A stretch of 64,000 nucleotides of DNA from Hyphomicrobiales bacterium (GTDB lineage Bacteria > Pseudomonadota > Alphaproteobacteria > Rhizobiales > Methylopilaceae). The notes under the pieces were generated by a model. The model was not told the DNA's origin. It searched no databases and was given only the letters and a program-made list of their open reading frames with translations. The DNA lies in the NCBI GenBank assembly GCA_022842205.1, contig JALHQA010000006.1, positions 1 through 64,000 on the forward strand, in the 5' to 3' direction. The position numbers and the translations under genes are program-made. Below, piece after piece: positions 1-64,000 of the stretch (the first letter of the stretch is position 1; each line of letters opens with the position of its first letter).

Positions 1-120
1 GCGTTGTCCCTGCTGGCTTTTATCCGCCTGCCGCCGGATGCCGGTGCGGAAGTCTCGCGCCACAAGTCGAAAAAGCGCGTCGCGCCGGATCCGGTTTCGA
101 ACATGCAGGACCGGGGGTAA
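1..120 (+). CDS. C-terminal end of a membrane protein, probably a transporter (partial)
   Basis: The first reading frame is open from base 1 to a TAA at 118-120 and encodes 39 residues. It begins with a hydrophobic stretch (ALSLLAFIRLPP) that looks like the end of a last membrane helix, followed by a basic hydrophilic tail. That pattern fits the cytoplasmic C-terminus of an MFS-type transporter, which in related bacteria often lies next to rlmE, but the domain itself is outside the window. The family assignment is inference; only the open frame and helix-plus-tail pattern are seen. Its stop is three bases from the stop of the convergent small gene. Confidence 0.5.
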   Translation, partial: ALSLLAFIRLPPDAGAEVSRHKSKKRVAPDPVSNMQDRG

Positions 121-123
121 TTG

Positions 124-288
124 TCACCAACCGAAGAAGAGTGCCCGCCCCAGCACGAGGAATGCCATGGCGAGGAGGGCGCCGAAGAAGAGGCGTCGCT
201 GCCAAGGCTTACGCAATGCGATATAGCCCTGCCGGACGCGTTCACCCTCGTAGACCGGGGACTTGTTGGTGTCATTCCGTGTCGGCAT
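124..288 (-). CDS. Small single-pass membrane protein, 54 residues
   Basis: Read on the minus strand from ATG at 288 to TGA at 124. An AAGGAGA ribosome site sits about eight bases upstream. The N-terminal half is polar and contains GERVRQGYIALRKPW, and residues 33-53 form one hydrophobic helix ending in FFGW. This layout, a GE.xRQG motif followed by a basic hinge and a single helix, resembles short alphaproteobacterial proteins often labelled peptide ABC transporter permease, a name that has no functional support. It probably sits in the inner membrane. The function is unknown. Confidence 0.6.
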   Translation of the reverse strand: MPTRNDTNKSPVYEGERVRQGYIALRKPWQRRLFFGALLAMAFLVLGRALFFGW

Positions 289-400
289 GTGCGTTCTCCT
301 TCCTTAGGGCGAACGCATGAGCGGGCATTCCGTTCGCCTGAATGCGTTAGGCGCGGAACCCTACGCTCGCTCTCCGGTTCTAGAGCTGGAGGAACCGAAA

Positions 401-517
401 ATGATCCGCAAACTGGTGAAGGCGGCCTTTCTGGCCTGGATTGCGAAGAAGGTCCTGGCCCGCGCGAGCGCCCATGCCAACCGTTCAGTCGCGCAGCAGC
501 GCCGCCACGCGCGCTAG
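401..517 (+). CDS. Very small basic protein, 38 residues
   Basis: ATG at 401 follows a good GGAGGA ribosome site around 388-393. The peptide starts with an amphipathic or hydrophobic segment ([16 protein letters not shown]) and ends in an arginine- and histidine-rich tail. Its TAG stop at 515-517 overlaps the TAG stop of the convergent rlmE gene in the four bases CTAG. The same four-base sharing occurs at several well-supported gene pairs in this window, which favours a real gene. No family is recognised. It may be a membrane-surface peptide, but this is a guess from composition. Confidence 0.4.
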
Positions 518-1206
518 CCCCGGAACCCCGTCGCGAGTACGTACAGCTCGCTGGAGCCGCTGCGGCTCGCCGGGGGCTTGACATGCTTCACCTCGGCGAA
601 ATCCTTCTTTAGCTGGGCAAGCAACGCGGTTTCCGTGCCGCCCGCCAGCACTTTCGCAAGAAAGCGTCCTCCGGGCGCAAGAACCTCGCGGGCGAATTCC
701 GCCGCGGCCTCGACAAGGTTCATCGTGCGTAGATGATCCGTCTGCTTGTGGCCGGTCGTGTTCGCCGCCATGTCGGACAGCACGACATCGGCAGGCCCGC
801 CCAGCATTGCCTTCAGCTTCTCCGGCGCGTCGTCGTCGAGAAAATCGATTTTCGCGAACTCCATCCCGGGCACGTTGTCCATATCCAGAATGTCGATGCC
901 GACAAGCTTGCCGCGCGCCGGCGCGCCGATCTTCTCCGCCGCGATCTGGCTCCAGCCGCCGGGCGCCGCGCCGAGGTCGACCACGCGGTCGCCCGGCTTC
1001 AGCACTTTGTGCTTGGCGTCGATTTCCATCAGCTTGTAGGCGGCGCGCGAGCGATAGCCCTCGCGCTTGGCGCGGGCGACGTACGGGTCGTTGATCTGCC
1101 GCTCGAGCCAGATCTGCTGCGAGGTCGTGCGCTTCTTCGCGGTCTTCAGGCGCTTGGTCATGTCGCGCCCGCTGGTGGTGCCGCCCGCGGCGCCCTTGCG
1201 GCTCAT
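514..1206 (-). CDS. rlmE: 23S rRNA (uridine-2'-O-)-methyltransferase RlmE (FtsJ/RrmJ)
   Basis: A 230-residue SAM-dependent methyltransferase that in this family methylates U2552 in the A-loop of 23S rRNA during late 50S assembly. The glycine-rich SAM motif [11 protein letters not shown] lies near residues 75-85. Lys58 (in AAYKLMEID), the Asp of [12 protein letters not shown], the Lys of KVLAGG and the Glu of SSELYVLA match the family's K-D-K-E catalytic set. I chose ATG at 1206 over an upstream in-frame start because it overlaps the ppx stop as ATGA, implying translational coupling. The N-terminus carries about 25 extra basic residues (SRKGAAGG and on), common in alphaproteobacterial homologues. 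Confidence 0.95.
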
Positions 1207-2258
1207 TGTCTGTACCTCGGTCCGCGCCACACCCCGTCAGCGCGCATGAGATCGATCAGCATGCCCTCGCGCAGTCCCCGGTCCGCCACGCGCAGCCGCG
1301 TGGTGGGGAAGGTGCGGCGGAAGGCTTCGAGAATGGCGCAGCCCGCCAGAACGAGGTCGGCGCGTTCTTTCCCGATGCAGGGGTTTGCCACCCGGTCGTC
1401 GTAACTCATGTTTCTCAGGCGCGCGGTCACGATGTCTATCTCGCTGTTCGTCAGCCACGCGCCGTCGACCCGGCGGCGGTCGTAGCGCGGCAATTCCATA
1501 TGTACGCCCGCCAGCGTCGTCACGGTGCCGGATGTGCCGAGCATGTGCAGCTTGGGGCAGGCCCTCGCCAGCGCGTCCTTTTCCGGAAACTCATCGAGCA
1601 TCGGCAGAACGTCCCGCACCATTTCCTCGAACATGTCGTGCGTCACGTCCACGCCGCCATGCCGTTCGGCGAGTGTGACGACCCCCAGAGGCAGCGACAT
1701 CCAGGAGCGGATGCGCGGCTCGCCGCCATAGCCGTTTCGCGGCCGGTCGAGCCATACTAGTTCGGAAGAGCCGCCGCCAATGTCGAACAGAAGAACGCCG
1801 TCGGCGTTCGGGTCCGCCAGCGGTGCGCAGCCGAGCGCCGCGAGGCGCGCCTCCGTCGCACGGTCGATGATCTCGAGTTCGAGCCCGGTTTCCGCTTGCA
1901 CGCGCGCGGAGAATTCCGCGCCATTGTCGGCCGCGCGGCAGGCTTCGGTGGCGATGAGCCGGGCGCGTTTAACGCCGCGCGCCGCAATCTTGTCGTGACA
2001 GATTTTCAGTGCGGCGATGGCGCGGGAAATCGCCTCCTGCGACAGGCGGCCTGTGCCGCCGAGCCCTTCGCCAAGCCGGACAATGCGGGAAAAAGCGTCG
2101 ACGACGCGGAAGCCGTCCCAGATCGGCCGCGCGATCAGGAGGCGGCAATTGTTGGTGCCGAGGTCGAGGGCTGCATACAGCGCCTCGGCCCGGCGGATGG
2201 TCTGCTGCGCGCCAACAGGCTGCGCCGCAGCCATCGGGCGCGGAGCACGGTCGTCCAC
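1203..2258 (-). CDS. ppx: Exopolyphosphatase / guanosine pentaphosphate phosphatase family protein
   Basis: A 351-residue member of the Ppx/GppA family (ASKHA fold). It hydrolyses inorganic polyphosphate or pppGpp, but the sequence alone does not say which. The phosphate-1 loop is [14 protein letters not shown] near residues 29-42, and the second phosphate loop is [14 protein letters not shown] in the middle. At 351 residues it is the short Ppx type, lacking the C-terminal HD-like domain of E. coli Ppx. The start is GTG at 2258, preceded by GAAGGAA at a normal distance; an ATG eight codons further in lacks a clear ribosome site. The stop overlaps the rlmE start, so the two form one operon. 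Confidence 0.9.
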
Positions 2259-2349
2259 CGTTATTCCTTCGGAGGGCGGCCGCAGGCCTTATACGGGCCG
2301 CGCCAGCCCCCAACGATTTACAGTTGAGGGGAGTGTAGCAACCCATGGA

Positions 2350-2501
2350 GGTGGCGCAAGCCCACCCTTCACCGGAGGATAAACAGTGGGAGCCCATTGC
2401 GGTTTACCCTGAGGGGAACAATCTCATTGCCGTCTGGCGAAGAAGCATGCTTGTGCTCTCGCCAGCGGCCCGCGGACCGCTCCACGGTCCCTGGAAGGAG
2501 G
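2350..2501 (+). promoter_or_regulatory. Probable structured leader of panB
   Basis: The 247 bases between ppx and panB contain at least two clear hairpins. GGTGG at 2350-2354 pairs with CCACC at 2362-2366 across a GCAA-containing loop. GGACCG at 2474-2479 pairs with CGGTCC at 2485-2490, ending just before the GGAAGGAGG ribosome site at 2493-2501. The second hairpin is close enough to influence ribosome access. I do not recognise a known riboswitch class here. A simple untranslated leader is the conservative reading. Confidence 0.3.
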
Positions 2502-2505
2502 CACC

Positions 2506-3333
2506 ATGTCGGTTCAAGGCCCCGTCCGGCGCATCACGGCGCCCGAAATCTTCACGCGCAAGGGCGGCGAGCCGATCGTCACCCTGACGGCCTATCATGC
2601 GCATACGGCCGCCATCGCCGACGATCTCGTCGAGCTCCTGCTCGTGGGCGATAGTCTCGGCAATGTGATGTACGGCATGGAAACCACCGTGCCCGTCACG
2701 CTCGAGATGATGATCATCCAGGGTCAGGCCGTCGTCCGCGGCTCCAAGCGCGCCCTTGTCGTTATCGATATGCCGTTCGGGTCCTACGAATCCTCGCCGC
2801 AGGATGCGTTCCGCAATGCTGTGCGCGTGCTGAAGGAAACCGGCGCCGGAGCGGTGAAGGTCGAGGGCGGCGTGCGTACGGCCGAGACCATCCGCTTCCT
2901 CACCGAGCGCGGCGTGCCCGTCATGGGCCATATCGGTCTCACGCCGCAGTCCATCCTCACGCTCGGCACCTTCCGGGCGCAGGGCCGCGACGAGAAGGAG
3001 TGGGAAGGCATCCTGGCCGATGCGCGCGCGGTCGACGAAGCCGGTTGCTTCTCCATTGTCGTCGAGGCGGTGGCCGAGCCGCTCGCCGCGAAGATCACCC
3101 AGATCACCGAGGCCCCGACAATCGGCATCGGCGCGTCGTCGGTCTGCGACGGCCAGATCCTCGTCATGGAGGACATGCTGGGCCTCAACGAGCGCGTGCC
3201 GAAATTTGTGAAGAAGTATGGCTCGCTGAAGGATCACATCCGGGGCGCCATCGAGGGCTATGCGGCGGAGGTCCGCGACCGCTCGTTCCCGGCACCCGAA
3301 CACACCTATTCCATGCGCAAGGCGGCGGAGTAG
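2506..3333 (+). CDS. panB: 3-methyl-2-oxobutanoate hydroxymethyltransferase (pantothenate synthesis)
   Basis: A 275-residue PanB that transfers a hydroxymethyl group from 5,10-methylene-tetrahydrofolate to 2-oxoisovalerate, giving ketopantoate, the first committed step to pantothenate and CoA. It is a TIM-barrel enzyme. The metal-binding acids of the family are visible as Asp49 in VGDSLGN, Asp88 in VIDMPFGSY and Glu120 in VKVEGG. The catalytic Glu is in [10 protein letters not shown], and the GHIGLTPQS and APTIGIGAS motifs are intact. The ribosome site GGAAGGAGG fixes the ATG start. No other pantothenate gene is adjacent, so it is probably transcribed alone. Confidence 0.97.
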
Positions 3334-3489
3334 GGGTTTCAGGCTCTCCTTGGCGGGAGCCCTGTCTTGGTTCCTAGACAAAAGTATTATTGGTGTTTTT
3401 GCGCCTCGCCGCGCGCAGGCCGCTTTTTGTCCGATAAAACACATCAGCGTGAATTCTGTTGAGTAACACCGTGTATCTGGTGGTTGTGT

Positions 3490-4470
3490 ATGCGTTCTAT
3501 TCTGTGCCTTTTCCTGGTTTTTCCTGCTTTGATGCTTGGCGCGGGCTCTGCCGCCGCGCAGCAGACTCAGGCTCCCGCCGAAACGCCCGCCGCCGAGGCC
3601 AAGCCCGCCCGCAAGTCCTGGGTGCCCGCTTTTCTGCGGAACTATGAGAATCCGGCCCCTCGCGCCGTGCTGCCCGGCACGCAGGAAACCGCTGCCGCGC
3701 CGAAAGAGCCGGCAGCCCAGTCGGCGCCTGCGGTTGAAGCTCCCAAGAAGACCGTGAAGAAGACAGCCAAGAAAAAGACGAAGAAAAAGAAAGCCGCGAA
3801 GAAGAAAAAGAAGGCTGTGAAGAAAAAGGCGCCGAAGCCGGAGGTGGAGCCCGAGAATGTTGCCGAAGGCGCCCACGATGTTGCTGCGTTCGAAGCCGAA
3901 GAGCCGGTCAAAACGCCGGAAGTCGAAATGCTGGGCGGCCGCGGTTCGGTCTCGGGTGCGGCTCTCACGATGCCGCCGGATATCGAACCGCCTTTGACCG
4001 GCACCCCCATCGATACGCTGGCACTGTACAAGCAGGCCATGTCGAGCGGCGACATCACGGGGGCGCTCGCTCTTTTCCGGCAAACTGTCAATACGCCGCC
4101 GGATATCAATCTCGTTGCGAAGCTCAATGGACTTATGGATGTCTCGCTATCGACCGAGCAGGCCGCCGAACTGGTCGATGAAGTTGCGGAATTTGCAGCC
4201 GTTCAGGCGCCGCGCCCGCCATCGGTCGAAGCCGCGCGCATTCACGGCGTGCACGAAGTGATCGCGAATGCTGCCGCGCCGTCCCTGGTCGTCGCGCTGG
4301 AACACTACAAGTCCGCGGTCGCGGCCGGTGACCGGCTTGCCGCCGTACAGTCGCTGACGCGCGTTCTCGGGCGCCCCATTGACGACGAAGCGGCGCGACA
4401 GGCCAATATGTTGCTGAATCTTCCCGCGCCCGGCCTTTTGACAGACCAGGCTGCAGTGCGCACCAATTAA
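3490..4470 (+). CDS. Exported protein with a long lysine-rich linker, function unknown
   Basis: A 326-residue protein starting at ATG 3490 (MRSILCLFLVFP) with a Sec signal peptide that probably ends at AAAQQ near residue 25. The next part is Ala/Pro-rich. Roughly residues 87-116 are almost entirely Lys and Ala (KKTAKKKTKKKKAAKKKKK), resembling histone-H1-like tails. The C-terminal 150 residues look helical and repetitive (IDTLALYKQAMSSGDITGALALF and a related segment LVVALEHYKSAVAAGDRLAAV), suggesting Sel1- or TPR-like helical repeats. Such a cationic linker in an exported protein could bind peptidoglycan, LPS or anionic polymer, but that is inference. The stop overlaps a tiny convergent ORF within TTAA at 4467-4470. 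Confidence 0.7.
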   Translation: MRSILCLFLVFPALMLGAGSAAAQQTQAPAETPAAEAKPARKSWVPAFLRNYENPAPRAVLPGTQETAAAPKEPAAQSAPAVEAPKKTVKKTAKKKTKKKKAAKKKKKAVKKKAPKPEVEPENVAEGAHDVAAFEAEEPVKTPEVEMLGGRGSVSGAALTMPPDIEPPLTGTPIDTLALYKQAMSSGDITGALALFRQTVNTPPDINLVAKLNGLMDVSLSTEQAAELVDEVAEFAAVQAPRPPSVEAARIHGVHEVIANAAAPSLVVALEHYKSAVAAGDRLAAVQSLTRVLGRPIDDEAARQANMLLNLPAPGLLTDQAAVRTN

Positions 4471-4544
4471 ACGAATGCGAGGATGAGTGCTGCCAAGGCA
4501 ACGCCGATAATGGCAAACAGCAGCCAGTTCAGTTCAAGCTTCAT
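4467..4544 (-). CDS. Candidate 25-residue single-helix membrane microprotein
   Basis: On the minus strand, ATG at 4544 runs to TAA at 4467. It encodes a short charged head (MKLELNW) followed by one uninterrupted hydrophobic helix ending in LILAFV. A GAAAAGG ribosome site lies about six bases upstream. The stop shares TTAA with the stop of the convergent exported protein. Size and layout fit the class of bacterial membrane microproteins that modulate larger membrane complexes, but I recognise no homologue. It would be missed by any length cut-off. Confidence 0.35.
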   Translation of the reverse strand: MKLELNWLLFAIIGVALAALILAFV

Positions 4545-4676
4545 TGCGCGGCCTTTTCAATGGGCGGGAGCGTGAAGTCTCCCAGCCGGCAATGCCCTGT
4601 TCTGGTGCCGATAACGAAGTCTACCCGACAGGGCAGGGAGCGCGCCAACCTATGTTAGGCGACTATCTGGGAGCCT

Positions 4677-4715
4677 AAAGTCACTCCTTGACTTTATTCC
4701 TATCCTGTGTTACAC
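4677..4715 (+). promoter_or_regulatory. Palindrome overlapping a possible promoter
   Basis: AAAGTCA at 4677-4683 and TGACTTT at 4689-4695 form a perfect 7-bp inverted repeat around CTCCT. The right arm contains TTGACT (4688-4693), which could be a -35 element, with a weak -10 candidate TTACAC at 4710-4715 after a 16-base spacer. This is the layout of a repressor operator over a -35 box. Upstream, TGCCCTGT at 4593-4600 and ACAGGGCA at 4628-4635 form another perfect 8-bp inverted repeat with a long loop. No regulator family is recognised. Confidence 0.3.
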
Positions 4716-5100
4716 ATGGCGTGCTTTCGGTCACGGAGGGCGCGGTCATGAGGCGTTCTGGTTGCGGATCGGGAAGTGCGGTGTTCGGCGAGGGGGTCGC
4801 TCCCTGAACCGAACGGCCCAAGGCGTGCGGTCCCGGCGGGCTCAGTACACCCGCCACAGGAGACCCCTGCGGTCGGCCGGTCCGTTAACCTCCAAACCGG
4901 GAGGCCAGAGGCCGGCACGGGGTCCCGTTAGTGGAGGCTACAAAGCTAAGCCTCCAGGGGCGAGCACGCAGCAAGCCGAAAAGACACCGTGCGCGGGACG
5001 TCGGCGCAATCAAGTGTTCGCGGATTGCGAAACTTGAGAGAGCGGCTTCCCCGAGGTGAATGAAAAACTGGTGCTGGTGTTCTCAAACACTGCCAGCGCC
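4716..5100 (+). ncRNA. Unassigned structured region, possible non-coding RNA
   Basis: No convincing protein lies between 4545 and 5331. This part is a series of stable hairpins: GTTCGG 4783-4788 with CCGAAC 4809-4814, GGCGGG 4835-4840 with CCCGCC 4850-4855, CGGCC 4874-4878 with GGCCG 4910-4914 enclosing CCTCC/GGAGG, and TGGAGGCT 4932-4939 with AGCCTCCA 4949-4956. Further stems are CAAGT-TTCGC 5011-5021 with GCGAA-ACTTG 5027-5036, and a 12-bp interrupted stem at 5070-5100 closed by a CTCA loop. The unpaired stretches are A-rich (ACAAAGCTA, AAGCCGAAAAGACACC), as in folded RNAs. It lacks the diagnostic motifs of RNase P RNA, tmRNA, SRP RNA or a B12 riboswitch. Strand is inferred from the candidate promoter. 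Confidence 0.35.
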
Positions 5101-5331
5101 GCCGCGGGAGCGGCCAATCTCCCGGCGTCCCGCGCGCCCCTCCATTTCGGAGGGTGACGAGAGGACGAGGACCCGCCGGGGCGCAGAGCCCCGCGCATCG
5201 CACGCCTTCTTCCGGAGCCGATGGCGCATGCCCTGGAAATAAGGCCCGGTGCGTTTGCGTCGTCTCCCCTGCATGTCTATGGTGCCCGCCGCTCCCGAGG
5301 GAGCCGGATTCTCAGACGGTAACGGACCGAA
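5101..5331 (+). other. Hairpin-rich leader immediately before the YfgM-like gene
   Basis: The hairpins continue to the next start codon: CGGGAG 5105-5110 with CTCCCG 5119-5124, CCCTCC 5138-5143 with GGAGGG 5149-5154, CGGGGC 5177-5182 with GCCCCG 5188-5193, and GCTCC 5291-5295 with GGAGC 5300-5304. None is followed by a run of T, so none is a standard intrinsic terminator. Either this is a long structured 5' leader or it is spacer between a small RNA and the gene. No coding frame here looks real. Confidence 0.3.
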
Positions 5332-5991
5332 ATGTCGGATATTTTCAACGAGATCGAAGAGGACATCCGCAAGGAGCGGATGGAAAAGCTGTGGCGGCGC
5401 TATGGCCCGTTCGTCATCGCCGCGGCGGTTCTCGTTGTGCTCGGCGTGTCCGGCTGGCGTGGCTGGGAATGGTATTCGGCAAAGCAGGCTGAAGAAGCCG
5501 GCAGCCGCTACGAGTCGGCGCTGGTTCTGGCGCGCGAAGGCAAGGCCGCGGAAGCCGAGGCCGCATTGCGGGCGCTGGCCGCCGATGGGCCGTCGGGATA
5601 CGCGCTGCTGGCGCGTTTCCGCTCGGCGACCGAGCTGGCGTCCACCGACAAGGCCGGTGCGGCCGCGCGCTTCGAAGAGATCGCCCAGGATATTTCGGTG
5701 CCTACTGGTCTGCGCGATCTGGCGCGCATCCGTTCCGCGCTTCTCCTTGTCGATACCGGCAGCCAGTCCGATGTGGCGAGCCGGGTTGAGGCGCTTGCCG
5801 TTGCCGGCAATGCATGGCGTCATGCGGCGCGCGAGATTCTTGCGCTGGCCGCGTGGAAGGCCGGCAATGCCGCCGACACGCAGCGCTGGGCGCAGGAACT
5901 GATCGCCGATCCCGAGACGCCGCCCGGCGTTCGGGCCCGTGGGCAGCTTCTGCTCGATCTCGCGGCGGGCGCCGCCCCGCCTGCGCCATGA
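5332..5991 (+). CDS. YfgM-like membrane-anchored tetratricopeptide protein
   Basis: A 219-residue protein with an N-terminal cytoplasmic amphipathic segment (SDIFNEIEEDIRKERMEKLWRRYG), one membrane helix at about residues 26-45 and a periplasmic helical-repeat domain rich in Ala, Glu and Arg. This is the layout of the YfgM/TPR_21 family, which in E. coli links the Sec translocon to periplasmic chaperones. Gene order supports the call: yfgM, bamB and der are neighbours in many Proteobacteria, and here a lipoprotein and der follow. The ATG at 5332 has only a weak ribosome site, which may matter given the structured leader. Confidence 0.8.
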   Translation: MSDIFNEIEEDIRKERMEKLWRRYGPFVIAAAVLVVLGVSGWRGWEWYSAKQAEEAGSRYESALVLAREGKAAEAEAALRALAADGPSGYALLARFRSATELASTDKAGAAARFEEIAQDISVPTGLRDLARIRSALLLVDTGSQSDVASRVEALAVAGNAWRHAAREILALAAWKAGNAADTQRWAQELIADPETPPGVRARGQLLLDLAAGAAPPAP

Positions 5992-6013
5992 TGTTCGGAG
6001 ACAAGAAATAGAT

Positions 6014-6304
6014 ATGGCACGCTTCGCAGCTCTGCTTCTTCTGTCCGCCTCCGCGTTTGTCCTGACGGGCTGCGAGAGCGCACGCAGCCTCAATCCGTTC
6101 GCCGAGAAGGACAAGATCCTGCCGGGCGAGCGCCGGCCGGTGTTCGAGCAGGGCTCGGGCTTCGAAGGCCCGCGCAAGCTGCCGCCGCCGAACAGCGATT
6201 ACATGGGCTCGACCATTGGCGCCAATCAACCGCCGCCACCGCCGGTGACGACGGCGCCAGCACCCGGAACCGAGCCTGCTCCGTCCGCGTCTCCGGCACG
6301 CTAG
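6014..6304 (+). CDS. 96-residue lipoprotein in the bamB position
   Basis: The signal peptide ends in the lipobox LTGC with the lipidated cysteine at residue 20. Mature residues 21-41 (ESARSLNPFAEKDKILPGER) resemble the start of alphaproteobacterial BamB proteins, where an LPGER-type motif follows the lipid anchor. The rest is only about 55 residues of Pro/Ala-rich, apparently unstructured sequence. The eight-bladed WD40/PQQ-like propeller that makes BamB about 380-450 residues is absent, and der follows 15 bases later. There is no frameshifted propeller remnant in the short gap, so this is a miniature protein or an ancient truncation. The BamB link rests on position and a short motif. Confidence 0.65.
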   Translation: MARFAALLLLSASAFVLTGCESARSLNPFAEKDKILPGERRPVFEQGSGFEGPRKLPPPNSDYMGSTIGANQPPPPPVTTAPAPGTEPAPSASPAR

Positions 6305-6319
6305 GCCGGGAGCCGGCAT

Positions 6320-7666
6320 ATGCACATCATCGCGATTGCCGGCCGGCCGAATGTCGGCAAGTCCACGCTGTTCAACCGTCTGGTCGGCAAACGCCTCGCG
6401 CTGGTCGACGATCAGCCCGGTGTCACGCGCGATCGCCGGGAAGGCGAGGCGCGTATTGGCGATTTCGAATTCACGGCTGTCGATACCGCCGGGCTTGAGG
6501 ATGCGGAGAAGGCATCGCTTGCCGGCCGCATGACGGCGCAGACGGTTTCCGCCATTTCCGATGCCGACGCCGTGCTCTTCGTCATCGACGCGCGTGTCGG
6601 CGTTACACCGGAAGATCGGCATTTCGCGGACATCGTTCGCAAGTCGGGCAAGCCCGTTGTCCTCGTCGCAAACAAGGCCGAGGGCAAGGAAGGTTTGGCC
6701 GGCGCCTACGATGCCTTCAGCCTCGGCCTTGGCGATCCCGTGCCTTTGTCGGCCGAACATGGCGAGGGCCTTGCCGATCTCTATCAGGCGCTGCGGGGTG
6801 TTCTCGGCTTCGAGGACGACGACGAAGACGAGGAAGACGACGAGAGCGAAGGTCCGCTTTCCGTCGCCATCGTCGGCCGCCCCAACGCCGGCAAGTCCAC
6901 GCTCATCAACCGTCTGCTCGGCGAAGAGCGTCTTCTGACCGGTCCTGAAGCCGGCATCACGCGCGACGCCATCTCTGTCGATCTTAAATGGCGCGGCAAG
7001 GACGTCCGCCTCGTCGATACCGCCGGCATGCGCCGCAAGGCGAAGGTCCAGGACAAGCTGGAAAAGCTGGCTGTCTCCGACTCGCTGCGTTCCATCCAGT
7101 ACGCCGAGGTCGTCGTGGTCCTTCTCGACGCCACCGTGCCGTTCGAAAAGCAGGATCTGCAGATCGCCGATCTCGTCTCGCGCGAGGGCAGGGCCATCGT
7201 TATCGCGCTCAACAAGTGGGACCTGATCGAGGATCGCGTTGGTGCCCTGAAAGTCCATCGCGAAGCCGCCGACCGTCTTCTGCCGCAAGTGCGCGGCATG
7301 CAATTGGTTGCGGTGTCAGGCTCCACGGGCGAAGGCATCGATCGCCTGATGCAGGCTGTCGTCAAGGCGTATGAAATCTGGAACAAGCGCGTACCGACAG
7401 CGCGCATCAACCGCTGGCTCGATGGCGTTCTGCAGTCCCATCCGCCGCCGGCCGTTCGCGGCGCGCGTATCAAGCTGCGCTACATGACCCAGACAAAGGC
7501 CCGCCCGCCCAGCTTCGTGCTGTTCGGCACGCGTACGAATGCGCTTCCCGAGAGCTATGTCCGTTATCTGGTGAATGGACTGCGCGAGGCGTTCGAACTG
7601 CCGGGCACGCCGATCCGGCTTGCTTTCCGCGAGCCGAAAAATCCGTTCTCCAACAAGAACGATTAA
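6320..7666 (+). CDS. der: Ribosome assembly GTPase Der (EngA)
   Basis: A 448-residue protein with two tandem TrmE-Era-like GTPase domains and a C-terminal KH-like domain, needed for 50S subunit maturation. Domain 1 has the P-loop GRPNVGKST at residues 8-16 and DTAG; domain 2 has GRPNAGKST near residue 186, DTAG and NKWD. The linker contains an acidic run ([12 protein letters not shown]), typical of Der. The C-terminus has the KH-type stretch around [19 protein letters not shown]. Its TAA stop shares TTAA with the stop of the convergent SDR gene. Confidence 0.97.
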
Positions 7667-8406
7667 GCGGGCCGCTGAAACGCGAGAAACCTGGCCGACC
7701 GCGCATCGTAAAGCATGCCGGTTTCGGACAGAGCAGGATCAGCCAGCTTCAACACATGCGCCGCGATCTCTTCGGGAGTCGGCAGCGTCTCGGGATCTTC
7801 GCCCGGCATCGCCTGTGCCCGCATTTTGGTCCGCGTTGCACCGGGATTGAAGAGATTGGCGCGCACGGGCGTATTCTTCGTCTCTTCCGAATATGTGCGG
7901 ACAAGGACATCGAGGGCGGCCTTCGACACCGCATACGGCCCCCAATAGGCTCGTACATTCGTCGCCGCGCCGGAGCTCATGAAGATTGCGCGGCCCGCAT
8001 CGGACTGGCGGAGCAGCGGGTCCATCGAGCGGATAAGCCGCCAGTTCGCAGTGATGTTGACGGCAACCACCTCGTCCCAATTCTTGGGATCGACATGGCC
8101 GAGCGGACTCATCGGGCCCAGAATACCGGCATTGCCGAGCAGGATGTCGAGCTTGCCGAAGCGCTCGTACAGCGCACCGCCCAGGCGGTCGATGCCTTCG
8201 TAGTCCTTCAGGTCGAGCGGAACGAGCGTTGCCGTGCCGCCCTTCGTCCTGATGCGGTCGTCGAGCGCCTCAAGGCCGCCGGTCGTACGTGCAATAGCAA
8301 CAATATGCGCGCCGGCCTGTGCGAGTAATTCCGCCGCTGCCGCGCCGATTCCGCGCGAAGCACCGGTTACGAGCGCAATGCGTCCGTTAAGGTCGAGTTG
8401 GGCCAT
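7663..8406 (-). CDS. Short-chain dehydrogenase/reductase (SDR) family oxidoreductase
   Basis: A 247-residue classical SDR. The nucleotide-binding motif TGASRGIG is at residues 14-21, NAG follows in the middle ([11 protein letters not shown]), and the catalytic serine and YxxxK appear in [20 protein letters not shown]. An Asp in PLDLKD and the basic residue after the glycine motif favour NADP(H) in many relatives, but cofactor and substrate cannot be fixed from sequence. It lies nine bases downstream of purF on the same strand, so it is probably co-transcribed with purF and cvpA. Confidence 0.88.
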
Positions 8407-8415
8407 GGTCGATGG

Positions 8416-9900
8416 TCAGCCAGCTTCCGCGAGAAGAGAAAGCTGCTTGGGGTGAGTCTCGCCGGTCACATCGGTGAGAAGGGTCGGGTAATCGCCCGTG
8501 AAGCAGTGATCGGTGTAGAGCGGCCGCGCCGGATCGCGCGCTTCCTCGCCCATTGCGCGATAGAGCCCGTCGACGGACAGGAAAGCCAGGCTGTCCGCGC
8601 CGACGAATTTACGCATGCCCTCGAGATCCATGCGGGCAGCCAGCAGCTTGTCGCGCTCCGGCGTATCGATTCCGTAGAAGTCGGAATGGGTGATCGGCGG
8701 GCTGGCCAGACGGAAGTGAACCTCCTTCGCACCGGCATCGCGCATCATCTGCACAATCTTCACCGATGTCGTGCCGCGGACGAGACTGTCGTCGACAAGA
8801 ACGATGCGCTTGCCTTCGACCTGCGAACGATTGGCGGAGTGCTTCAAACGCACTCCGAGTTCGCGAATGCGCTGCGTCGGCTGGATGAACGTCCGGCCGA
8901 CATAGTGGTTGCGGATGATGCCGAGCTCGAACGGAATCCCCGTTTCCTGCGAGAAGCCAAGAGCGGCGGGGACACCGGAGTCCGGTATCGGCACGATGAC
9001 ATCGGCATCGACGGCGCTCTCTCGCGCGAGCTCGTGCCCCATGCGCTTGCGGACTTCATAAACGCTCTTGCCGCCGACAACCGAGTCCGGACGCGCGAAA
9101 TAGATATATTCGAATATGCAGGGACGTGCTCGCTGCGGCGGAAACGGCTTGTGCGATTCAATGCCGTCTTCGCTGATGACAACGACTTCGCCGTTCTCGA
9201 TATCGCGTATGTATTTTGCGCCGATCGTGTCGAGGGCACATGTCTCGGAAGCCAGAATGTAGCTGCCGTCGAGTTGACCGAGAACGAGCGGCCGGATGCC
9301 CAGAGGATCGCGCGCGCCAATAAGCTTCTTGGTGGACAGCGCGACGAATGCGTACGCCCCCTCAAGCTGGCGGACGGCATCGATGAAACGGTCGAGGAAC
9401 CGGTTGCGCTGGCTGCGCGCAACGAGGTGGAGCACGACCTCGGTGTCCGTCGTGGACTGGCAAAGCGCGCCATCATGCACGAGCTGCTTACGCAGTGTAA
9501 GGCCGTTCGTCAGATTGCCATTGTGCCCGATCGCAAAGCCGCCGGTTTCCAGTTCGGCAAAGAGTGGCTGCACGTTGCGCAGAATGGTTTCGCCGGTCGT
9601 GGAATACCGGTTGTGACCGATGGCGGCGGAACCGGGAAGGCGATTGATGACGCTGGCATCGGAGAAGTTGTCGCCGACAAGTCCGAGACGCTTTTCGGCA
9701 TGAAAGCGCTGGCCGTCATAGGTGACGATGCCGGAAGCTTCCTGACCGCGATGCTGGAGAGCGTGGAGACCGAGCGCTGTAATGGCGGCTGCGTCCGGGT
9801 GGCCAAAGATTCCGAAGACGGCGCATTCTTCGTTGAGGCGGTCGGACTCCAGCTCACGCCAGAATTCCTGCGCCGTTTGGGCTTCAGCCTCGCTTGTCAT
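8416..9900 (-). CDS. purF: Amidophosphoribosyltransferase (purine synthesis, first step)
   Basis: A 494-residue glutamine PRPP amidotransferase that makes 5-phosphoribosylamine from PRPP and glutamine. The N-terminal nucleophile is Cys26 in NEECAVFGIFGH, so a 25-residue propeptide must be removed, as in the Bacillus-type enzymes; E. coli PurF has none. The glutaminase motifs HNRYSTTG and IGHNGNLTN and the PRPP loop IVLVDDSLVRGTT are intact. I chose ATG at 9900, which has GGAG nine bases upstream, over an upstream TTG at 9936 that overlaps the cvpA stop. The cvpA-purF pairing is conserved widely. Confidence 0.95.
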   Translation of the reverse strand: MTSEAEAQTAQEFWRELESDRLNEECAVFGIFGHPDAAAITALGLHALQHRGQEASGIVTYDGQRFHAEKRLGLVGDNFSDASVINRLPGSAAIGHNRYSTTGETILRNVQPLFAELETGGFAIGHNGNLTNGLTLRKQLVHDGALCQSTTDTEVVLHLVARSQRNRFLDRFIDAVRQLEGAYAFVALSTKKLIGARDPLGIRPLVLGQLDGSYILASETCALDTIGAKYIRDIENGEVVVISEDGIESHKPFPPQRARPCIFEYIYFARPDSVVGGKSVYEVRKRMGHELARESAVDADVIVPIPDSGVPAALGFSQETGIPFELGIIRNHYVGRTFIQPTQRIRELGVRLKHSANRSQVEGKRIVLVDDSLVRGTTSVKIVQMMRDAGAKEVHFRLASPPITHSDFYGIDTPERDKLLAARMDLEGMRKFVGADSLAFLSVDGLYRAMGEEARDPARPLYTDHCFTGDYPTLLTDVTGETHPKQLSLLAEAG

Positions 9901-9932
9901 TCCGCACTCCGGGGACGGGCTTCCGTCCGTGG

Positions 9933-10628
9933 TCAATTCGGCGTCGTGGCATCCTGCAGGCGTTGCAAGTCCTGCTGATCGGTCGGCCTGTATCCGGTGT
10001 CGCCGGGCGCGGGCTCCGTCGGCGGCACCCCTGTTTCAGGGGCCGGCGGCGTGCCTGGCGTCGCAGCCGGGTCCGCGTCAGGAGCCGATGCCGGATCTCC
10101 TGTACCGGGAATTCCTTTAAGCCGTTTCAAGATGGTGGCTTCGGGGTCTTCCGGCAACATGGCCAGCAGCGATTGTCCCGCGCCTTCAAGCAGCGGTTTG
10201 GACGCGGAGTTCGCGACCCAGGTCGGCTGCGAGCGCTCCGGAACCAGCCAGGCGAAGAACAGGAAGGCGATGATCGCCAGCAAAAGGCCGCGCCCCGCGC
10301 CGTAGGCGAAGCCAAGAGCGCGATCGAAAGGCCCGACACGGCTGTCCAGGATGAAGTCGGAGAGTCGCATCGTGAGGAGCGAAACCAGAAGCAGCGTGAT
10401 CAGAAATATCGCAGCGCCGGCAATGACATCCGCAAGGATGGCCGGTTCGAGGGATATCTGCGTCCGCGCCCAGTCGCGGACATCCGGCAGGAAGTAGATG
10501 GTCGCCGCCGCCGCCGCCGCCCAGGAGGCGATCGACAGGACTTCACGGGTGAAGCCGCGGACCATGGCCAGAAGTGCCGAAAGAAGAATGACACCCAGAA
10601 CGATAAGATCGAGAAGCGTAACCGGCAT
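9933..10628 (-). CDS. cvpA: CvpA family membrane protein
   Basis: A 231-residue inner-membrane protein of the CvpA/colicin V production family, with about four membrane helices in residues 1-125 (LLDLIVLGVILLSALLAMVRG opens the first) and a long Pro/Ala/Thr-rich cytoplasmic or periplasmic tail. The family is needed for colicin V export in E. coli and links to envelope homeostasis, but its molecular role is not established. The low-complexity tail of about 70 residues is longer than in E. coli CvpA. It precedes purF on the same strand, the usual cvpA-purF arrangement. Confidence 0.88.
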   Translation of the reverse strand: MPVTLLDLIVLGVILLSALLAMVRGFTREVLSIASWAAAAAATIYFLPDVRDWARTQISLEPAILADVIAGAAIFLITLLLVSLLTMRLSDFILDSRVGPFDRALGFAYGAGRGLLLAIIAFLFFAWLVPERSQPTWVANSASKPLLEGAGQSLLAMLPEDPEATILKRLKGIPGTGDPASAPDADPAATPGTPPAPETGVPPTEPAPGDTGYRPTDQQDLQRLQDATTPN

Positions 10629-10743
10629 AAAATCGCCCTGGCGGTCGGAATCGGAAAGGACTCAGAGGTCCGGCGCATCGCGGCGCCCTTATAGCCTTGC
10701 CGGAAGAGCCAGTCACGCTTGTTTGCGGGACACGGAGCCGCGC

Positions 10744-12144
10744 CTAGGCCATGGCCGCCGCGCGGGTCGATCGGGAGCCCCGGGCGGCTATGTCCGCGAC
10801 CAGCGAATCCAGCGATGTCAGCCCGTTAAGCGCCATTCCTCCATCCGCGTGTTCGAGCGGCCCCGCGGGGCCTATTGCCCGGGCAAATCCAAGGCGGGTG
10901 GATTCCTTCATCCTCAGTCCGGCATGGGCCACGGGACGGACGGAGCCCGACAGGCTGATCTCGCCGAAGAAGACGCTGTCCATCGGCAGAACCGCATTGG
11001 TGAAGGACGAAACGAGTGCCGCTGCGACAGCGATGTCCGCCGCCGGCTCCTGTATCCGCAGGCCACCGGCAACGTTCAGGAAGACGTCGTGACTGCCGAG
11101 CCGAAGCCCGGCATGGGCCTCAAGAACGGCCAGAACCATCGACAGCCGGTTGGAGTCCCAGCCGACAACGGCGCGCCTGGGCGTTCCCAGCGACGATGGG
11201 GCAACAAGGGCCTGGATCTCGACCAGGATCGGGCGCGTGCCTTCAATCCCGGCAAAAACGGCTACGCCCGGTGCCGCGACCTCGCGACTTGAGAGAAACA
11301 GCGCGGACGGATTTGCGACGTCCTCCAGCCCTCGGCCGGTCATCGAGAACACCCCGATCTCGTCCGTCGGGCCAAAGCGGTTCTTCTGCGCGCGCAGGAT
11401 ACGGAAGGCATGGCCTTGCTCACCTTCAAACGAAAACACCGCATCGACCATGTGTTCGACGACGCGGGGTCCGGCGATCTGGCCGTCCTTGGTAACGTGC
11501 CCGACAAGAATGACGGCCGCGCCCGAGGTCTTGGCGTACCGGATCAGCGCCTGCGCGGACGCCCGAACCTGCGTTACCGTTCCCGGAGCGGAGTCGACGG
11601 TGGAGGTCCACATCGTCTGGATGGAATCGATTACGACAAGGCGGGGAACCGTGCCCCGGGAGAGGGTTGCGAGTATATCTTCGACATTCGTTTCGGCGCC
11701 GAGCTCCACCGGCGCGCCGGAAAGCCCGAGCCGGTCGGCGCGCATGCGGATCTGGGCCGCGGCTTCCTCGCCGGAGATATAGACGATGCGGTGTCCGGCC
11801 TGCGCCAGCGCGGCTGCCGCCTGAATGAGAAGGGTGGATTTGCCGATGCCCGGCTCGCCGCCCAAGAGCAGCGCGGACCCGTGGACGAAGCCGCCGCCCG
11901 TTACCCGGTCGAGTTCGCCGATGCCGGCCTGAAAGCGCGGCGCGGTCTCAACAGGCCCACCGAGGCTTTCCAAAGCCACCGCGCGGCCGCCCCGGGCCGT
12001 CACCACGCCACCCTTGCCAGAGGGTGCCATCGCGGCTTCCTCGACGATCGTGTTCCAGGCCTCACAGGCCTCGCATCGGCCGTTCCAGCGGTTATGCGTG
12101 GCACCGCAGCTCTGACAGATGAAAGTGGATCGGGATTTCGCCAT
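10744..12144 (-). CDS. radA: DNA repair protein RadA (Sms)
   Basis: A 466-residue RecA-like helicase acting in branch migration during recombination repair. The N-terminal zinc finger has Cys10, 13, 24 and 27 (CQSCG and CEACEAW). The Walker A motif is GGEPGIGKST at residues 95-104, followed by the RadA-specific KNRFG motif in the middle and a C-terminal Lon-protease-like domain. ATG at 12144 is chosen because it starts the MAKSRSTFICQSCG consensus and has GGAG upstream; the longer open frame upstream is not coding. It may be the promoter-proximal gene of a radA-cvpA-purF-SDR transcript. Confidence 0.96.
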   Translation of the reverse strand: MAKSRSTFICQSCGATHNRWNGRCEACEAWNTIVEEAAMAPSGKGGVVTARGGRAVALESLGGPVETAPRFQAGIGELDRVTGGGFVHGSALLLGGEPGIGKSTLLIQAAAALAQAGHRIVYISGEEAAAQIRMRADRLGLSGAPVELGAETNVEDILATLSRGTVPRLVVIDSIQTMWTSTVDSAPGTVTQVRASAQALIRYAKTSGAAVILVGHVTKDGQIAGPRVVEHMVDAVFSFEGEQGHAFRILRAQKNRFGPTDEIGVFSMTGRGLEDVANPSALFLSSREVAAPGVAVFAGIEGTRPILVEIQALVAPSSLGTPRRAVVGWDSNRLSMVLAVLEAHAGLRLGSHDVFLNVAGGLRIQEPAADIAVAAALVSSFTNAVLPMDSVFFGEISLSGSVRPVAHAGLRMKESTRLGFARAIGPAGPLEHADGGMALNGLTSLDSLVADIAARGSRSTRAAAMA

Positions 12145-12301
12145 CGTGAATCGCTCCGCCGCTCGAGCAGGATGCCCGAAGCAGTGCTCGATTGCCAGAG
12201 ATACGTTCCTTATTTGTTCACATCCGGGAATCTCGGCTTCGTGATGCGGCCATGGCGGCCCGCGATGCGTAACTAGGCGTGAACACGAATGGAGATTTTC
12301 G

Positions 12302-12796
12302 ATGATGACGCGGCGCCATGTTCTGTTTGCCGGTGTTGCCGGGGTCGCGATGGCGGCTGTATTCAAAGGTTGGATGCCAGGAGCGGATGCCGCCGAAGGC
12401 ACGTTCGAGATCACGAAGTCGGCCGAGGAGTGGCGCAAGCTCCTGACTCCCGAGCAGTTCGCGGTCCTGCGCGGTCATGGCACCGAACGGCCCGGATCGA
12501 GCCCGCTGAACAAGGAGAAACGGGCAGGGATTTTCACCTGCGCCGGCTGCGATCTCCCGCTGTTTTCGTCGGAGACGAAATACGAGAGCGGAACCGGGTG
12601 GCCCAGCTTCTGGAAGCCGCTGGATAACGCTATCGGTACAACCGACGACTTCAAGCTCATCGTCAAGCGCACGGAAGTCCATTGCCGCCGCTGCGGCGGT
12701 CATCTGGGTCATGTGTTCGACGACGGGCCGCAGCCGACGGGCCTGCGCTACTGCATGAACGGCGTGGCGCTTAAGTTCGAGCCGAAGACAGCCTAG
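12302..12796 (+). CDS. msrB: Peptide-methionine (R)-S-oxide reductase with Tat-type signal
   Basis: A 164-residue MsrB that reduces methionine-R-sulfoxide in proteins. The structural zinc is bound by two CxxC pairs (CAGC and CRRC), and the catalytic Cys151 is in RYCMNG. Unlike cytosolic MsrB, it begins with a twin-arginine leader, MMTRRHVLFAGVAGVAMA, so it is probably exported folded to the periplasm with its zinc in place. No MsrA domain or partner is adjacent. The TAG stop shares CTAG at 12793-12796 with the stop of the convergent alr gene. Confidence 0.92.
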   Translation: MMTRRHVLFAGVAGVAMAAVFKGWMPGADAAEGTFEITKSAEEWRKLLTPEQFAVLRGHGTERPGSSPLNKEKRAGIFTCAGCDLPLFSSETKYESGTGWPSFWKPLDNAIGTTDDFKLIVKRTEVHCRRCGGHLGHVFDDGPQPTGLRYCMNGVALKFEPKTA

Positions 12797-13920
12797 GACA
12801 TGTAGGTACGTTTGAAACGCGGGCCGAGGCTGGTGAGAACTTCGTAGCCGATCGTGCCGGCGGCGCGGGCGACATCGTCGATACCGATCCCGTCTCCGAT
12901 GATCGTCGCGTAGTCGCCGCGCTTGATTGCTCCCGCCGGAAGATCGGTGATATCTACTGCCGAAAGGTCCATCGACACCCGGCCCACGAACGGGCAGCGC
13001 CGGCCCGCGATCACGGCGTCCGTACCTTTCCCCGTGTCACTCGCGCCTGCAGAGCGCAGCAGACCGTCGGCGTATCCGATCGACACGATCGCCAGCGTGG
13101 ACGGCCGGCGTAAGGTCTGTGTCGCGCCGTACCCGACCGTTTCGCCCGCCCGCGCGGGTCTTATCTGCACGATGCGCGCCTGAAGCCGGATGACGGGTTG
13201 CATCGGATTTTCCAAGGCGGGAATCGGGTTGCCGCCGTAGAGCGCAATACCCGGCCGGCTGAGGTCGAACAGATAGTCGCCGCCCGTCAGCGTCGCGGCG
13301 GAGTTTGCAAGGCTTGCGGGAACGCCGGGAAATCGATCGCGGATCGCGGTGAAGGCATCGAGCTGACGCAGGTTGTGCGCATGACCGGGCTCGTCGGCGC
13401 AGGCGAGGTGGCTCATAACCAGCGCGGGCTTGAATCCGAGGGTGCCTTCCACGACGCGGCCGGCGATCGCCCCGGCTTCATCGAGCGGGAGACCAAGCCG
13501 GTTCATGCCGGTATCGACATGGATGGCGGCGTCGCCATCGAGATTGTTGGAACGGCAAAAGGTGGCCCATTCGTCGATTTCCGCCACGCTACCGAGTACG
13601 GGACGTGCATTCATGTCCCAGAGGATCGCGCTGGCGCCTGGCGTAAGCCCGCTCAGGATGTAGATAACGGCATCCGGCGCTGCGGCGCGGACGATCCGCG
13701 CTTCGCAGGGCAGCGCGACAAAGAATGTACGTGCGCCGGCATCCCAGAGCGTTTTTGCGACACTCTCCGCGCCGAGGCCGTAGGCGTCGGCTTTCACGAC
13801 GGCGGCGCACTCCGAAGCTCCGGCCTTCTTGCGAAGAAAGGTGTAATTCGATGTGATGGCGGCAAGGTCGATGGTGAGCAGGCCGCCGGCCTCTGTTTCG
13901 GGAATGACCGGCGTCGTCAC
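12793..13920 (-). CDS. alr: Alanine racemase
   Basis: A 375-residue PLP enzyme interconverting L- and D-alanine for peptidoglycan. The PLP lysine is in VVKADAYGLG near residue 43, and the second catalytic base, the Tyr in the GYGATQ region, is present. HVDTGMNRLG and SRPGIALYG are intact family motifs. The start is GTG at 13920, three bases after the dnaB stop, so it is translationally close to dnaB, an order (dnaB-alr, often followed by radA) seen in Hyphomicrobiales. It supplies D-Ala for the wall synthesis genes elsewhere in the window. Confidence 0.95.
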   Translation of the reverse strand: MTTPVIPETEAGGLLTIDLAAITSNYTFLRKKAGASECAAVVKADAYGLGAESVAKTLWDAGARTFFVALPCEARIVRAAAPDAVIYILSGLTPGASAILWDMNARPVLGSVAEIDEWATFCRSNNLDGDAAIHVDTGMNRLGLPLDEAGAIAGRVVEGTLGFKPALVMSHLACADEPGHAHNLRQLDAFTAIRDRFPGVPASLANSAATLTGGDYLFDLSRPGIALYGGNPIPALENPMQPVIRLQARIVQIRPARAGETVGYGATQTLRRPSTLAIVSIGYADGLLRSAGASDTGKGTDAVIAGRRCPFVGRVSMDLSAVDITDLPAGAIKRGDYATIIGDGIGIDDVARAAGTIGYEVLTSLGPRFKRTYMS

Positions 13921-13923
13921 AAT

Positions 13924-15417
13924 TTACGTCCTGCTCGGCATCCGGTCTTCGCGCGCAAGATTGCCGAAACGCGTGACTTCCGCGTCGAACTGTACCTGCA
14001 CCGTTCCCGTAGGGCCGTGGCGTTGCTTGCCGATGATGATCTCGGCCTGTCCCATCAACTGTTCCATTTCAGTCTGCCACTTGAGGTGTTCCTCGGTGCC
14101 GGGCCGGGGTTCCTTGTTCTTGTGGTAGTATTCTTCGCGGAACACGAACATGACGACGTCGGCGTCCTGTTCGATCGAGCCGGATTCGCGAAGGTCGGAG
14201 AGCTGCGGGCGTTTGTCGTCGCGATTTTCGACCTGACGGGAGAGCTGCGAAAGCGCGACGATCGGCACGTTCAACTCTTTCGCCAGCGCCTTCAGGCCGG
14301 TCGTGATCTCGGTGACCTCCTGAACACGGCCTTCGCTTTTGCGCGCGGAACCGGACAGAAGCTGGATATAGTCTACCACGAGCAAGTCGAGGCCGCGCTG
14401 CCGTTTCAGGCGCCGGGCGCGCGCAGCGAGCTGTGCGATGGTGATGCCGCCGGTTTCGTCGATGTAAAGCGGGATCGCCTGCATTTCGCGAGCGGCATCC
14501 GACAGCTTCGCGAATTCGTGCTCCGAAATATCGCCGCGACGGATCTTGTAGGACGGAATGGACGACTGCTCGGCGATAATACGGGTCGCCAACTGCTCGC
14601 CCGACATTTCGAGCGAGAAGAAGCCGACGATGCCGCCATCGACGGTCTGCTTCGCGCCGTCAGGCATCTGCTCCGAGCGGTAATGCTTGGCGATGTGGAA
14701 CGCCACGTTTGTCGCGAGCGATGTTTTACCCATACCCGGGCGACCGGCAATGATGATGAGGTCCGAGCGCTGTAGGCCGCCCATCATCTTGTCGAGATCG
14801 GCAAGCCCGGTCGATACGCCTGACAGCCCACCATCGCGTTTGTAGGCGTTCGCCGCCATATCGACCGCCGTGAGTAGAGCGTCCGCGAAGCGCTGAAAGC
14901 CGCCGTCGTAGCGGCCGAGTTCCGCCACTTCGTAGAGACGGCGTTCGGCTTCCTCGATCTGCTCGCGCGGCGGCATGTCGACCGGAGCGTCATAGGCGAC
15001 ATTGACCATGTCCTCGCCGATGCCGATCAGCGACCGGCGCACCGCAAGATCGTAGATCGTGCGGCCGTAATCCTCGGCGTTGATGATGCTGGTGGCGTCA
15101 GCCGCAAGGCGCGCGAGGTATTGCGGCAGGGTCATGCCGCCGAGATCGATCTCGGCGTTCAGAAATGTTTTCAGTGTGACAGGCGTCGCGACCTTGTTCA
15201 GGCGAATGAGCTCGCCGACGGTCTTGTAGACTTCCTGATGGATGCGCTCGTGAAAATGGTCGGGCTTCAGAAAATCGGAAACGCGATAGTAGGCCTCGTT
15301 GTTCACGAGGATCGCGCCGAGCAGGGCCTGTTCAGCTTCCAGATTGTGCGGGGCCTGCCGGTAAGCGGCCTGCTGGATGTTTGCAATTGCGCGCGCGGTG
15401 TTGTCGCCGAAGGCCAT
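13924..15417 (-). CDS. dnaB: Replicative DNA helicase DnaB
   Basis: A 497-residue hexameric 5'-3' helicase of the replisome. Residues 20-125 form the N-terminal DnaB domain that binds DnaG primase (starting PHNLEAEQALLGAIL). The C-terminal RecA-like domain has Walker A GRPGMGKTS near residue 228, Walker B LLVVDYIQLL, and the arginine-finger region SDLRESGSIEQDADVV. No intein interrupts it. It is followed closely by alr. Confidence 0.97.
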   Translation of the reverse strand: MAFGDNTARAIANIQQAAYRQAPHNLEAEQALLGAILVNNEAYYRVSDFLKPDHFHERIHQEVYKTVGELIRLNKVATPVTLKTFLNAEIDLGGMTLPQYLARLAADATSIINAEDYGRTIYDLAVRRSLIGIGEDMVNVAYDAPVDMPPREQIEEAERRLYEVAELGRYDGGFQRFADALLTAVDMAANAYKRDGGLSGVSTGLADLDKMMGGLQRSDLIIIAGRPGMGKTSLATNVAFHIAKHYRSEQMPDGAKQTVDGGIVGFFSLEMSGEQLATRIIAEQSSIPSYKIRRGDISEHEFAKLSDAAREMQAIPLYIDETGGITIAQLAARARRLKRQRGLDLLVVDYIQLLSGSARKSEGRVQEVTEITTGLKALAKELNVPIVALSQLSRQVENRDDKRPQLSDLRESGSIEQDADVVMFVFREEYYHKNKEPRPGTEEHLKWQTEMEQLMGQAEIIIGKQRHGPTGTVQVQFDAEVTRFGNLAREDRMPSRT

Positions 15418-15549
15418 GAAGACTCGTTTGTCCGAACTGGGGTGGATGCGACCGGAGTGTCGGCGCCAACCGCCGGCGATTCCGACTCGGAAACGTCAAT
15501 CAACAGGGAGTTCACAGGCGAATTTGTGGCGCGACCGCTTGGCCCTTGA

Positions 15550-16797
15550 TTACTCGGCGGCGATGCGCAGAGGCGCACGCTCCCTCTCAAGCAAACGTCT
15601 TTCCCGTTCAGCGATATAGCCTCGGGTTATGGGTAGCGTATCCACCTGCCTGGCGATCTGTATCTGGTAGACGACATCGTCGCCGGACCGGAAACTTGCC
15701 TCGCAAGCGGCCAGGTAAAACTCCCACATCCGAACGAATCGGTCGTCGTAGAGCGCCTTCACTTTGGCCGCATTGGCCATGAACCGCTCCCGCCAGTCCT
15801 TCAGTGTTTCGGCGTAATGGAGACGGAGCACTTCGACATCCGTCACCATCAGGCCGGCACCCTCGATGGCCGGAACGATCTCTTCCAGAGCCGGGATGTA
15901 TCCGCCGGGGAAAATGTACTTGGCGATCCAGGGGTTGGTGGCGCCGGGGCCGCTGGTGCGGCCGATCGTGTGCAGCAGCATCACGCCATTGTCGTCGAGC
16001 AGGCGCGCGCAGTGTTTGAAGAAGGTTTTGTAATAACCGACGCCGACATGTTCGAACATGCCGACCGAGACGATGCGGTCGAACCGGCCTTGCATTTCGC
16101 GGTAGTCCTCGATGCGAAATTCGGCGCGGTTCTGAAGGCCGCGCGAAAGGGCGCGCTCCTGGGCAATGACATACTGCTCCGTGGAAAGCGTTATGCCGAC
16201 GACATCGGCGTCCGCGATGTCCGCCAGATAAAGACCGAGCCCGCCCCAGCCACAGCCGATGTCGAGCACCTTGTGTCCCGGCTCGACCGCCAGCTTGGCC
16301 GCGATGTGCCGCTTCTTGGCGAGTTGGGCTTCCTCCAGACTTTGATAGGGGTGTTCAAAATAGGCGCAGGAATATTGCCTGTCCGGATCAAGAAACAGGT
16401 CGTATAGACCTGCGTCGAGATCGTAGTGATGCGCCACATTGTTTTTGGACCGGCGCCGGCGGTTCATCTGCTTCAGCCGCCGCAGCTTTGTTCGTAGGCG
16501 GTACCAGAGACGGGATGTCAGCGGGTAGGGGCGTCCGTGAAGGTTATCGATCGCGGTTTCGAGGAAATCGTAGATTGAGCCGCGTTCGATCGTCAGGCGG
16601 CCTTCCATATAAAGTTCGCCGAGTTTCAGTTCGGGATCGAGCATCAGCGCAAGAGCCGCCCGGCGGTCTGCGAGGCGAACCGTTACCGGCGGGCCCGCGC
16701 CATCGCCGAAGTGCCAGGTTTTGCCTGATGGGGAAACAAGGGTGACTGCACCACGGCGGATCGCGCGCCGGAGCATGGGTTTCAGCAGTACCATCAT
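15550..16797 (-). CDS. cfa: Cyclopropane-fatty-acyl-phospholipid synthase
   Basis: A 415-residue CFA synthase that adds a methylene bridge from SAM to unsaturated acyl chains in membrane phospholipids, typically in stationary phase or acid stress. An N-terminal lipid-binding domain (SPSGKTWHFGDG) precedes a methyltransferase domain with the SAM motif VLDIGCGWGGLG near residue 177. The active-site region HVGVGYYKTFF and the bicarbonate-site-like GGYIPALEEI follow. The start is MM at 16797, with GAGG upstream; a longer open frame upstream has no coding character. It is oriented with dnaB but separated by 132 bases. Confidence 0.93.
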   Translation of the reverse strand: MMVLLKPMLRRAIRRGAVTLVSPSGKTWHFGDGAGPPVTVRLADRRAALALMLDPELKLGELYMEGRLTIERGSIYDFLETAIDNLHGRPYPLTSRLWYRLRTKLRRLKQMNRRRRSKNNVAHHYDLDAGLYDLFLDPDRQYSCAYFEHPYQSLEEAQLAKKRHIAAKLAVEPGHKVLDIGCGWGGLGLYLADIADADVVGITLSTEQYVIAQERALSRGLQNRAEFRIEDYREMQGRFDRIVSVGMFEHVGVGYYKTFFKHCARLLDDNGVMLLHTIGRTSGPGATNPWIAKYIFPGGYIPALEEIVPAIEGAGLMVTDVEVLRLHYAETLKDWRERFMANAAKVKALYDDRFVRMWEFYLAACEASFRSGDDVVYQIQIARQVDTLPITRGYIAERERRLLERERAPLRIAAE

Positions 16798-16906
16798 GTC
16801 AGCCTCGCCAAAGGGCGGCGCGACTGCGGTGCCGGCCCTTACAACATTGCCAAACGGGGTAAGCCTAGAATCGGATTCCGTAGAAATGCAACCGTAACTC
16901 CGCAAC

Positions 16907-16932
16907 AAAAAACGCCCGGCGATGCCGGGCGT
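16907..16932 (-). terminator. Rho-independent terminator of the rpsF operon
   Basis: On the minus strand, ACGCCCGGC and GCCGGGCGT form a 9-bp stem with a three-base loop, followed by six T residues (A-run at 16907-16912 on the plus strand). It lies just past the rplI stop and ends the rpsF-rpsR-DUF2232-rplI transcript before cfa. Confidence 0.88.
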
Positions 16933-16962
16933 TCCGATAATCCAGAGGCCAGATGAGCGGGC

Positions 16963-17577
16963 TCAGGCCTCGCTGTCGTCCTTTGCCTTCTTTTTCTTCG
17001 GCTTTTCGGCCGAGGCCTCGTCTTCGGCCGCCGGGGCAGAGCCTTCGGCCGCGTCAGGATCGAAGGTCTCGAACGCGACATCTTCCGCCCGCACCGTCAG
17101 GTCTTCGCCCTTGGCCTGACGCTCTGCCTCGGCTGCGCTGCGCGCGACATTGGCCGAAACCTTCACTTCGATTTCCGGGTGCAACGCCACGGGAATCTCA
17201 TGCAGGCCGATGGTCTTGATGGGCGTGTTCAGCACGATCTGCTGGCGCGCGACCGTGAAGCCGGCCTGGTCCAGCGCTTCGGCGATGTCGCGGGTCGAGA
17301 CCGAGCCGTACAGCTGACCGGTCTCGCCGGCCTGACGGATGATGACAACCAGCTGGCCATTGATCTTGTCCGCGAGCTTCTGGGCCTCGGCCTTGGTTTC
17401 AAGATTGCGGGCCTCGAGCTGGGTGCGCTGGCCTTCGAACTTCGCCCGGTTGTCGGCGGTGGCGCGAAGTGCCTTGCCGTTCGGCAGCAGGAAGTTGCGG
17501 GCATAGCCGTCGCGGACGCGAACTTCGTCGCCCATTTGGCCGAGCTTTGCGATGCGCTCGAGTAGAATGACTTGCAT
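16963..17577 (-). CDS. rplI: Large ribosomal subunit protein L9 (bL9)
   Basis: A 204-residue L9. The N-terminal domain starts [19 protein letters not shown] and has the GYARNFLLP motif that contacts 23S rRNA; a long connecting helix and a C-terminal domain follow. It is about 55 residues longer than the E. coli protein because of an acidic then lysine-rich tail ([18 protein letters not shown]), a common alphaproteobacterial feature. ATG at 17577 has GGAG upstream. It closes the S6-S18-L9 operon. Confidence 0.96.
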
Positions 17578-17609
17578 TGGTAGTCTCCGTATTTTGAACT
17601 GATTGAAGG

Positions 17610-18584
17610 TTATTCCGTGGGCCGCGTCCGCGATGCCGCGATCCGTGCCCGTATTCCGAACAAAAATTCCATAACGCCGAGCGCCGCCACGATGACGACC
17701 AGCCATGTCTGAACCGCCATCAGGAAATAGGTCAGGCCCAGCATGAAGGTGCGGCCGGTGATACCGCGCGTTCCGGCATGCAGCAGGGCGAGGCCGAGCG
17801 TTGTAAACACAACCGTGAAAGCAGCGCCGATCACGCCGGCGCCGAAGCCAAAGACACCCGGCAGCGCCGCACCAAGGACGCCGCCTGCGAATGCGATCAA
17901 CGACAGGGGCGGGAGATTGAACGCAGAGAGATCCGGCCATGGCCGTGGCAGACGACCCGACGTACGGACAACGCGCCCGGCAACCCACAGATTGATAAGC
18001 GAAACGGTGGTCCACATCGCGGCGGCAAGCGGCGGCAGCGCGATGACCGCGATTTCGGTTATGCGCGAGGCGTCGCGGCCGCCCGGCAGCGTGATAGGTG
18101 CGTCCGGGGCTATGCCCGTTTCGGCGCGCATGAACTGCTCGAAGGTCGCGCGGAGCACGGCGCGATAATCTTCCAGGGAGCCGCCATGCATCAGGAGGGT
18201 CGCGATGACGAGCCCGCTACCGATTGCTGCGGACCAGACCGCCAGACGGCCGACCGGATACCACATCGCCCCGGCTTCCGGCTTTTCCGGATCGGCGGGC
18301 CGGCCGAGCAGCGCGAGATAGGCCAGCCACCACGCCGGCAGACCGACCGACAGGGCGTAGCTGCGCGCGGTGTCGAATCCCATCAATCCGTAGAGCACGA
18401 GCGCGCCGACGATCGCGCCGACGAGGCCGGCATGATGGCGCCAGCCCAGCGCGGCGATGAAAACGGGAAGCGGCGCGAACAGGAAAAGAAAGAGAGCGAA
18501 CGCGGAGCCGGAAGCGAGCGCGGTGGATAGCGCTGCCGAGGCCGCGCCGCTGGCTATTCCGACAAGGAGGGTTGTCGCGTTCAT
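17610..18584 (-). CDS. DUF2232 family integral membrane protein
   Basis: A 324-residue, strongly hydrophobic protein with about eight predicted membrane helices. A DUF2232 (YybS-like) gene between rpsR and rplI is the standard arrangement in alphaproteobacteria, and position plus topology are the basis for this call. The biochemical role of the family is not established. Residues such as [16 protein letters not shown] near the N-terminus are typical of these proteins. Confidence 0.82.
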
Positions 18585-18685
18585 TCGAAAAGCTGTCCCG
18601 CTCTAGGAGCGGTTAGAAGCGGATCGTTATGCCCGCCCCAACCAGGAATTGACCGGACGCCCGAAGGCGTCCGGTGGTGATGTCG

Positions 18686-18931
18686 TTACTTGATCACGTA
18701 AGGCAGAAGGCCGATGAAGCGGGCGCGCTTGATCGCCTTGGCGAGTTCCCGCTGCTTCTTCTGCGAAACGGCGGTGATGCGCGACGGAACGATCTTGCCG
18801 CGCTCGGAAATGTAGCGCTGCAGGAGCTTGACGTCCTTGTAGTCGATCGTCGGCGCATTCGGACCCTGGAAGGGGCAGGTCTTGCGGCGGCGGAAGAAGG
18901 GCCGGCGGCCCTGGGATGCACCCATGCTCAT
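18686..18931 (-). CDS. rpsR: Small ribosomal subunit protein S18 (bS18)
   Basis: An 81-residue S18 that forms a heterodimer with S6 on the 30S platform. Conserved features are [43 protein letters not shown] cut across two family blocks, and [15 protein letters not shown]. The Cys in KTCPF is the single remnant of the zinc-type S18 set, so this is a non-zinc form. ATG at 18931 overlaps the rpsF stop as ATGA. Confidence 0.97.
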
Positions 18932-19347
18932 GCGTCGTCTCCTTCGGTAGCGGGCTCTTCGTCCGTACGGGCCGGACGCTCGCCCTCGAAGTCACGCCGC
19001 GGGCGGTCGCTGCGCTCGTCGCGGTCGCGGCGCTGCATGACGACCGACGGTTCGGTTTCATGCTCGTCGACGCGGATCGTCAGGACGCGGAGGACGTCCT
19101 CATTGATCTTCTGAAGGCGCTCCAGTTCGGCGACGGCGGCCGGCGGGGCGGTGATGTTCATCAGCGTGTAGTGGGCCTTGCGGTTCTTCGCGATGCGGAA
19201 AGCAAGGCTCTTGACGCCCCAGTACTCGGTCTTGCCGACCTCGCCGCCGTTCGAGGCGATAACGCCCTTGAACTGCTCGGTGAGTTCCTCGACCTGCTGG
19301 GCCGTCACGTCCTGGCGCGCCAGGAAGACGTGTTCGTAATGCGGCAT
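18928..19347 (-). CDS. rpsF: Small ribosomal subunit protein S6 (bS6)
   Basis: A 139-residue S6 starting [14 protein letters not shown] at ATG 19347. The ferredoxin-like core ends around residue 100, and the tail is rich in Arg, Asp and Glu ([20 protein letters not shown]), the region that in E. coli is glutamylated by RimK. The longer upstream open frame runs through the leader and is not coding. Expression is probably autoregulated through the leader described at 19398-19551. Confidence 0.96.
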
Positions 19348-19397
19348 TCGGAAATAGCCTTTGTTAGTGCCATGCGACGCCCGCCGGCGCTGAGCCC

Positions 19398-19551
19398 TTC
19401 GAGCCCGGAAAAGGCTCGAACCACTCTCGAAGGCGGAGACACGGGACGACGGAACCGCGAAGGTCCCAACCGGCAAACCGGCCGTCCGTTCAGCCCCCGG
19501 CCGAGGCGTCACGAAGGCGCGGCTTATAGAGCCAAAGGGCGACCCGCGCAA
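19398..19551 (-). promoter_or_regulatory. Promoter and leader of the rpsF operon
   Basis: On the minus strand a -35 TTGCGC (19551-19546) and -10 TATAAG (19528-19523) are separated by 17 bases, placing transcription start near 19516 and giving a leader of about 170 bases. In that leader TTCGAGCC and GGCTCGAA (19420-19413 and 19405-19398) form an 8-bp stem with a loop containing CCG. A CCG-bearing hairpin is the known signature of S6:S18 autoregulatory binding sites in many bacteria. The match is by eye and not proven. Confidence 0.5.
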
Positions 19552-19682
19552 GGCAAGTGCTAAAGGTCTGCGAGTTCTAGGCAAATTTTCGCAGCACACG
19601 AGATAAATCATCGGCTGCAAAGACATTCAAATTCCCGTGATGGTAGATGCGGCTTCGTAATGGGCACCAGGTAGATAGAGCA

Positions 19683-19711
19683 GGCCGGCCCGAACGGGGG
19701 ACCGGCCTTTT
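19683..19711 (+). terminator. Terminator-like hairpin without an annotated upstream gene
   Basis: GGCCGG (19683-19688) and CCGGCC (19702-19707) enclose CCC/GGG and are followed by TTTT (19708-19711). The nearest plus-strand gene starts 60 bases downstream and the upstream gene is on the other strand, so the hairpin either ends a short plus-strand RNA arising between about 19560 and 19680 or acts as an attenuator. The remaining bases of the 423-base gap between rpsF and the next gene show only two overlapping tiny ORFs (MVDAAS and MGTR). Confidence 0.6.
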
Positions 19712-19770
19712 AGCTCGGCGGACAGGAGATAAAGGCAGCGCCTGGTACGCCATCGACTTGGAGATCTCCC

Positions 19771-20076
19771 ATGACGATTTTTCGTAAAGTGCCGCTACTG
19801 GCGTCCTGCGCGCTTGTGCTCGCGCTCCCCACCGCCGCCTTCGCCGAAAACGACGGCAGCGATAATCGCGAACTGCAGCGCTCGATCTATCAGACGCTTC
19901 GCGGCGACTATTACGGTTATTACGGCCCGGCGCCCATCGAAGGCGGTTACGTCATGGAGGGCCGTGCCTCCGTGGCCGGCCCCCCGCCCGGCGAGCCGCG
20001 CCAGAACGAATGGCAGCGTTACGAGGAATCGAACACGCCGTTCGAGATGAGACCCGCTACCCGTCCTCAGGACTAA
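19771..20076 (+). CDS. Small exported protein of unknown function
   Basis: A 101-residue protein with a clear Sec signal peptide (IFRKVPLLASCALVLALP, cleavage near AAFAEND). The mature part of about 76 residues is rich in Tyr, Gly and Pro (RGDYYGYYGPAPIEGGY) and polar at the C-terminus. ATG at 19771 follows GGAG. No family is recognised. It is followed directly by a strong terminator, so it is monocistronic. Confidence 0.65.
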   Translation: MTIFRKVPLLASCALVLALPTAAFAENDGSDNRELQRSIYQTLRGDYYGYYGPAPIEGGYVMEGRASVAGPPPGEPRQNEWQRYEESNTPFEMRPATRPQD

Positions 20077-20102
20077 CCTGACATTCCGTTTCCTCCCAAC
20101 TT

Positions 20103-20130
20103 GGCCGCCCGTTTCCCCGGGCGGCCTTTT
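20103..20130 (+). terminator. Rho-independent terminator
   Basis: GGCCGCCCG (20103-20111) and CGGGCGGCC (20118-20126) form a perfect 9-bp stem followed by TTTT. It lies 27 bases past the stop of the small exported gene and before the convergent gene on the minus strand. Confidence 0.85.
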
Positions 20131-20148
20131 CATTCTGGGAGGCGGCCA

Positions 20149-20937
20149 TCACCGCGGTTTGATTGTAAATCTCACACCGCCGCGGGCGGACGGGTCGCCA
20201 TCAACCGGTATGCTGTAAACCGCATCTGCATTGAGGCTGCCTGTGAAGTCGCTCGTGCCCAGGCGGCCGAAATCGGAGCTTGCCGTGAATTTCGGTTCAA
20301 GAGTGACAGAGCCGTCATTGGCGTCGAATTCGGGCAGCGTCGCGCGGGGCGTTATTTCCGCGCCAAGCTGAAAATTGTCCGCCGGATGCGCGATGCCGCG
20401 CAGGCCAGCATAGCCGGAAATATTCTCGATCATACCGTCCGCAGTGTAGGTGCCGGCAGTCGCGGCGCCATAAAACAGACCTGATGCATCGGCGCCCCGT
20501 TCGGCCTTCAGTTCCCAGTTCAGGATCGTTTCCGCGCTGCTGCCGGGTTGAACCATTTCCGTTGAGAGCTGGAACGGCGTGTCGGACGTCCGGACGCGAA
20601 GGCCGACGCCCCGGTCGCCGGGCCCGTCGAACGGGTTTCGTATCGGATTGGAAAGGGTCGGCGCGAGCCCACGGCCCGTGAACTCGTGTGTCAGGGTCGG
20701 CCGGCCGACAGGCGATTTCAATTGGGGGCGGCCGCTGCCGCTAGGATCGACCGGACGGGACATTGTATCGCGCCAGACGCCGTCGAAGCTGGTGCAAAGC
20801 TGCGCCAGCTCTTCGGGCATATCTTTTTGGCCGCAGTGAAATTCCGGCTCAGGCGGAAGAGACGCGTCGTCCTCCTGCGCGTAAGCAGAAGCAACCGACA
20901 CGGCGAGTAAAACAGGCAGCAGCAAGGAAGGGCGCAT
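20149..20937 (-). CDS. Exported protein of unknown function, possibly beta-rich
   Basis: A 262-residue protein beginning MRPSLLLPVLLAVSVASAYAQ, a Sec signal peptide. It contains two early Cys (EFHCGQKD and AQLCTSFD). The C-terminal 150 residues have alternating hydrophobic and polar segments such as GVGLRVRTSDTPFQLS and ETILNWELKAERG, ending GGVRFTIKPR. That pattern suggests a beta-rich periplasmic or outer-membrane protein. The start at 20937 is chosen from the signal peptide; the ribosome site is weak. No named family is recognised. Confidence 0.6.
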   Translation of the reverse strand: MRPSLLLPVLLAVSVASAYAQEDDASLPPEPEFHCGQKDMPEELAQLCTSFDGVWRDTMSRPVDPSGSGRPQLKSPVGRPTLTHEFTGRGLAPTLSNPIRNPFDGPGDRGVGLRVRTSDTPFQLSTEMVQPGSSAETILNWELKAERGADASGLFYGAATAGTYTADGMIENISGYAGLRGIAHPADNFQLGAEITPRATLPEFDANDGSVTLEPKFTASSDFGRLGTSDFTGSLNADAVYSIPVDGDPSARGGVRFTIKPR

Positions 20938-21059
20938 GATGCGCGTTTCCGAAAGTTCGTGCCGCCCCCGCAGCTCGTGTGAGGCTACGGATGACGATGA
21001 ATCGTGCAATGCGGACGACGGAATAGCTGCGATGCGCTCGAGACGAGCGCATCGTTAGG

Positions 21060-21314
21060 TTATGCGCGTTCGCGCATACCGGGTTTCGGCTCCTTGGCGC
21101 CGACGCGCCACACCCGGTCGATGGCGAGCGGAGCGTTGCCGGACTTCTCGGCGATCTCGCGATCCTGCTCCTCGATCACCCGGCGCGCGATGGCATCATC
21201 GTCATCAATGCCGTCGAACAGTTCGGCCGCCACGCGGCGGTTGGAGCGCTGTGAGCCATCCTCATAGACGACGTTGAACAGAACGAATTCGCTCTTCGAG
21301 CGGGGCTTTGCCAT
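21060..21314 (-). CDS. Conserved small alphaproteobacterial protein, function unknown
   Basis: An 84-residue protein starting MAKPRSKSEFVLFNVVYEDG, with ATG at 21314 behind AGAGGA. The sequence continues SQRSNRRVAAELFDGID and then an acidic helix (EEQDREIAEKSGNAP). I recall similar short proteins across Hyphomicrobiales, where they are annotated only as hypothetical. There is no signal peptide or membrane helix, so it is cytosolic. The upstream extension of the open frame is not coding. Confidence 0.65.
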   Translation of the reverse strand: MAKPRSKSEFVLFNVVYEDGSQRSNRRVAAELFDGIDDDDAIARRVIEEQDREIAEKSGNAPLAIDRVWRVGAKEPKPGMRERA

Positions 21315-21463
21315 CTCGGATATCCTCTGCTGAGGGGGCGCCCGACGGCGCGCGCTGGACGGGGTTGGCCGGTTATGTAGGCGATCGGCGGCGCGAATGC
21401 GAGGCCAGAAATACAAAGGGCCGCAACTGGCGGCCCCGACACAATAACAATCGTTAGAACGGA

Positions 21464-21715
21464 TCAGCTTACCCAACCCTCGTGGCGCGCGGCCGTCGAG
21501 AACTTGTCGATGGCCGCCTTGATGCTGTTTTCGTCCTCCGCCTGCAGCGCCGCTTCGACGCTGCGCGCGGCCAAGCCCCATTTGTCGGCGTGAGGGCCTC
21601 CCTGATTCTTCACCTTGGTGGCAAAATTGATCATGCCGCGATAGCTCGCGACAAACTTCAGGCCGTTGTCGGTCATCAGCCGGACCTGCTTCGGCAACAA
21701 ATCATCCATCATCAT
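21464..21715 (-). CDS. Small soluble protein of unknown function
   Basis: An 83-residue protein; three consecutive ATG codons at 21715, 21712 and 21709 make the exact start uncertain, with GAGG upstream. The sequence (DDLLPKQVRLMTDNGLKFV followed by an amphipathic helical part ending ARHEGWVS) is compact and has ordinary amino-acid composition for a folded cytosolic protein. I do not recognise a family. The upstream part of the open frame overlaps a putative regulatory region and is unlikely to be coding. Confidence 0.5.
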   Translation of the reverse strand: MMMDDLLPKQVRLMTDNGLKFVASYRGMINFATKVKNQGGPHADKWGLAARSVEAALQAEDENSIKAAIDKFSTAARHEGWVS

Positions 21716-21828
21716 CTCTGGCGGCCTCAACACGTCGGAACGTATCTGGACGCTAGCCGCATGTGGCGGGATTGCGGCAGGGGGGTGGGGATGGATGTGC
21801 ACAGCATGTGCGCTCAAACGGTCACTTA

Positions 21829-21843
21829 TTAACACTTTGTTAA
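21829..21843. promoter_or_regulatory. Candidate CtrA-type binding site
   Basis: TTAA, seven bases, TTAA at 21829-21843 fits the spaced half-site arrangement bound by the alphaproteobacterial cell-cycle regulator CtrA. It lies between the divergent small gene at 21715 and the NDUFA12-like gene at 21937. A single site of eight fixed bases could arise by chance in 64 kb, so support is limited. Confidence 0.3.
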
Positions 21844-21936
21844 GGGATTAAGCCGCGGCATCGCCCAGTGGACAGAGTCATCGCGGCGCGCCATAACCGC
21901 GAGCCTTAACCTTCCTGACCGCTTGGGAGTGCGCCT

Positions 21937-22341
21937 GTGAAATCGCTGATGACCCTCATCACCCAGATCTTTACCTGGTGGAACGGGCAGACGCTGGGCA
22001 CGCGTTTCTGGACGTGGCGCAAGGGGGAACTGGTCGGTCAGGACGAGCTCGGCAACACCTATTACCGCGCCAGGAACACGCCGCTCGGTGAGCGCCGCTG
22101 GGTCATCTACAACGGGTATGCGGAAGCCAGCGCCATCCCGTCTGGCTGGCACGGCTGGATGCACCACACGGTTGACACGCCGCCTACCGAGGAGGACTAC
22201 GCGCCGAAGGAGTGGCAGCAGGCGCACCGCGCCAACCCGACCGGCACGGCGGATGCCTACAGGCCCAAGGGTTCGACCATCAACGGGGGCCGCCGCGAGC
22301 GCACCACAGGCGACTACGAAGCGTGGACCCCGGGCGCCTGA
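21937..22341 (+). CDS. NADH:ubiquinone oxidoreductase accessory subunit, NDUFA12 family
   Basis: A 134-residue homologue of the mitochondrial complex I subunit NDUFA12 (B17.2). Conserved features are FTWWNGQTLGTRFWTW, VGQDELGNTYYR, ERRWVIYNGYAEAS, PSGWHGWMHH and a polar C-terminus. In alphaproteobacteria this supernumerary subunit is encoded apart from the nuo operon, as here. It is thought to bind the peripheral arm of complex I on the cytoplasmic side. GTG at 21937 has GGGAG seven bases upstream; an ATG four codons in is the alternative. Confidence 0.9.
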   Translation: MKSLMTLITQIFTWWNGQTLGTRFWTWRKGELVGQDELGNTYYRARNTPLGERRWVIYNGYAEASAIPSGWHGWMHHTVDTPPTEEDYAPKEWQQAHRANPTGTADAYRPKGSTINGGRRERTTGDYEAWTPGA

Positions 22342-22444
22342 GCGCGGCCGTCACAAATTTGCTCAACCCCGGCTTTAGCCGGATCGGGAAAGCGCCATAC
22401 TGAATGGCGATTCCCGCCGTCCCGCTTACCAAGGCCCGCCATCC

Positions 22445-22960
22445 GTGATTTCCGTTTTCCGCGCCGTCGCGCTTATTTTCGGACTCGGGCTGTCGGCTCT
22501 TGCCGGCACGGCACAGGCGCAATTTTTTCAGCAGGTTCCACAGCCGGAAGCCCAGCAGCAGCAACCGCAGCAGCTTCCGCCGCCGCCCGCCGAGGAACAG
22601 GCTCCACCGCCGGAGCGAATCGAGAATCCGGTCGCGCATTTCTCCGGTCTCGACAAGGTCACCGGCCGCATCTTCGCATTCGATGTGAAGGTGGATGAGA
22701 CCGTTCAATTCGGGGCTCTGCAGGTAACTCCTCGCGTCTGCTATACGCGGCCGCCGACGGAGCAGCCGGAAACCATCGCGTTTGTCGAAGTCGACGAGAT
22801 CACGCTGCAGAAAGAGCAAAAGCGAATTTTCACGGGGTGGATGTTCGCCGACAGCCCAGGCCTCAACGCCGTCGAGCATCCAATCTATGACGTATGGATC
22901 ACCGATTGCACCGGCGGCGAGCGCCGGGAGGCGCCGGAAGGGCCGAAGCTGGGGGAATAG
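22445..22960 (+). CDS. DUF2155 domain exported protein
   Basis: A 171-residue protein with a signal peptide (cleavage near TAQAQFF), a Gln/Pro-rich spacer, and the DUF2155 core: AHFSGLDKVTGRIFAFDV, TPRVCYTRPPTEQPETIAFV, and KRIFTGWMFADSPGLNAVEHPIYDVW. Two conserved Cys (CYTRP and TDCTGG) may form a disulfide. The family is alphaproteobacterial, periplasmic and without a known function, and is commonly next to the NDUFA12 gene and aat, as here. The start is GTG. Confidence 0.85.
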   Translation: MISVFRAVALIFGLGLSALAGTAQAQFFQQVPQPEAQQQQPQQLPPPPAEEQAPPPERIENPVAHFSGLDKVTGRIFAFDVKVDETVQFGALQVTPRVCYTRPPTEQPETIAFVEVDEITLQKEQKRIFTGWMFADSPGLNAVEHPIYDVWITDCTGGERREAPEGPKLGE

Positions 22961-22968
22961 GCGCGAAC

Positions 22969-23643
22969 TTACCGCTTCGCCAGGGTTTCCATTGCCTCGC
23001 TACCTGTCACCAGTCGATCCTTCGGCCAGATGTGGAAATCCCCACTGGCCGCCAAGGCTTCCTCCAGAAGCTTGTGATAGGCGCGGCGCGGTACATCAAC
23101 CGCGCCGAAACTCCGGAGATGCTCTGTTACGAACTGCGTGTCGAGCAGGGTGAATCCGCCTTTGATAAGCCGGGCGGCAAGATGGACGAGCGCAACCTTC
23201 GATGCGTCCGTCTCGGTATGGAACATGCTCTCGCCGAAGAAGGCGCCGCCCAGCCTCACTCCGTACAGTCCGCCGACCAGCTTGTCGTCCTGCCAGGCTT
23301 CGACCGTGTGGCAATGGCCGATGGCAAACAGGTCCGTGTACAGACGCCGGATACGCTTGTTGATCCAGGTCTTGCGCCGGCCCGGCGCCGGCTTGGCGCA
23401 GCCGTCGATCACCGCCTCGAAATTATGATCTATGCGGATTTCAAACCTGTCAGAACGCACGGTGCGGGCGAGCCGGTCCGGCACATGGAAGCTTCCGAGA
23501 GGAATGACACCGCGCCGGTCGGGCTCGATCCAGTAAAGCCCCGGGTCCGATGCGCTCTCGGCCATCGGGAAGATGCCGCAGGCATAGGCTTTCAGCAGCA
23601 CTTCCGGCGTGATGTCGACCAGGACGTCGTTTATGCGCGTCAT
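22969..23643 (-). CDS. aat: Leucyl/phenylalanyl-tRNA-protein transferase
   Basis: A 224-residue Aat that adds Leu or Phe to N-terminal Arg or Lys of proteins, marking them for ClpS-ClpAP degradation (N-end rule). Family motifs [44 protein letters not shown] and [11 protein letters not shown] are present. ATG at 23643 has AGGG upstream. It is the last gene of an aroQ-accB-accC-aat run, a common order in alphaproteobacteria. Confidence 0.94.
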
Positions 23644-23690
23644 GGCCCTGAGTGTAGGTGTTTTCCGCTCCCGTTGGGAGAGGGGGGCGA

Positions 23691-25043
23691 TCAACCGTCC
23701 ATCAAGCCGTTGGCCAGCCGCTTTTCCAGCCAGTGGATATCGTAGCGGCCGTCCTGGATGTCCGGGTCGCGGACAAGCGTGCGAAACAGCGGCAGCGTGG
23801 TCTCGATGCCATCGACGACGAATTCGTCGAGCGCGCGGCGCAGACGCATCAGGCACTCGGTGCGCGTCTTGCCATGGACAATGAGCTTGCCCGCGAGTGA
23901 GTCGTAATAGGGCGGAATGACGTAGCCCTGATAGGCGTGGCTATCGACGCGGACGCCGAGGCCGCCCGGAACATGCCATTGCGTGATCCTGCCGGGCGAC
24001 GGACGGAAGGTCGCCGGGTTTTCCGCGTTGACGCGGCATTCGATGGCGTGGCCGTTCAGCTTCACATCATCCTGGGTGAACGAGAGCTTGGCGCCGCCGG
24101 CGATGCGGATCTGCTCGTTCACGAGATCGATGTCGGTGATCATCTCGGTGACGGGATGCTCCACCTGGATGCGGGTGTTCATCTCGATGAAGTAGAACTC
24201 GCCGTTCTCGTACAGGAACTCGACCGTACCGACACCGAGATAACCGAGATCGGCCATCGCTTTTGCGCAAGTACTGCCGATACGCTCGCGCTCTTCGGCG
24301 TTGAGCGCCGGCGAGGGCGCTTCCTCCCACACCTTCTGATGGCGGCGCTGCAGCGAGCAGTCGCGCTCGCCGAGATGCACGGCATTGCCCTGGCCGTCGC
24401 CGATGACTTGGATTTCGATGTGGCGCGGCTTCTGTAGATATTTTTCGATGTAGACCGCATCGTCGCCGAAGGCGGCCTTGGCCTCGGAGCGCGCCGTCGA
24501 GAGCGCGACCGACATGTCGTGCTCGCCGAGCGCGACCTTCATGCCGCGTCCGCCGCCGCCGGCGGCCGCCTTGATGATGACGGGGAAGCCGATCTCCCTG
24601 GCAACACGCATCGCTTCGGCATCTTCGGTGACGCCTCCGTCGGAGCCGGGAACGACGGGGATGCCGAGGCGTTTCGCGGTCTGCTTGGCAGCGATCTTGT
24701 CGCCCATGACGCGAATATGCTCGGCCTTGGGGCCGATGAAGACGATGCCGTGTTCTTCGAGGATTTCCGCGAAGCGGGCGTTCTCGGACAGGAAGCCGTA
24801 GCCGGGGTGGACGGCGTCGGCGCCGGTGATCTCGCAGGCGGCCAACAACTGCGAAACATTGAGATAGCTGTCGCGTGCCGCGGGCGGGCCGATGCACACA
24901 GCCTCGTCAGCAAGCTTCACGTGCATGGCGTCGCTATCGGCCGTGGAGTGAACGGCGACGGTGGCGATGCCAAGCTCTTTGCAGGCGCGGAGCACCCGGA
25001 GAGCGATCTCGCCACGATTGGCGATGAGGACCTTGTCGAACAT
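23691..25043 (-). CDS. accC: Acetyl-CoA carboxylase, biotin carboxylase subunit
   Basis: A 450-residue ATP-grasp enzyme, matching the usual length, that carboxylates biotin on AccB for fatty-acid synthesis. It starts [16 protein letters not shown]. The ATP loop [11 protein letters not shown], catalytic block [16 protein letters not shown] and biotin-site GGxG region are intact. It is seven bases downstream of accB. The transferase subunits AccA and AccD are not in the window. Confidence 0.97.
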
Positions 25044-25050
25044 CGCCGCT

Positions 25051-25527
25051 TTATTCGACGATCATAAGCGGCTGGGCGAATTCGACCGGCTGGCCGTCGT
25101 CGATCAGAATCTCTTTCACCGTACCGGCTTTGGGCGCCGGAATGGCGTTCATGGTTTTCATCGCTTCGATAATGAGCAGCGTCTGGCCCTGACGCACCTG
25201 CTGGCCGACATCGACAAAAACTTTCGCGCCGGGTTCGGGCGAGCGATAGGCGGTGCCGACCATCGGCGACAGCACGGCGCCGGGCGCCTTGGACTTGTCA
25301 CCCGATGCGGCTGCTGCCGGAGCCGCGGAAGCTGCGGCGGATGCCGCCGCAGGGGCCGGCGCTGAATAGACCGGGGCGTTGACGGTAATGGAACGCGCGA
25401 CGCGGACTTTGAAGTCGTCGCGCTCGATCTCGATCTCGGAGAGGTCGGTTTCCTTGAGCAGTTTTGCGAGGGCGCGGATGAGTTCGTGATCCACGCCAGA
25501 CTCGTCCTTCTTAACGTCCTTGGCCAT
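25051..25527 (-). CDS. accB: Acetyl-CoA carboxylase biotin carboxyl carrier protein
   Basis: A 158-residue carrier. An N-terminal helical segment (residues 10-45) is followed by a 40-residue Ala/Pro hinge and a C-terminal biotinyl domain. The biotinylated residue is Lys124 in EAMKTMN. The thumb region [15 protein letters not shown] is typical. It is co-transcribed with accC, which carboxylates it. Confidence 0.97.
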
Positions 25528-25551
25528 TTCTTCTCTTCTCTCCGAAGGGCG

Positions 25552-25995
25552 TCAGTTCTTCGACACGATGCGCGCAAGACCCTCGAGCGCGAGTTCGTAA
25601 CCGTAAGCGCCGAAACCGACAACAATCCCATGAGCAACCGGCGACACATAGGAATGGTGCCGAAAATCCTCGCGGGCATAGGTGTTGGACAAATGAACCT
25701 CGATCGCGGGTACCCCCACCGCCTTGATGGCGTCGTGCAGCGCAACCGAGGTGTGGGTGTAGGCGGCAGGATTGATTATCAACCCCTTGGCCTTGGTACG
25801 CGCTTCCTGGACCCAATCGACAAGCTGGCCTTCGACATTCGTCTGCCGGAAGTCGATTTCGAACCCCAATGTTTTGCCCCGCGCCCGTACCCGATCCTCA
25901 ATGTCGTTAAGCGTATCCGAACCATAAACTTCCGGCTCGCGTAGGCCGAGAAGATTCAGGTTGGGGCCGTTGAGGACGAAGATGGTCGCTGTCAT
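25552..25995 (-). CDS. aroQ: Type II 3-dehydroquinate dehydratase
   Basis: A 147-residue dodecameric enzyme of the shikimate pathway. It has NGPNLNLLG at residues 9-17, the catalytic Tyr24 in [17 protein letters not shown], and the catalytic His in VHLSN. The lid loop [14 protein letters not shown] follows. Next to accBC is its normal place in alphaproteobacteria, although the pathways are unrelated. Confidence 0.96.
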
Positions 25996-26075
25996 CTGGC
26001 TTTATGGTCGGGCGGGTAACCGGCGGTTCTTATACGGCCAAAGGGGGCAGGGGAAGAGGCCCACCCCTTAGGCCG

Positions 26076-26882
26076 TCAGCATTCCACTTTTCCGCACTGG
26101 CGCACGTTGGCGACCAGCTCTTTCAGCGTATCCGCGCCGACCGCGCCAGGAATGACCCGATCGCCAATCACATAGGTCGGGGTGCCGTTGATCCCGAGAC
26201 TTCGCGCCAGCTTTTGAACATTCTGCAGCGTTGTTTCGATCCCCGGATCGGCGAGGTCGGCCGACAGGCGTTCGGCGTCGAGACCGAGATCGCGGGCAAT
26301 GCCGATTGCAGTGGCCCCATCGGCGCCATCGGCGTTCAGGAGCTTGCGGTGGAAATCCAGATACTTGTCCGGGGCCTGTTTGGCCACGACCACCGCTACG
26401 CGCGCCGCATCGACCGACTCCTGGCTGAGAACCGGGAACTCCTTGAGAACCAGCCGGACCTTCTTGTCGGATTTGAGCAGCTCTTCGGTGTCGGCAAGCG
26501 CGTGCTTACAATATCCGCAGTTGTAGTCGAAGAATTCGACGATCGTGACGTCGCCTTTTGGGTCGCCGAGAACGACCTGATCGTCGGAATTGTAGACCTC
26601 CGAGGCGGCTGATTTGAACACTTTCGATCGTTCGGTTTCCGCGCGTGCCTCGTCCTTCGTCTTAAGACGGTCGGCCATCTCACGAAGAATTTCCGGGTTC
26701 TCCAGCAGATACTCCCGGACGATGGTTTCGATGCCGGCACGGTTCGGCTCCGACGTGCTGGCTTGCGCCGTTTGTACGGACGATCGCGAGCTGGCGTTCG
26801 CCATCAGATATTGCGGCAAAAGGAACAATGCGAGACAGGCGGCCGCGGCGAGGGCGAGCGACAGGATGCGGGTCGGGGTCAC
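26076..26882 (-). CDS. DsbA-family thiol:disulfide oxidoreductase
   Basis: A 268-residue periplasmic thioredoxin-fold protein. It has an N-terminal hydrophobic anchor or signal (residues 7-27), then an alpha-helical stalk (REYLLENPEILREMADRLK), then the active site FFDYNCGYCKHA with Cys122 and Cys125 and the cis-Pro loop GTPTYVIG. The stalk plus CGYC resembles ScsC/BdbD-like proteins that oligomerise and act as isomerases, rather than plain DsbA. Two further Cys end the protein (RQCGKVEC). The start is GTG at 26882 with AAAGGAT upstream. Confidence 0.88.
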   Translation of the reverse strand: MTPTRILSLALAAAACLALFLLPQYLMANASSRSSVQTAQASTSEPNRAGIETIVREYLLENPEILREMADRLKTKDEARAETERSKVFKSAASEVYNSDDQVVLGDPKGDVTIVEFFDYNCGYCKHALADTEELLKSDKKVRLVLKEFPVLSQESVDAARVAVVVAKQAPDKYLDFHRKLLNADGADGATAIGIARDLGLDAERLSADLADPGIETTLQNVQKLARSLGINGTPTYVIGDRVIPGAVGADTLKELVANVRQCGKVEC

Positions 26883-26912
26883 GTTGTTATCCTTTGCCGG
26901 AGATCCCGGAGT

Positions 26913-28319
26913 TTATTTTGTCTTGGGCGGACGGAAGTTGACGATGTCGTCAGCGCGCAGCCAGCCGGGCGAGCCGACCTTAAGCTGGCTCTTGGCGCGC
27001 GCCGCAAGCTGTTTCGCCGTGGTGTAGTCGCCGGAATGAAAATAGGATTGCGCTGACGCGACGTCGGCCTCGGCGTTCATCCCCTTGCGGCCGTATGCCA
27101 CCGCCAGATTGCGATAGGCTTTTGGCGCACTGGGTTCGTAAGCCGTAGCCTGACGGAGCTCGGTGAGAGCCTGGTCGAGCAGCGCATTGTCGCCCGTAGC
27201 TACGAGCGCTTCACCAAGCATCATGCGGATGAGGCCTGACTTCGGCTTGATCGATATGGCGCGGCGCAACGGCTCGACCGCCTGGCGGGGACGGCCGGCT
27301 TCGAGCAGGGACTGGCCTTTCAGCTCCCAGAAGTACGGATTGCCCGGCTGTTCAGCGATCAACGCATCTATTTGTTTCTGTGCGTCGGCGATATTGCCGA
27401 AGCGATAGGCCGAAATCGCACGGGCGTAGCGCGCGGGGAGGGTCGTGTTGCTCGCCGGATATGCCCGCGCGACCGAGTCCGCGCCGCGCATGAAGGCAAT
27501 GATCTTGGCGCGCGCCATTGCGTGGCGATGGATGAAATCCGGCTTGTCGGGCGCGTTGACGCTCGGGCTCGCATTCACAAGGCGTTCCAGCAGCGCGATG
27601 CGCTCCTGCGGCATCGGATGCGTGACGGCATAGGGATCGACGAAGCGCGCGGTAAACATCGACTTGTCGGCGAAGCCCTTGAAGGTCTCGAGCATGCCCT
27701 TGCCGGACTGGCCCGTCTTGGTCAGGTAGCTGACGCCGGCCTGGTCGGCGGCCTGTTCCTGCGCGCGGACATAGGCCAGGAGATCGCGTTGCACGATACT
27801 CTGTGGCGCGGAAACGGCCGCGTTGGCGGCGCCGGCGATGGTGTTACCGCCTGCTCCGGAGGCCGCTGCGCCAGCGACGGCCGCCGCGCCCAGCAGCATG
27901 GCGATGATGGCGCGCGTTCCGGCCGCATCCATCTTCTCGCGCAACGCCGACAGATGGCCGCCCGCGATGTGGCCCGTCTCATGCGCAAGAACGCCGATCA
28001 GCATGTTCGGCGTCTTGCTGTCCACGATGGCGCCCAGATTGATGAAAATCTTGCGGCCGTTCGCGACAAATGCGTTGAACGAGAAGTCGTTGATGAGCGT
28101 GATCTGCACCGCCGTCGGATCCAGGCCCGCCGCACGCAGTAACGGACCGGTGTAGTCCCGCATCAGCTCTTCGATTTCGGCATCACGAACAGGTGACAGC
28201 CGGTCCTTGGATTGCGCAGACGCAATCGTCGGCAAGGATGCTGACGCGACCGAAAACGCCGTGGCAAGAGCCGCGGCACGGAACAGACTGGACTTGCGCT
28301 TGGAGTCTAGGAGCGGCAT
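26913..28319 (-). CDS. M48 family periplasmic metalloprotease with TPR domain (BepA-like)
   Basis: A 468-residue exported protein. The signal peptide ends near residue 36 (TIASAQS). The zinc site is HETGH at residues 113-117, and the third ligand is the Glu of QEQAADQAG. The C-terminal part from about residue 330 is tetratricopeptide-like (AYRFGNIADAQKQIDALI). This is the BepA/YfgC architecture, which in E. coli clears misfolded LptD and BAM substrates. It sits 30 bases upstream of the DsbA-family gene, and both act on envelope protein folding. Confidence 0.9.
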   Translation of the reverse strand: MPLLDSKRKSSLFRAAALATAFSVASASLPTIASAQSKDRLSPVRDAEIEELMRDYTGPLLRAAGLDPTAVQITLINDFSFNAFVANGRKIFINLGAIVDSKTPNMLIGVLAHETGHIAGGHLSALREKMDAAGTRAIIAMLLGAAAVAGAAASGAGGNTIAGAANAAVSAPQSIVQRDLLAYVRAQEQAADQAGVSYLTKTGQSGKGMLETFKGFADKSMFTARFVDPYAVTHPMPQERIALLERLVNASPSVNAPDKPDFIHRHAMARAKIIAFMRGADSVARAYPASNTTLPARYARAISAYRFGNIADAQKQIDALIAEQPGNPYFWELKGQSLLEAGRPRQAVEPLRRAISIKPKSGLIRMMLGEALVATGDNALLDQALTELRQATAYEPSAPKAYRNLAVAYGRKGMNAEADVASAQSYFHSGDYTTAKQLAARAKSQLKVGSPGWLRADDIVNFRPPKTK

Positions 28320-28365
28320 AGCGCGGCGATGCACGAGAACAATGGCGCAAAAGGGGCACGGGCGC

Positions 28366-29550
28366 GTGACTGACAGGGAATACCGCGCCCGGCGACTTAT
28401 CCATGCCCGGAGGGCCGATGTCGAGCCGTTCATCGCCATGGATGTGCTCTCTGCAGCGCGAAAGCTGGAAGCGCAGGGGCGGTCCATTGTTCATATGGAG
28501 ATCGGGGAACCGAGCTTTCCCGCGCCCCAGGCGGCGCGCGATGCCGCGGCTGAAGCGCTGAAGGGCGGGTTGATCGGTTACACCGAGGCGCTTGGGCTTC
28601 CCGCGCTCCGCAGCCGCATCGCACGCCATTATCGGGACGTCTACGGACTGGACATCTCCCCGGCGCGCATCGCCGTGACGACCGGCTCGTCCGGCGGGTT
28701 CCTGCTGGCCTTTCTCACGCTGTTCAACCCGGGCGACCGGGTCGGCATCGCTTCTCCGGGTTATCCGCCCTACAGAACCTTCCTCACGGCTCTTGGGCTC
28801 GAACCTGTCGAGATCGATCTCGACGCCGAAAGCCGTTGGGCGCTGGATGCGGACGCGATCGAGAAGACCCACAGCAAGACGCCGCTTGCCGGCTTGCTGA
28901 TCGCAAGTCCCGCCAACCCGACCGGAACAATCATCACGCCTGAAGCTCTCAAGGGCTTGTGCGCGACGTGCGACGCGCTCGGCATCAGGCTGGTGTCCGA
29001 CGAGATCTACCACGGTCTGACCTATGGAGCTGAGGCCGAGACCGCGCTGCGGTTCGATGGCCGTGCGGTCGTGGTCAACAGCTTCTCGAAATATTGGTGC
29101 ATGACGGGCTGGCGCATTGGCTGGCTGGTCGTCCCCGAAGAGCTTGAAAGGCCCGTCGAGCGGCTGGCGCAGAATCTTTTCATCTCGGCGCCCAAGCTCT
29201 CGCAAGTCGCCGCCATTGCTGCCCTGGATGCGAAGGAAGAGCTCGAGAATGTGCGTGCCGTCTATGCTCGCAATCGCGCGCGCCTGCTGAACGAGCTGCC
29301 AAAGGCGGGTATGGACAGTTTTCTTCCCGCCGACGGAGCGTTCTATCTTTATGCCGATGTCGGGCGCTTCACGAACGACAGCGTGGCGTTTGCCCGCGCC
29401 ATGCTTGAAGAAGGAGGCGTCGCCGCAACGCCCGGGCTCGATTTCGATCGGGGAAACGGAAACCGGTTTCTGAGGTTCTCTTTTGCCGGTTCGGAAAGCG
29501 AGAGTGTGGAAGCGATTTCGCGGATCGCCAACTGGCTAAGCCGCCGCTAG
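28366..29550 (+). CDS. PLP-dependent aminotransferase, class I/II
   Basis: A 394-residue fold-type I aminotransferase. Motifs include HMEIGEPSFPAP, TTGSSGGFLLAF, ASPANPTGTIITPE, VSDEIYHGL and the PLP lysine in VNSFSKYWCMTGWRIGW. The specific amino acid cannot be read; aspartate/tyrosine or alanine type is possible. I prefer GTG at 28366, nine bases after AAGGGG; ATG at 28342 is the alternative. It is divergent from the M48 gene with under 50 bases between starts, so the promoters must overlap coding sequence. Confidence 0.87.
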   Translation: MTDREYRARRLIHARRADVEPFIAMDVLSAARKLEAQGRSIVHMEIGEPSFPAPQAARDAAAEALKGGLIGYTEALGLPALRSRIARHYRDVYGLDISPARIAVTTGSSGGFLLAFLTLFNPGDRVGIASPGYPPYRTFLTALGLEPVEIDLDAESRWALDADAIEKTHSKTPLAGLLIASPANPTGTIITPEALKGLCATCDALGIRLVSDEIYHGLTYGAEAETALRFDGRAVVVNSFSKYWCMTGWRIGWLVVPEELERPVERLAQNLFISAPKLSQVAAIAALDAKEELENVRAVYARNRARLLNELPKAGMDSFLPADGAFYLYADVGRFTNDSVAFARAMLEEGGVAATPGLDFDRGNGNRFLRFSFAGSESESVEAISRIANWLSRR

Positions 29551-29660
29551 AGGGTGTGGCGGCGAAAATACACTTTCGCTCCGCGTCCAGCATCCGGCTT
29601 GAAACCGCATCCTTGCAAAGACACCTGCAGCCTCAGACTGGAGTTCCAACAGGTGTTGAT

Positions 29661-29780
29661 ATGCTTTTGAAGATTGCCACGATGCTTGCGCTGACCGCGA
29701 CTCTCGCGGCCTGCCACCAGACCGACATCGGCCGCAGCGTCGGCTTTCCGTCGCCGCAGGAGCGCAGCGGTCAGCCCTGA
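29661..29780 (+). CDS. Very small lipoprotein, 39 residues
   Basis: ATG at 29661 with AGGTG upstream. The leader LLKIATMLALTATLAAC carries a lipobox LAAC, giving a mature lipopeptide of only about 22 residues (CHQTDIGRSVGFPSPQERSGQP). A strong terminator follows ten bases after the stop, which supports a real, separately ended transcript. Tiny entericidin-like lipoproteins have this layout, but the sequence shows no specific similarity that I can name. Confidence 0.5.
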   Translation: MLLKIATMLALTATLAACHQTDIGRSVGFPSPQERSGQP

Positions 29781-29789
29781 TCCTGCACG

Positions 29790-29830
29790 AAAAACCCGGA
29801 GGCCGCTTCGCGTTCTCCGGGTTTTGTTTT
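29790..29830. terminator. Bidirectional intrinsic terminator
   Basis: AAAACCCGGAG at 29791-29801 and CTCCGGGTTTT at 29815-29825 form an 11-base inverted repeat with A- and T-runs on its two sides. It can end both the small plus-strand lipoprotein transcript and the convergent rne transcript, whose stop is at 29833. Confidence 0.85.
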
Positions 29831-29832
29831 CA

Positions 29833-32409
29833 TCAGCCCTTGAGCTTGTTCCACCAGCCCATGCGTTTCGGGCGGTTCGGGTCGTCCTCGACCGGCGCCG
29901 GCGCGGGGCGCGTTCGCGCCGGACGGGCAGGCGGCGGCTCTTCCGTGACGGGTTCCGGACCGCTATTGGCGGCAATGGGTGCGGGTTCTTGCGCAGCAGC
30001 TGCTTCCGCCTGCCGCGTCGTCGGCGCTTCTTCCTCTTGAATGTCTCCTGGCATCTCGTCGGCGGCGCTTTCGGCCGAGTGGTGCGGAGCTTCCTCTCCA
30101 CGCTCGCCGCGACCGCGATTACGCCGCCCGCCACGCCGTCCGCGGCGTCGCGAGCGCCGGTCGTCGCCGTTGCGTTCGGGCTTGTCGGTCATGATCGCTG
30201 CGGCGGCAGATCCCTCATCCGCTTCAATGACGGCATCATCGCCTGGCGAATGCTCGGCGGACTGTTCATCGCGTCCTTCCCCGCGACCCCCACGGCCACG
30301 CCTGCGCCGACGGCGGCGACGGCGCAAATCATTTTCGCTCTCGGGACCTTCGCTGCTTTCGCCACGCTCCTCATCCGAACGGGCCTCGACGTCGTCCTCC
30401 TCGCCTTCGGCGATGTCGGGTTCGTCCTCCGCTTCGATGACCAGCGGGGGCGACGACGGGGCGAGCGGGGTTCCGGTCGAAGGTTCGCCGCGTGAAATAA
30501 CGCAGTGTTCGCCGACGGCGAGATGCTCGTCGGATGTGAATGTGATCTCGACGCCGAACCTCGTTTCTATGTCGCGAAGATGGCCGCGCTTCTGGTTTAG
30601 TATATAAAGCGCGACCGCGTTCGTCGTACGGACGTTCAGATTGAACCCGGAATTCCGCAGCAGGTTCTCCTCGATCATGCGCAGTACATGCAGCGCCACG
30701 GAGGGAACGGCACGGACGCGGCCGGAACCCGCGCAAACCGGGCAGACTTCGGAGGAGCTTTCGAGAACGCCAGTGCGAATGCGCTGGCGCGACATTTCGA
30801 GAAGGCCGAAGTGGGAAATGCGGCCAACCTGGATGCGCGCGCGGTCGTGCTTGAGGCAGTCCTTCAGCCGTTTTTCGACCGCACGGTTGTTGCGGTTCTC
30901 TTCCATGTCGATGAAGTCGACGACGATGAGACCCGCGAGGTCCCGCAGGCGGAGCTGCCGGGAAACTTCCTCGGCAGCTTCAAGGTTGGTCTTGAGAGCC
31001 GTTTCCTCGATGCTGTGTTCGCGGGTCGCGCGGCCGGAGTTGACGTCGATGGCAACCAGGGCTTCGGTCTGGTTGATGACGATATAGCCGCCGGATTTCA
31101 GCGTAACGACATTCGAGAACATGGCGTCGAGCTGATTGTCGACACCGTATTTCGAGAAGATCGGAACCGCATCGCGGTAGAGCTTCACATTCTTCGCATG
31201 ACTCGGGATGAGCATGCGCATGAAGTCCTTGGCTTCCTTGAACGCGCCTTCACCGGACACCTGAACTTCGTCGATGTCCTTGTTGTAGAGGTCACGGATG
31301 GCGCGCTTGACCAGCGAGCCTTCTTCATGGACGAGCGCCGGCGCGGTCGAGGACAGCGTCTTCTCGCGCACCGTTTCCCACAGACGCAACAGATACTCGA
31401 AGTCGCGCTTCACCTCCGCCTTGGTGCGGTTGGCGCCCGCGGTGCGGAGAATGACGCCCATTCCCTCCGGCACATCGAGATCTTCCGCGATCTCTTTCAT
31501 CTTCTTGCGGTCGGCCGCGTTGGTAACCTTGCGCGAAATGCCGCCGCCGCGCGCGGTGTTCGGCATCAGCACCGAATAGCGACCGGCGAGCGAAAGGTAG
31601 GTCGTGAGGGCCGCGCCCTTTGTGCCGCGCTCTTCCTTGACGGCCTGCACGAGCAGTACCTGGCGGCGCTTGATGACTTCCTGGATCTTGTAATGACGCG
31701 TGCGGCGTGGTTCGCGGCGCTGCGGCATTTCCTCGTCGACGTTGTCATCGGCGCCGACTGATTCAATCTCGTTTTTTGCCTCGTCCGTGACCTCGACGAC
31801 GTCGCCACCCTCCGAGAGGTCGACGCCGGGCTCCGCGGTATCGGAGGCTGCCGCCGCTTCCTCAATGGCCGCGTCGAGCGCATCCTTCTCGGTTTCGCCC
31901 GCTTCGCTGCTCCCGTTGCCGTCCGCCGATTCAAGTTCGTCGGCGCTCTCGGCGTCGTCGGCGTCATCCTCGGATTCGTCAGCCTCAGTCGATACTTCCT
32001 CGCTGACGGTTTCGTCCTTGGCGGCGTCCTTCGCCTTGCCGCGCCCGCGACGGCGGCGGCCCCGGCCGCGTTCCTTCTTCTCGTCCTGCTCCTCGTCGTC
32101 GGCGCGGGCATTGTCGCGCTCTTCTTCCGCGAGGAGCGCCTGCCGGTCGGCAACAGGGATCTGGTAATAGTCCGGGTGAATTTCGCTGAACGCGAGAAAG
32201 CCGTGGCGATTGCCGCCGTATTCGACGAAAGCCGCCTGGAGCGACGGCTCTACGCGCGTGACTTTGGCGAGATAGATATTGCCGCGAAGCTGCTTGCGGT
32301 TCGCGCTCTCGAAATCGAACTCCTCAATGCGGTTCGATCCACTGCGGACGACGACAACCCGGGTCTCCTCGGGATGGGCGGCGTCGATGAGCATCTTGTT
32401 GCTGGCCAT
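29833..32409 (-). CDS. rne: Ribonuclease E
   Basis: An 858-residue RNase E, the degradosome core enzyme for mRNA decay and rRNA/tRNA processing. The S1 domain (residues 40-95 and 240-265) is split by a charged insertion of about 145 residues (97-240), the alphaproteobacterial form. Catalytic Asp455 (VAIDVNSGR) and Asp498 (VVDFIDME) match E. coli Asp303 and Asp346. The zinc link is Cys556 and Cys559 (CPVC). The C-terminal half is disordered, with arginine-rich blocks (RRRRRRRRGRGGRG) for RNA binding and a conserved MGWWNKLKG end. ATG at 32409 follows GAAGG. Confidence 0.96.
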   Translation of the reverse strand: MASNKMLIDAAHPEETRVVVVRSGSNRIEEFDFESANRKQLRGNIYLAKVTRVEPSLQAAFVEYGGNRHGFLAFSEIHPDYYQIPVADRQALLAEEERDNARADDEEQDEKKERGRGRRRRGRGKAKDAAKDETVSEEVSTEADESEDDADDAESADELESADGNGSSEAGETEKDALDAAIEEAAAASDTAEPGVDLSEGGDVVEVTDEAKNEIESVGADDNVDEEMPQRREPRRTRHYKIQEVIKRRQVLLVQAVKEERGTKGAALTTYLSLAGRYSVLMPNTARGGGISRKVTNAADRKKMKEIAEDLDVPEGMGVILRTAGANRTKAEVKRDFEYLLRLWETVREKTLSSTAPALVHEEGSLVKRAIRDLYNKDIDEVQVSGEGAFKEAKDFMRMLIPSHAKNVKLYRDAVPIFSKYGVDNQLDAMFSNVVTLKSGGYIVINQTEALVAIDVNSGRATREHSIEETALKTNLEAAEEVSRQLRLRDLAGLIVVDFIDMEENRNNRAVEKRLKDCLKHDRARIQVGRISHFGLLEMSRQRIRTGVLESSSEVCPVCAGSGRVRAVPSVALHVLRMIEENLLRNSGFNLNVRTTNAVALYILNQKRGHLRDIETRFGVEITFTSDEHLAVGEHCVISRGEPSTGTPLAPSSPPLVIEAEDEPDIAEGEEDDVEARSDEERGESSEGPESENDLRRRRRRRRRGRGGRGEGRDEQSAEHSPGDDAVIEADEGSAAAAIMTDKPERNGDDRRSRRRGRRGGRRNRGRGERGEEAPHHSAESAADEMPGDIQEEEAPTTRQAEAAAAQEPAPIAANSGPEPVTEEPPPARPARTRPAPAPVEDDPNRPKRMGWWNKLKG

Positions 32410-32849
32410 ATGAAACCTTCAATTCTGCGCCAGGCACGGCGGGACGCGGCGGAGCTATCGTCTCCGCCCGGCGTGCGGCCGGCGCTTTCTGCGCGATGAT
32501 GTGGGAATGAGATGTGCAAAAGCATGGCCGGAGAACGGGCCGCGTGCGCGTCAGAATGAGACTGAACGCTCGCCATATCCGTATCCGACTCCAATCCGTT
32601 TGACCCGCCGGAGCGGGAGTAGTGCAGGGCTCGCAGTGCTACGCCGTGCGCGGGGGGAAGGCCTTGCGCCGAACCAGGCCGGGGGTTCCCGGCGGGCTGG
32701 ATGGCGCCTCTGGAAAGGCTGATTCCGTAAACCGCCGCCAAAGCGCACAGAGAGCAGGGCGTCGGTCCATGATCGCGCAGAGAGCTAGGGCTATTGCCCC
32801 GCAATTTACGAGCCGGTTTCCTTCATATAGGAAAAGTGGCCTTTGACAA
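32410..32849 (-). promoter_or_regulatory. Long structured leader and promoter of rne
   Basis: The gap between rne and the amidase holds no convincing gene. On the minus strand a -35 TTGTCA (32849-32844) and -10 TATGAA (32827-32822) with a 16-base spacer would give an rne leader of about 405 bases. The middle can form competing stems: GGCCT 32660-32664 with AGGCC 32676-32680, CCGGG 32679-32683 with CCCGG 32688-32692, and GAACC 32671-32675 with GGTTC 32684-32688. E. coli rne also has a long leader through which RNase E cuts its own mRNA; the same logic is plausible here but not shown. The remainder up to 32994 shows no other feature. Confidence 0.4.
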
Positions 32850-32994
32850 GCGGTTGTATTTTTTACAAAACACCCTCTTGGGTGGAATCGCCAGCTTCTA
32901 CCGTGCTGTGCGGCCGCAAATTGTGATCGGAGCGAGTGCATTTCCGAGGGCTGGGGCCTGTTTCTGCCCGCATAATTGGGTTCTCCTCCCGCCA

Positions 32995-34200
32995 ATGACC
33001 AGATTCGCGCTCATCGCTCTGCTGGCCCTCCTCGGGGCGATTCCGGCTGCCGCGCAGAAGGGCGACCGGCTGATTTCCGCCACTGCCACCCAGCTGGGCG
33101 GGGACAAGAGCCGTACGCGGCTCAGCATCGATCTCAGCGATGTTGCGGAGCCAAGCGTCTTCACGCTTGCCGATCCTTATCGCGTGATCGTCGATTTGCC
33201 GGATGTCGTCTTTGGGGGCGGTGCTCTTCCGCATCAGGCGCGGGGGCTGGTTTCCGCCTACCGCTACGGGCTGATTGCGCCCGGACGTTCGCGTGTCGTG
33301 GTGGATGCCACCGGTCCCGTGGCTGTCGAACAGGTGCGGACGGTCCAGATCGACAAGGGCCGCGTGCGCCTCGTCATCGACCTCGTCCCGGCCACGCGAG
33401 CTGCGTTCCTTCAGAAAATGCAGCGCGACGCGCCGAACGTCGAGCAACTGCCGCCCGCGCCGACGCCGAAACTTTCGTCCGACGCCTCGGACGATCGCCC
33501 CGTCGTGGTGGTGGATCCCGGGCATGGCGGCCTCGACACCGGCGCCATGGGGGCAGGCGGCGAGGAAGAGAAGAACGTTGTCCTCAGATTTGCGACGACG
33601 CTCAACAACCTGCTCCTCGAAAGCGGTCGCTACCGTGTGCTGATGACGCGTGTCGACGACAATTTCGTCAAGCTGGATGACCGGGTGCGGATCGCGCGCG
33701 ATGCCGCCGCTGACCTTTTCATCTCCATCCATGCGGATTCGCTTGCCGATCCGTTCGGGGTGCGCGGCGCGACGGTCTACACGCTTTCCGAGACCGCAAG
33801 CGACGCCGAGGCGGCGAGGCTGGCAGAGAAAGAGAACCGGGCCGACGTCATCGCGGGCGTCGATCTGGCCTCGGAAACCGACGATGTGGCGGATATCCTC
33901 ATCGACCTCGCGCGCCGGGAAACGAAAGTCTTCTCAATGCGTTTCGCCCACAATCTTGTGACCTCGGTCAAACCCGTGATCCGGCTGAACAAGAACCCCA
34001 CGCGCGCGGCCAGTTTCGTCGTGCTCAAGGCGCCCGACGTACCGTCCGTGCTGCTGGAACTCGGCTATATGACCAGCCAGGAAGACCTGAAGCTATTGAC
34101 CTCGCCGGAGTGGCGGGACAAGGCGGCCGCCGCCATGGTCCGGGCCATCGACGGCTTTTTCAGCGCGCGATCCGCGGGAGGTATGCTGCCGCCGGGATAA
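32995..34200 (+). CDS. N-acetylmuramoyl-L-alanine amidase (AMIN plus Amidase_3)
   Basis: A 401-residue periplasmic hydrolase that cleaves the amide bond between MurNAc and the stem peptide, splitting septal peptidoglycan. Signal peptide residues 1-20 (ALIALLALLGAIPAAAQ) are Sec-type. Residues 25-125 are an AMIN domain for envelope localisation, and the catalytic domain starts at VVVVDPGHGGLDTG. Zinc and catalytic residues are His in PGHGG, Glu in GEEEKNV, His in SIHADS and Glu in LLELGYMT. An extra helical block near the middle probably occludes the site until activated, as in AmiB/AmiC. The DipM-like lipoprotein at 57.5 kb is a candidate activator. The start is chosen from the signal peptide; the ribosome site is weak. 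Confidence 0.93.
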   Translation: MTRFALIALLALLGAIPAAAQKGDRLISATATQLGGDKSRTRLSIDLSDVAEPSVFTLADPYRVIVDLPDVVFGGGALPHQARGLVSAYRYGLIAPGRSRVVVDATGPVAVEQVRTVQIDKGRVRLVIDLVPATRAAFLQKMQRDAPNVEQLPPAPTPKLSSDASDDRPVVVVDPGHGGLDTGAMGAGGEEEKNVVLRFATTLNNLLLESGRYRVLMTRVDDNFVKLDDRVRIARDAAADLFISIHADSLADPFGVRGATVYTLSETASDAEAARLAEKENRADVIAGVDLASETDDVADILIDLARRETKVFSMRFAHNLVTSVKPVIRLNKNPTRAASFVVLKAPDVPSVLLELGYMTSQEDLKLLTSPEWRDKAAAAMVRAIDGFFSARSAGGMLPPG

Positions 34201-34302
34201 CCGGACCGCGCCCAACAAAATCCACAAAAGGCTTCCAAGCCCAACACCATCGCCCGGTCTTAACGGCAGGATCCGGCGGCCGCCTCGGGGACATCAGCGT
34301 TC

Positions 34303-36780
34303 ATGCGCCTGCTTCTGCGTTTCTTCGGATTTCTGTTCGCGACGGCGACGGTGCTTGGCCTCGTCGGCGCGGCGGCGGTCGGCGTCTACATCTGGCAGCA
34401 GGCGCAGGATCTGCCCGATCACGCGACGCTCGAGAAATACGAGCCGCCGATCATGACCCGCCTGCATGCCGTCGATGGCAGCCTCATCGCCGAATACGCC
34501 AACGAACGGCGGCTCTTCCTGCCGATCCAGGCCGTGCCGCAGACCATTGTGCAGGCCTTCATGTCGGCCGAGGACAAGAATTTCTACGATCACGGCGGCA
34601 TCGACCTAACGGGTATCGCACGTGCCGTCGTGACGAACCTCGAGAATTTCGGCCGCAATGTCCGCCCGCAGGGCGCCTCGACGATCACCCAGCAGGTTGC
34701 GAAGAACTTCCTCCTGACGAACGAGACGTCCATCGATCGCAAGATCAAGGAAGCGCTGCTGGCAGTGCGGATCGAGCAGACCTTTTCGAAGGACAAGATT
34801 CTTGAGCTGTATCTGAACGAGATTTATCTCGGTCTCGGCAATTACGGCATCGCCGCCGCGGCCCTGAATTATTTCGATAAGTCCGTACACGAGTTGAGTG
34901 TTGCCGAGGCGGCCTATCTCGCGGCGCTGCCGAAGGCGCCGAACAACTATCACCCGTTCCGCTACCCGGATCGCGCGGTGGAGCGCCGCAACTGGGTCAT
35001 CGATCGCATGGCCGATAATGGCTATATCTCGCGCGAGGATGCGGAGAAGGAGAAGGCATCGCCGCTCGGGGTTACCGCTCGCTCATCGCGGGCGCATGTC
35101 TATACCGCGCAATACTACGCGGAAGAAGTGCGCCGCGCGCTTTATGAACGGTATGGCGGCAAGGGCCTCTATGACGGCGGCCTCTCGGTACGTACCGCGC
35201 TGAATCCCGAAATTCAGGAGATGGCCAAGAAGGCGCTGGCGGACGGCCTTGTGAAGTTCGACGAGGCGCGCGGGTGGCGGGGGGCCGTGATGCGCATCGA
35301 CGACCTCGGTGCGGACTGGGGCAAGGCTCTGTCGGAGAAGCAGGCGTTTGGCGACATAGCGTGGAAGCTGGCGGTCGTGGTCTCGACCGAGGGTGACGGT
35401 GTTCAGATCGGTCTGCAGCCCGAGCGCGAGGCGTCCGGCCGCATCAAGGACGAGCGCGTTACAGGCACCATTCCCCCGGAAGGCATGAAATGGGCACGCT
35501 GGGCGAGCGGCGCGACCAAGCCGGAAGGGCAGAAGGGTCCGCTCGGCGTCGGCGACGTCGTGTATGTCGAGCCTCTCAAGGACAAGGACGGCAACGTCAA
35601 AGCCGGCGAATACAAGCTGCGGCAGGTGCCGGAGGTTTCCGGTGCCATCTGCATCATGGATCCGTTTACCGGCCGCGTCCTGGCGATGGTCGGCGGCTTC
35701 TCCTACGACCAGTCGGAATTCAACCGCGCGACGCAGGCGCTGCGTCAGCCGGGTTCGGCGTTCAAGCCGTTCCTGTACGCGGCCGCGCTCGACAATGGCT
35801 ACACGCCGTCCTCTGTCGTGCTCGACGCGCCGATCGAACTTGAGCAGGGCGGCGGGCAGGAAATCTGGCGTCCGGAAAACTATTCCGGCGAGTTCTACGG
35901 TCCGCAAACGTTGCGTTTCGGCATCGAAAAATCGCGTAACGTCATGACGGTCCGTCTGGCGCAGGACATGGGCATGCCGATCGTTTCGGAATATGCGCGC
36001 CGCTTCGGCGTATCCGACAATCTGCCGCCGTTCCTGTCGATGGCGCTCGGGGCGGGCGAAACAACGCTGATGAAAATGGTCGGCGGCTATTCAATGTTCG
36101 CCAATGGCGGCAAGAAGGTCACGCCGTCGCTGATCGACCGGGTTCAAGACCGGTATGGTCACACCATTTACAAGCACGATGAACGCGAATGCGCCGACTG
36201 CAAGGCTGACAGCTGGAGCCACCAGACGCCGCCCGCACTCGTCGACAACCGCGAACAGGTGCTCGATCCGCTGACGGCCTATCAGATTACATCGATGCTC
36301 GAAGGCGTCGTGCTGCGCGGTACGGCTACGGTTCTGCGCCAGGTGGGCAAGCCGATGGCAGGCAAGACCGGCACGACCAACGACTACAAGGATGCATGGT
36401 TCGTAGGGTTTTCGCCCGATCTCGCGGTCGGTGTTTACATCGGTTACGACAAGCCGCGCGGCATGGGCCGCGGCACGACCGGCGGCGAACTGGCGGCTCC
36501 CATCGTCGGTGATTTCATGAAAATGGCACTGGCGGAAAAGCCGTCCGTACCGTTCCGTGTTCCTCCGGGCATCAAGCTTGTCCGGATAAACCCCGTCACG
36601 GGCATGCGTGCGGCACCCGGCGATCAGAAGGTAATTCTCGAGGCTTTCAAGCCGGGCACAGCACCGCCGGATTCATATTCGGTTATCGGCTATTCCGGCA
36701 ATTACGGTAGCGATCCCAACGCTCCTCCCGGCTATGGCGGCGGCGGAACCGTGCGCGGCGGGACTGGCGGCCTCTATTGA
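34303..36780 (+). CDS. mrcA: Penicillin-binding protein 1A
   Basis: An 825-residue bifunctional class A PBP. The membrane anchor is residues 7-30. The glycosyltransferase (GT51) domain has AEDKNFYDHGGID with the catalytic Glu, GASTITQQVAKNF and LGLGNYGI. An OB-like insert lies near residues 320-440. The transpeptidase has the serine motif PGSAFKPF (Ser about 485), SRN in KSRNVMTV, and KTGT about residue 688. The C-terminus is Gly/Tyr/Pro-rich (PGYGGGGTVRGGTGG). It follows the amidase by 102 bases on the same strand, pairing wall synthesis with wall cleavage. Confidence 0.95.
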   Translation: MRLLLRFFGFLFATATVLGLVGAAAVGVYIWQQAQDLPDHATLEKYEPPIMTRLHAVDGSLIAEYANERRLFLPIQAVPQTIVQAFMSAEDKNFYDHGGIDLTGIARAVVTNLENFGRNVRPQGASTITQQVAKNFLLTNETSIDRKIKEALLAVRIEQTFSKDKILELYLNEIYLGLGNYGIAAAALNYFDKSVHELSVAEAAYLAALPKAPNNYHPFRYPDRAVERRNWVIDRMADNGYISREDAEKEKASPLGVTARSSRAHVYTAQYYAEEVRRALYERYGGKGLYDGGLSVRTALNPEIQEMAKKALADGLVKFDEARGWRGAVMRIDDLGADWGKALSEKQAFGDIAWKLAVVVSTEGDGVQIGLQPEREASGRIKDERVTGTIPPEGMKWARWASGATKPEGQKGPLGVGDVVYVEPLKDKDGNVKAGEYKLRQVPEVSGAICIMDPFTGRVLAMVGGFSYDQSEFNRATQALRQPGSAFKPFLYAAALDNGYTPSSVVLDAPIELEQGGGQEIWRPENYSGEFYGPQTLRFGIEKSRNVMTVRLAQDMGMPIVSEYARRFGVSDNLPPFLSMALGAGETTLMKMVGGYSMFANGGKKVTPSLIDRVQDRYGHTIYKHDERECADCKADSWSHQTPPALVDNREQVLDPLTAYQITSMLEGVVLRGTATVLRQVGKPMAGKTGTTNDYKDAWFVGFSPDLAVGVYIGYDKPRGMGRGTTGGELAAPIVGDFMKMALAEKPSVPFRVPPGIKLVRINPVTGMRAAPGDQKVILEAFKPGTAPPDSYSVIGYSGNYGSDPNAPPGYGGGGTVRGGTGGLY

Positions 36781-36785
36781 GGACG

Positions 36786-37031
36786 ATGCTGGCGGTATTG
36801 CTCGGCGCGGCCCTGGCCGCGCCGTTTGCGTTTGCGGACGCGCCAAGCACGAGACCAATGAAACCGGTTGCGGAAACGAGCCTCCAACAGGCGATGAAAG
36901 CCGACCCGGTCTGTAGCGCATTTACAAACGGCTGCGAGGTTTGCGTGCGTACGGACGGCGTCGCTGCCAGCTGCTCGGTGCCAGGCGTTGCTTGTCAGCC
37001 TCGGGCATGGGCCTGTGACACCCGCAAATAA
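36786..37031 (+). CDS. Small cysteine-rich exported protein
   Basis: An 81-residue protein with ATG at 36786; its ribosome site TGAGGA includes the mrcA stop, so it is coupled to PBP1A. The signal peptide (LAVLLGAALAAPFAFADA) leaves a mature part of about 60 residues with six Cys in 36 positions (VCSAFTNGCEVC, ASCSVPG, ACQPRAWAC). An even number of closely spaced Cys in an exported protein suggests three disulfides. No family is recognised. Position suggests a role with PBP1A, but this is inference. Confidence 0.6.
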   Translation: MLAVLLGAALAAPFAFADAPSTRPMKPVAETSLQQAMKADPVCSAFTNGCEVCVRTDGVAASCSVPGVACQPRAWACDTRK

Positions 37032-37058
37032 CCCCAAAGAATCGGGATTTGTTTAGAG

Positions 37059-37087
37059 TTGACCGCGCGTTAGCGATTGTGGATAAG
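37059..37087 (+). promoter_or_regulatory. Promoter of the trimeric autotransporter gene, with a DnaA box
   Basis: TTGACC at 37059-37064 and GATAAG at 37082-37087, separated by 17 bases, form a good sigma-70-type promoter upstream of the adhesin gene. The sequence TGTGGATAA at 37078-37086 is an exact DnaA box on the minus strand and covers most of the -10 element. DnaA binding here would block RNA polymerase. A single box can occur by chance. Confidence 0.45.
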
Positions 37088-37178
37088 TTGAGGCAATGCG
37101 GCATAGGTGCTGCCCGGAAAATGAGCGGTGAGGCGCTCATTTGCACGGGTTGCATGTTTCGGTCTGGGGGGACCACCT

Positions 37179-39491
37179 ATGCCTGTATTGCGTCGCGGCG
37201 CCCTCGCGCTTCTCACTTCGCTTGCACTCAACTCAACTGCGCTAGCGCAGGTTGTAGTTCCGAGTTACGGCAATTTCACGCCCGATCGCAATCTTGAGAC
37301 GGATGCCTCTCTCGGCGGTACCGTCAACGTCGATACCGCCGCGCTGCAAAGCCAGATCGAGGCAATCATCGATGGCGACGGTACGGACGAAGAGAAACAG
37401 GCCGAGATCGAAGCGCTGATCCAGGCAAATACGGGCGCCAGCGGCACCGGCACGGCAAGTTGCGCGGAACAACTCGACGATCTTTCGTATGGACTGGAAG
37501 TTGCGTCCGTAGGCGTCGAGCTTGGGGGCACCATCGCCGAAGCCATCGGCGCGGCATTCATCATCACGGAAATCCCCGGTGTCGTCCTGCAGGCGGTGGG
37601 CACGGGCCTTGCGATCGGCCAGACGGCCGTCACCGGCGTTCAGAACTCGCTCCCGAACTGCAACGCCGAGTTTACCGGCACGGTCGAGACGTGGGCGAAC
37701 GTGGCCGCGGGCCAAGGCATATCAGCCTTCCAGGACGCGATCACGATCGGCAATCCGGATGGCGTCAGTTATCTGGAAGGCATCACGCTCGGCGGCGGCT
37801 CGCTGGCCGGCGCGGGTACCGGCGGCGACCAAGCGTATACGGATAACGTGACCGCGATCGCCATCGGCAATGGCGCGGAAGCGTGGGGAGTAAACGCCAC
37901 GGCGTTCGGCACGAACGCATATGCGAACGGTATCGGGGCGACTGCGCTTGGCGCGGAATCCTACGCTAACGGGGACGGCGCTACGGCGGTTGGCTACAAT
38001 TCCACGGCCGACGGCGAGAACGCCACCGCGGTCGGCACGGATTCCAATGCCGCCGCGGATGGCGCAACAGCGTTGGGCTACAGCTCGAACGCGACCGGGG
38101 AGAATTCCGTAGCCATCGGCAACTCCGATGCCACTGCGGAGGGCGCGTCCGCGCTGGGCGAGGGCGCCAATGCCGGGGGTGCAAACTCCGCAGCGCTGGG
38201 CGCCGGCGCGAACGCGACAGCCGCGAATGCGGTTGCCGTCGGCAATTCGGACGCCACGGCCTCGGGCGCGACGGCCGTCGGCAACACGGCGAACGCGAGC
38301 GGCGCGGGCGCCGCGGCGCTGGGTGAAGGCGCCACGGCTTCGACGGAGGACTCCGTGGCAATCGGCGATGCGACCGCAAGCGGCGGCGCGGGCGCGACCG
38401 CGGTCGGCAACAACAGCACGGCCTCCGCCGCCGGCGCCACTGCGGTTGGCGAGAACGCCAACGCTACGCAGGAAGACGCCATTGCGATGGGCGATGCGGA
38501 TGCGACGGGCTATCGCTCGCTTGCCATCGGCAATGCCAGTTCGGCAACAGCGTCCGGCGCGGCAGCCTATGGCAGCACGACGAGCGGTTCCACGACGGCA
38601 TCGGGCATCGACTCTCTGGCGATCCAGGGTGGTGCGGCCTCGGGCGACGCGTCGTTCGCGGCCGGCATGGGCGCGATGGCGGGTGCGCAAGATTCGCTCG
38701 CTGTCGGCACAAACGCAAATGCGTCCGCGCAATCGGCAACCGCTCTAGGCTACGGCTCGACAGCCAGCGCGACCGGCGCTGTCGCCATCGGCGATGCGAC
38801 GGCCAGCGGCGCCAACTCGATCGCCATCGGAACGGGCGCGACCGCAACCGGGTCAGTCGCGGTGGGCTATCAGGCCTCGGCCTCCAATGGCGGCGCCGCT
38901 TTCGGCGATTTCAGCGCCGCCACCGGTACTAGCTCGGCTGCCTTTGGCCCTTATGCGACCGCTACCGGTCAATACGCCACCGCAGTCGGCTACGGCGCGA
39001 GCGCTGCGCCGAACGGCGCTGTTGCCGTTGGCGCGGACTCGTTCGGGGGAGCCGCGACCGCCAGCCTGTCCGACCAATTCGTGCTCGGCACGAGCAATCA
39101 TACCTACACGGCGCCGGGCATCGGGTCAGAGCTCAGCAAGTCACGGCAAGTGGGCCAGGTGAACGTCGTGACCAACGACGCCCAGGGCAATCTTGCCGAC
39201 GACGGCGGCGAAATCTTCCGCCGTCTCGACGAGCACGACTCGGGTATCGCGATGGCTACCGCGATGGAAAATCCAAGCCTGGTCCAGGGCGAGAGGTTCG
39301 GCGTTGCCGCGGCGTGGGGTCATTACGAAGGTGGCAATGCCCTTAGCGCCAGCATCATGGGCGTGGTTGCAGAAGACTTGCTGACCGCAGGCGACCGGAT
39401 CGCGGTATTCGGCGGTGTGGGCGTCGGCTTCGAACAAGGGCGAGGCGAAACCACGTATGGCGGCCGCGCGGGCTTCCAGTGGACGTACTGA
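37179..39491 (+). CDS. Trimeric autotransporter adhesin (YadA-like head and anchor)
   Basis: A 770-residue protein with ATG at 37179 behind GGGGGGA. The signal peptide is PVLRRGALALLTSLALNSTALAQ. Residues 25-200 form a separate domain with two Cys (TASCAEQL and LPNCNAEF) bracketing a strongly hydrophobic helical stretch. Residues 215-690 are more than 30 YadA/Hep-type head repeats of about 14 residues in the pattern xAxAxGxxAxAxG. The C-terminal 75 residues (GERFGVAAAWGHYEGGNAL to GGRAGFQWTY) are a YadA membrane anchor. There is almost no coiled-coil stalk. It is predicted to be a surface adhesin. Confidence 0.88.
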   Translation: MPVLRRGALALLTSLALNSTALAQVVVPSYGNFTPDRNLETDASLGGTVNVDTAALQSQIEAIIDGDGTDEEKQAEIEALIQANTGASGTGTASCAEQLDDLSYGLEVASVGVELGGTIAEAIGAAFIITEIPGVVLQAVGTGLAIGQTAVTGVQNSLPNCNAEFTGTVETWANVAAGQGISAFQDAITIGNPDGVSYLEGITLGGGSLAGAGTGGDQAYTDNVTAIAIGNGAEAWGVNATAFGTNAYANGIGATALGAESYANGDGATAVGYNSTADGENATAVGTDSNAAADGATALGYSSNATGENSVAIGNSDATAEGASALGEGANAGGANSAALGAGANATAANAVAVGNSDATASGATAVGNTANASGAGAAALGEGATASTEDSVAIGDATASGGAGATAVGNNSTASAAGATAVGENANATQEDAIAMGDADATGYRSLAIGNASSATASGAAAYGSTTSGSTTASGIDSLAIQGGAASGDASFAAGMGAMAGAQDSLAVGTNANASAQSATALGYGSTASATGAVAIGDATASGANSIAIGTGATATGSVAVGYQASASNGGAAFGDFSAATGTSSAAFGPYATATGQYATAVGYGASAAPNGAVAVGADSFGGAATASLSDQFVLGTSNHTYTAPGIGSELSKSRQVGQVNVVTNDAQGNLADDGGEIFRRLDEHDSGIAMATAMENPSLVQGERFGVAAAWGHYEGGNALSASIMGVVAEDLLTAGDRIAVFGGVGVGFEQGRGETTYGGRAGFQWTY

Positions 39492-39510
39492 AACGCACGG
39501 GTGATATGTA

Positions 39511-40113
39511 ATGCGTAAAGGAACAGCGGCCGCGATTGCCGGTTGTCTTATCCTTGCCTGTGCAGTGCAGGCGCGGGCCGAAATGCCCGCGCCTGTTCTT
39601 CTTGCTGAAGCGCCGATGCCGATGCCGCGTCCTGAGGCTGTGGAAAAGGCTTTTGCGCATTTTTCAGCGCCGGCGGGCCGCGCGTCCCCAGCTCGCCCAA
39701 AGGGCGTGCCGGACGATTTCAAACTGGCGATGCTGATCCGGACGTCGCTGATCGCACTGAACCAGGCCAATCTGACCGGGAACTACACGGTTCTGCGCGA
39801 TCTTGGCTCTCCAGCCTTCCACGCCTCGAACGATCCGGCGCGGCTTGCCGGGCTTTTCTCCAACCTGCGGGCCCGAAGGATCAATCTTGAGCCGATCCTG
39901 GTGGTCGAGCCGAAGATTGCCGAACCGTTCATCAACGATCGCGGCATGCTGCGGCTCAAGGGTTTTTTCCCAACCCGGCCGGAGCAGGTGAACTTTGAGT
40001 TCGCGTTCGAGAATGTGGCTGGCGACTGGCGCATATTCGGCATGGTCGTGACAACCAGCAGCGCCGAACCGGTGGCCAGCGCTGAGGCTGCGCCGGTCAC
40101 GGCGAGGCAATAG
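39511..40113 (+). CDS. Conserved exported alphaproteobacterial protein, function unknown
   Basis: A 200-residue protein with a signal peptide (AAIAGCLILACAVQARAEM), a Pro-rich spacer (PMPMPRPEAVEK) and a C-terminal domain with ALNQANLTGNYTVLRDLGS, LAGLFSNLRARRINL and GFFPTRPEQVNFEFAFE. I recall this domain as recurrent in alphaproteobacteria with no assigned role; the fold may be cystatin/NTF2-like, which is a guess. It starts 19 bases after the adhesin gene and could be part of its transcript. Confidence 0.65.
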   Translation: MRKGTAAAIAGCLILACAVQARAEMPAPVLLAEAPMPMPRPEAVEKAFAHFSAPAGRASPARPKGVPDDFKLAMLIRTSLIALNQANLTGNYTVLRDLGSPAFHASNDPARLAGLFSNLRARRINLEPILVVEPKIAEPFINDRGMLRLKGFFPTRPEQVNFEFAFENVAGDWRIFGMVVTTSSAEPVASAEAAPVTARQ

Positions 40114-40184
40114 AGCGCGGGCGGTTTACAGACGCGCTCTGGATGCCTAGGTTCCCGCGACTTTCGAACCGGGTTGGGCGATTC

Positions 40185-41316
40185 ATGCGGGCCGAGACTT
40201 CCAGTATTGTGGACGAACTCAAGCAGTCGATCGGACTGCTGAGGAGGCATCTTTGACTGGGATGCAGCCAACAACCGCCTGCGCGAGCTGAACGCGCTCT
40301 CCGAAGATCCGACGCTTTGGGATGACGCCGACCGCGCGCAGAAGTTGATGCGCGAGCGGACGGACCTTGAATCGCGCATCGACCAGATCAAGCGCATGGA
40401 GCAGGAACTCGCCGACAATATCGAACTGATCGAGCTCGGTGAGGCCGAGAACGACCAGGGTGTGGTGACCGAGGCCGAAACGGCGATCAAGAACCTGCAT
40501 GCCGAGGCTGCCAAGCGGCAGATTGAAACATTGCTGTCGGGCGAGGCCGACGGGATGGACACGTATCTCGAAGTCCATTCCGGCGCCGGCGGCACCGAAT
40601 CCCAGGATTGGGCGGAAATGCTGCTGCGCATGTACACGCGCTGGGCGGAGCGGCGCGGCTACAAGGTCGAGTTGATCGACCGCCAGGAAGGCGAGGGCGC
40701 GGGCATCAAGGGTGCGACCATTCTTGTGAAAGGCCGCAACGCCTATGGCTGGATGAAGACGGAAAGCGGTGTGCACCGGCTGGTGCGCATTTCGCCGTTC
40801 GACGCCAACGCGCGCAGGCAGACGAGCTTTGCCTCGATCGATGTCTATCCTGTGATCGACGATCGTATTCAGATCGATATCGACGAAAGCCAAGTGCGGG
40901 TCGATACGATGCGTTCAGGCGGCGCCGGCGGCCAGCACGTCAACAAGACGGAATCGGCGGTGCGCCTGACGCATATCCCGACCGGCATTGCCGTCGTCAG
41001 CCAGGGCGACCGCTCGCAGCACAAGAACCGGGCAACCGCCTGGAATATGCTGCGCGCGAAACTCTACGAGCTGGAGTTGAAAAAACGCGAAGAACAGGCG
41101 ATGGCGGAGCAGGCGGCCAAGACCGATATCGGCTGGGGCCACCAGATTCGCTCTTATGTGCTGCAGCCCTATCAGATGGTGAAGGACCTGCGCACCGGCG
41201 TGACATCGTCTGATCCGGATTCCGTGCTGAACGGCGATCTCGATCCCTACATGGAAGCGGCCCTGGCGCAGCGCGTCTATGGCGGCGGACCGGACAGCGT
41301 CGAAGACGTCGATTAG
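40185..41316 (+). CDS. prfB: Peptide chain release factor 2, made by programmed +1 frameshift
   Basis: ATG at 40185 opens a 23-codon frame ending CAT CTT TGA (stop at 40254-40256). Skipping T40254 continues as GAC TGG GAT to the stop at 41314-41316, giving 376 residues ([19 protein letters not shown], then [12 protein letters not shown]). The GGQ motif that triggers peptide release is in [13 protein letters not shown], and the RF2 stop-recognition tripeptide SPF is in [14 protein letters not shown]2 reads UGA and UAA. Its own UGA is the frameshift sensor, giving autoregulation. The final stop overlaps the convergent M23 gene in TTAG. Confidence 0.96.
40242..40257 (+). promoter_or_regulatory. 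RF2 programmed frameshift signal
   Basis: AGGAGG (40242-40247), then CAT, then CTTTGAC (40251-40257) is the canonical RF2 recoding site: an internal Shine-Dalgarno sequence three bases before the slippery CUU and an in-frame UGA followed by C. When RF2 is scarce, slow reading of the UGA lets the ribosome slip +1 and make full-length RF2. Confidence 0.95.
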
Positions 41317-42452
41317 TTCAGCTTTTCGCCTGCTTTCAGGAACTTGCGCGGATCAAGCGCAACATCGTTGAGGCGCGTTTCATAATGCAGATGAGGCCCG
41401 GTCGAGCGGCCTGTACTTCCGGTCCGGCCGATGATGTCTCCTGTATTTACGGTTTGGCCGGGCGAAACCTCGACTGACGACAGATGCGCATAGCGCGTCG
41501 TGTATCCATGGTCATGCTGCAATTCGACCATCAGGCCGTAATTTCCATTCCATCCGGCGGAAACGACGGTACCGGCCGCCGTTGCGCGCGCCGCCGTTCC
41601 GGGGCCGGCGACGAGATCGAGGCCGCTATGAAAGGCGAGCGTGCCGAGAAAGGGATCCGTTCGCGTTCCGAAGCCGCTTGAGAGCGGCATTCCTGGCGTG
41701 GGGCTGCGCAACGGAATGCGATCCAGCGCCGCACGAAGGCGCGAAGACTCGGCAGCTACGGTTTCGAGATCGGCGACATCGTCCGACGTGCGTCCCATTC
41801 CGATTTCGAACGGGATGTACAGGCCGCCCATCGCGGCTTTCACGGGCGCTGCGGGCAAAGACAAAAGACCGAGGTCGGAATAGATCGCTGCGAGACCATC
41901 GCGTTCAGCTTCGATTTTGCCTTTTAGTCCAGCCAATGCGGCTTTCTGGTCGCGCTCCAGTTCGTCATAGCGTTCGCTCAGGGATGCGGCGTCGGGACGA
42001 ATGCCGGAAGGCGCGGCGTTTCGTGCTTCCTTTCCGAGACGCAAGCCGTCATCTGGCCCATCTTCCGGCAACGGTGCGGAACCGGTGTTCAGAGTAGAGA
42101 ACAGGCGTTGCCGGCGTTCGGCATCGGCCTGGCGGCGGGAGAGCACCTCCAGTTTGGAGGCAAAGTCCTCTCGTTCCACCAGCAGCATGCTGCTGGCGCG
42201 CTGTACCTCCGCGCGAAGGCGGGCGATTTCGGCACTGGATACGCGCTCGGCCGCGGAATGGCGCGCGACGATCTGCATGAGAAACTCGTCGCGGAACAGG
42301 GCATAGCTCGTTGTCGCGCCGGACCATGCGAGAAGCGCTATGAAGACGAGGGCGAGGGCCCCTGCGACAACCGGATGAAGATTGATCTCGATGGTGCGAA
42401 CCGGACGGCGCACGACGGCATAACGCATTGGAGCATTCTGCCAATCGGCCAT
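41313..42452 (-). CDS. M23 family metallopeptidase with membrane anchor and coiled coil
   Basis: A 379-residue protein. A short cytoplasmic N-terminus is followed by a membrane helix (residues 26-46) and a long coiled coil ([17 protein letters not shown] to [13 protein letters not shown]). The C-terminal LytM domain has intact zinc ligands: AFHSGLDLV (His and Asp) and HLHYETR (HxH). It is therefore predicted to be an active periplasmic endopeptidase cutting peptidoglycan cross-links, unlike the degenerate M23 domain at 57.5 kb. ATG at 42452 has GGGAGGA upstream. Confidence 0.9.
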
Positions 42453-42513
42453 GCGATCCTCCCGAAACCAGCAAGCTCTGCCTGTGTGGAGGAATATGGT
42501 TAATTTGAAGTAA

Positions 42514-42981
42514 CTATAATGCCTTAGCGGCTTCAAGAACCTCCGCGGCATGCCCGGGTACGCGGACCTTTCGCCATATCCGCGCGATTCTGCCGTCGGT
42601 GGCGATCAGCATCGTCGTGCGTTCGATGCCCATGAATTTGCGGCCATACATGCTTTTTTCTGCCCACACGCCGTAAGCCTTGAGCATTTCGAGTTCCTCG
42701 TCCGACGCGAGCGTGAAGCCGAGCGCGTGCTTGGCTTTGAATTTGTCATGGCTCGCGGGGGAATCAGCGGAGACGCCGATGATCTCGGTTCCGGCCGTGG
42801 AAAAATCGGGACGCAGGCCGTTGAAGGCGATTGCCTCCTTGGTGCAGCCTTCGGTGCCGTCCTTAGGGTAGAAATACAACACGATTTTGCGACCACGCAG
42901 GTCCTTCAGGCGGACCCTTCCGCCGCCGTCCGAAGGGATATCGAAATCTGGTGCGGGATTGCCCGGTTCCAGCTTTGTCAC
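42514..42981 (-). CDS. bcp: Thioredoxin-dependent peroxiredoxin, BCP/PrxQ type
   Basis: A 155-residue peroxiredoxin that reduces hydrogen peroxide and organic peroxides. The peroxidatic Cys is in DGTEGCTKEAIAF; no resolving Cys stands five residues later, so it is a 1-Cys-like or partner-resolved form. The start is GTG at 42981, seven bases after AAAGGA; an overlapping ATG at 42983 is out of frame and meets TGA at once. It is upstream of the M23 gene on the same strand, 61 bases away. Confidence 0.93.
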   Translation of the reverse strand: MTKLEPGNPAPDFDIPSDGGGRVRLKDLRGRKIVLYFYPKDGTEGCTKEAIAFNGLRPDFSTAGTEIIGVSADSPASHDKFKAKHALGFTLASDEELEMLKAYGVWAEKSMYGRKFMGIERTTMLIATDGRIARIWRKVRVPGHAAEVLEAAKAL

Positions 42982-43096
42982 ATGCCGTCCTTTCGTCTTA
43001 TTCCTAAGGCCAGTGGTGCTGAGTATTCGAGATTCCGGCAAAAGGCACGCGTAGGCAAAACGCAGGCTGATGCCGCCAGACAGGGCCGGGGAGGCT

Positions 43097-46000
43097 ATGT
43101 CCGAAAAGGGGGGAAGGCGCCGTCCGTGGCGTAAGCGCCGCGTTCGCCACCCAGGCCACCCCAAAAGGCCCGGGTTGCTGGCGCGTGCCCAGAAATGGTT
43201 CGACCGCCGCACGCGTAGCCAGCGCATCGCCATGCATGTCGGAGCCGGCATATTCGCGAGCGTTGCCGTCGCCGCGCTCGTCCTGCTGTCGCCGATCGCC
43301 TCTGTTTTCGTTACGCCGCGCATCGCCAGCGCAATCGAAGCGAGGCTCGGGCCCGGTTATGACGTCCAGATCGGGTCGAGTCATGTCGATGTGAGTCCTC
43401 AAGGGCTCGATATCCGGCTCAATCAATTCGAAATTCGAGACGCCTCCGGTACGCGCCTGCTCGCGGTGCCCAGCGCGGCCATAGGTCTCAACGGCACGAT
43501 GATTGTTGGCGGCGATATCTCATTGCGCCGCCTGCGCCTGACACAGCCTCACCTGACCCTGCGTGTTGAAACGGGCGGTGAAGTTACGCTTGCTGGCGCG
43601 GAAGGCGGACCGCCGCTGTTCAGCCTCCCTGCGTCCGATGTTCCGCCGGCGGCGCCTGCGGAAATATTCGGTTTCATTGCGGCGTCCGACGCGCTGATGC
43701 GCGAAAGCGGGCCGCTGCGGAATTTCGAGCTTGCGGAAATCCTCAGCGCCGACATCACGATCGACGATCGCCGGCGCGAGCGCATCGAAAAACTGGGAGG
43801 TATCGACGTACGCATTGTGCGCGGCCCGGACAGCCTGAAGGCCAGCGCTTCGTCTGCGGTGCCTCATGATAACTGGTCCTTGAATGCGACGCTGACAGGC
43901 AAGCCCGGCGCCGACCGCAATTTCGATCTCGGTTTCGAAAACCTCTCGCTGCCGAGAATTCTCTACGAACTTATGCGGGGCAAAAGTCCGGCGGATTTCA
44001 CGGGGCAGTTGTTCGGGCATATGTACGCAAAGCTGGATGCCAAGGGTGGTGTGCCGGCGGCGGAAGCGCGTGTCGACGTCGTTGGCTTCAGCGTGGTGGA
44101 ACGCGAAAAGCCGGAAGCGAGGATGTATGTCGAACGCACGCGTCTGCAGATCGCATGGAATGGGGCGGAGCAGCGCCTGCGCATCGCACCGTTTGAAGTG
44201 TTCGCGCAGAACTCGCGTTTCGTTCTGGCGGGGCAGGCACATCCGGCCGACGACGCGGCGGATCGGTGGGATTTCGACATCACTGGAACGGAGCAGCCCG
44301 TACCCGGCGCCGATCCGACTTCGCACGCGCTCCGCTTTGATCGGATAGAAGCGCAGGGTCGGGTGGAACGAACCGCGCGCCGCATCATCTTCGACAGGGC
44401 TGCCGTGCAAGGCCGGCTGCTGTCCATCGCAGGCTACGGCACATTCGATTTTAGCGGCGAAAGGCCTATGGCCGATTATGCGCTCGCGGGTTCACGCTCT
44501 CCTATTGCTGCCATTCTGCGTGTGTGGCCGGGCCTCGTCGCGCCGAACGCGCTCAAATGGGTGAACGATAATGTTCACCGGGGAATGATCGAAGAACTCA
44601 CCATCGCAATGCGGGGGCCGCTTGGCGGCAGGATGCTGCATCGAGATCTGGCACTCGACGCAAAATTCAGTGGTGCCGTTGTGAATTATCTCAATGGTGC
44701 GCCGCCGGCGGTTGGGGTGCACGGTCGGGTGCATGTCGCCGACGAGCGAATGGAAACGATCATCGACGGTGGCCGGGTCGAAGTGGAAGGCTCCGCGCCT
44801 CTCTCGATCGGCGGCACGCGGTTTTCAACCGCCGACCATCGTCCCAATCCGTTTGTCGGCGAACTCGCGACCAACATCGAAGGGCCGGTTTCCGCTATAG
44901 GTGCCCTCATGTCCGCGCCACGATTGGCTCAGATGGCGCCCGGTGTCGCCCCGCTGATGCGCGGTGACGGCACGGTGTCCATACTTCTTACATTGGCCGG
45001 CGACTACGGGAAAGACGCGGATTATTCCAAGCTCGAGCCACGCATAAATGCCAGCCTGACTGGCTGGTCCATGGCGAAAGCGTTCGGTGGACGCGACATC
45101 GACAACGGCAATTTCAGTCTGAATGTAGAGCCGGCGGCGGCGAGCTTCCGTGGTGAGGTGCGGCTGTCGGGTGCCCCGCTTGCGGTCGAAGCGGTCGTGA
45201 ACAGACCATCGCCGACAACCTTCGGTGAAACCGTCCTTCGGTTCTCGATGGACCCTTCGAAGATGAAGGGCTTCGACACCGAGGCGCTTCGGATAGCGGG
45301 GCCTATTTCGGCCGAACTGGTTCAGGATGCTCCGGGCGTACTGACAAATTCGCGCCTGCGCGCGGATCTTAGCGGCGCTACCGTCAAGGGGCCTATCGGT
45401 ATTTCGAAAGCGGCCGGGGCGGCAGGTCAGGTCAGCTTCGACATCCAGCCGAGCGGCGACAATTGGCGTCTGGATAATTTCGTGGCCACCGGTAGCGGGA
45501 TCGACATTCGCGGCGCGCTCGATATCGCCAAGGCAGGCGGTCTTGCTTCGGCCCAGTTTACAAAATTTTCTGCCGTGCCTGGCGACGACATGCGCCTCGA
45601 CATTGCCAAATCCGGAAATACATACAAGATCGCGGCGCAGGGATCGGCGTTCAATGCGCAGACCTTCCTTAAGGATGCTGTCTCCGGAGAGCCCGAGAAG
45701 CGGCCGCTCGATTTCGATCTTGATGCGAAGTTCGGCACTGTGCTTGGGCACAACGGTGAAGCTCTGACGGGCGTCGGTTTCAAGGTCAGCCGCCGCAAGA
45801 ACGTAACAACAGGGCTATCTCTTTCGGGCCGCCTCGGCAGTGGAGGCATTGAGGCCGACTCGGCGGGGCAGGAACCGCGTACCATCAGTCTGCGGGCGGC
45901 GGATGCCGGAGCCGTCCTTCGTTTCATGGATATTTACAAGCGCATGCGGGGCGGCCAATTGCTGCTCGATGTCGTTCCCGGCGATTCCAGCCTGGGCAAG

Positions 46001-46522
46001 CTCAGGATAAACAGCTTCCAGGTCGTCGGAGACCAGCAGCTGGCGTCGGTCGCCAGCAACCGGTCGGAACAGCGGCAAGCCAACGGAACAATGACCTTCA
46101 CGCGTATGGACGCAACGTTCCGTTTGGGCGGCGGCAGAATTCTCATCGACGATTTCGAGGTGTACGGAAACGAGCTTGGCGCGACGATGGGCGGCGAGAT
46201 CAACTATGCCCAGGACCGTGTCGGTATCAGCGGCACATTCGTGCCGGCCTATGCACTCAACAACCTGTTCGGCAAGTTGCCGCTGCTTGGGCCTATCCTT
46301 GGCGGCGGTTCGGATGGTGGTCTAGTCGGCGTGACCTTCGCTATCGATGGTCCGTGGTCGTCGCCGGTCATGCGGGTCAATCCGCTGTCGGCCGTGGCGC
46401 CGGGTTTCCTGCGAAAAATCTTCGAGTTCCGCAACCAGAACCCCGGCGACCCGAACCAGCAGCAACAGCAGTACTCGCCGTCGAATATCAGCGGCGGCCG
46501 CCCGCAAAATCCGGCACGCTAG
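43097..46522 (+). CDS. Large AsmA-like / YhdP-DUF3971 family protein
   Basis: A 1141-residue protein with a basic N-terminal tail, one membrane helix at about residues 43-66 (VGAGIFASVAVAALVLLSP) and a very long periplasmic region of beta-strand repeats. The centre carries a DUF3971-type segment (LKWVNDNVHRGMIEEL), and the C-terminus the AsmA-like end (GGEINYAQDRVGISGTFVPAY, NNLFGKLPLLGPILGG). AsmA-like bridges (TamB, YhdP, YdbH) carry phospholipids between the two membranes, so lipid transport is the likely role. The tail is Gln/Pro-rich. Its stop abuts the tyrS stop. Confidence 0.9.
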   Translation: MSEKGGRRRPWRKRRVRHPGHPKRPGLLARAQKWFDRRTRSQRIAMHVGAGIFASVAVAALVLLSPIASVFVTPRIASAIEARLGPGYDVQIGSSHVDVSPQGLDIRLNQFEIRDASGTRLLAVPSAAIGLNGTMIVGGDISLRRLRLTQPHLTLRVETGGEVTLAGAEGGPPLFSLPASDVPPAAPAEIFGFIAASDALMRESGPLRNFELAEILSADITIDDRRRERIEKLGGIDVRIVRGPDSLKASASSAVPHDNWSLNATLTGKPGADRNFDLGFENLSLPRILYELMRGKSPADFTGQLFGHMYAKLDAKGGVPAAEARVDVVGFSVVEREKPEARMYVERTRLQIAWNGAEQRLRIAPFEVFAQNSRFVLAGQAHPADDAADRWDFDITGTEQPVPGADPTSHALRFDRIEAQGRVERTARRIIFDRAAVQGRLLSIAGYGTFDFSGERPMADYALAGSRSPIAAILRVWPGLVAPNALKWVNDNVHRGMIEELTIAMRGPLGGRMLHRDLALDAKFSGAVVNYLNGAPPAVGVHGRVHVADERMETIIDGGRVEVEGSAPLSIGGTRFSTADHRPNPFVGELATNIEGPVSAIGALMSAPRLAQMAPGVAPLMRGDGTVSILLTLAGDYGKDADYSKLEPRINASLTGWSMAKAFGGRDIDNGNFSLNVEPAAASFRGEVRLSGAPLAVEAVVNRPSPTTFGETVLRFSMDPSKMKGFDTEALRIAGPISAELVQDAPGVLTNSRLRADLSGATVKGPIGISKAAGAAGQVSFDIQPSGDNWRLDNFVATGSGIDIRGALDIAKAGGLASAQFTKFSAVPGDDMRLDIAKSGNTYKIAAQGSAFNAQTFLKDAVSGEPEKRPLDFDLDAKFGTVLGHNGEALTGVGFKVSRRKNVTTGLSLSGRLGSGGIEADSAGQEPRTISLRAADAGAVLRFMDIYKRMRGGQLLLDVVPGDSSLGKLRINSFQVVGDQQLASVASNRSEQRQANGTMTFTRMDATFRLGGGRILIDDFEVYGNELGATMGGEINYAQDRVGISGTFVPAYALNNLFGKLPLLGPILGGGSDGGLVGVTFAIDGPWSSPVMRVNPLSAVAPGFLRKIFEFRNQNPGDPNQQQQQYSPSNISGGRPQNPAR

Positions 46523-47767
46523 CTATTTCGGCCTCAGAAGAACGTGACGTTTCTTGCCGAGCGAAAGCTTGATGACGCCTTCCGGCGTGAGATCCGATGG
46601 TTTCAGAACCGCGCGCTCGTCGCTCACCGCAACATCGTTGACCTTCAGGCCGCCTGCCTTCACCTGGCGCCGCGCATCGCTGGTTGAGCCGACAAGGCCT
46701 GCCGTGACGAACGCCGTCAATACGCCGATGCCGGCGGAAAGATCGGATGACGCAACGGTCACGCCCGGCAGGTTCTCCGCCAATGCGCCTTCCTCGAAAG
46801 TCTTGCGCGCCGTTTCCGCCGCCTGTTCGGCGGCATCGCGCCCGCGCACAAGAGCGGTGACCTCGGTCGCGAGGCGCTTCTTGGCTTCGTTGATATCGCC
46901 GGCCGCCAGCGCATCTATCTCGCCCAGCGGAATGTCCGTGAACAGCTTGAGGAACTTTACAACGTCGTCGTCCTCGACATTCCGCCAGTACTGCCAGAAG
47001 TCGTAGGCCGAGAGCATATCTTCGTTGAGCCACACCGCACCTTGCGCGGTCTTGCCCATCTTGGCGCCGGATGCCGTCGTCAGCAGCGGACAGGTCAGGC
47101 CGTAAAGTTCGATGCCGTGCAGACGTCGGCCGAGATCGATGCCGTTGACGATATTGCCCCACTGATCGGAGCCGCCCATCTGCAGCCGCACGCCGCGCGT
47201 CTTCGCCAGTTCCGCGAAGTCGTAGGCCTGCAGGATCATGTAGTTGAATTCGAGGAAGGACAGGGGCTGATCGCGCTCGAGCCGCAGCTTCACCGAGTCG
47301 AAGGTCAGCATGCGGTTGACGGAAAAATGCCGCCCGATATCCCGCAGCAGAGGTATGTATTTCAGTTCGTCGAGCCATTCGGCGTTGTTGACCATCACGG
47401 CATCGGTCGGGCCGTTGCCGAAAGTCAGGAAGCTCTCGAACACTTTTTTGATCGACGCGATGTTCGCGCCGATGATCTCGTCGGTCAGAAGCTGGCGCGC
47501 CTCGTCCTTGCCCGAAGGATCGCCGACCTTGGTGGTTCCACCGCCCATCAGCACGATCGGCCTGTGCCCAGCCTGCTGAAGACGGCGCAGCATCATGATT
47601 CCCATCATGTGGCCGACATGCAGGCTCGGGCCCGTCGCGTCGAAGCCGATATAGGCCGTGACGGGGCCTTCGAGAGCGAGCTTGTCCAGCCCTTCCGGGT
47701 CGGAAATCTGGTTGATGTAGCCGCGCTCCGAGAGGAGCTTCAGGAAAGGCGAGCGATAGCTGGTCAT
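46523..47767 (-). CDS. tyrS: Tyrosyl-tRNA synthetase
   Basis: A 414-residue class I synthetase. The HIGH-type motif is HVGH at residues 50-53. The tyrosine pocket includes [12 protein letters not shown] and [10 protein letters not shown], and the KMSKS-type loop is AKMGKT. A C-terminal S4-like RNA-binding domain ends [17 protein letters not shown]. It is divergent from anmK with 80 bases between starts, a pairing common in alphaproteobacteria. Confidence 0.96.
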
Positions 47768-47847
47768 GAAACTGTTGGGTTCTGGTCTGGCTGAGGCTGC
47801 GTCGTGTATCAGGTTCGTGGACGGATTTCACGCCTGACGGGGGCAAA

Positions 47848-48951
47848 GTGCGCGCGATTGGCATGATGAGCGGAACGTCGCTCGACGGGATCGACCTCGC
47901 CGTTGTCGAGACCGATGGTGAGACGATCCAGGCTTTCGGGCCTGTCGCGAGCTATTCCTACGAGGCGTTTCCGAACGAAAGGGCGCTGATTTTCCGTGCC
48001 ATGGACGAGGCCTCGACGTTGACGGACCGCAATGCACGGCCGGGAAGTCTGGCCGAAGCGGAACAGGCCGTCACCCGCCTCAACCGCAACGCGCTGCTTG
48101 CCTTCCTGAAAGAGGCGGGCCCAACCGATGTTGTCGGCTTTCACGGGCAAACCGTTTTCCATCGGCCGGATATCGGTCTGACAATTCAGATCGGCGATGG
48201 TCATGCGCTTGCGCAGGCAGCAGGCGTCCCGGTCGTTTATGATTTCCGCGCCGCCGATATGGCCGCCGGAGGGCATGGGGCGCCGTTTGTGCCGGTGTTC
48301 CATCGCGCTCTCGCCGCCACCATTGAGCGTCCGGGTCCGGTCGCCGTTCTCAATCTCGGCGGCGTTGCCAACATCACCTATATCGACGGCGACGAGTTGA
48401 TCGCCTGCGATGTCGGCCCCGCCAATGCCCTGCTTGACGACTTTGTGCGGACCAAGACGGGGCGGCCCTACGACGAAGGCGGCGTGTCGGCCTCGAACGG
48501 ACGTATCGGTTCGATGGCGCTGAAACGGCTGCTCACTCATCCATATTTCGACGTGCCGCCGCCGAAATCGCTCGATCGCAATAACTTTCGTGCTTTTGCG
48601 CATGAAGTGGCGGAGCTCGGCGTACGATCGCTGGAAGACGGCGCGGCGTTGCTCACCGCTTTCACCGCGGCCGCGGTCGAACGCGTTCTGCCCCATCTGC
48701 CGAAACATCCGCGAAGCTGGATCGTTACCGGCGGCGGCGCGCGCAATCCGGTGATGATGCGGTTCCTGGCGGAAAATCTCGCGCCTGCGTCGGTCGAAAC
48801 CGGCGAGAGCGTTGGCTGGTCGAGCGATCACGTCGAGGCGCAGGCCTTTGCGTTTCTGGCCGTTCGCTCGCTAAAGGGATTGCCCCTCAGCTTTCCGAAC
48901 ACGACCGGCGTTGCGGCCCCGCAGACCGGCGGCGTGATCGCGCGGCCTTAG
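47848..48951 (+). CDS. anmK: Anhydro-N-acetylmuramic acid kinase
   Basis: A 367-residue ASKHA-fold kinase that opens and phosphorylates 1,6-anhydro-MurNAc to MurNAc-6-P during peptidoglycan recycling. Family motifs are IGMMSGTSLDGID, VGFHGQTVFHRP, VYDFRAADMAAGGHGAP, NLGGVANIT and WIVTGGGARNP. The start is GTG at 47848 behind GGGGG. The stop shares TTAG with the AEC transporter gene. It recycles wall fragments released by the amidase and peptidases found elsewhere in the window. Confidence 0.95.
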   Translation: MRAIGMMSGTSLDGIDLAVVETDGETIQAFGPVASYSYEAFPNERALIFRAMDEASTLTDRNARPGSLAEAEQAVTRLNRNALLAFLKEAGPTDVVGFHGQTVFHRPDIGLTIQIGDGHALAQAAGVPVVYDFRAADMAAGGHGAPFVPVFHRALAATIERPGPVAVLNLGGVANITYIDGDELIACDVGPANALLDDFVRTKTGRPYDEGGVSASNGRIGSMALKRLLTHPYFDVPPPKSLDRNNFRAFAHEVAELGVRSLEDGAALLTAFTAAAVERVLPHLPKHPRSWIVTGGGARNPVMMRFLAENLAPASVETGESVGWSSDHVEAQAFAFLAVRSLKGLPLSFPNTTGVAAPQTGGVIARP

Positions 48952-49892
48952 CCGCCGTAGCCCAGCAGATAGATCAGCACCGAAATCGTAACGACGGAAC
49001 CGAGGGTCGAATAAAGGATCGTTCGCGCGGTAATCGCGGCCGCATGGCCGTAATACTGTGCCAGCATGAAGGGGCCGGTGCCGGTGGGCAGCGCGGCAAG
49101 AAGGATGGCTAGATCGGCGCTTTGCTTCGGCTGCTCGAAAACGAAATAGGCCAGTACCCATGCTGCAAGCGGAAGCAGCACGAGCTTGAGCGAAGTGAGA
49201 AGGAGAACCTCGCCGGTGCCGCTCCTGTCATCGCTGGTCTTGTCGTCGGCCATGAACGTGCCGAGCGCCACCAGCGCGCATGGGCTCGCCGCGCCGCCGA
49301 GAAGGTCGAGAAAGGCGCCGGCGCTTTTCGGCATGGGCAATCCGCTCCACGCGTACAGCACGCCAAGCGCCGGCGAGACGAGCAGCGGATTCCTGATGAG
49401 CGACAGGGTGACGGAGCGCGCCATCGGCCAGAAACGGCGTTCATCGCGGATGCCGATCTCGACGAAGACGATCGTCAGGCCGAACAGCAGGCAAACGGTT
49501 ATGATCGCGGATATCGTGACCAGCGGATAGCTTTCGGGACCGAAGATCAGAAAACCCAGCGGAAAGCCCATGTAGCCGCTGTTCGGATAGGCGGCGTTGA
49601 GCGCGTCGATACTACCGTCGGCAAGGCCGCGCGTGCGGACACGCAGGATCAGAACGAGAAACAGGACGAAAAGGCAGGCCAGCGTGAATGCTGCGGCGAA
49701 TGCGGGATGATAGAGGTCGTCCCAGCTTGCGCTTGCCGTGACGTCGAAGAAGAGCGCGGGGAGGCCGAGCCAGACGACGAAGCGGTTCAGTTCGGCGGTG
49801 GCCGCGTTGCCGAAGACGCCCGTGCGCCGGCAGATATAGCCGGCAAGCACGAGGCCGAATATGGGAATTACGACCGACAGCGTGGCGAGCAT
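48948..49892 (-). CDS. AEC (auxin efflux carrier) family transporter
   Basis: A 314-residue integral membrane protein with about ten helices in two inverted halves. Typical AEC features are the start SVVIPIFGLVLAGYICRR, the early NAAYPNSGYMGFPLG (Asn-Pro motif), and ending LPTGTGPFMLAQYYG. Bacterial relatives move small carboxylates such as malate or malonate; the substrate here is unknown. It is nineteen bases downstream of the hydrolase gene on the same strand. Confidence 0.88.
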   Translation of the reverse strand: MLATLSVVIPIFGLVLAGYICRRTGVFGNAATAELNRFVVWLGLPALFFDVTASASWDDLYHPAFAAAFTLACLFVLFLVLILRVRTRGLADGSIDALNAAYPNSGYMGFPLGFLIFGPESYPLVTISAIITVCLLFGLTIVFVEIGIRDERRFWPMARSVTLSLIRNPLLVSPALGVLYAWSGLPMPKSAGAFLDLLGGAASPCALVALGTFMADDKTSDDRSGTGEVLLLTSLKLVLLPLAAWVLAYFVFEQPKQSADLAILLAALPTGTGPFMLAQYYGHAAAITARTILYSTLGSVVTISVLIYLLGYGG

Positions 49893-49910
49893 GCCGCCGG
49901 TCTCCGGTAA

Positions 49911-50561
49911 TTACGCGGCGTTGACCGCGGCCAGCCGCTTGTCGAGATAGCTGCCGCAGCGCTTCAGAAGCTCTTCCGTCTTGCCGTCGAAAAAGTGGTT
50001 CGCGCCGGGGATGATGTCCTGGTCGATGACGATGCCGCGCTGGGTCTTCAGCTTATCGACGAGGGCCTGCACGTCCTTCGGCTGCGCCACGCGGTCGGAG
50101 TCGCCATGAATGATCAGGCCCGACGACGGGCAAGGCGCAAGGAACGTGAAGTCGAACTTGCCGGCCGGCGGGGCGACCGAAATGAAACCTTCGACCTCGG
50201 GACGGCGCATCAGAAGCTGCATGCCGATCCAGGCGCCAAACGATACGCCGGCGACCCAGCAGGCGCGTGCGTCCGGATTGATCGACTGCACCCAGTCGAG
50301 CGCGGAAGCTGCGTCCGACAGCTCGTCCTGGCCATGATAGATGCCCTGCGAACGGCCGACGCCGCGGAAATTGAACCGCAGGACCGAAAAGCCGCGCTCC
50401 GCAAACATGTAATAGAGCTGGTAGACGATGGGGTTGTTCATCGTCCCGCCGAACTGCGAATGCGGGTGAAGCACGATGCCGATCGGGGCGTTTTTCTGTT
50501 TGGCCGGATGGAAACGGCCTTCAAGGCGGCCGGCAGGGCCCGTAAAAATAACTTCTGGCAT
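49911..50561 (-). CDS. Alpha/beta hydrolase family protein
   Basis: A 216-residue single-domain hydrolase. The nucleophile elbow is GVSFGAW with Ser107, and Asp in HGDSDRVAQP and His in PGANHFFDG complete a triad. The block VLHPHSQFGGTMNNPIVYQL followed by FNFRGVGRSQG is characteristic of a widespread alphaproteobacterial subfamily of unknown substrate. It is divergent from the suf operon, and the iron-control palindrome lies in the shared intergenic space, so its expression may also be iron-dependent. Confidence 0.85.
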   Translation of the reverse strand: MPEVIFTGPAGRLEGRFHPAKQKNAPIGIVLHPHSQFGGTMNNPIVYQLYYMFAERGFSVLRFNFRGVGRSQGIYHGQDELSDAASALDWVQSINPDARACWVAGVSFGAWIGMQLLMRRPEVEGFISVAPPAGKFDFTFLAPCPSSGLIIHGDSDRVAQPKDVQALVDKLKTQRGIVIDQDIIPGANHFFDGKTEELLKRCGSYLDKRLAAVNAA

Positions 50562-50628
50562 AAGACCTTGGTCTCGATTTTTGAGCTGCGCCCAAGGCGC
50601 TTAAAGGTAGCGCCGCTCTTGCGAAAGT

Positions 50629-50645
50629 GTTAGAATTATTCTAAC
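50629..50645. promoter_or_regulatory. Candidate Irr iron-control element before the suf operon
   Basis: GTTAGAAT and ATTCTAAC form a perfect 17-bp palindrome around one T. The core TTAGAA-N3-TTCTAA matches the iron control element described for the alphaproteobacterial regulator Irr, and suf genes are known Irr or RirA targets in Hyphomicrobiales. It lies 103 bases before the first suf-operon start and 68 bases from the divergent hydrolase start, in position to act on either promoter. No clear -10/-35 pair can be fixed. Confidence 0.65.
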
Positions 50646-50747
50646 GGTTTTCGCCCGCCGCGGGCGGGAAGGCCGCACTCATATCATGCGGGCGGGGTCG
50701 CGGTGCAAGGTAATCTTGCATTCGAGCCTCAACGTGCGAACGAGATC

Positions 50748-51911
50748 ATGACCGAACCTCGTATCTATATGGATCATAACGCGACTTCGCCTGTGCGCCC
50801 CGAGGCGGCGCGGGCCGTGGCGCGGGCGTTGGTGCGTGGCGGAAATCCGTCGTCGGTCCACGCCGAGGGCCGCAAGGCCCGAGCCCTGATCGAGGAAGCG
50901 CGCGAACAGATAGCAGCGCTGGTCGGCGGCCAGGCGAGGAATGTGGTTTTTACCAGTGGCGCGACCGAAGCCCTGAATCTGGCGCTGACACCGGGTCTTC
51001 AGGCCGGCAACGACAGCCGCCCATGGTGTCTGTTCGTGTCCGCGACGGAGCATGCGGCTGTCCTCAGCGGTCATCGGTTTCCGGCGGAGAGCGTCGAGAA
51101 AGTGCCCGTCGGCGCCGACGGTCTGATCGATCTGACCGCGCTGGCGCAGGCGTTGGACACGCATCCGGCCAGCCGTCCTCTGTTGGCGTTGCAGCTTGCG
51201 AACAATGAGTCCGGCGTCATTCAGCCGGTCGCTGAAGCGGCGAAGCTTGTCCACGCGCGCGACGGGCTGCTGGTATGCGATGCCGTTCAGGCAGCGGGGA
51301 AGATTCCCGTCGATATATTCATGCTCGGCGCGGATCTGATGGCGGTTTCCGGCCACAAGATCGGCGGCCCGGCCGGTTCCGGCGCGCTCGTCTTCGCCTC
51401 TGAAGCTGTCCATATCGCGGCGCCGATGGTGCGTGGCGGCGGACAGGAACGGGGCGTGCGGTCGGGCACGGAGAATATGCCTGGAATCGCCGGTTTCGCG
51501 GCGGCCGCGACGGCTGTGAAGGCGGCCCTTAACAGCGAAGCTGCCCGGCTTGCCGTCCTGCGCGACCGTCTTGAGGCGGGCCTAGCGCTCCTTGGAGCGA
51601 CCGTATTCGGCGCCAGCGCGCCGCGGCTGCCCAACACCACGTTCTTCGCCGCGCCCTGGATCAAGGCCGGAACGACGCTGATCTCTTTGGATCTGCAAGG
51701 GTTTGCGGTTTCCGGCGGGTCGGCCTGCTTTTCAGGAAAAGTAAAGCAATCCCATGTTCTTGAAGCCATGGGCGTCGGTCCCGACATAGTTGAAGGGATA
51801 TTGCGGGTCAGCCTCGGCTGGACCACGCGCGAAGACGACATCGAGAAATTTCTTGAAGCCGCCCGGCGGCTTCATTCCAACACGGCAGCTGGAAAGACTC
51901 TGGCTGCATAA
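50748..51911 (+). CDS. Cysteine desulfurase, IscS/NifS type, first gene of the suf operon
   Basis: A 387-residue PLP enzyme taking sulfur from cysteine. It starts MTEPRIYMDHNATSPVRPEA; the PLP Lys204 is in SGHKIGGPAGSG and the sulfur-accepting Cys327 in GSACFSGKVKQSHVL, on a short IscS-type loop. A second desulfurase (SufS) lies at the other end of the operon. Having an IscS-like enzyme lead the suf operon is common in Hyphomicrobiales. It may feed Fe-S assembly or tRNA thiolation; sequence alone does not decide. The ribosome site is weak (CGAGA). Confidence 0.9.
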   Translation: MTEPRIYMDHNATSPVRPEAARAVARALVRGGNPSSVHAEGRKARALIEEAREQIAALVGGQARNVVFTSGATEALNLALTPGLQAGNDSRPWCLFVSATEHAAVLSGHRFPAESVEKVPVGADGLIDLTALAQALDTHPASRPLLALQLANNESGVIQPVAEAAKLVHARDGLLVCDAVQAAGKIPVDIFMLGADLMAVSGHKIGGPAGSGALVFASEAVHIAAPMVRGGGQERGVRSGTENMPGIAGFAAAATAVKAALNSEAARLAVLRDRLEAGLALLGATVFGASAPRLPNTTFFAAPWIKAGTTLISLDLQGFAVSGGSACFSGKVKQSHVLEAMGVGPDIVEGILRVSLGWTTREDDIEKFLEAARRLHSNTAAGKTLAA

Positions 51912-51961
51912 TATAGACCCCGAACCCGCGGTCCTTGAAACCGCAGCGGAAGGAGAGGTTC

Positions 51962-53443
51962 ATGCCGGCCGTCCAGGAGACGATCGATCAGGTTCGTTCG
52001 ATCGACGTCGATCAGTACAAATACGGTTTCGTCACAGACATCGAATCCGAGAAGGCCCCCCAGGGCCTGAACGAAGACATTGTCCGCTTCATCTCGGCCA
52101 AGAAGAACGAACCCGCGTGGCTGCTCGAATGGCGTCTCGACGCCTATCGCCGCTGGCTGACGATGCGGGAGCCGACCTGGGCGAAGGTCGAGTACGATCC
52201 CATCCCGTATAACGAACTCTATTATTATTCAGCGCCGAAAAGCTCGCCGGGACCGAAGAGCCTCGACGAAGTCGATCCGGAGCTGCTGCGTACCTACGAG
52301 AAGCTCGGCATTCCGCTGCGAGAGCGCGAAATCCTGCTCGGTGTAGAGCGGCCGGAAGGCGAACGTCGTGTCGCCGTCGACGCCGTGTTCGACTCGGTTT
52401 CGGTCGCGACCACGTTCCAGAAGGAACTGGCTGAAGCCGGCGTGCTGTTCATGCCGATCTCGGAGGCGGTCCACAAGCATCCGGAACTGATCAAGAAGTA
52501 TCTCGGCTCGGTCGTGCCGGTGACTGACAACTTCTTCGCGACGCTCAACTCAGCGGTTTTCTCCGACGGTTCGTTTGTGTATGTGCCGCCGGGCGTCCGT
52601 TGCCCGATGGAGCTGTCGACCTATTTCCGCATCAATGAGCGGAACACTGGGCAGTTCGAGCGCACGCTCATTATCGCCGACAAGGGGTCCTACGTCAGCT
52701 ATCTTGAAGGCTGCACGGCGCCCATGCGTGACGAGAACCAGCTTCATGCCGCGGTTGTCGAACTCGTTGCGCTGGAAGACGCGGAGATCAAGTATTCGAC
52801 GGTGCAGAACTGGTATCCCGGCGATTCCGAAGGCAAGGGCGGTATCTACAATTTCGTGACGAAGCGCGGCGACTGCCGCGAAGCGAACGCGAAGATTTCG
52901 TGGACGCAGGTGGAAACCGGTTCGTCGATCACCTGGAAGTATCCGAGCTGTATTCTGCGCGGTGATAATTCCGTTGGCGAGTTCTACTCGATCGCGATTT
53001 CCAACGGAAAACAGCAGGTCGATAGCGGCACCAAGATGATCCATCTCGGACGCAATACGACCTCCAAGATCATCTCCAAGGGTATTGCCGCCGGCAAGTC
53101 CGAGAACACCTACCGAGGCCTCGTGTCCGCCCATCGCAAGGCGAAGAACGCGCGCAACTTCACGAACTGCGACTCGCTTCTGATTGGCGACCAGTGCGGC
53201 GCCCATACGGTGCCGTATATCGAGGCGAACACCGCGACCGCTAAGATCGAGCACGAAGCGACAACGTCGAAGATCGCAGAAGACCAGATGTTTTACTGCA
53301 AGCAGCGTGGTCTCTCGGACGAGGAGGCCGTGGCACTGATCGTGAACGGCTTCGTAAAAGATGTGCTTCAGCAGCTTCCGATGGAATTCGCCGTCGAAGC
53401 GCAGAAGCTGATCGCGGTCAGCCTCGAAGGTTCGGTGGGATGA
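51962..53443 (+). CDS. sufB: Fe-S cluster assembly scaffold SufB
   Basis: A 493-residue SufB, the scaffold that with SufC and SufD builds Fe-S clusters. Conserved blocks include [62 protein letters not shown] and [18 protein letters not shown], with Cys and His residues used for sulfur transfer and cluster binding. ATG at 51962 is preceded by AAGGAGAGG. Its stop overlaps the next gene as ATGA. Confidence 0.97.
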
Positions 53444-53760
53444 CGGTGAAGCGTGTCTGGCATGGATGGACCACGCCGGAAAACGCGGACGCCTACGAAG
53501 CGCTGCTGCAGAGCTTCGTCTTCCCGAGCATCGAAGCGGAGAAGATCGCGGGTTACCGCTCGATCGAACTGCTTCGCAAGGACAATGGAGATGAGGTCGA
53601 GTTCATCACGGTGATGACATTCGACAGCCTCGACGCGGTGAAAGCCTTTGTCGGGGACGATTATGAGACGGTGTACGTGCCCGACAGGGCGCGCGCCATT
53701 CTGAAACGCTTCGATCAACGCTCGCAACATTACGAGCTTGTCGAGACACGGACGTACTGA
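53440..53760 (+). CDS. ABM-like dimeric alpha-beta barrel protein inside the suf operon
   Basis: A 106-residue protein with the look of the antibiotic-biosynthesis-monooxygenase/NIPSNAP-like ferredoxin-fold family: an N-terminal strand ([20 protein letters not shown]), a helix, then [19 protein letters not shown] and ending [13 protein letters not shown]. Some members degrade haem (IsdG type) or oxidise quinones; the residues needed for these reactions cannot be confirmed here. It is translationally coupled to sufB by ATGA and lies nine bases before sufC, so it is made with the Suf complex. It is not a canonical Suf component. Confidence 0.75.
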
Positions 53761-53769
53761 GGAAGAGAC

Positions 53770-54522
53770 ATGCTGTCGATCAAGAACCTGCATGCCCGTA
53801 TCGAGGACAACGGGCAGGAAATCCTGAAGGGCCTGGACCTCGAGGTTCCGGCCGGTCAGGTCCATGCCATCATGGGCCCGAACGGATCGGGCAAGTCCAC
53901 GTTGTCCTACGTGCTCGCCGGCAAGGAAGACTACGAAGTTACCGAAGGTTCGGTGACCCTCGATGGCCAGGACCTGCTGGAACTTGAAGCCGACGAGCGT
54001 GCCGCCAAGGGCGTGTTCCTTGCCTTCCAGTATCCGCTGGAAATCCCGGGCGTCGGCACGATGACCTTCCTCAAGGCCACGCTCAACGCGCAGCGCCGCG
54101 CGCGCGAGGAGGGCGAAGTTTCGACGCCCGAATTCATGAAACTCGTGAAGAAGACAGCCGATGAGCTTGGCATCTCGATGGAGATGTTGAAGCGCTCGCT
54201 GAATGTCGGCTTCTCGGGCGGCGAAAAGAAGCGCAACGAGATTCTTCAGATGGCGCTGCTCCAGCCGAAGCTTGCCATCCTCGATGAAACCGACTCGGGC
54301 CTCGACATCGACGCGCTGAAAATCGTCTCGGAAGGCGTGAACAAGCTGCGCGCGCCCGACCGTTCGTTCGTCGTTATCACGCACTACCAGCGGCTTCTGA
54401 ATTACATCAAGCCCGACGTTGTCCATGTGATGTCGAAGGGCCGCATCGTTCGCTCCGGCGGACCTGAGCTGGCTCTCGAGCTTGAGAAAAACGGCTATGC
54501 CGAGTACGGGGAGGCCGCCTGA
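53770..54522 (+). CDS. sufC: Fe-S assembly ATPase SufC
   Basis: A 250-residue ABC-type ATPase without membrane domains. Walker A is GPNGSGKST at residues 36-44, the signature is [11 protein letters not shown], and Walker B with switch is [15 protein letters not shown]. It dimerises on SufB-SufD and drives the conformational change needed for cluster assembly. Its stop overlaps the sufD start (TGATG). Confidence 0.97.
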
Positions 54523-55817
54523 TGACGGCTGTCATCCGACCCGTAAAGACATCTGCGGAAACCGCGCTCGTCGAGCAGTTCACGGCTGCCAAGGCCGCGC
54601 TGCCGGGAAATGCCACGCTGCGCGAGCAGGCGTTTGGCGCGATCGTCGAAGGCCTGCCGCATCGCCGCGTCGAGGAATGGAAATACACCGATCTCCGTGC
54701 CCTGATGAAGGATGCGAAGCCGCTTGCGGTCGCCCCCGAGAAGGCGGAGATCGACGCTGCGAAAAAGGCCGTTCCGTTCGCGGCGCTGAAGGTGCCGGCG
54801 ATTCTGTTCGTCAACGGCACGTTGGCTGAACAGGGCAAGCTGCCCGCGGGCATTGAGGCGCTTGCGCTCACCAAGGCCTATGCGACCGATCACGCGCTGC
54901 TGAAGCGCTTCGGCGAGTCCGGCGTTCCTTCGGACAACGCGGCTGTCGCCCTCAATACGGCCTTTGTTTCCGACGGCATTCTGCTGACGGTGAAGAAGGG
55001 CGCATCGGTTGAAACCCCGCTGCATCTTGCCTTCGTGCAACACGGTGCCGGTCATGCCGCCTATGCGCGCGTGCTGGTCGTCGTGGAGGAGGGCGCTTCG
55101 GTGACTCTCATCGAAAGCCATACAGGCAAGGGCGCGCACCAGACGAACTCCTACGTCGAGGTTTTGGCTGCGGACAAGACTGACGTGACGCTCGTGAAGC
55201 TGCAGAACGAGGATCTTGCATCGCAGCACCTCGCGACGCTTGCGATAAAGCTCGGCGCCGAAGCGAAGCTGACCACGGTGAACGTATCGCGTGGGGCAAC
55301 GCTCGCGCGGCAGCAGATCCATCTTTATTTTGAAGGCGACACTACGAACGCCTCGCTGAACGGTATTTCGCTGTCAGGGGGCAAACGCCATCTCGATACG
55401 ACGCTGTTCGTCGATCATGCATCTTACGGCTGCGAAAGCCGCGAGCAGTTCAAGCAGGTGCTGGACGGCCAGAGTCGTTCGGTATTCCAGGGCAAGATCC
55501 TGGTGCGCCAGAACGCGCAGAAGACGGACGGCCGCATGATGATGCGGGCGCTGATGCTGTCGGACGATTCCGAAGCGGATCTGAAGCCCGAACTTGAGAT
55601 TTACGCGGATGACGTCCAGTGCGCACACGGTGCGACGTGCGCGGCGCTTGAGGAAGAGTATATGTTCTATCTCATGGCGCGCGGTATTCCCCGTGCCGAA
55701 GCCGAGGCCATGCTGGTCGAAGGCTTCGTCGGGGAAGTATTCGATTCCATCGAAAACGAGACTCTCAAGGAAGAATTGCTCGCCGTCACCAACGAGTGGC
55801 TGCGTACCCGAGACTAG
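54522..55817 (+). CDS. sufD: Fe-S cluster assembly protein SufD
   Basis: A 431-residue SufD, paralogous to SufB and partner in the SufBC2D complex, needed for iron acquisition on the scaffold. Features are the N-terminal LPHRRVEEWKYTDLRALM block, and the C-terminal beta-helix with NGISLSGGKRHLDTTLFVDH, GRMMMRALMLSDDSEADLKPE and ADDVQCAHGATCA, where a conserved His is present. It is coupled to sufC and followed one base later by sufS. Confidence 0.96.
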   Translation: MTAVIRPVKTSAETALVEQFTAAKAALPGNATLREQAFGAIVEGLPHRRVEEWKYTDLRALMKDAKPLAVAPEKAEIDAAKKAVPFAALKVPAILFVNGTLAEQGKLPAGIEALALTKAYATDHALLKRFGESGVPSDNAAVALNTAFVSDGILLTVKKGASVETPLHLAFVQHGAGHAAYARVLVVVEEGASVTLIESHTGKGAHQTNSYVEVLAADKTDVTLVKLQNEDLASQHLATLAIKLGAEAKLTTVNVSRGATLARQQIHLYFEGDTTNASLNGISLSGGKRHLDTTLFVDHASYGCESREQFKQVLDGQSRSVFQGKILVRQNAQKTDGRMMMRALMLSDDSEADLKPELEIYADDVQCAHGATCAALEEEYMFYLMARGIPRAEAEAMLVEGFVGEVFDSIENETLKEELLAVTNEWLRTRD

Positions 55818-55818
55818 G

Positions 55819-57063
55819 ATGAACGCGCCCGTGCTGACAAAGACCGCTTACGACATTGACATGATCCGGAAGGATTTTCCGGCGCTGTCGATGGATGTGA
55901 ACGGCCGGCCGCTCGTTTATCTCGACAACGGTGCTTCGGCGCAGAAGCCGCGGCAGGTGCTGGACGCGATCCGGCATTCCTATGAAGCCGAGTACTCGAA
56001 TGTCCATCGTGGTTTGCATTATCTCGCAAATGCCGCGACGGAAGCCTACGAAGGCGCCCGCGAGTCGGTGCGCGGCTTTCTGAATGCCCCGTCCACCGAC
56101 GAGATTATCTTTACGCGTTCGGCGACCGGCGCGATCAATCTCGTGGCATCGAGTTTTGGCCAGTTCGGTATCCGCGAGGGCGACGAGATCGTCCTTTCCC
56201 TGCTTGAGCATCATTCGAACATCGTGCCGTGGCATTATCACCGCGAGCGCAGCGGCGCGGTTCTCAAATGGGTGCCAATTCTTGAGGACGGCACATTCGA
56301 CCTCGATGCGTATGAGAAGCTTCTGACGCCGAAGACCAAGATCGTTGCATTGACGCATATGTCCAACGTCACCGGCACCGTCACGCCGGCGAAAAAGATC
56401 ATCGAGCTTGCGCATGCGCGCGGTATTCCGGTGCTGCTCGATGGCTCGCAGGCCGCGGTTCACCTGCCGGTCGATGTGCGCGATCTCGATGTCGATTTCT
56501 ATGTCTTCACCGGCCACAAGCTGTACGGGCCAACCGGAATTGGCGTGCTGTACGGCAAGAAGGAATGGCTCGCGAAGCTGCCGCCCTACGAAGGCGGCGG
56601 TGAAATGATCCGTGACGTCACCGTCGACAATGTCACTTATGCCGATCCGCCCGCGCGTTTCGAAGCCGGGACGCCGCCGATCGTGCAGGCGGTCGGCCTA
56701 GGCGCGGCGATCAAATACGTCACCGCGCTTGGCCGCGACAAAATCCTCGCACACGAGACCGCGCTGCGGGACTATGCGCACGAGCGGCTCGGTTCGATGA
56801 ACTCGCTCCGGATATTCGGCACCAGCCCGGACAAGGGGGCCATCCTGTCTTTTGAAATGCAGGGGGCGCACGCGCACGATGTGGCCACAGTGCTCGACCG
56901 GCAGGGAATTGCGGTCCGGGCCGGCACCCATTGCGCCCAGCCGCTCCTTAACCGATATGGAGTGACGTCGACCTGCCGGGCCTCCTTCGGCCTGTACAAC
57001 ACGTTCGAGGAGGTCGATAAGCTGGCCGCGGCGCTTGAGAAGGCGCGCAGTCTGTTTTCCTGA
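55819..57063 (+). CDS. sufS: Cysteine desulfurase SufS
   Basis: A 414-residue group II cysteine desulfurase. The start MNAPVLTKTAYDIDMIRKDF precedes the fold; the PLP Lys234 is in TGHKLYGPTGIG and the persulfide Cys372 in RAGTHCAQPLL, matching the RAGHHCAQP consensus with a Thr. Group II enzymes usually need SufE or SufU to accept sulfur; neither is adjacent, though sufE could be elsewhere in the genome. It starts one base after sufD. Confidence 0.96.
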   Translation: MNAPVLTKTAYDIDMIRKDFPALSMDVNGRPLVYLDNGASAQKPRQVLDAIRHSYEAEYSNVHRGLHYLANAATEAYEGARESVRGFLNAPSTDEIIFTRSATGAINLVASSFGQFGIREGDEIVLSLLEHHSNIVPWHYHRERSGAVLKWVPILEDGTFDLDAYEKLLTPKTKIVALTHMSNVTGTVTPAKKIIELAHARGIPVLLDGSQAAVHLPVDVRDLDVDFYVFTGHKLYGPTGIGVLYGKKEWLAKLPPYEGGGEMIRDVTVDNVTYADPPARFEAGTPPIVQAVGLGAAIKYVTALGRDKILAHETALRDYAHERLGSMNSLRIFGTSPDKGAILSFEMQGAHAHDVATVLDRQGIAVRAGTHCAQPLLNRYGVTSTCRASFGLYNTFEEVDKLAAALEKARSLFS

Positions 57064-57072
57064 GATAAGACC

Positions 57073-57441
57073 ATGACCGATACCGCAACGACCCCGAATG
57101 CCGCCGCAGTGAACAGCGCTCTTCCGCAGGAAGAGCTCGACCGGCTGACGCAGGACATCGTCGGCGCGCTGAAGACCGTGTACGACCCGGAAATCCCGGT
57201 CGACATCTACGAGCTTGGGTTGATCTACAAGATCGACATCGCGGACGACCGCAACATTGCCATCGACATGACCCTTACAGCCCCGGCTTGCCCGGTGGCA
57301 GGTGAAATGCCTGGCTGGGTTCAGAATGCGGTAGGTGCGGTGCAGGGTGTCGGCGATGTGACGGTCAGCATGGTGTTCGATCCGCCGTGGACGCAGGCCC
57401 GGATGTCCGACGAGGCGCGCGTCGCTCTCGATATGTGGTGA
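57073..57441 (+). CDS. SUF system Fe-S assembly protein, DUF59/MIP18 family (SufT-like)
   Basis: A 122-residue protein with a DUF59 core: VYDPEIPVDIYELGLIYKI, MTLTAPACPVAGEMP (conserved Cys) and VSMVFDPPWTQARMS. DUF59 proteins help maturation and delivery of Fe-S clusters to target enzymes. It ends the visible suf operon; no sufA/HesB-type carrier follows, which is unusual because many alphaproteobacterial suf operons end with one. Confidence 0.9.
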   Translation: MTDTATTPNAAAVNSALPQEELDRLTQDIVGALKTVYDPEIPVDIYELGLIYKIDIADDRNIAIDMTLTAPACPVAGEMPGWVQNAVGAVQGVGDVTVSMVFDPPWTQARMSDEARVALDMW

Positions 57442-57548
57442 ACGGCTGACCAAAAGATTCGGCCGTATTTTCCTATAACTAAACAGCTTGTTAACCGAAT
57501 GGCGGCATTACTTGCACGTTGAGTGGTCTAGTTGCGTGCGAGTTAGTC

Positions 57549-58859
57549 ATGCGTATGTCGGTGTGTATTCGGGGTTCGTCCGCCCTTCGGCTGGCGGTTC
57601 TTGGCGTCGTAGCGATCTCTGCCTCGGCTTGCAGCCAGGCCGATCGATTTACCTACGACCCATTCTCCAATCCTTTTAACGGCAGAGAAACGACCGGCTC
57701 CGTAAGTGCGGCGCCGTCGGGCGGCGTCAGCTCGCAGCCTCTTCCGCCTCCGGGTGGTTATCAGAACTCCGGCTACACGGCGCCGGCTTATGCGCCCCAG
57801 CCGCAGCAGCAGTTTCCTTATTCTCAGCCGCAGTCGCAGCCTTACCGGCAAGCGGCTTACACGCCGTCGTCGATGCCGCAGCGCATGGCGCCGCCCAGTC
57901 CTCTGCCGCAGTATCAGACCCGGCCGGCGGAAAAGCCCGGCTGGTCGGCTCAGGGCGGTCAGCGCGTCACCGTCCAGGCAGGCGACACCGCGTATGGCCT
58001 CGGTGCGCGTTATGGCGTGCCGGCCAGCACGATCCTTCAGGCGAACAATCTGCCGCCGGGAGCGCAGCTTAACGCGGGCCAGAGCATCATAATTCCGGGC
58101 TATCGCGGCCCCGCGCAGGCTCAGCCGAACCCGCCCGTCAAGACGGCAAAGCCGAAGCCCGCGCCGGCCTCGTCCGGCAATGTCCATACGGTGCGCTCAG
58201 GCGATACGCTTTATTCGATCGCTCGTGAATACAATGTGCCGCCGCGTGAACTGGCGGACGCAAACAATATCGGGCTCGACTATCATGTCAGGCAGGGCGA
58301 AACGATCTCGCTCCCGCGTGCGCAGAAGGCCGTTGCCCGGGCTGACGAGCCAGCAAAGGTCTACCAGCCGGTCTACAAGGCTGAAGAAGACGCAAAGCCG
58401 TCATTTGAGCAGTCGCAGCCGGCCAAGCAGGAGCCGGTCGTGGCACGCGCGACGGACATGCCCCGCCAGGTTGCCGGTGGAACGGACTTCCGCTGGCCCG
58501 TTCGTGGCCGCGTAATCTCCGGCTTCGGCCAGAAACCCAACGGTCAGAGCAATGACGGTGTGAACATTTCGGTGCCGGAAGGTACGGAGATCAAGGCGGC
58601 GGAGGGCGGCGTTGTCGCCTATGCCGGCAACCAGCTCAAAGGCTTCGGCAATCTGGTTCTGATCCGCCATCAGGGCGAATGGGTCACGGCTTATGCCCAC
58701 GCCAGCGAAATTCTGGTCAAGCGCGGGGACACTGTTCGCAGAGGCCAGGTCATTGCGCGTTCCGGACGTACCGGCAACGTGACCTCGCCTCAGCTGCATT
58801 TCGAAGTCCGCAGGGGCGCCAGCCCGGTTGACCCGCTCAGCCACCTGCCAAACGTATAA
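57549..58859 (+). CDS. DipM/NlpD-like lipoprotein with two LysM domains and degenerate M23 domain
   Basis: A 436-residue envelope protein. The lipobox is SASAC near residue 28, followed by a Gln/Tyr/Pro-rich spacer. LysM domains at about 138-182 (VQAGDTAYGLGARYG) and 211-257 (VRSGDTLYSIAREYN) bind peptidoglycan. The M23 domain from residue 314 lacks zinc ligands: NDGVNIS replaces HxxxD and PQLHFEV replaces HxH. It is thus predicted to be a non-catalytic regulator of division amidases, as DipM and NlpD are, with the AMIN amidase at 33 kb the natural client. ATG at 57549 or 57555 is the start. Confidence 0.88.
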   Translation: MRMSVCIRGSSALRLAVLGVVAISASACSQADRFTYDPFSNPFNGRETTGSVSAAPSGGVSSQPLPPPGGYQNSGYTAPAYAPQPQQQFPYSQPQSQPYRQAAYTPSSMPQRMAPPSPLPQYQTRPAEKPGWSAQGGQRVTVQAGDTAYGLGARYGVPASTILQANNLPPGAQLNAGQSIIIPGYRGPAQAQPNPPVKTAKPKPAPASSGNVHTVRSGDTLYSIAREYNVPPRELADANNIGLDYHVRQGETISLPRAQKAVARADEPAKVYQPVYKAEEDAKPSFEQSQPAKQEPVVARATDMPRQVAGGTDFRWPVRGRVISGFGQKPNGQSNDGVNISVPEGTEIKAAEGGVVAYAGNQLKGFGNLVLIRHQGEWVTAYAHASEILVKRGDTVRRGQVIARSGRTGNVTSPQLHFEVRRGASPVDPLSHLPNV

Positions 58860-58903
58860 CCAGAAGAAGCGGCGGACCTGAAAAGTCCCGCATTGAGGCA
58901 CAC

Positions 58904-58935
58904 TCGGCCGGGTTAAAACCCGGCCGATTTTTTTT
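58904..58935 (+). terminator. Rho-independent terminator overlapping the DUF815 stop
   Basis: TCGGCCGGGTT (58904-58914) and AACCCGGCCGA (58917-58927) form an 11-bp stem followed by eight T residues (58928-58935). It ends the DipM-like transcript; the end of the T-run forms part of the stop codon of the convergent DUF815 gene. Confidence 0.9.
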
Positions 58936-59788
58936 ATGTGAGTTTGGCGCCGAGGCGGCCCGCCAGATCGACGATGAACTGCCACGCCGTGCGGCCCGAG
59001 CGCGACCCGCGGGTGGCCGCCCATTCCAGCGCTTCCGCGCGCAGATCGGTCGCCTCGATTTCCAGATTGTACCGCCGCACATAGCCGCGGATCATGTCGA
59101 GATAGTCGTCCTGGCTGCATGGATGGAAGCCGAGCCAGATACCGAAACGATCGGAGAGAGAGACCTTCTCTTCGACCGCCTCGCCGGGATTGATGGCGGT
59201 GGAGCGCTCGTTCTCGATCATCTCCCGCGGCATGAGATGACGGCGGTTGGACGTTGCATAGAAGATCACATTGTCCGGGCGGCCCTCGATACCGCCGTCA
59301 AGAACGGTCTTGAGCGCCTTGTAGGAGCTGTCGCCGACATCGAAGCTGAGATCGTCGCAGAACAGCACGAAACGATGTGGGGTGCCTCGAACCTCGTTCA
59401 GCAGAACAGGAAGGCTCTCGATATCGTCCCGGTTGATCTCGACCAGCTTCAACGGCTGGCTTGCGCTCACCGTGGCGTGAACCGCCTTGACCAGCGAGCT
59501 CTTCCCCATGCCTCTGGCGCCCCAGAGCAGGGCGTTATTGGCCGGCAGGCCGGCGGCAAATCTCTCGGTATTTTCGCGCAAAGTGTCGCGCGAGCGGTCG
59601 ATTCCTTTCAAAAGAGCGAGATCGACGCGGTTGACGTGCGGTACCGGTACCAGCCTGGGCTCGGCAGCTTGCCAGATAAAGGCGTCGGCGCCGGCTAGGT
59701 CAGTTGGCGCTGCCGGAGGCGGAGAAAGCCGCTCAAGGGCGTCGGCAATGCGGCTCAGGGCTTCTGAAGTCGGGGGGATAACGGTCAT
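58934..59788 (-). CDS. DUF815 family AAA-type ATPase
   Basis: A 284-residue P-loop protein. Walker A is GARGMGKSS at residues 90-98, Walker B VLFCDDLSFD, and the sensor region VIFYATSNRRHLMPREM. The family is widespread and uncharacterised, sometimes mislabelled as oxidoreductase. The block RFGIWLGFHPCSQDDYLDM and the C-terminal SGRTAWQFIVDLAG are typical. ATG at 59788 has no Shine-Dalgarno sequence; a GTG twelve codons upstream is a poor alternative. It is divergent from yajC. Confidence 0.85.
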   Translation of the reverse strand: MTVIPPTSEALSRIADALERLSPPPAAPTDLAGADAFIWQAAEPRLVPVPHVNRVDLALLKGIDRSRDTLRENTERFAAGLPANNALLWGARGMGKSSLVKAVHATVSASQPLKLVEINRDDIESLPVLLNEVRGTPHRFVLFCDDLSFDVGDSSYKALKTVLDGGIEGRPDNVIFYATSNRRHLMPREMIENERSTAINPGEAVEEKVSLSDRFGIWLGFHPCSQDDYLDMIRGYVRRYNLEIEATDLRAEALEWAATRGSRSGRTAWQFIVDLAGRLGAKLT

Positions 59789-59913
59789 GGGAAGGAGATA
59801 AAGGCGGTCATCCCGGCTGTCCACGGGGGGCGATTGCTTTCCCCCCGCTGGTGGCTATAGTCCCGGCCGCTTCGCCAAGCGCGATATTGCCAGCCAATTT
59901 CGAGGAGATTTCG

Positions 59914-60249
59914 ATGTTTGTGACGCCCGCTTTCGCCCAGGCTGCCGGCGGTGATGCGGGACCGGGGCTGCTGATTCAGTTCATGCCTTTCGTCCTCATC
60001 TTCGTGATCATGTACTTCCTCGTGATCCGTCCGCAGCAGCGCCGTCTCAAGACGCACCGCGAAATGATCGGCGGCATCCGCCGGGGCGACACCGTGGTGA
60101 CCACGGGCGGCATCATCGGCAAGGTGACCAAGGTCATCGACGAGCAGGAAATCGAACTGCAGATCGCCGACAATGTTCGTGTTCGCGCCGCGCGCGGCAT
60201 GATCAGCGATGTCCGCGCCAAGGGCGAGCCCGTGAGCGGCGACGCCTGA
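59914..60249 (+). CDS. yajC: Sec translocase accessory subunit YajC
   Basis: A 111-residue single-pass inner-membrane protein, part of SecDF-YajC-YidC. The membrane helix (FMPFVLIFVIMYFLVIRPQQ) ends in the family signature RPQQRR, followed by a cytoplasmic domain with RRGDTVVTTGGIIGKVTKV. ATG at 59914 is preceded by GAGGAG. It heads the yajC-secD-secF operon. Confidence 0.95.
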   Translation: MFVTPAFAQAAGGDAGPGLLIQFMPFVLIFVIMYFLVIRPQQRRLKTHREMIGGIRRGDTVVTTGGIIGKVTKVIDEQEIELQIADNVRVRAARGMISDVRAKGEPVSGDA

Positions 60250-60265
60250 ACGGCGGCGAGTCTCC

Positions 60266-61870
60266 ATGCTTCACTATTCGCGCACCAAGACCATCCTGAC
60301 TCTCCTGTTTGTCGGGCTCGGTCTGCTCCTTGTCGTTCCGAACCTGTTGCCGCCGGAGACCCGGGCGAGCCTGCCGCATTGGGCGCAGCGCACGATCGTG
60401 CTCGGGCTCGATCTTCAGGGCGGTTCGCACATCCTGCTGGAGGTCGATGCGAACGCGCTCCGCGAGGAGCGGCAGGAGGGCCTGCGCGATGAAGTCCGCA
60501 ACGCGCTGCGTGATGAACGCGTCGGGTATAGCGGGCTCGGCAATTCTGGTGCCGGCGTACAGGTGCGCCTGCGCGACCCGGCCGATCTCGACAAGGCAAT
60601 GACGCGCCTGCGGCAGCTCGCCCAGCCAATATCCAATTCGCTGATTGGCGGGGGCGGCGCGCAGACCCTCGATATTGCCAGCACGCCTGACGGCGTCATT
60701 ACACTGACCCCGACGCAGGCTGGTCTCGACGACACCATCCGCCGCGCGGTCGATCAATCCATCGAGATCGTGCGCCGCCGTGTCGACGAACTCGGCACGA
60801 CCGAACCGAGCATTCAGCGTCAGGGTGCGGACCGTATCCTCGTCCAGGTGCCCGGCCTGCAAGATCCACAACGCCTGAAGCAGCTCATCGGCACGACCGC
60901 GAAGCTGACGTTCCGCATGGTCGATCTGTCAATGCCGGTGCAGCAGGCGGAGGCGACGCGCCCGCCGCCGGAATCCGAAATCCTGCCCAGCGTCGATAAC
61001 GAATCCGAAAAATATCTCATCGAGAAGCGCGTGCTGGTTTCGGGCGAGGACCTTATCGATGCTCAGCCAGGTTTCGATCAACGCAGCAACGAGCCGGTCG
61101 TCACCTTCCGGTTCAACGCGAACGGCGCGCGCCGGTTCGCCGCGGCAACGACGCAGAATGTCGGCAAGCCGTTCGCCATCGTGCTCGACAACAAGGTCAT
61201 CTCCGCTCCGCGCATCAACGAGCCGATCACTGGCGGCTCTGGCCAGATTTCCGGCCAGTTTACCGTCGAAAGCGCCAACAACCTCGCGATCCTTCTGCGC
61301 GCCGGCGCACTGCCCGCGCCGCTGACCATCGTTGAGGAACGCACCGTCGGTCCGGGCCTCGGCCGCGACTCCATCGAGGCCGGCACGAAGGCGACGATCT
61401 ATGCCGGTATCTTCGTCGTCCTGTTCATGTTCGCGACCTATGGCGTTTTCGGCTTCATCGCCAATCTCGCGCTGATCGTGCATGTCGGTCTGATCCTTGG
61501 CCTGATGTCGATCCTAGGGGCAACGATGACGCTCCCCGGCATCGCCGGCATCGTTTTGACCATCGGCACGGCCGTCGACTCGAACGTCTTGATCTACGAG
61601 CGCATACGCGAGGAGTTCAAAGGCGGGCGATCCGTCGTGAGCGCCATCCAGGCTGGCTTCGAGCGCGCGTTCGCGACCATTATCGACTCCAATTCGACGA
61701 TGTTCATCGCGGCGCTGATCCTGTTCCTGATGGGATCGGGTCCGGTGAAGGGCTTTGCCGTGGTGTTCATCCTTGGCATTCTGACGACCGTCGTTACCGC
61801 CGTAACGCTTACGCGCATGATGATCGCCCTCTGGTACCGCTGGACGCGTGCCAAGACGATTCCGTTCTGA
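60266..61870 (+). CDS. secD: Protein translocase subunit SecD
   Basis: A 534-residue RND-type protein using the proton gradient to complete protein export. It has one N-terminal membrane helix, a large periplasmic domain (GLDLQGGSHILLEVD, and the P1 segment), and five C-terminal helices with VLTIGTAVDSNVLIYERIREE, which carries the Asp of the SecD D4-type motif. It is 16 bases after yajC and 10 bases before secF. Confidence 0.96.
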   Translation: MLHYSRTKTILTLLFVGLGLLLVVPNLLPPETRASLPHWAQRTIVLGLDLQGGSHILLEVDANALREERQEGLRDEVRNALRDERVGYSGLGNSGAGVQVRLRDPADLDKAMTRLRQLAQPISNSLIGGGGAQTLDIASTPDGVITLTPTQAGLDDTIRRAVDQSIEIVRRRVDELGTTEPSIQRQGADRILVQVPGLQDPQRLKQLIGTTAKLTFRMVDLSMPVQQAEATRPPPESEILPSVDNESEKYLIEKRVLVSGEDLIDAQPGFDQRSNEPVVTFRFNANGARRFAAATTQNVGKPFAIVLDNKVISAPRINEPITGGSGQISGQFTVESANNLAILLRAGALPAPLTIVEERTVGPGLGRDSIEAGTKATIYAGIFVVLFMFATYGVFGFIANLALIVHVGLILGLMSILGATMTLPGIAGIVLTIGTAVDSNVLIYERIREEFKGGRSVVSAIQAGFERAFATIIDSNSTMFIAALILFLMGSGPVKGFAVVFILGILTTVVTAVTLTRMMIALWYRWTRAKTIPF

Positions 61871-61880
61871 GGAGAAGAAG

Positions 61881-62816
61881 GTGCGCCTTTTAAGACTCTG
61901 GCCGGAAAACAGCGCCGTCCGCTTCATGCGCTGGCGGCATGTCAGCATGCCGTTCTCGGCGCTGATGTCGCTTGTTATCGTGGCTCTGTTCTTCACGCAC
62001 GGCCTGAACTTCGGCATCGACTTCAAGGGCGGCACGCTCATGGAGATTCATGCCAAGTCCGGTACGGCCGATGTTGCGTCCGTCCGCGAGCAGGCCAACG
62101 CATTCGGCTTCGGCGAGGTCGAAGTCCAGGAGTTCGGTTCCGAAGGCAATCTGTCGCTGCGTTTTCCGATCCAGGAAGGCGGCGAGGCGGCGCAGAGCGC
62201 CGTGGTACAGAAAGCGCGTGACACTTTCAGCGCCGCATATGAATTTCAGCGCGTTGAAACCGTCGGCCCGCGCGTGTCCGGCGAGCTCGTGCAGGCCGGA
62301 ACTGTCGGTGTCGTGCTGTCGCTCGTCGCGGTGCTCGCCTATCTCTGGTTTCGCTTCGAGCGCAATCTGGCGATGGGCGCGCTGATCGGCACGCTGCATG
62401 ATGTGCTGCTGACCTGCGGCTTTTTCATCATTACGCAGCTCGAATTCAACATGACGTCGATCGCCGCGATCCTGACCATCGTCGGCTATTCGCTGAACGA
62501 AACCGTCGTCGTGTTCGACCGCACGCGCGAACTGCTACGCCGCTACAAGACCATGCCGGACGTCGAACTGCTGGACTTGTCCATCAATACGACCATGTCG
62601 CGCACCGCCATCACCTCGATGACGACCTTCCTGTCGTTGCTCGCACTCGTCGTTTTCGGCGGCAAGGCGATCGAGGACTTCGCCGTGGTGATGCTTATCG
62701 GCATCGTCATCTGTACCTATTCGGCGATTTTCGTGTCGTCGCCGTCGTTGATCTATCTCGGTCTGCGCCAGGGCAAATTCCAGAACGTTCCGGAAGCTGC
62801 GCCGGCGCGGCCCTGA
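61881..62816 (+). CDS. secF: Protein translocase subunit SecF
   Basis: A 311-residue partner of SecD with six membrane helices. The motif NFGIDFKGGTLMEI follows the first helix, and YSLNETVVVFDRTRELLRR and MSRTAITSMTTFLSLLALV carry the conserved polar residues. The start is GTG at 61881 behind GGAGAA; the upstream part of the open frame overlaps secD and is not used. Confidence 0.96.
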   Translation: MRLLRLWPENSAVRFMRWRHVSMPFSALMSLVIVALFFTHGLNFGIDFKGGTLMEIHAKSGTADVASVREQANAFGFGEVEVQEFGSEGNLSLRFPIQEGGEAAQSAVVQKARDTFSAAYEFQRVETVGPRVSGELVQAGTVGVVLSLVAVLAYLWFRFERNLAMGALIGTLHDVLLTCGFFIITQLEFNMTSIAAILTIVGYSLNETVVVFDRTRELLRRYKTMPDVELLDLSINTTMSRTAITSMTTFLSLLALVVFGGKAIEDFAVVMLIGIVICTYSAIFVSSPSLIYLGLRQGKFQNVPEAAPARP

Positions 62817-62820
62817 GCCG

Positions 62821-63213
62821 ATGGCGAAGTCTCCCGAAACCGCGCACTTCCCCGGCAAGGCGCCGCTCGACGCCTACGGCAATGGCGGCTTCCGCTTCGC
62901 GGACATGTCGCATCGCGGCTCCATTCTCTGCCTGCCCAGCGGCATCTGGGAATGGGACGCGGCGGACGCGTCCGGCATCACGGCCGACAGCCTGGCCCGC
63001 GCCATGCAGGAGGCGGCGGACATGGAGATCTTCCTGATCGGGACCGGCGACCAGCATGTTCCGCTGGCTCCCGCCCTTCGTGACGCGCTGCGCGAGGCGG
63101 GCCTGCGTGTCGATATCATGGCAACCGGACCGGCGGCGCGTACCTACAATATTCTGCTCGGCGATCAGCGCAAGGTGGGCGCCGCGCTGATCGCGGTCGA
63201 GAACGTTCGATGA
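62821..63213 (+). CDS. Mth938-like domain protein (DUF498/NDUFAF3 family)
   Basis: A 130-residue cytosolic protein with the Mth938 fold: INGYG-type start replaced by LDAYGNGGFRFADMSHRGSI, then DMEIFLIGTGDQHVP and MATGPAARTYNILLGDQRKVGAAL. The eukaryotic relative NDUFAF3 assists complex I assembly; bacterial relatives lie after secF and before a squalene synthase-like gene, as here. It overlaps the next gene as ATGA. Confidence 0.88.
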   Translation: MAKSPETAHFPGKAPLDAYGNGGFRFADMSHRGSILCLPSGIWEWDAADASGITADSLARAMQEAADMEIFLIGTGDQHVPLAPALRDALREAGLRVDIMATGPAARTYNILLGDQRKVGAALIAVENVR

Positions 63214-64000
63214 TGGACACGGCTGTTTACTGCCAACGGCTGGTCCGTGAGCAGGATCCGGACCGTTACTTCACGGCGTTGTTTGCGCCGGAAGCGCGGC
63301 GGCCGCATCTCTTTGCCTTGTATGCCTTCAATTCGGAACTGGCGCGCGTGCGTGAAAGCGTATCGGAGCCGGGGCCGGGTGAAATCCGCCTGGCCTGGTG
63401 GCGCGAGGTCTTCGAAGGCGGGCGCGGCGAGGAGGCCGGTGCCCATCCGGTCGCAAGCGCCATGCTGCAAACGATTGCGGACAATCGTCTGCCGCGGGAA
63501 GCTTTTATACGCATGACGGAAGCGCGGGTATTCGATCTTTACGACGACCCGGTTCCGACCCTGAACGATCTCGAAGGCTATGCCGGAGACACGTCCTCGG
63601 CGTTGATCCGTCTGGCCTCGATCGTTCTGGCTGAGGGCCGCGAACCGGGCGGTGCGGAAGCCGCCGGCCATGCGGGCGTTGCCTATGCGATAATCGGGCT
63701 TTTGCGTGCGCTGCCGTTTCAGGCCCAGCGCGGGCAGGTGTTCCTTCCGGCCGAGGTGCTTGCGCGCCATGGTGCTCGACGCGATGACATCTTGCACGGT
63801 GAGGCTACCGACGCGGTGCGCGCCACGTTGGCGGACATGCGTGCGCTGGCGCGGAGGCATCTGGAGGCGGCGCGAAGCGCGACGCACGGGCCGGAAAGTG
63901 CACCAGCTTTTCTGCCGCTGGTGATCGCCGAGCTCTATCTGAAGAAGATGGAACAGCCGGGTTACGAGCCGTTCCGGACGCCGGTGGAAATAGCCCAATG
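63210..64000 (+). CDS. Squalene/phytoene synthase family protein (NDUFAF6-like), truncated by window end
   Basis: 263 complete residues are visible from ATG at 63210, open to the window edge. Features of the trans-isoprenyl synthase fold are PHLFALYAFNSELARVRESV, IRLAWWREVFEGG, FDLYDDPVPTLNDLEGYAGDTSSALIRLAS cut across two family blocks, and GVAYAIIGLLRALPF. The two Asp-rich motifs of true squalene or phytoene synthases are weak, so this is probably the NDUFAF6-type group implicated in complex I assembly rather than carotenoid or hopanoid synthesis. Adjacency to the Mth938/NDUFAF3-like gene supports that. This is inference. Confidence 0.8.
   Translation, partial: MMDTAVYCQRLVREQDPDRYFTALFAPEARRPHLFALYAFNSELARVRESVSEPGPGEIRLAWWREVFEGGRGEEAGAHPVASAMLQTIADNRLPREAFIRMTEARVFDLYDDPVPTLNDLEGYAGDTSSALIRLASIVLAEGREPGGAEAAGHAGVAYAIIGLLRALPFQAQRGQVFLPAEVLARHGARRDDILHGEATDAVRATLADMRALARRHLEAARSATHGPESAPAFLPLVIAELYLKKMEQPGYEPFRTPVEIAQ

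Follow-up and report, generated by a model that had tools for sequence, protein, structure and literature searches.

In the window, by which we mean the whole 64,000-nucleotide stretch of DNA analysed here (genome G000, from a bacterium of the family Methylopilaceae), a gap of 861 bases separates an open reading frame ending at 4470 from a YfgM-like one starting at 5332. An earlier reading, made from the sequence alone, had noticed there about 860 bases rich in hairpins, a length that fits the gap, even though the coordinates attached to it, 4545–5331, amount to only 787. It had seen no credible open reading frame, and rightly so: frames lying wholly inside the gap reach at most 91 amino acids, the longer ones merely overlapping its edges. 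Because frames are short and, in addition, copies of the element described below differ in length by numbers that are not multiples of three, the element looks non-coding, and a protein-coding nature was rejected on these grounds. The region of interest had been set at 4716–5310; the element really begins 28 bases earlier, at 4688, and ends near 5232, on the + strand. The bases from about 5271 to 5331 lie outside it and form the upstream region of yfgM, common to three congeners (G001, G002 and G003). A separate dispersed repeat of about 55 nt is found upstream of the element, at 4561–4614, with 82% identity to a stretch near locus L018.

As far as sequence comparison can tell, the segment 4688–5232 represents a single member of a family dispersed in multiple copies, each made of a promoter-like site followed by a non-coding, covarying body (Table 1). 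What had been taken for an orphan thus has at least 15 dispersed copies in the genome of the window, retrieved by BLAST and a covariance model. The unit spans some 400–550 bp, homology between copies running from TTGAC to just past a GCGC-type motif: in L008 homology to the window stops at 5232, and most other copies end, by eye, soon after a CGCGCG-type motif. Both stems singled out by the sequence-only reading are present in the central domain. The candidate promoter it proposed fared less evenly: a promoter scan came out empty, yet a promoter-like site at the start of the element recurs in other copies.

Table 1. Features of the window copy (R1 is a covariance model of the 3' domain)
Feature	Positions	Strand	Basis
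Promoter-like site: TTGACT 4688–4693, 17-nt spacer with conserved ATTCCTAT and TG, TACACA 4711–4716	4688–4716	+	Pattern recurrence
5' domain: helix P1 4721–4732/4767–4779 around hairpin stem 4739–4743/4753–4757	4721–4783	+	Covariation
Self-complementary loop hexamer UCAUGA, putative symmetric kissing loop	4746–4751	+	19/19 distinct sequences of the genus palindromic, five types
Proposed helix closing the central domain: GCGGUG 4778–4783 with CACCGU 4985–4990	4778–4990	+	Read from alignment, not counted separately
Central hairpin GTTCGG/CCGAAC (4783–4788/4809–4814), differing between copies	4783–4814	+	Sequence; other sequences here in other copies
Central hairpin TGGAGGCT/AGCCTCCA	4932–4956	+	96/104 cells paired, 13 hairpins
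3' domain: long stem 4991–5004/5122–5135 with inner hairpins	4985–5144	+	R1 match and covariation
Hairpin-bearing 3' tail, bounded by a GCGC-type motif beyond which copies are no longer homologous	5145–5232	+	Homology to L008

Structure and inferred strand of the proposed RNA

Folding of 4715–5240 yields −274.5 kcal/mol, to be compared with −241.4 ± 6.9 for 100 dinucleotide shuffles (z −4.8, 0/100 as good). For 4700–5331, z is −4.7 on the + strand and −1.95 on the − strand, with 20 shuffles each and none as good on either. In the 3' domain, compared in 17 copies, 97.7% of 475 cells are paired and eight pairs have changed on both sides, two figures that none of 500 shuffles reaches. The alignment used (A2) retains 17 of 22 distinct 3' domains, five insertion-bearing G000 copies and the places without the left anchor being excluded. 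When the partner strand is slid as a control, pairing is at most 46%; the number of additional pair types is unremarkable (153/500). The 5' domain, in 19 copies, has 93.8% of 323 cells paired and a covariation score, neither of which is matched in 500 shuffles, together with five pairs changed on both sides (12/500). Within the central domain, the hairpin TGGAGGCT/AGCCTCCA was counted by a script that takes the arms by sequence, alignment A7 being shifted between genomes; it displays compensatory change at five of its eight positions, a kind of support that the sequence-only reading had named in advance for its stems.

Outside the genus of the window the same type of evidence varies in strength. 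The Methylobacterium-type 3' stem has 99.6% of 255 cells paired (0/500 shuffles) and three pairs changed on both sides (6/500), in an alignment (A5) of 17 out of 26 non-redundant sequences drawn from 116, from which two chance matches and seven Methylopila-type or MAG sequences were excluded. It is weaker for the Methylopila-type 3' domain, where all 154 of 154 cells are paired, with two of 14 pairs changed on both sides and 12–24 of 500 shuffles as high. R1, built without the window copy, recognizes the 3' domain of the window with 117 bits (E 1.9e-20), leaving a weak 25.6-bit match on the other strand. The 3' and 5' domains contain many G-U pairs, which become C-A, hence unpaired, on the opposite strand; from these pairs and the bias in folding we infer that the RNA strand is +, the same strand as the promoter-like site. 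Judged by these alignments, compensatory changes go beyond chance as expected of a structured non-coding RNA, and RNA structure is well supported.

The architecture is not uniform. The helix proposed to close the central domain competes with the last pair of P1; an extra hairpin around 5002–5036 of the 3' domain belongs to some G000 copies only; and the 3' domain is built differently among subfamilies. Pairing of the 3' tail with a GGCCCAAGGC segment is possible in L001 and L011. Two G000 copies, L020 and L022, agree with other copies in their 5' part but carry a 3' stem of another sequence, as though the 3' domain had been swapped; this stem nevertheless pairs (GCGCGGAGCGA/TCGCTCCGCGC in L020).

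Copies, range and spread

A BLAST search of 41 genomes with window positions 4660–5331 returned 16 pieces at 13 places in G000, as well as matches in G002 and G003; the congener G001 gave none, and the 26 bases matched in G026, the only ones elsewhere, look fortuitous. R1, built from G000, G002 and G003, adds two places in G000, and gives 13 matches in G002, three in G003 and none in G001. Its matches in a sister genus are weak, with the same layout on inspection; under strict filters, it matched five of 297 genomes of the order, all in the family of the window. A second model, R2, derived from copies of G006, G009, G011, G012 and G016, matches 16 of 18 genomes of the family when E is kept to 0.01 or below: the complete genome G012 has 24 places and several others a single one; G001 and G005 remained without a match. 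Its structure holds a short hairpin thought to be wrong for Methylopila copies, where the long stem probably continues, and the matches inspected were judged on layout. Among 385 genomes of the class R2 matched only G000 and G131. A third model, R3, was built from Methylobacterium-type, Enterovirga and Beijerinckiaceae records. It matches 30 of the 40 genomes in the genus to which G131 belongs, with one to 20 matches each and more than one in 14; this genus, whose copies resemble named records, may be taken as Methylobacterium. With strict filters, R3 is limited to five of 119 genomes of the family of G131 and to two of 385 in the class, G131 and G311. The three models match their own source sequences by construction.

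A pattern scan of 84,980 species, with one genome per species, retrieved 117 stretches. Among the matches listed (80 of the 117), 63 belong to Methylobacterium or Methylorubrum, 15 to Methylopila, Hansschlegelia, Chelatococcus, Enterovirga, Beijerinckiaceae or an unplaced MAG, and two look like chance. Pattern matches in a Streptomyces (L139) and in a Kiloniellaceae MAG (L161) were dropped, as no element surrounds either. The models and the scan thus point to an RNA family frequent in a small number of genera and seldom met outside them. The record named Chelatococcus sambhunathii S14 (L156/L163) may be misnamed, the corresponding genome G011 being placed in the genus of Methylopila. Plasmids yielded nothing by BLAST with the window as query; queries L142 and L200 match only a record of M. 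bullatum, NZ_LR743510.1, which carries one annotated feature in all, so that absence of annotation there is uninformative.

With no match in G001 and G005, the RNA is accessory, and its copy number changes fast. The sequence-only reading had suggested comparing panB-der intergenic regions, which failed: in G001, G002 and G003 the 1.5 kb preceding yfgM contain no element. Fourteen copies of G012 align closely, and the eight compared by BLAST share both the RNA and upstream GC-rich repeats. The copies L099–L122 of that genome fall mostly into two groups, the first with a homogeneous RNA body and variable promoters, the second sharing upstream GC-rich mosaic repeats. Comparing G011 with G016 for an empty site gave no exact junction, other repeats and contig ends intervening. 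Draft contigs begin or end inside the element at L015, L021, L024, L038, L039 and L040; repeats of the element seem to break assemblies. Spread by gene conversion, and by recombination through flanking repeats, is a guess.

REP/BIME sequences and MITEs are dispersed, non-coding, hairpin-rich intergenic repeats of variable copy number, features that the element shares. It could then be a selfish or passive repeat that spreads as DNA, its hairpins being used for transposition or arising as by-products, without any function as RNA. To be sure, this would suit a dispersed element of very uneven copy number, with near-identical copies at different sites, absent before yfgM in three congeners, adjoining other GC-rich repeats and once (L103) deprived of its 5' part. 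A 10-nt inverted repeat also lies near both ends of L014; however, no inverted repeat joins the ends of the other two copies tested, that of the window and L011, and no transposase-like open reading frame is present inside. A DNA repeat of this kind would account poorly for a promoter-like site kept between families, for compensatory changes and strand-biased G-U pairs extending over distant helices, or for the one orthologous copy that G008, G009 and G013 keep at one site. We consider it unlikely, though it retains some weight.

Known RNAs, promoter-like site and neighbouring genes

The suggestion of the sequence-only reading that this is possibly a new structured RNA would have been refuted by a strong Rfam match. 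It is supported instead: no family matched the window copy at gathering score, and stems of relatives carry the compensatory changes described above. A permissive search of 3500–6500 gave only a microRNA model at 4263–4355 (E 1.5), outside the element, and Rfam applied to ten relatives a sole match, SNORD36 at threshold in L200 (576–650), some 1.9 kb before the element and taken as chance. Searches of an open-access library and of Rfam turned up no report of this RNA. Rfam models can miss distant members of a class, and the element may be one that has diverged too far; with nothing at gathering score in the window, a lone match of relatives that falls outside the element, and taxa, multi-copy habit and layout that, to our knowledge, fit no known RNA class, we give this little credence.

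Models of OLE, ROOL and GOLLD stand in Rfam, and GOLLD is associated with phages or prophages. Like the element, these three RNAs are large, with an elaborate covarying structure and a poorly known function; they are described as ornate and homo-oligomeric bacterial RNAs (PMC12286853). The element, whose structure and possible oligomers are inferred from sequence alone, differs by its lack of an Rfam match, by its taxa, by its promoter-like site and by being scattered in many copies through a genome. A phage or prophage association is also reported for ROOL (PMC12286853). By contrast, a phage collection searched by BLAST with the window and L200 queries gave 0 matches, as did two exact patterns in viral contigs, and a phage RNA was rejected on that account. 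Methylobacterium-1 RNA (RF01712), likewise a candidate structured RNA, takes its name from the genus Methylobacterium (PMC2864571); it differs in that RF01712 was not matched in the window or ten relatives, the presence of this model in the Rfam copy used not being confirmed.

The promoter scan that came out empty in the window copy looked for sigma-70 sites on its + strand, and found none in L142 either. The pattern TTGAC-W-N-W-ATTCCTAT-N4-TG occurs in 67 of 308 collected loci, some of them overlapping or representing the same copy. In 97 copies from named genomes (18 without enough room and two chance matches having been excluded), TTGAC is found 280–560 nt before the 3' stem in 89; at the same distance the longer pattern is exact in 24 and present with three mismatches or fewer in 62. 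Downstream control windows, the total of which was not recorded, had TTGAC in four cases and the longer pattern in none. A terminator scan detected no U-run terminator on the + strand of the window element or in L142. Transcription of the element is likely, as an inference made without transcript data. Inverted repeats, perhaps operators, overlap the −35 box or adjoin it; their sequence is ATAATCCTTG..CAAGGATTAT, or a close variant of it, in G002 and GGAATAAATTCC in Methylopila-type copies (L002, L006, L019, L023, L025 and L030; L044, L053 and L058).

Transcription might also serve the gene that follows, the element then being its leader in cis (a riboswitch or an attenuator). The window copy immediately precedes yfgM and shares its strand, and among 24 copies (14 from G000, nine from G002, one from G003, not every place) the nearest downstream open reading frame is co-directed in 15, opposed in eight and missing in one, by crude gene calls. 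With eight of 23 opposed, leader function is not general, and a riboswitch was rejected on this mixed orientation. Furthermore, genes beside G000 copies are unrelated, with none recurring by eye, and yfgM of the three congeners keeps its proximal upstream region without the element. A leader role is therefore hardly to be expected. Very improbable indeed is a retroelement moved by reverse transcription (a group II intron remnant, a retron or a SINE-like unit): it would suit a sharp unit of promoter and RNA and the truncated L103, but Rfam produced no match to introns or retrons, no RVT_1 match was obtained in G000, G002, G010 and G012, all with many copies (G012 complete, the others drafts), and, of the five out of 18 family genomes with a reverse transcriptase match, three (G008, G013 and G017) have a single RNA place. 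Movement by a genome-coded reverse transcriptase was rejected because many-copy genomes lack such a match. A reverse transcriptase gene, which could be cited in favour of a retroelement, sits about 2 kb from the sole RNA place of G008 (L285, C1:4105000–4115000).

Loop palindromes and a putative dimer

In the window's genus, every distinct 5' hairpin that fits the extraction has a self-complementary hexamer in its loop, and the hexamer differs between copies: UCAUGA, UCGCGA, CUCGAG, UCCGGA or UCUAGA. Four of these are UC-NN-GA, with AU, GC, UA and CG, the four self-complementary dinucleotides, in the middle, CUCGAG being the fifth. G000 combines UCAUGA, UCGCGA, UCUAGA and UCCGGA, and G002 UCAUGA, UCGCGA, CUCGAG and UCCGGA. 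A second extraction, which takes only copies fitting three flank patterns and concerns mostly Methylopila relatives, has 21 of 22 contexts palindromic, the exception being UCUGGA in G017. A group of G012 copies shows, by eye, CGGTACCG in the loop. In the Methylobacterium-type copies examined loops are mostly not palindromic.

A palindromic hexamer occurs by chance in about one third of 26-nt stretches (33% of shuffles, 156 of 454 other windows of the element), so that its mere presence is weak evidence; what counts is where it stands and that its type changes. Given UC..GA, the probability that four middles out of four are self-complementary by chance is about 0.004 if they are independent, a generous assumption: only two middle bases vary within UC..GA, and copies are related. 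As adjacent bases cannot pair within one chain, palindromes that change into one another argue for pairing between molecules. In retroviruses, the dimer initiation site is a palindromic hexamer in a hairpin loop, able to pair with its own copy; the likeness concerns a way of working, as the element is an unrelated cellular RNA whose dimerisation is only inferred. Loop bases also switch between palindromes in OLE and GOLLD, for which the same argument from adjacent bases was made in favour of symmetric kissing loops (PMC12286853). Homodimerisation in the Methylopila branch is plausible on this comparative ground, in the absence of dimer data.

Our preferred reading, with a probability of roughly 0.6, is a free RNA made from its own promoter, acting in trans, dimeric through its palindromic loop in the family of the window, and used as a scaffold or sponge for a partner; its expression, dimerisation and function are all inferred. 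Each copy would be transcribed from its own housekeeping-type promoter into an RNA independent of the next gene, folding into a 5' hairpin domain, a central domain variable between copies and a 3' stem that is rigid. The 5' loop palindrome of the window's family would hold two RNAs of one subtype together through a symmetric kissing loop, and a partner, protein or RNA and not identified here, might use the pair as scaffold or sponge. Up to four different palindromes coexist in one genome, which would prevent cross-pairing between subtypes. A trans-acting RNA, able to homodimerise in the Methylopila branch, is inferred as the most likely solution. If transcribed, an RNA of about 400–550 nt that occurs in 30 of the 40 Methylobacterium genomes sampled and lacks an Rfam match would represent a sizeable gap in the RNA inventory. 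Homodimerisation has been reported for few natural RNAs (PMC12286853), and the switching of palindromes makes it testable with short synthetic loops.

A further and rather doubtful idea is that of private dimer codes. Each subtype would join only itself, and the resulting mutually exclusive homodimers would have been multiplied and diversified in the way of a gene family. Different palindromes within one genome offer a test of such orthogonality. Finally, L308, a single match (E 9.6e-5) in G311, from another family of the class, has a GUCGAC palindrome in its apparent 5' loop, and may extend the range of the element.
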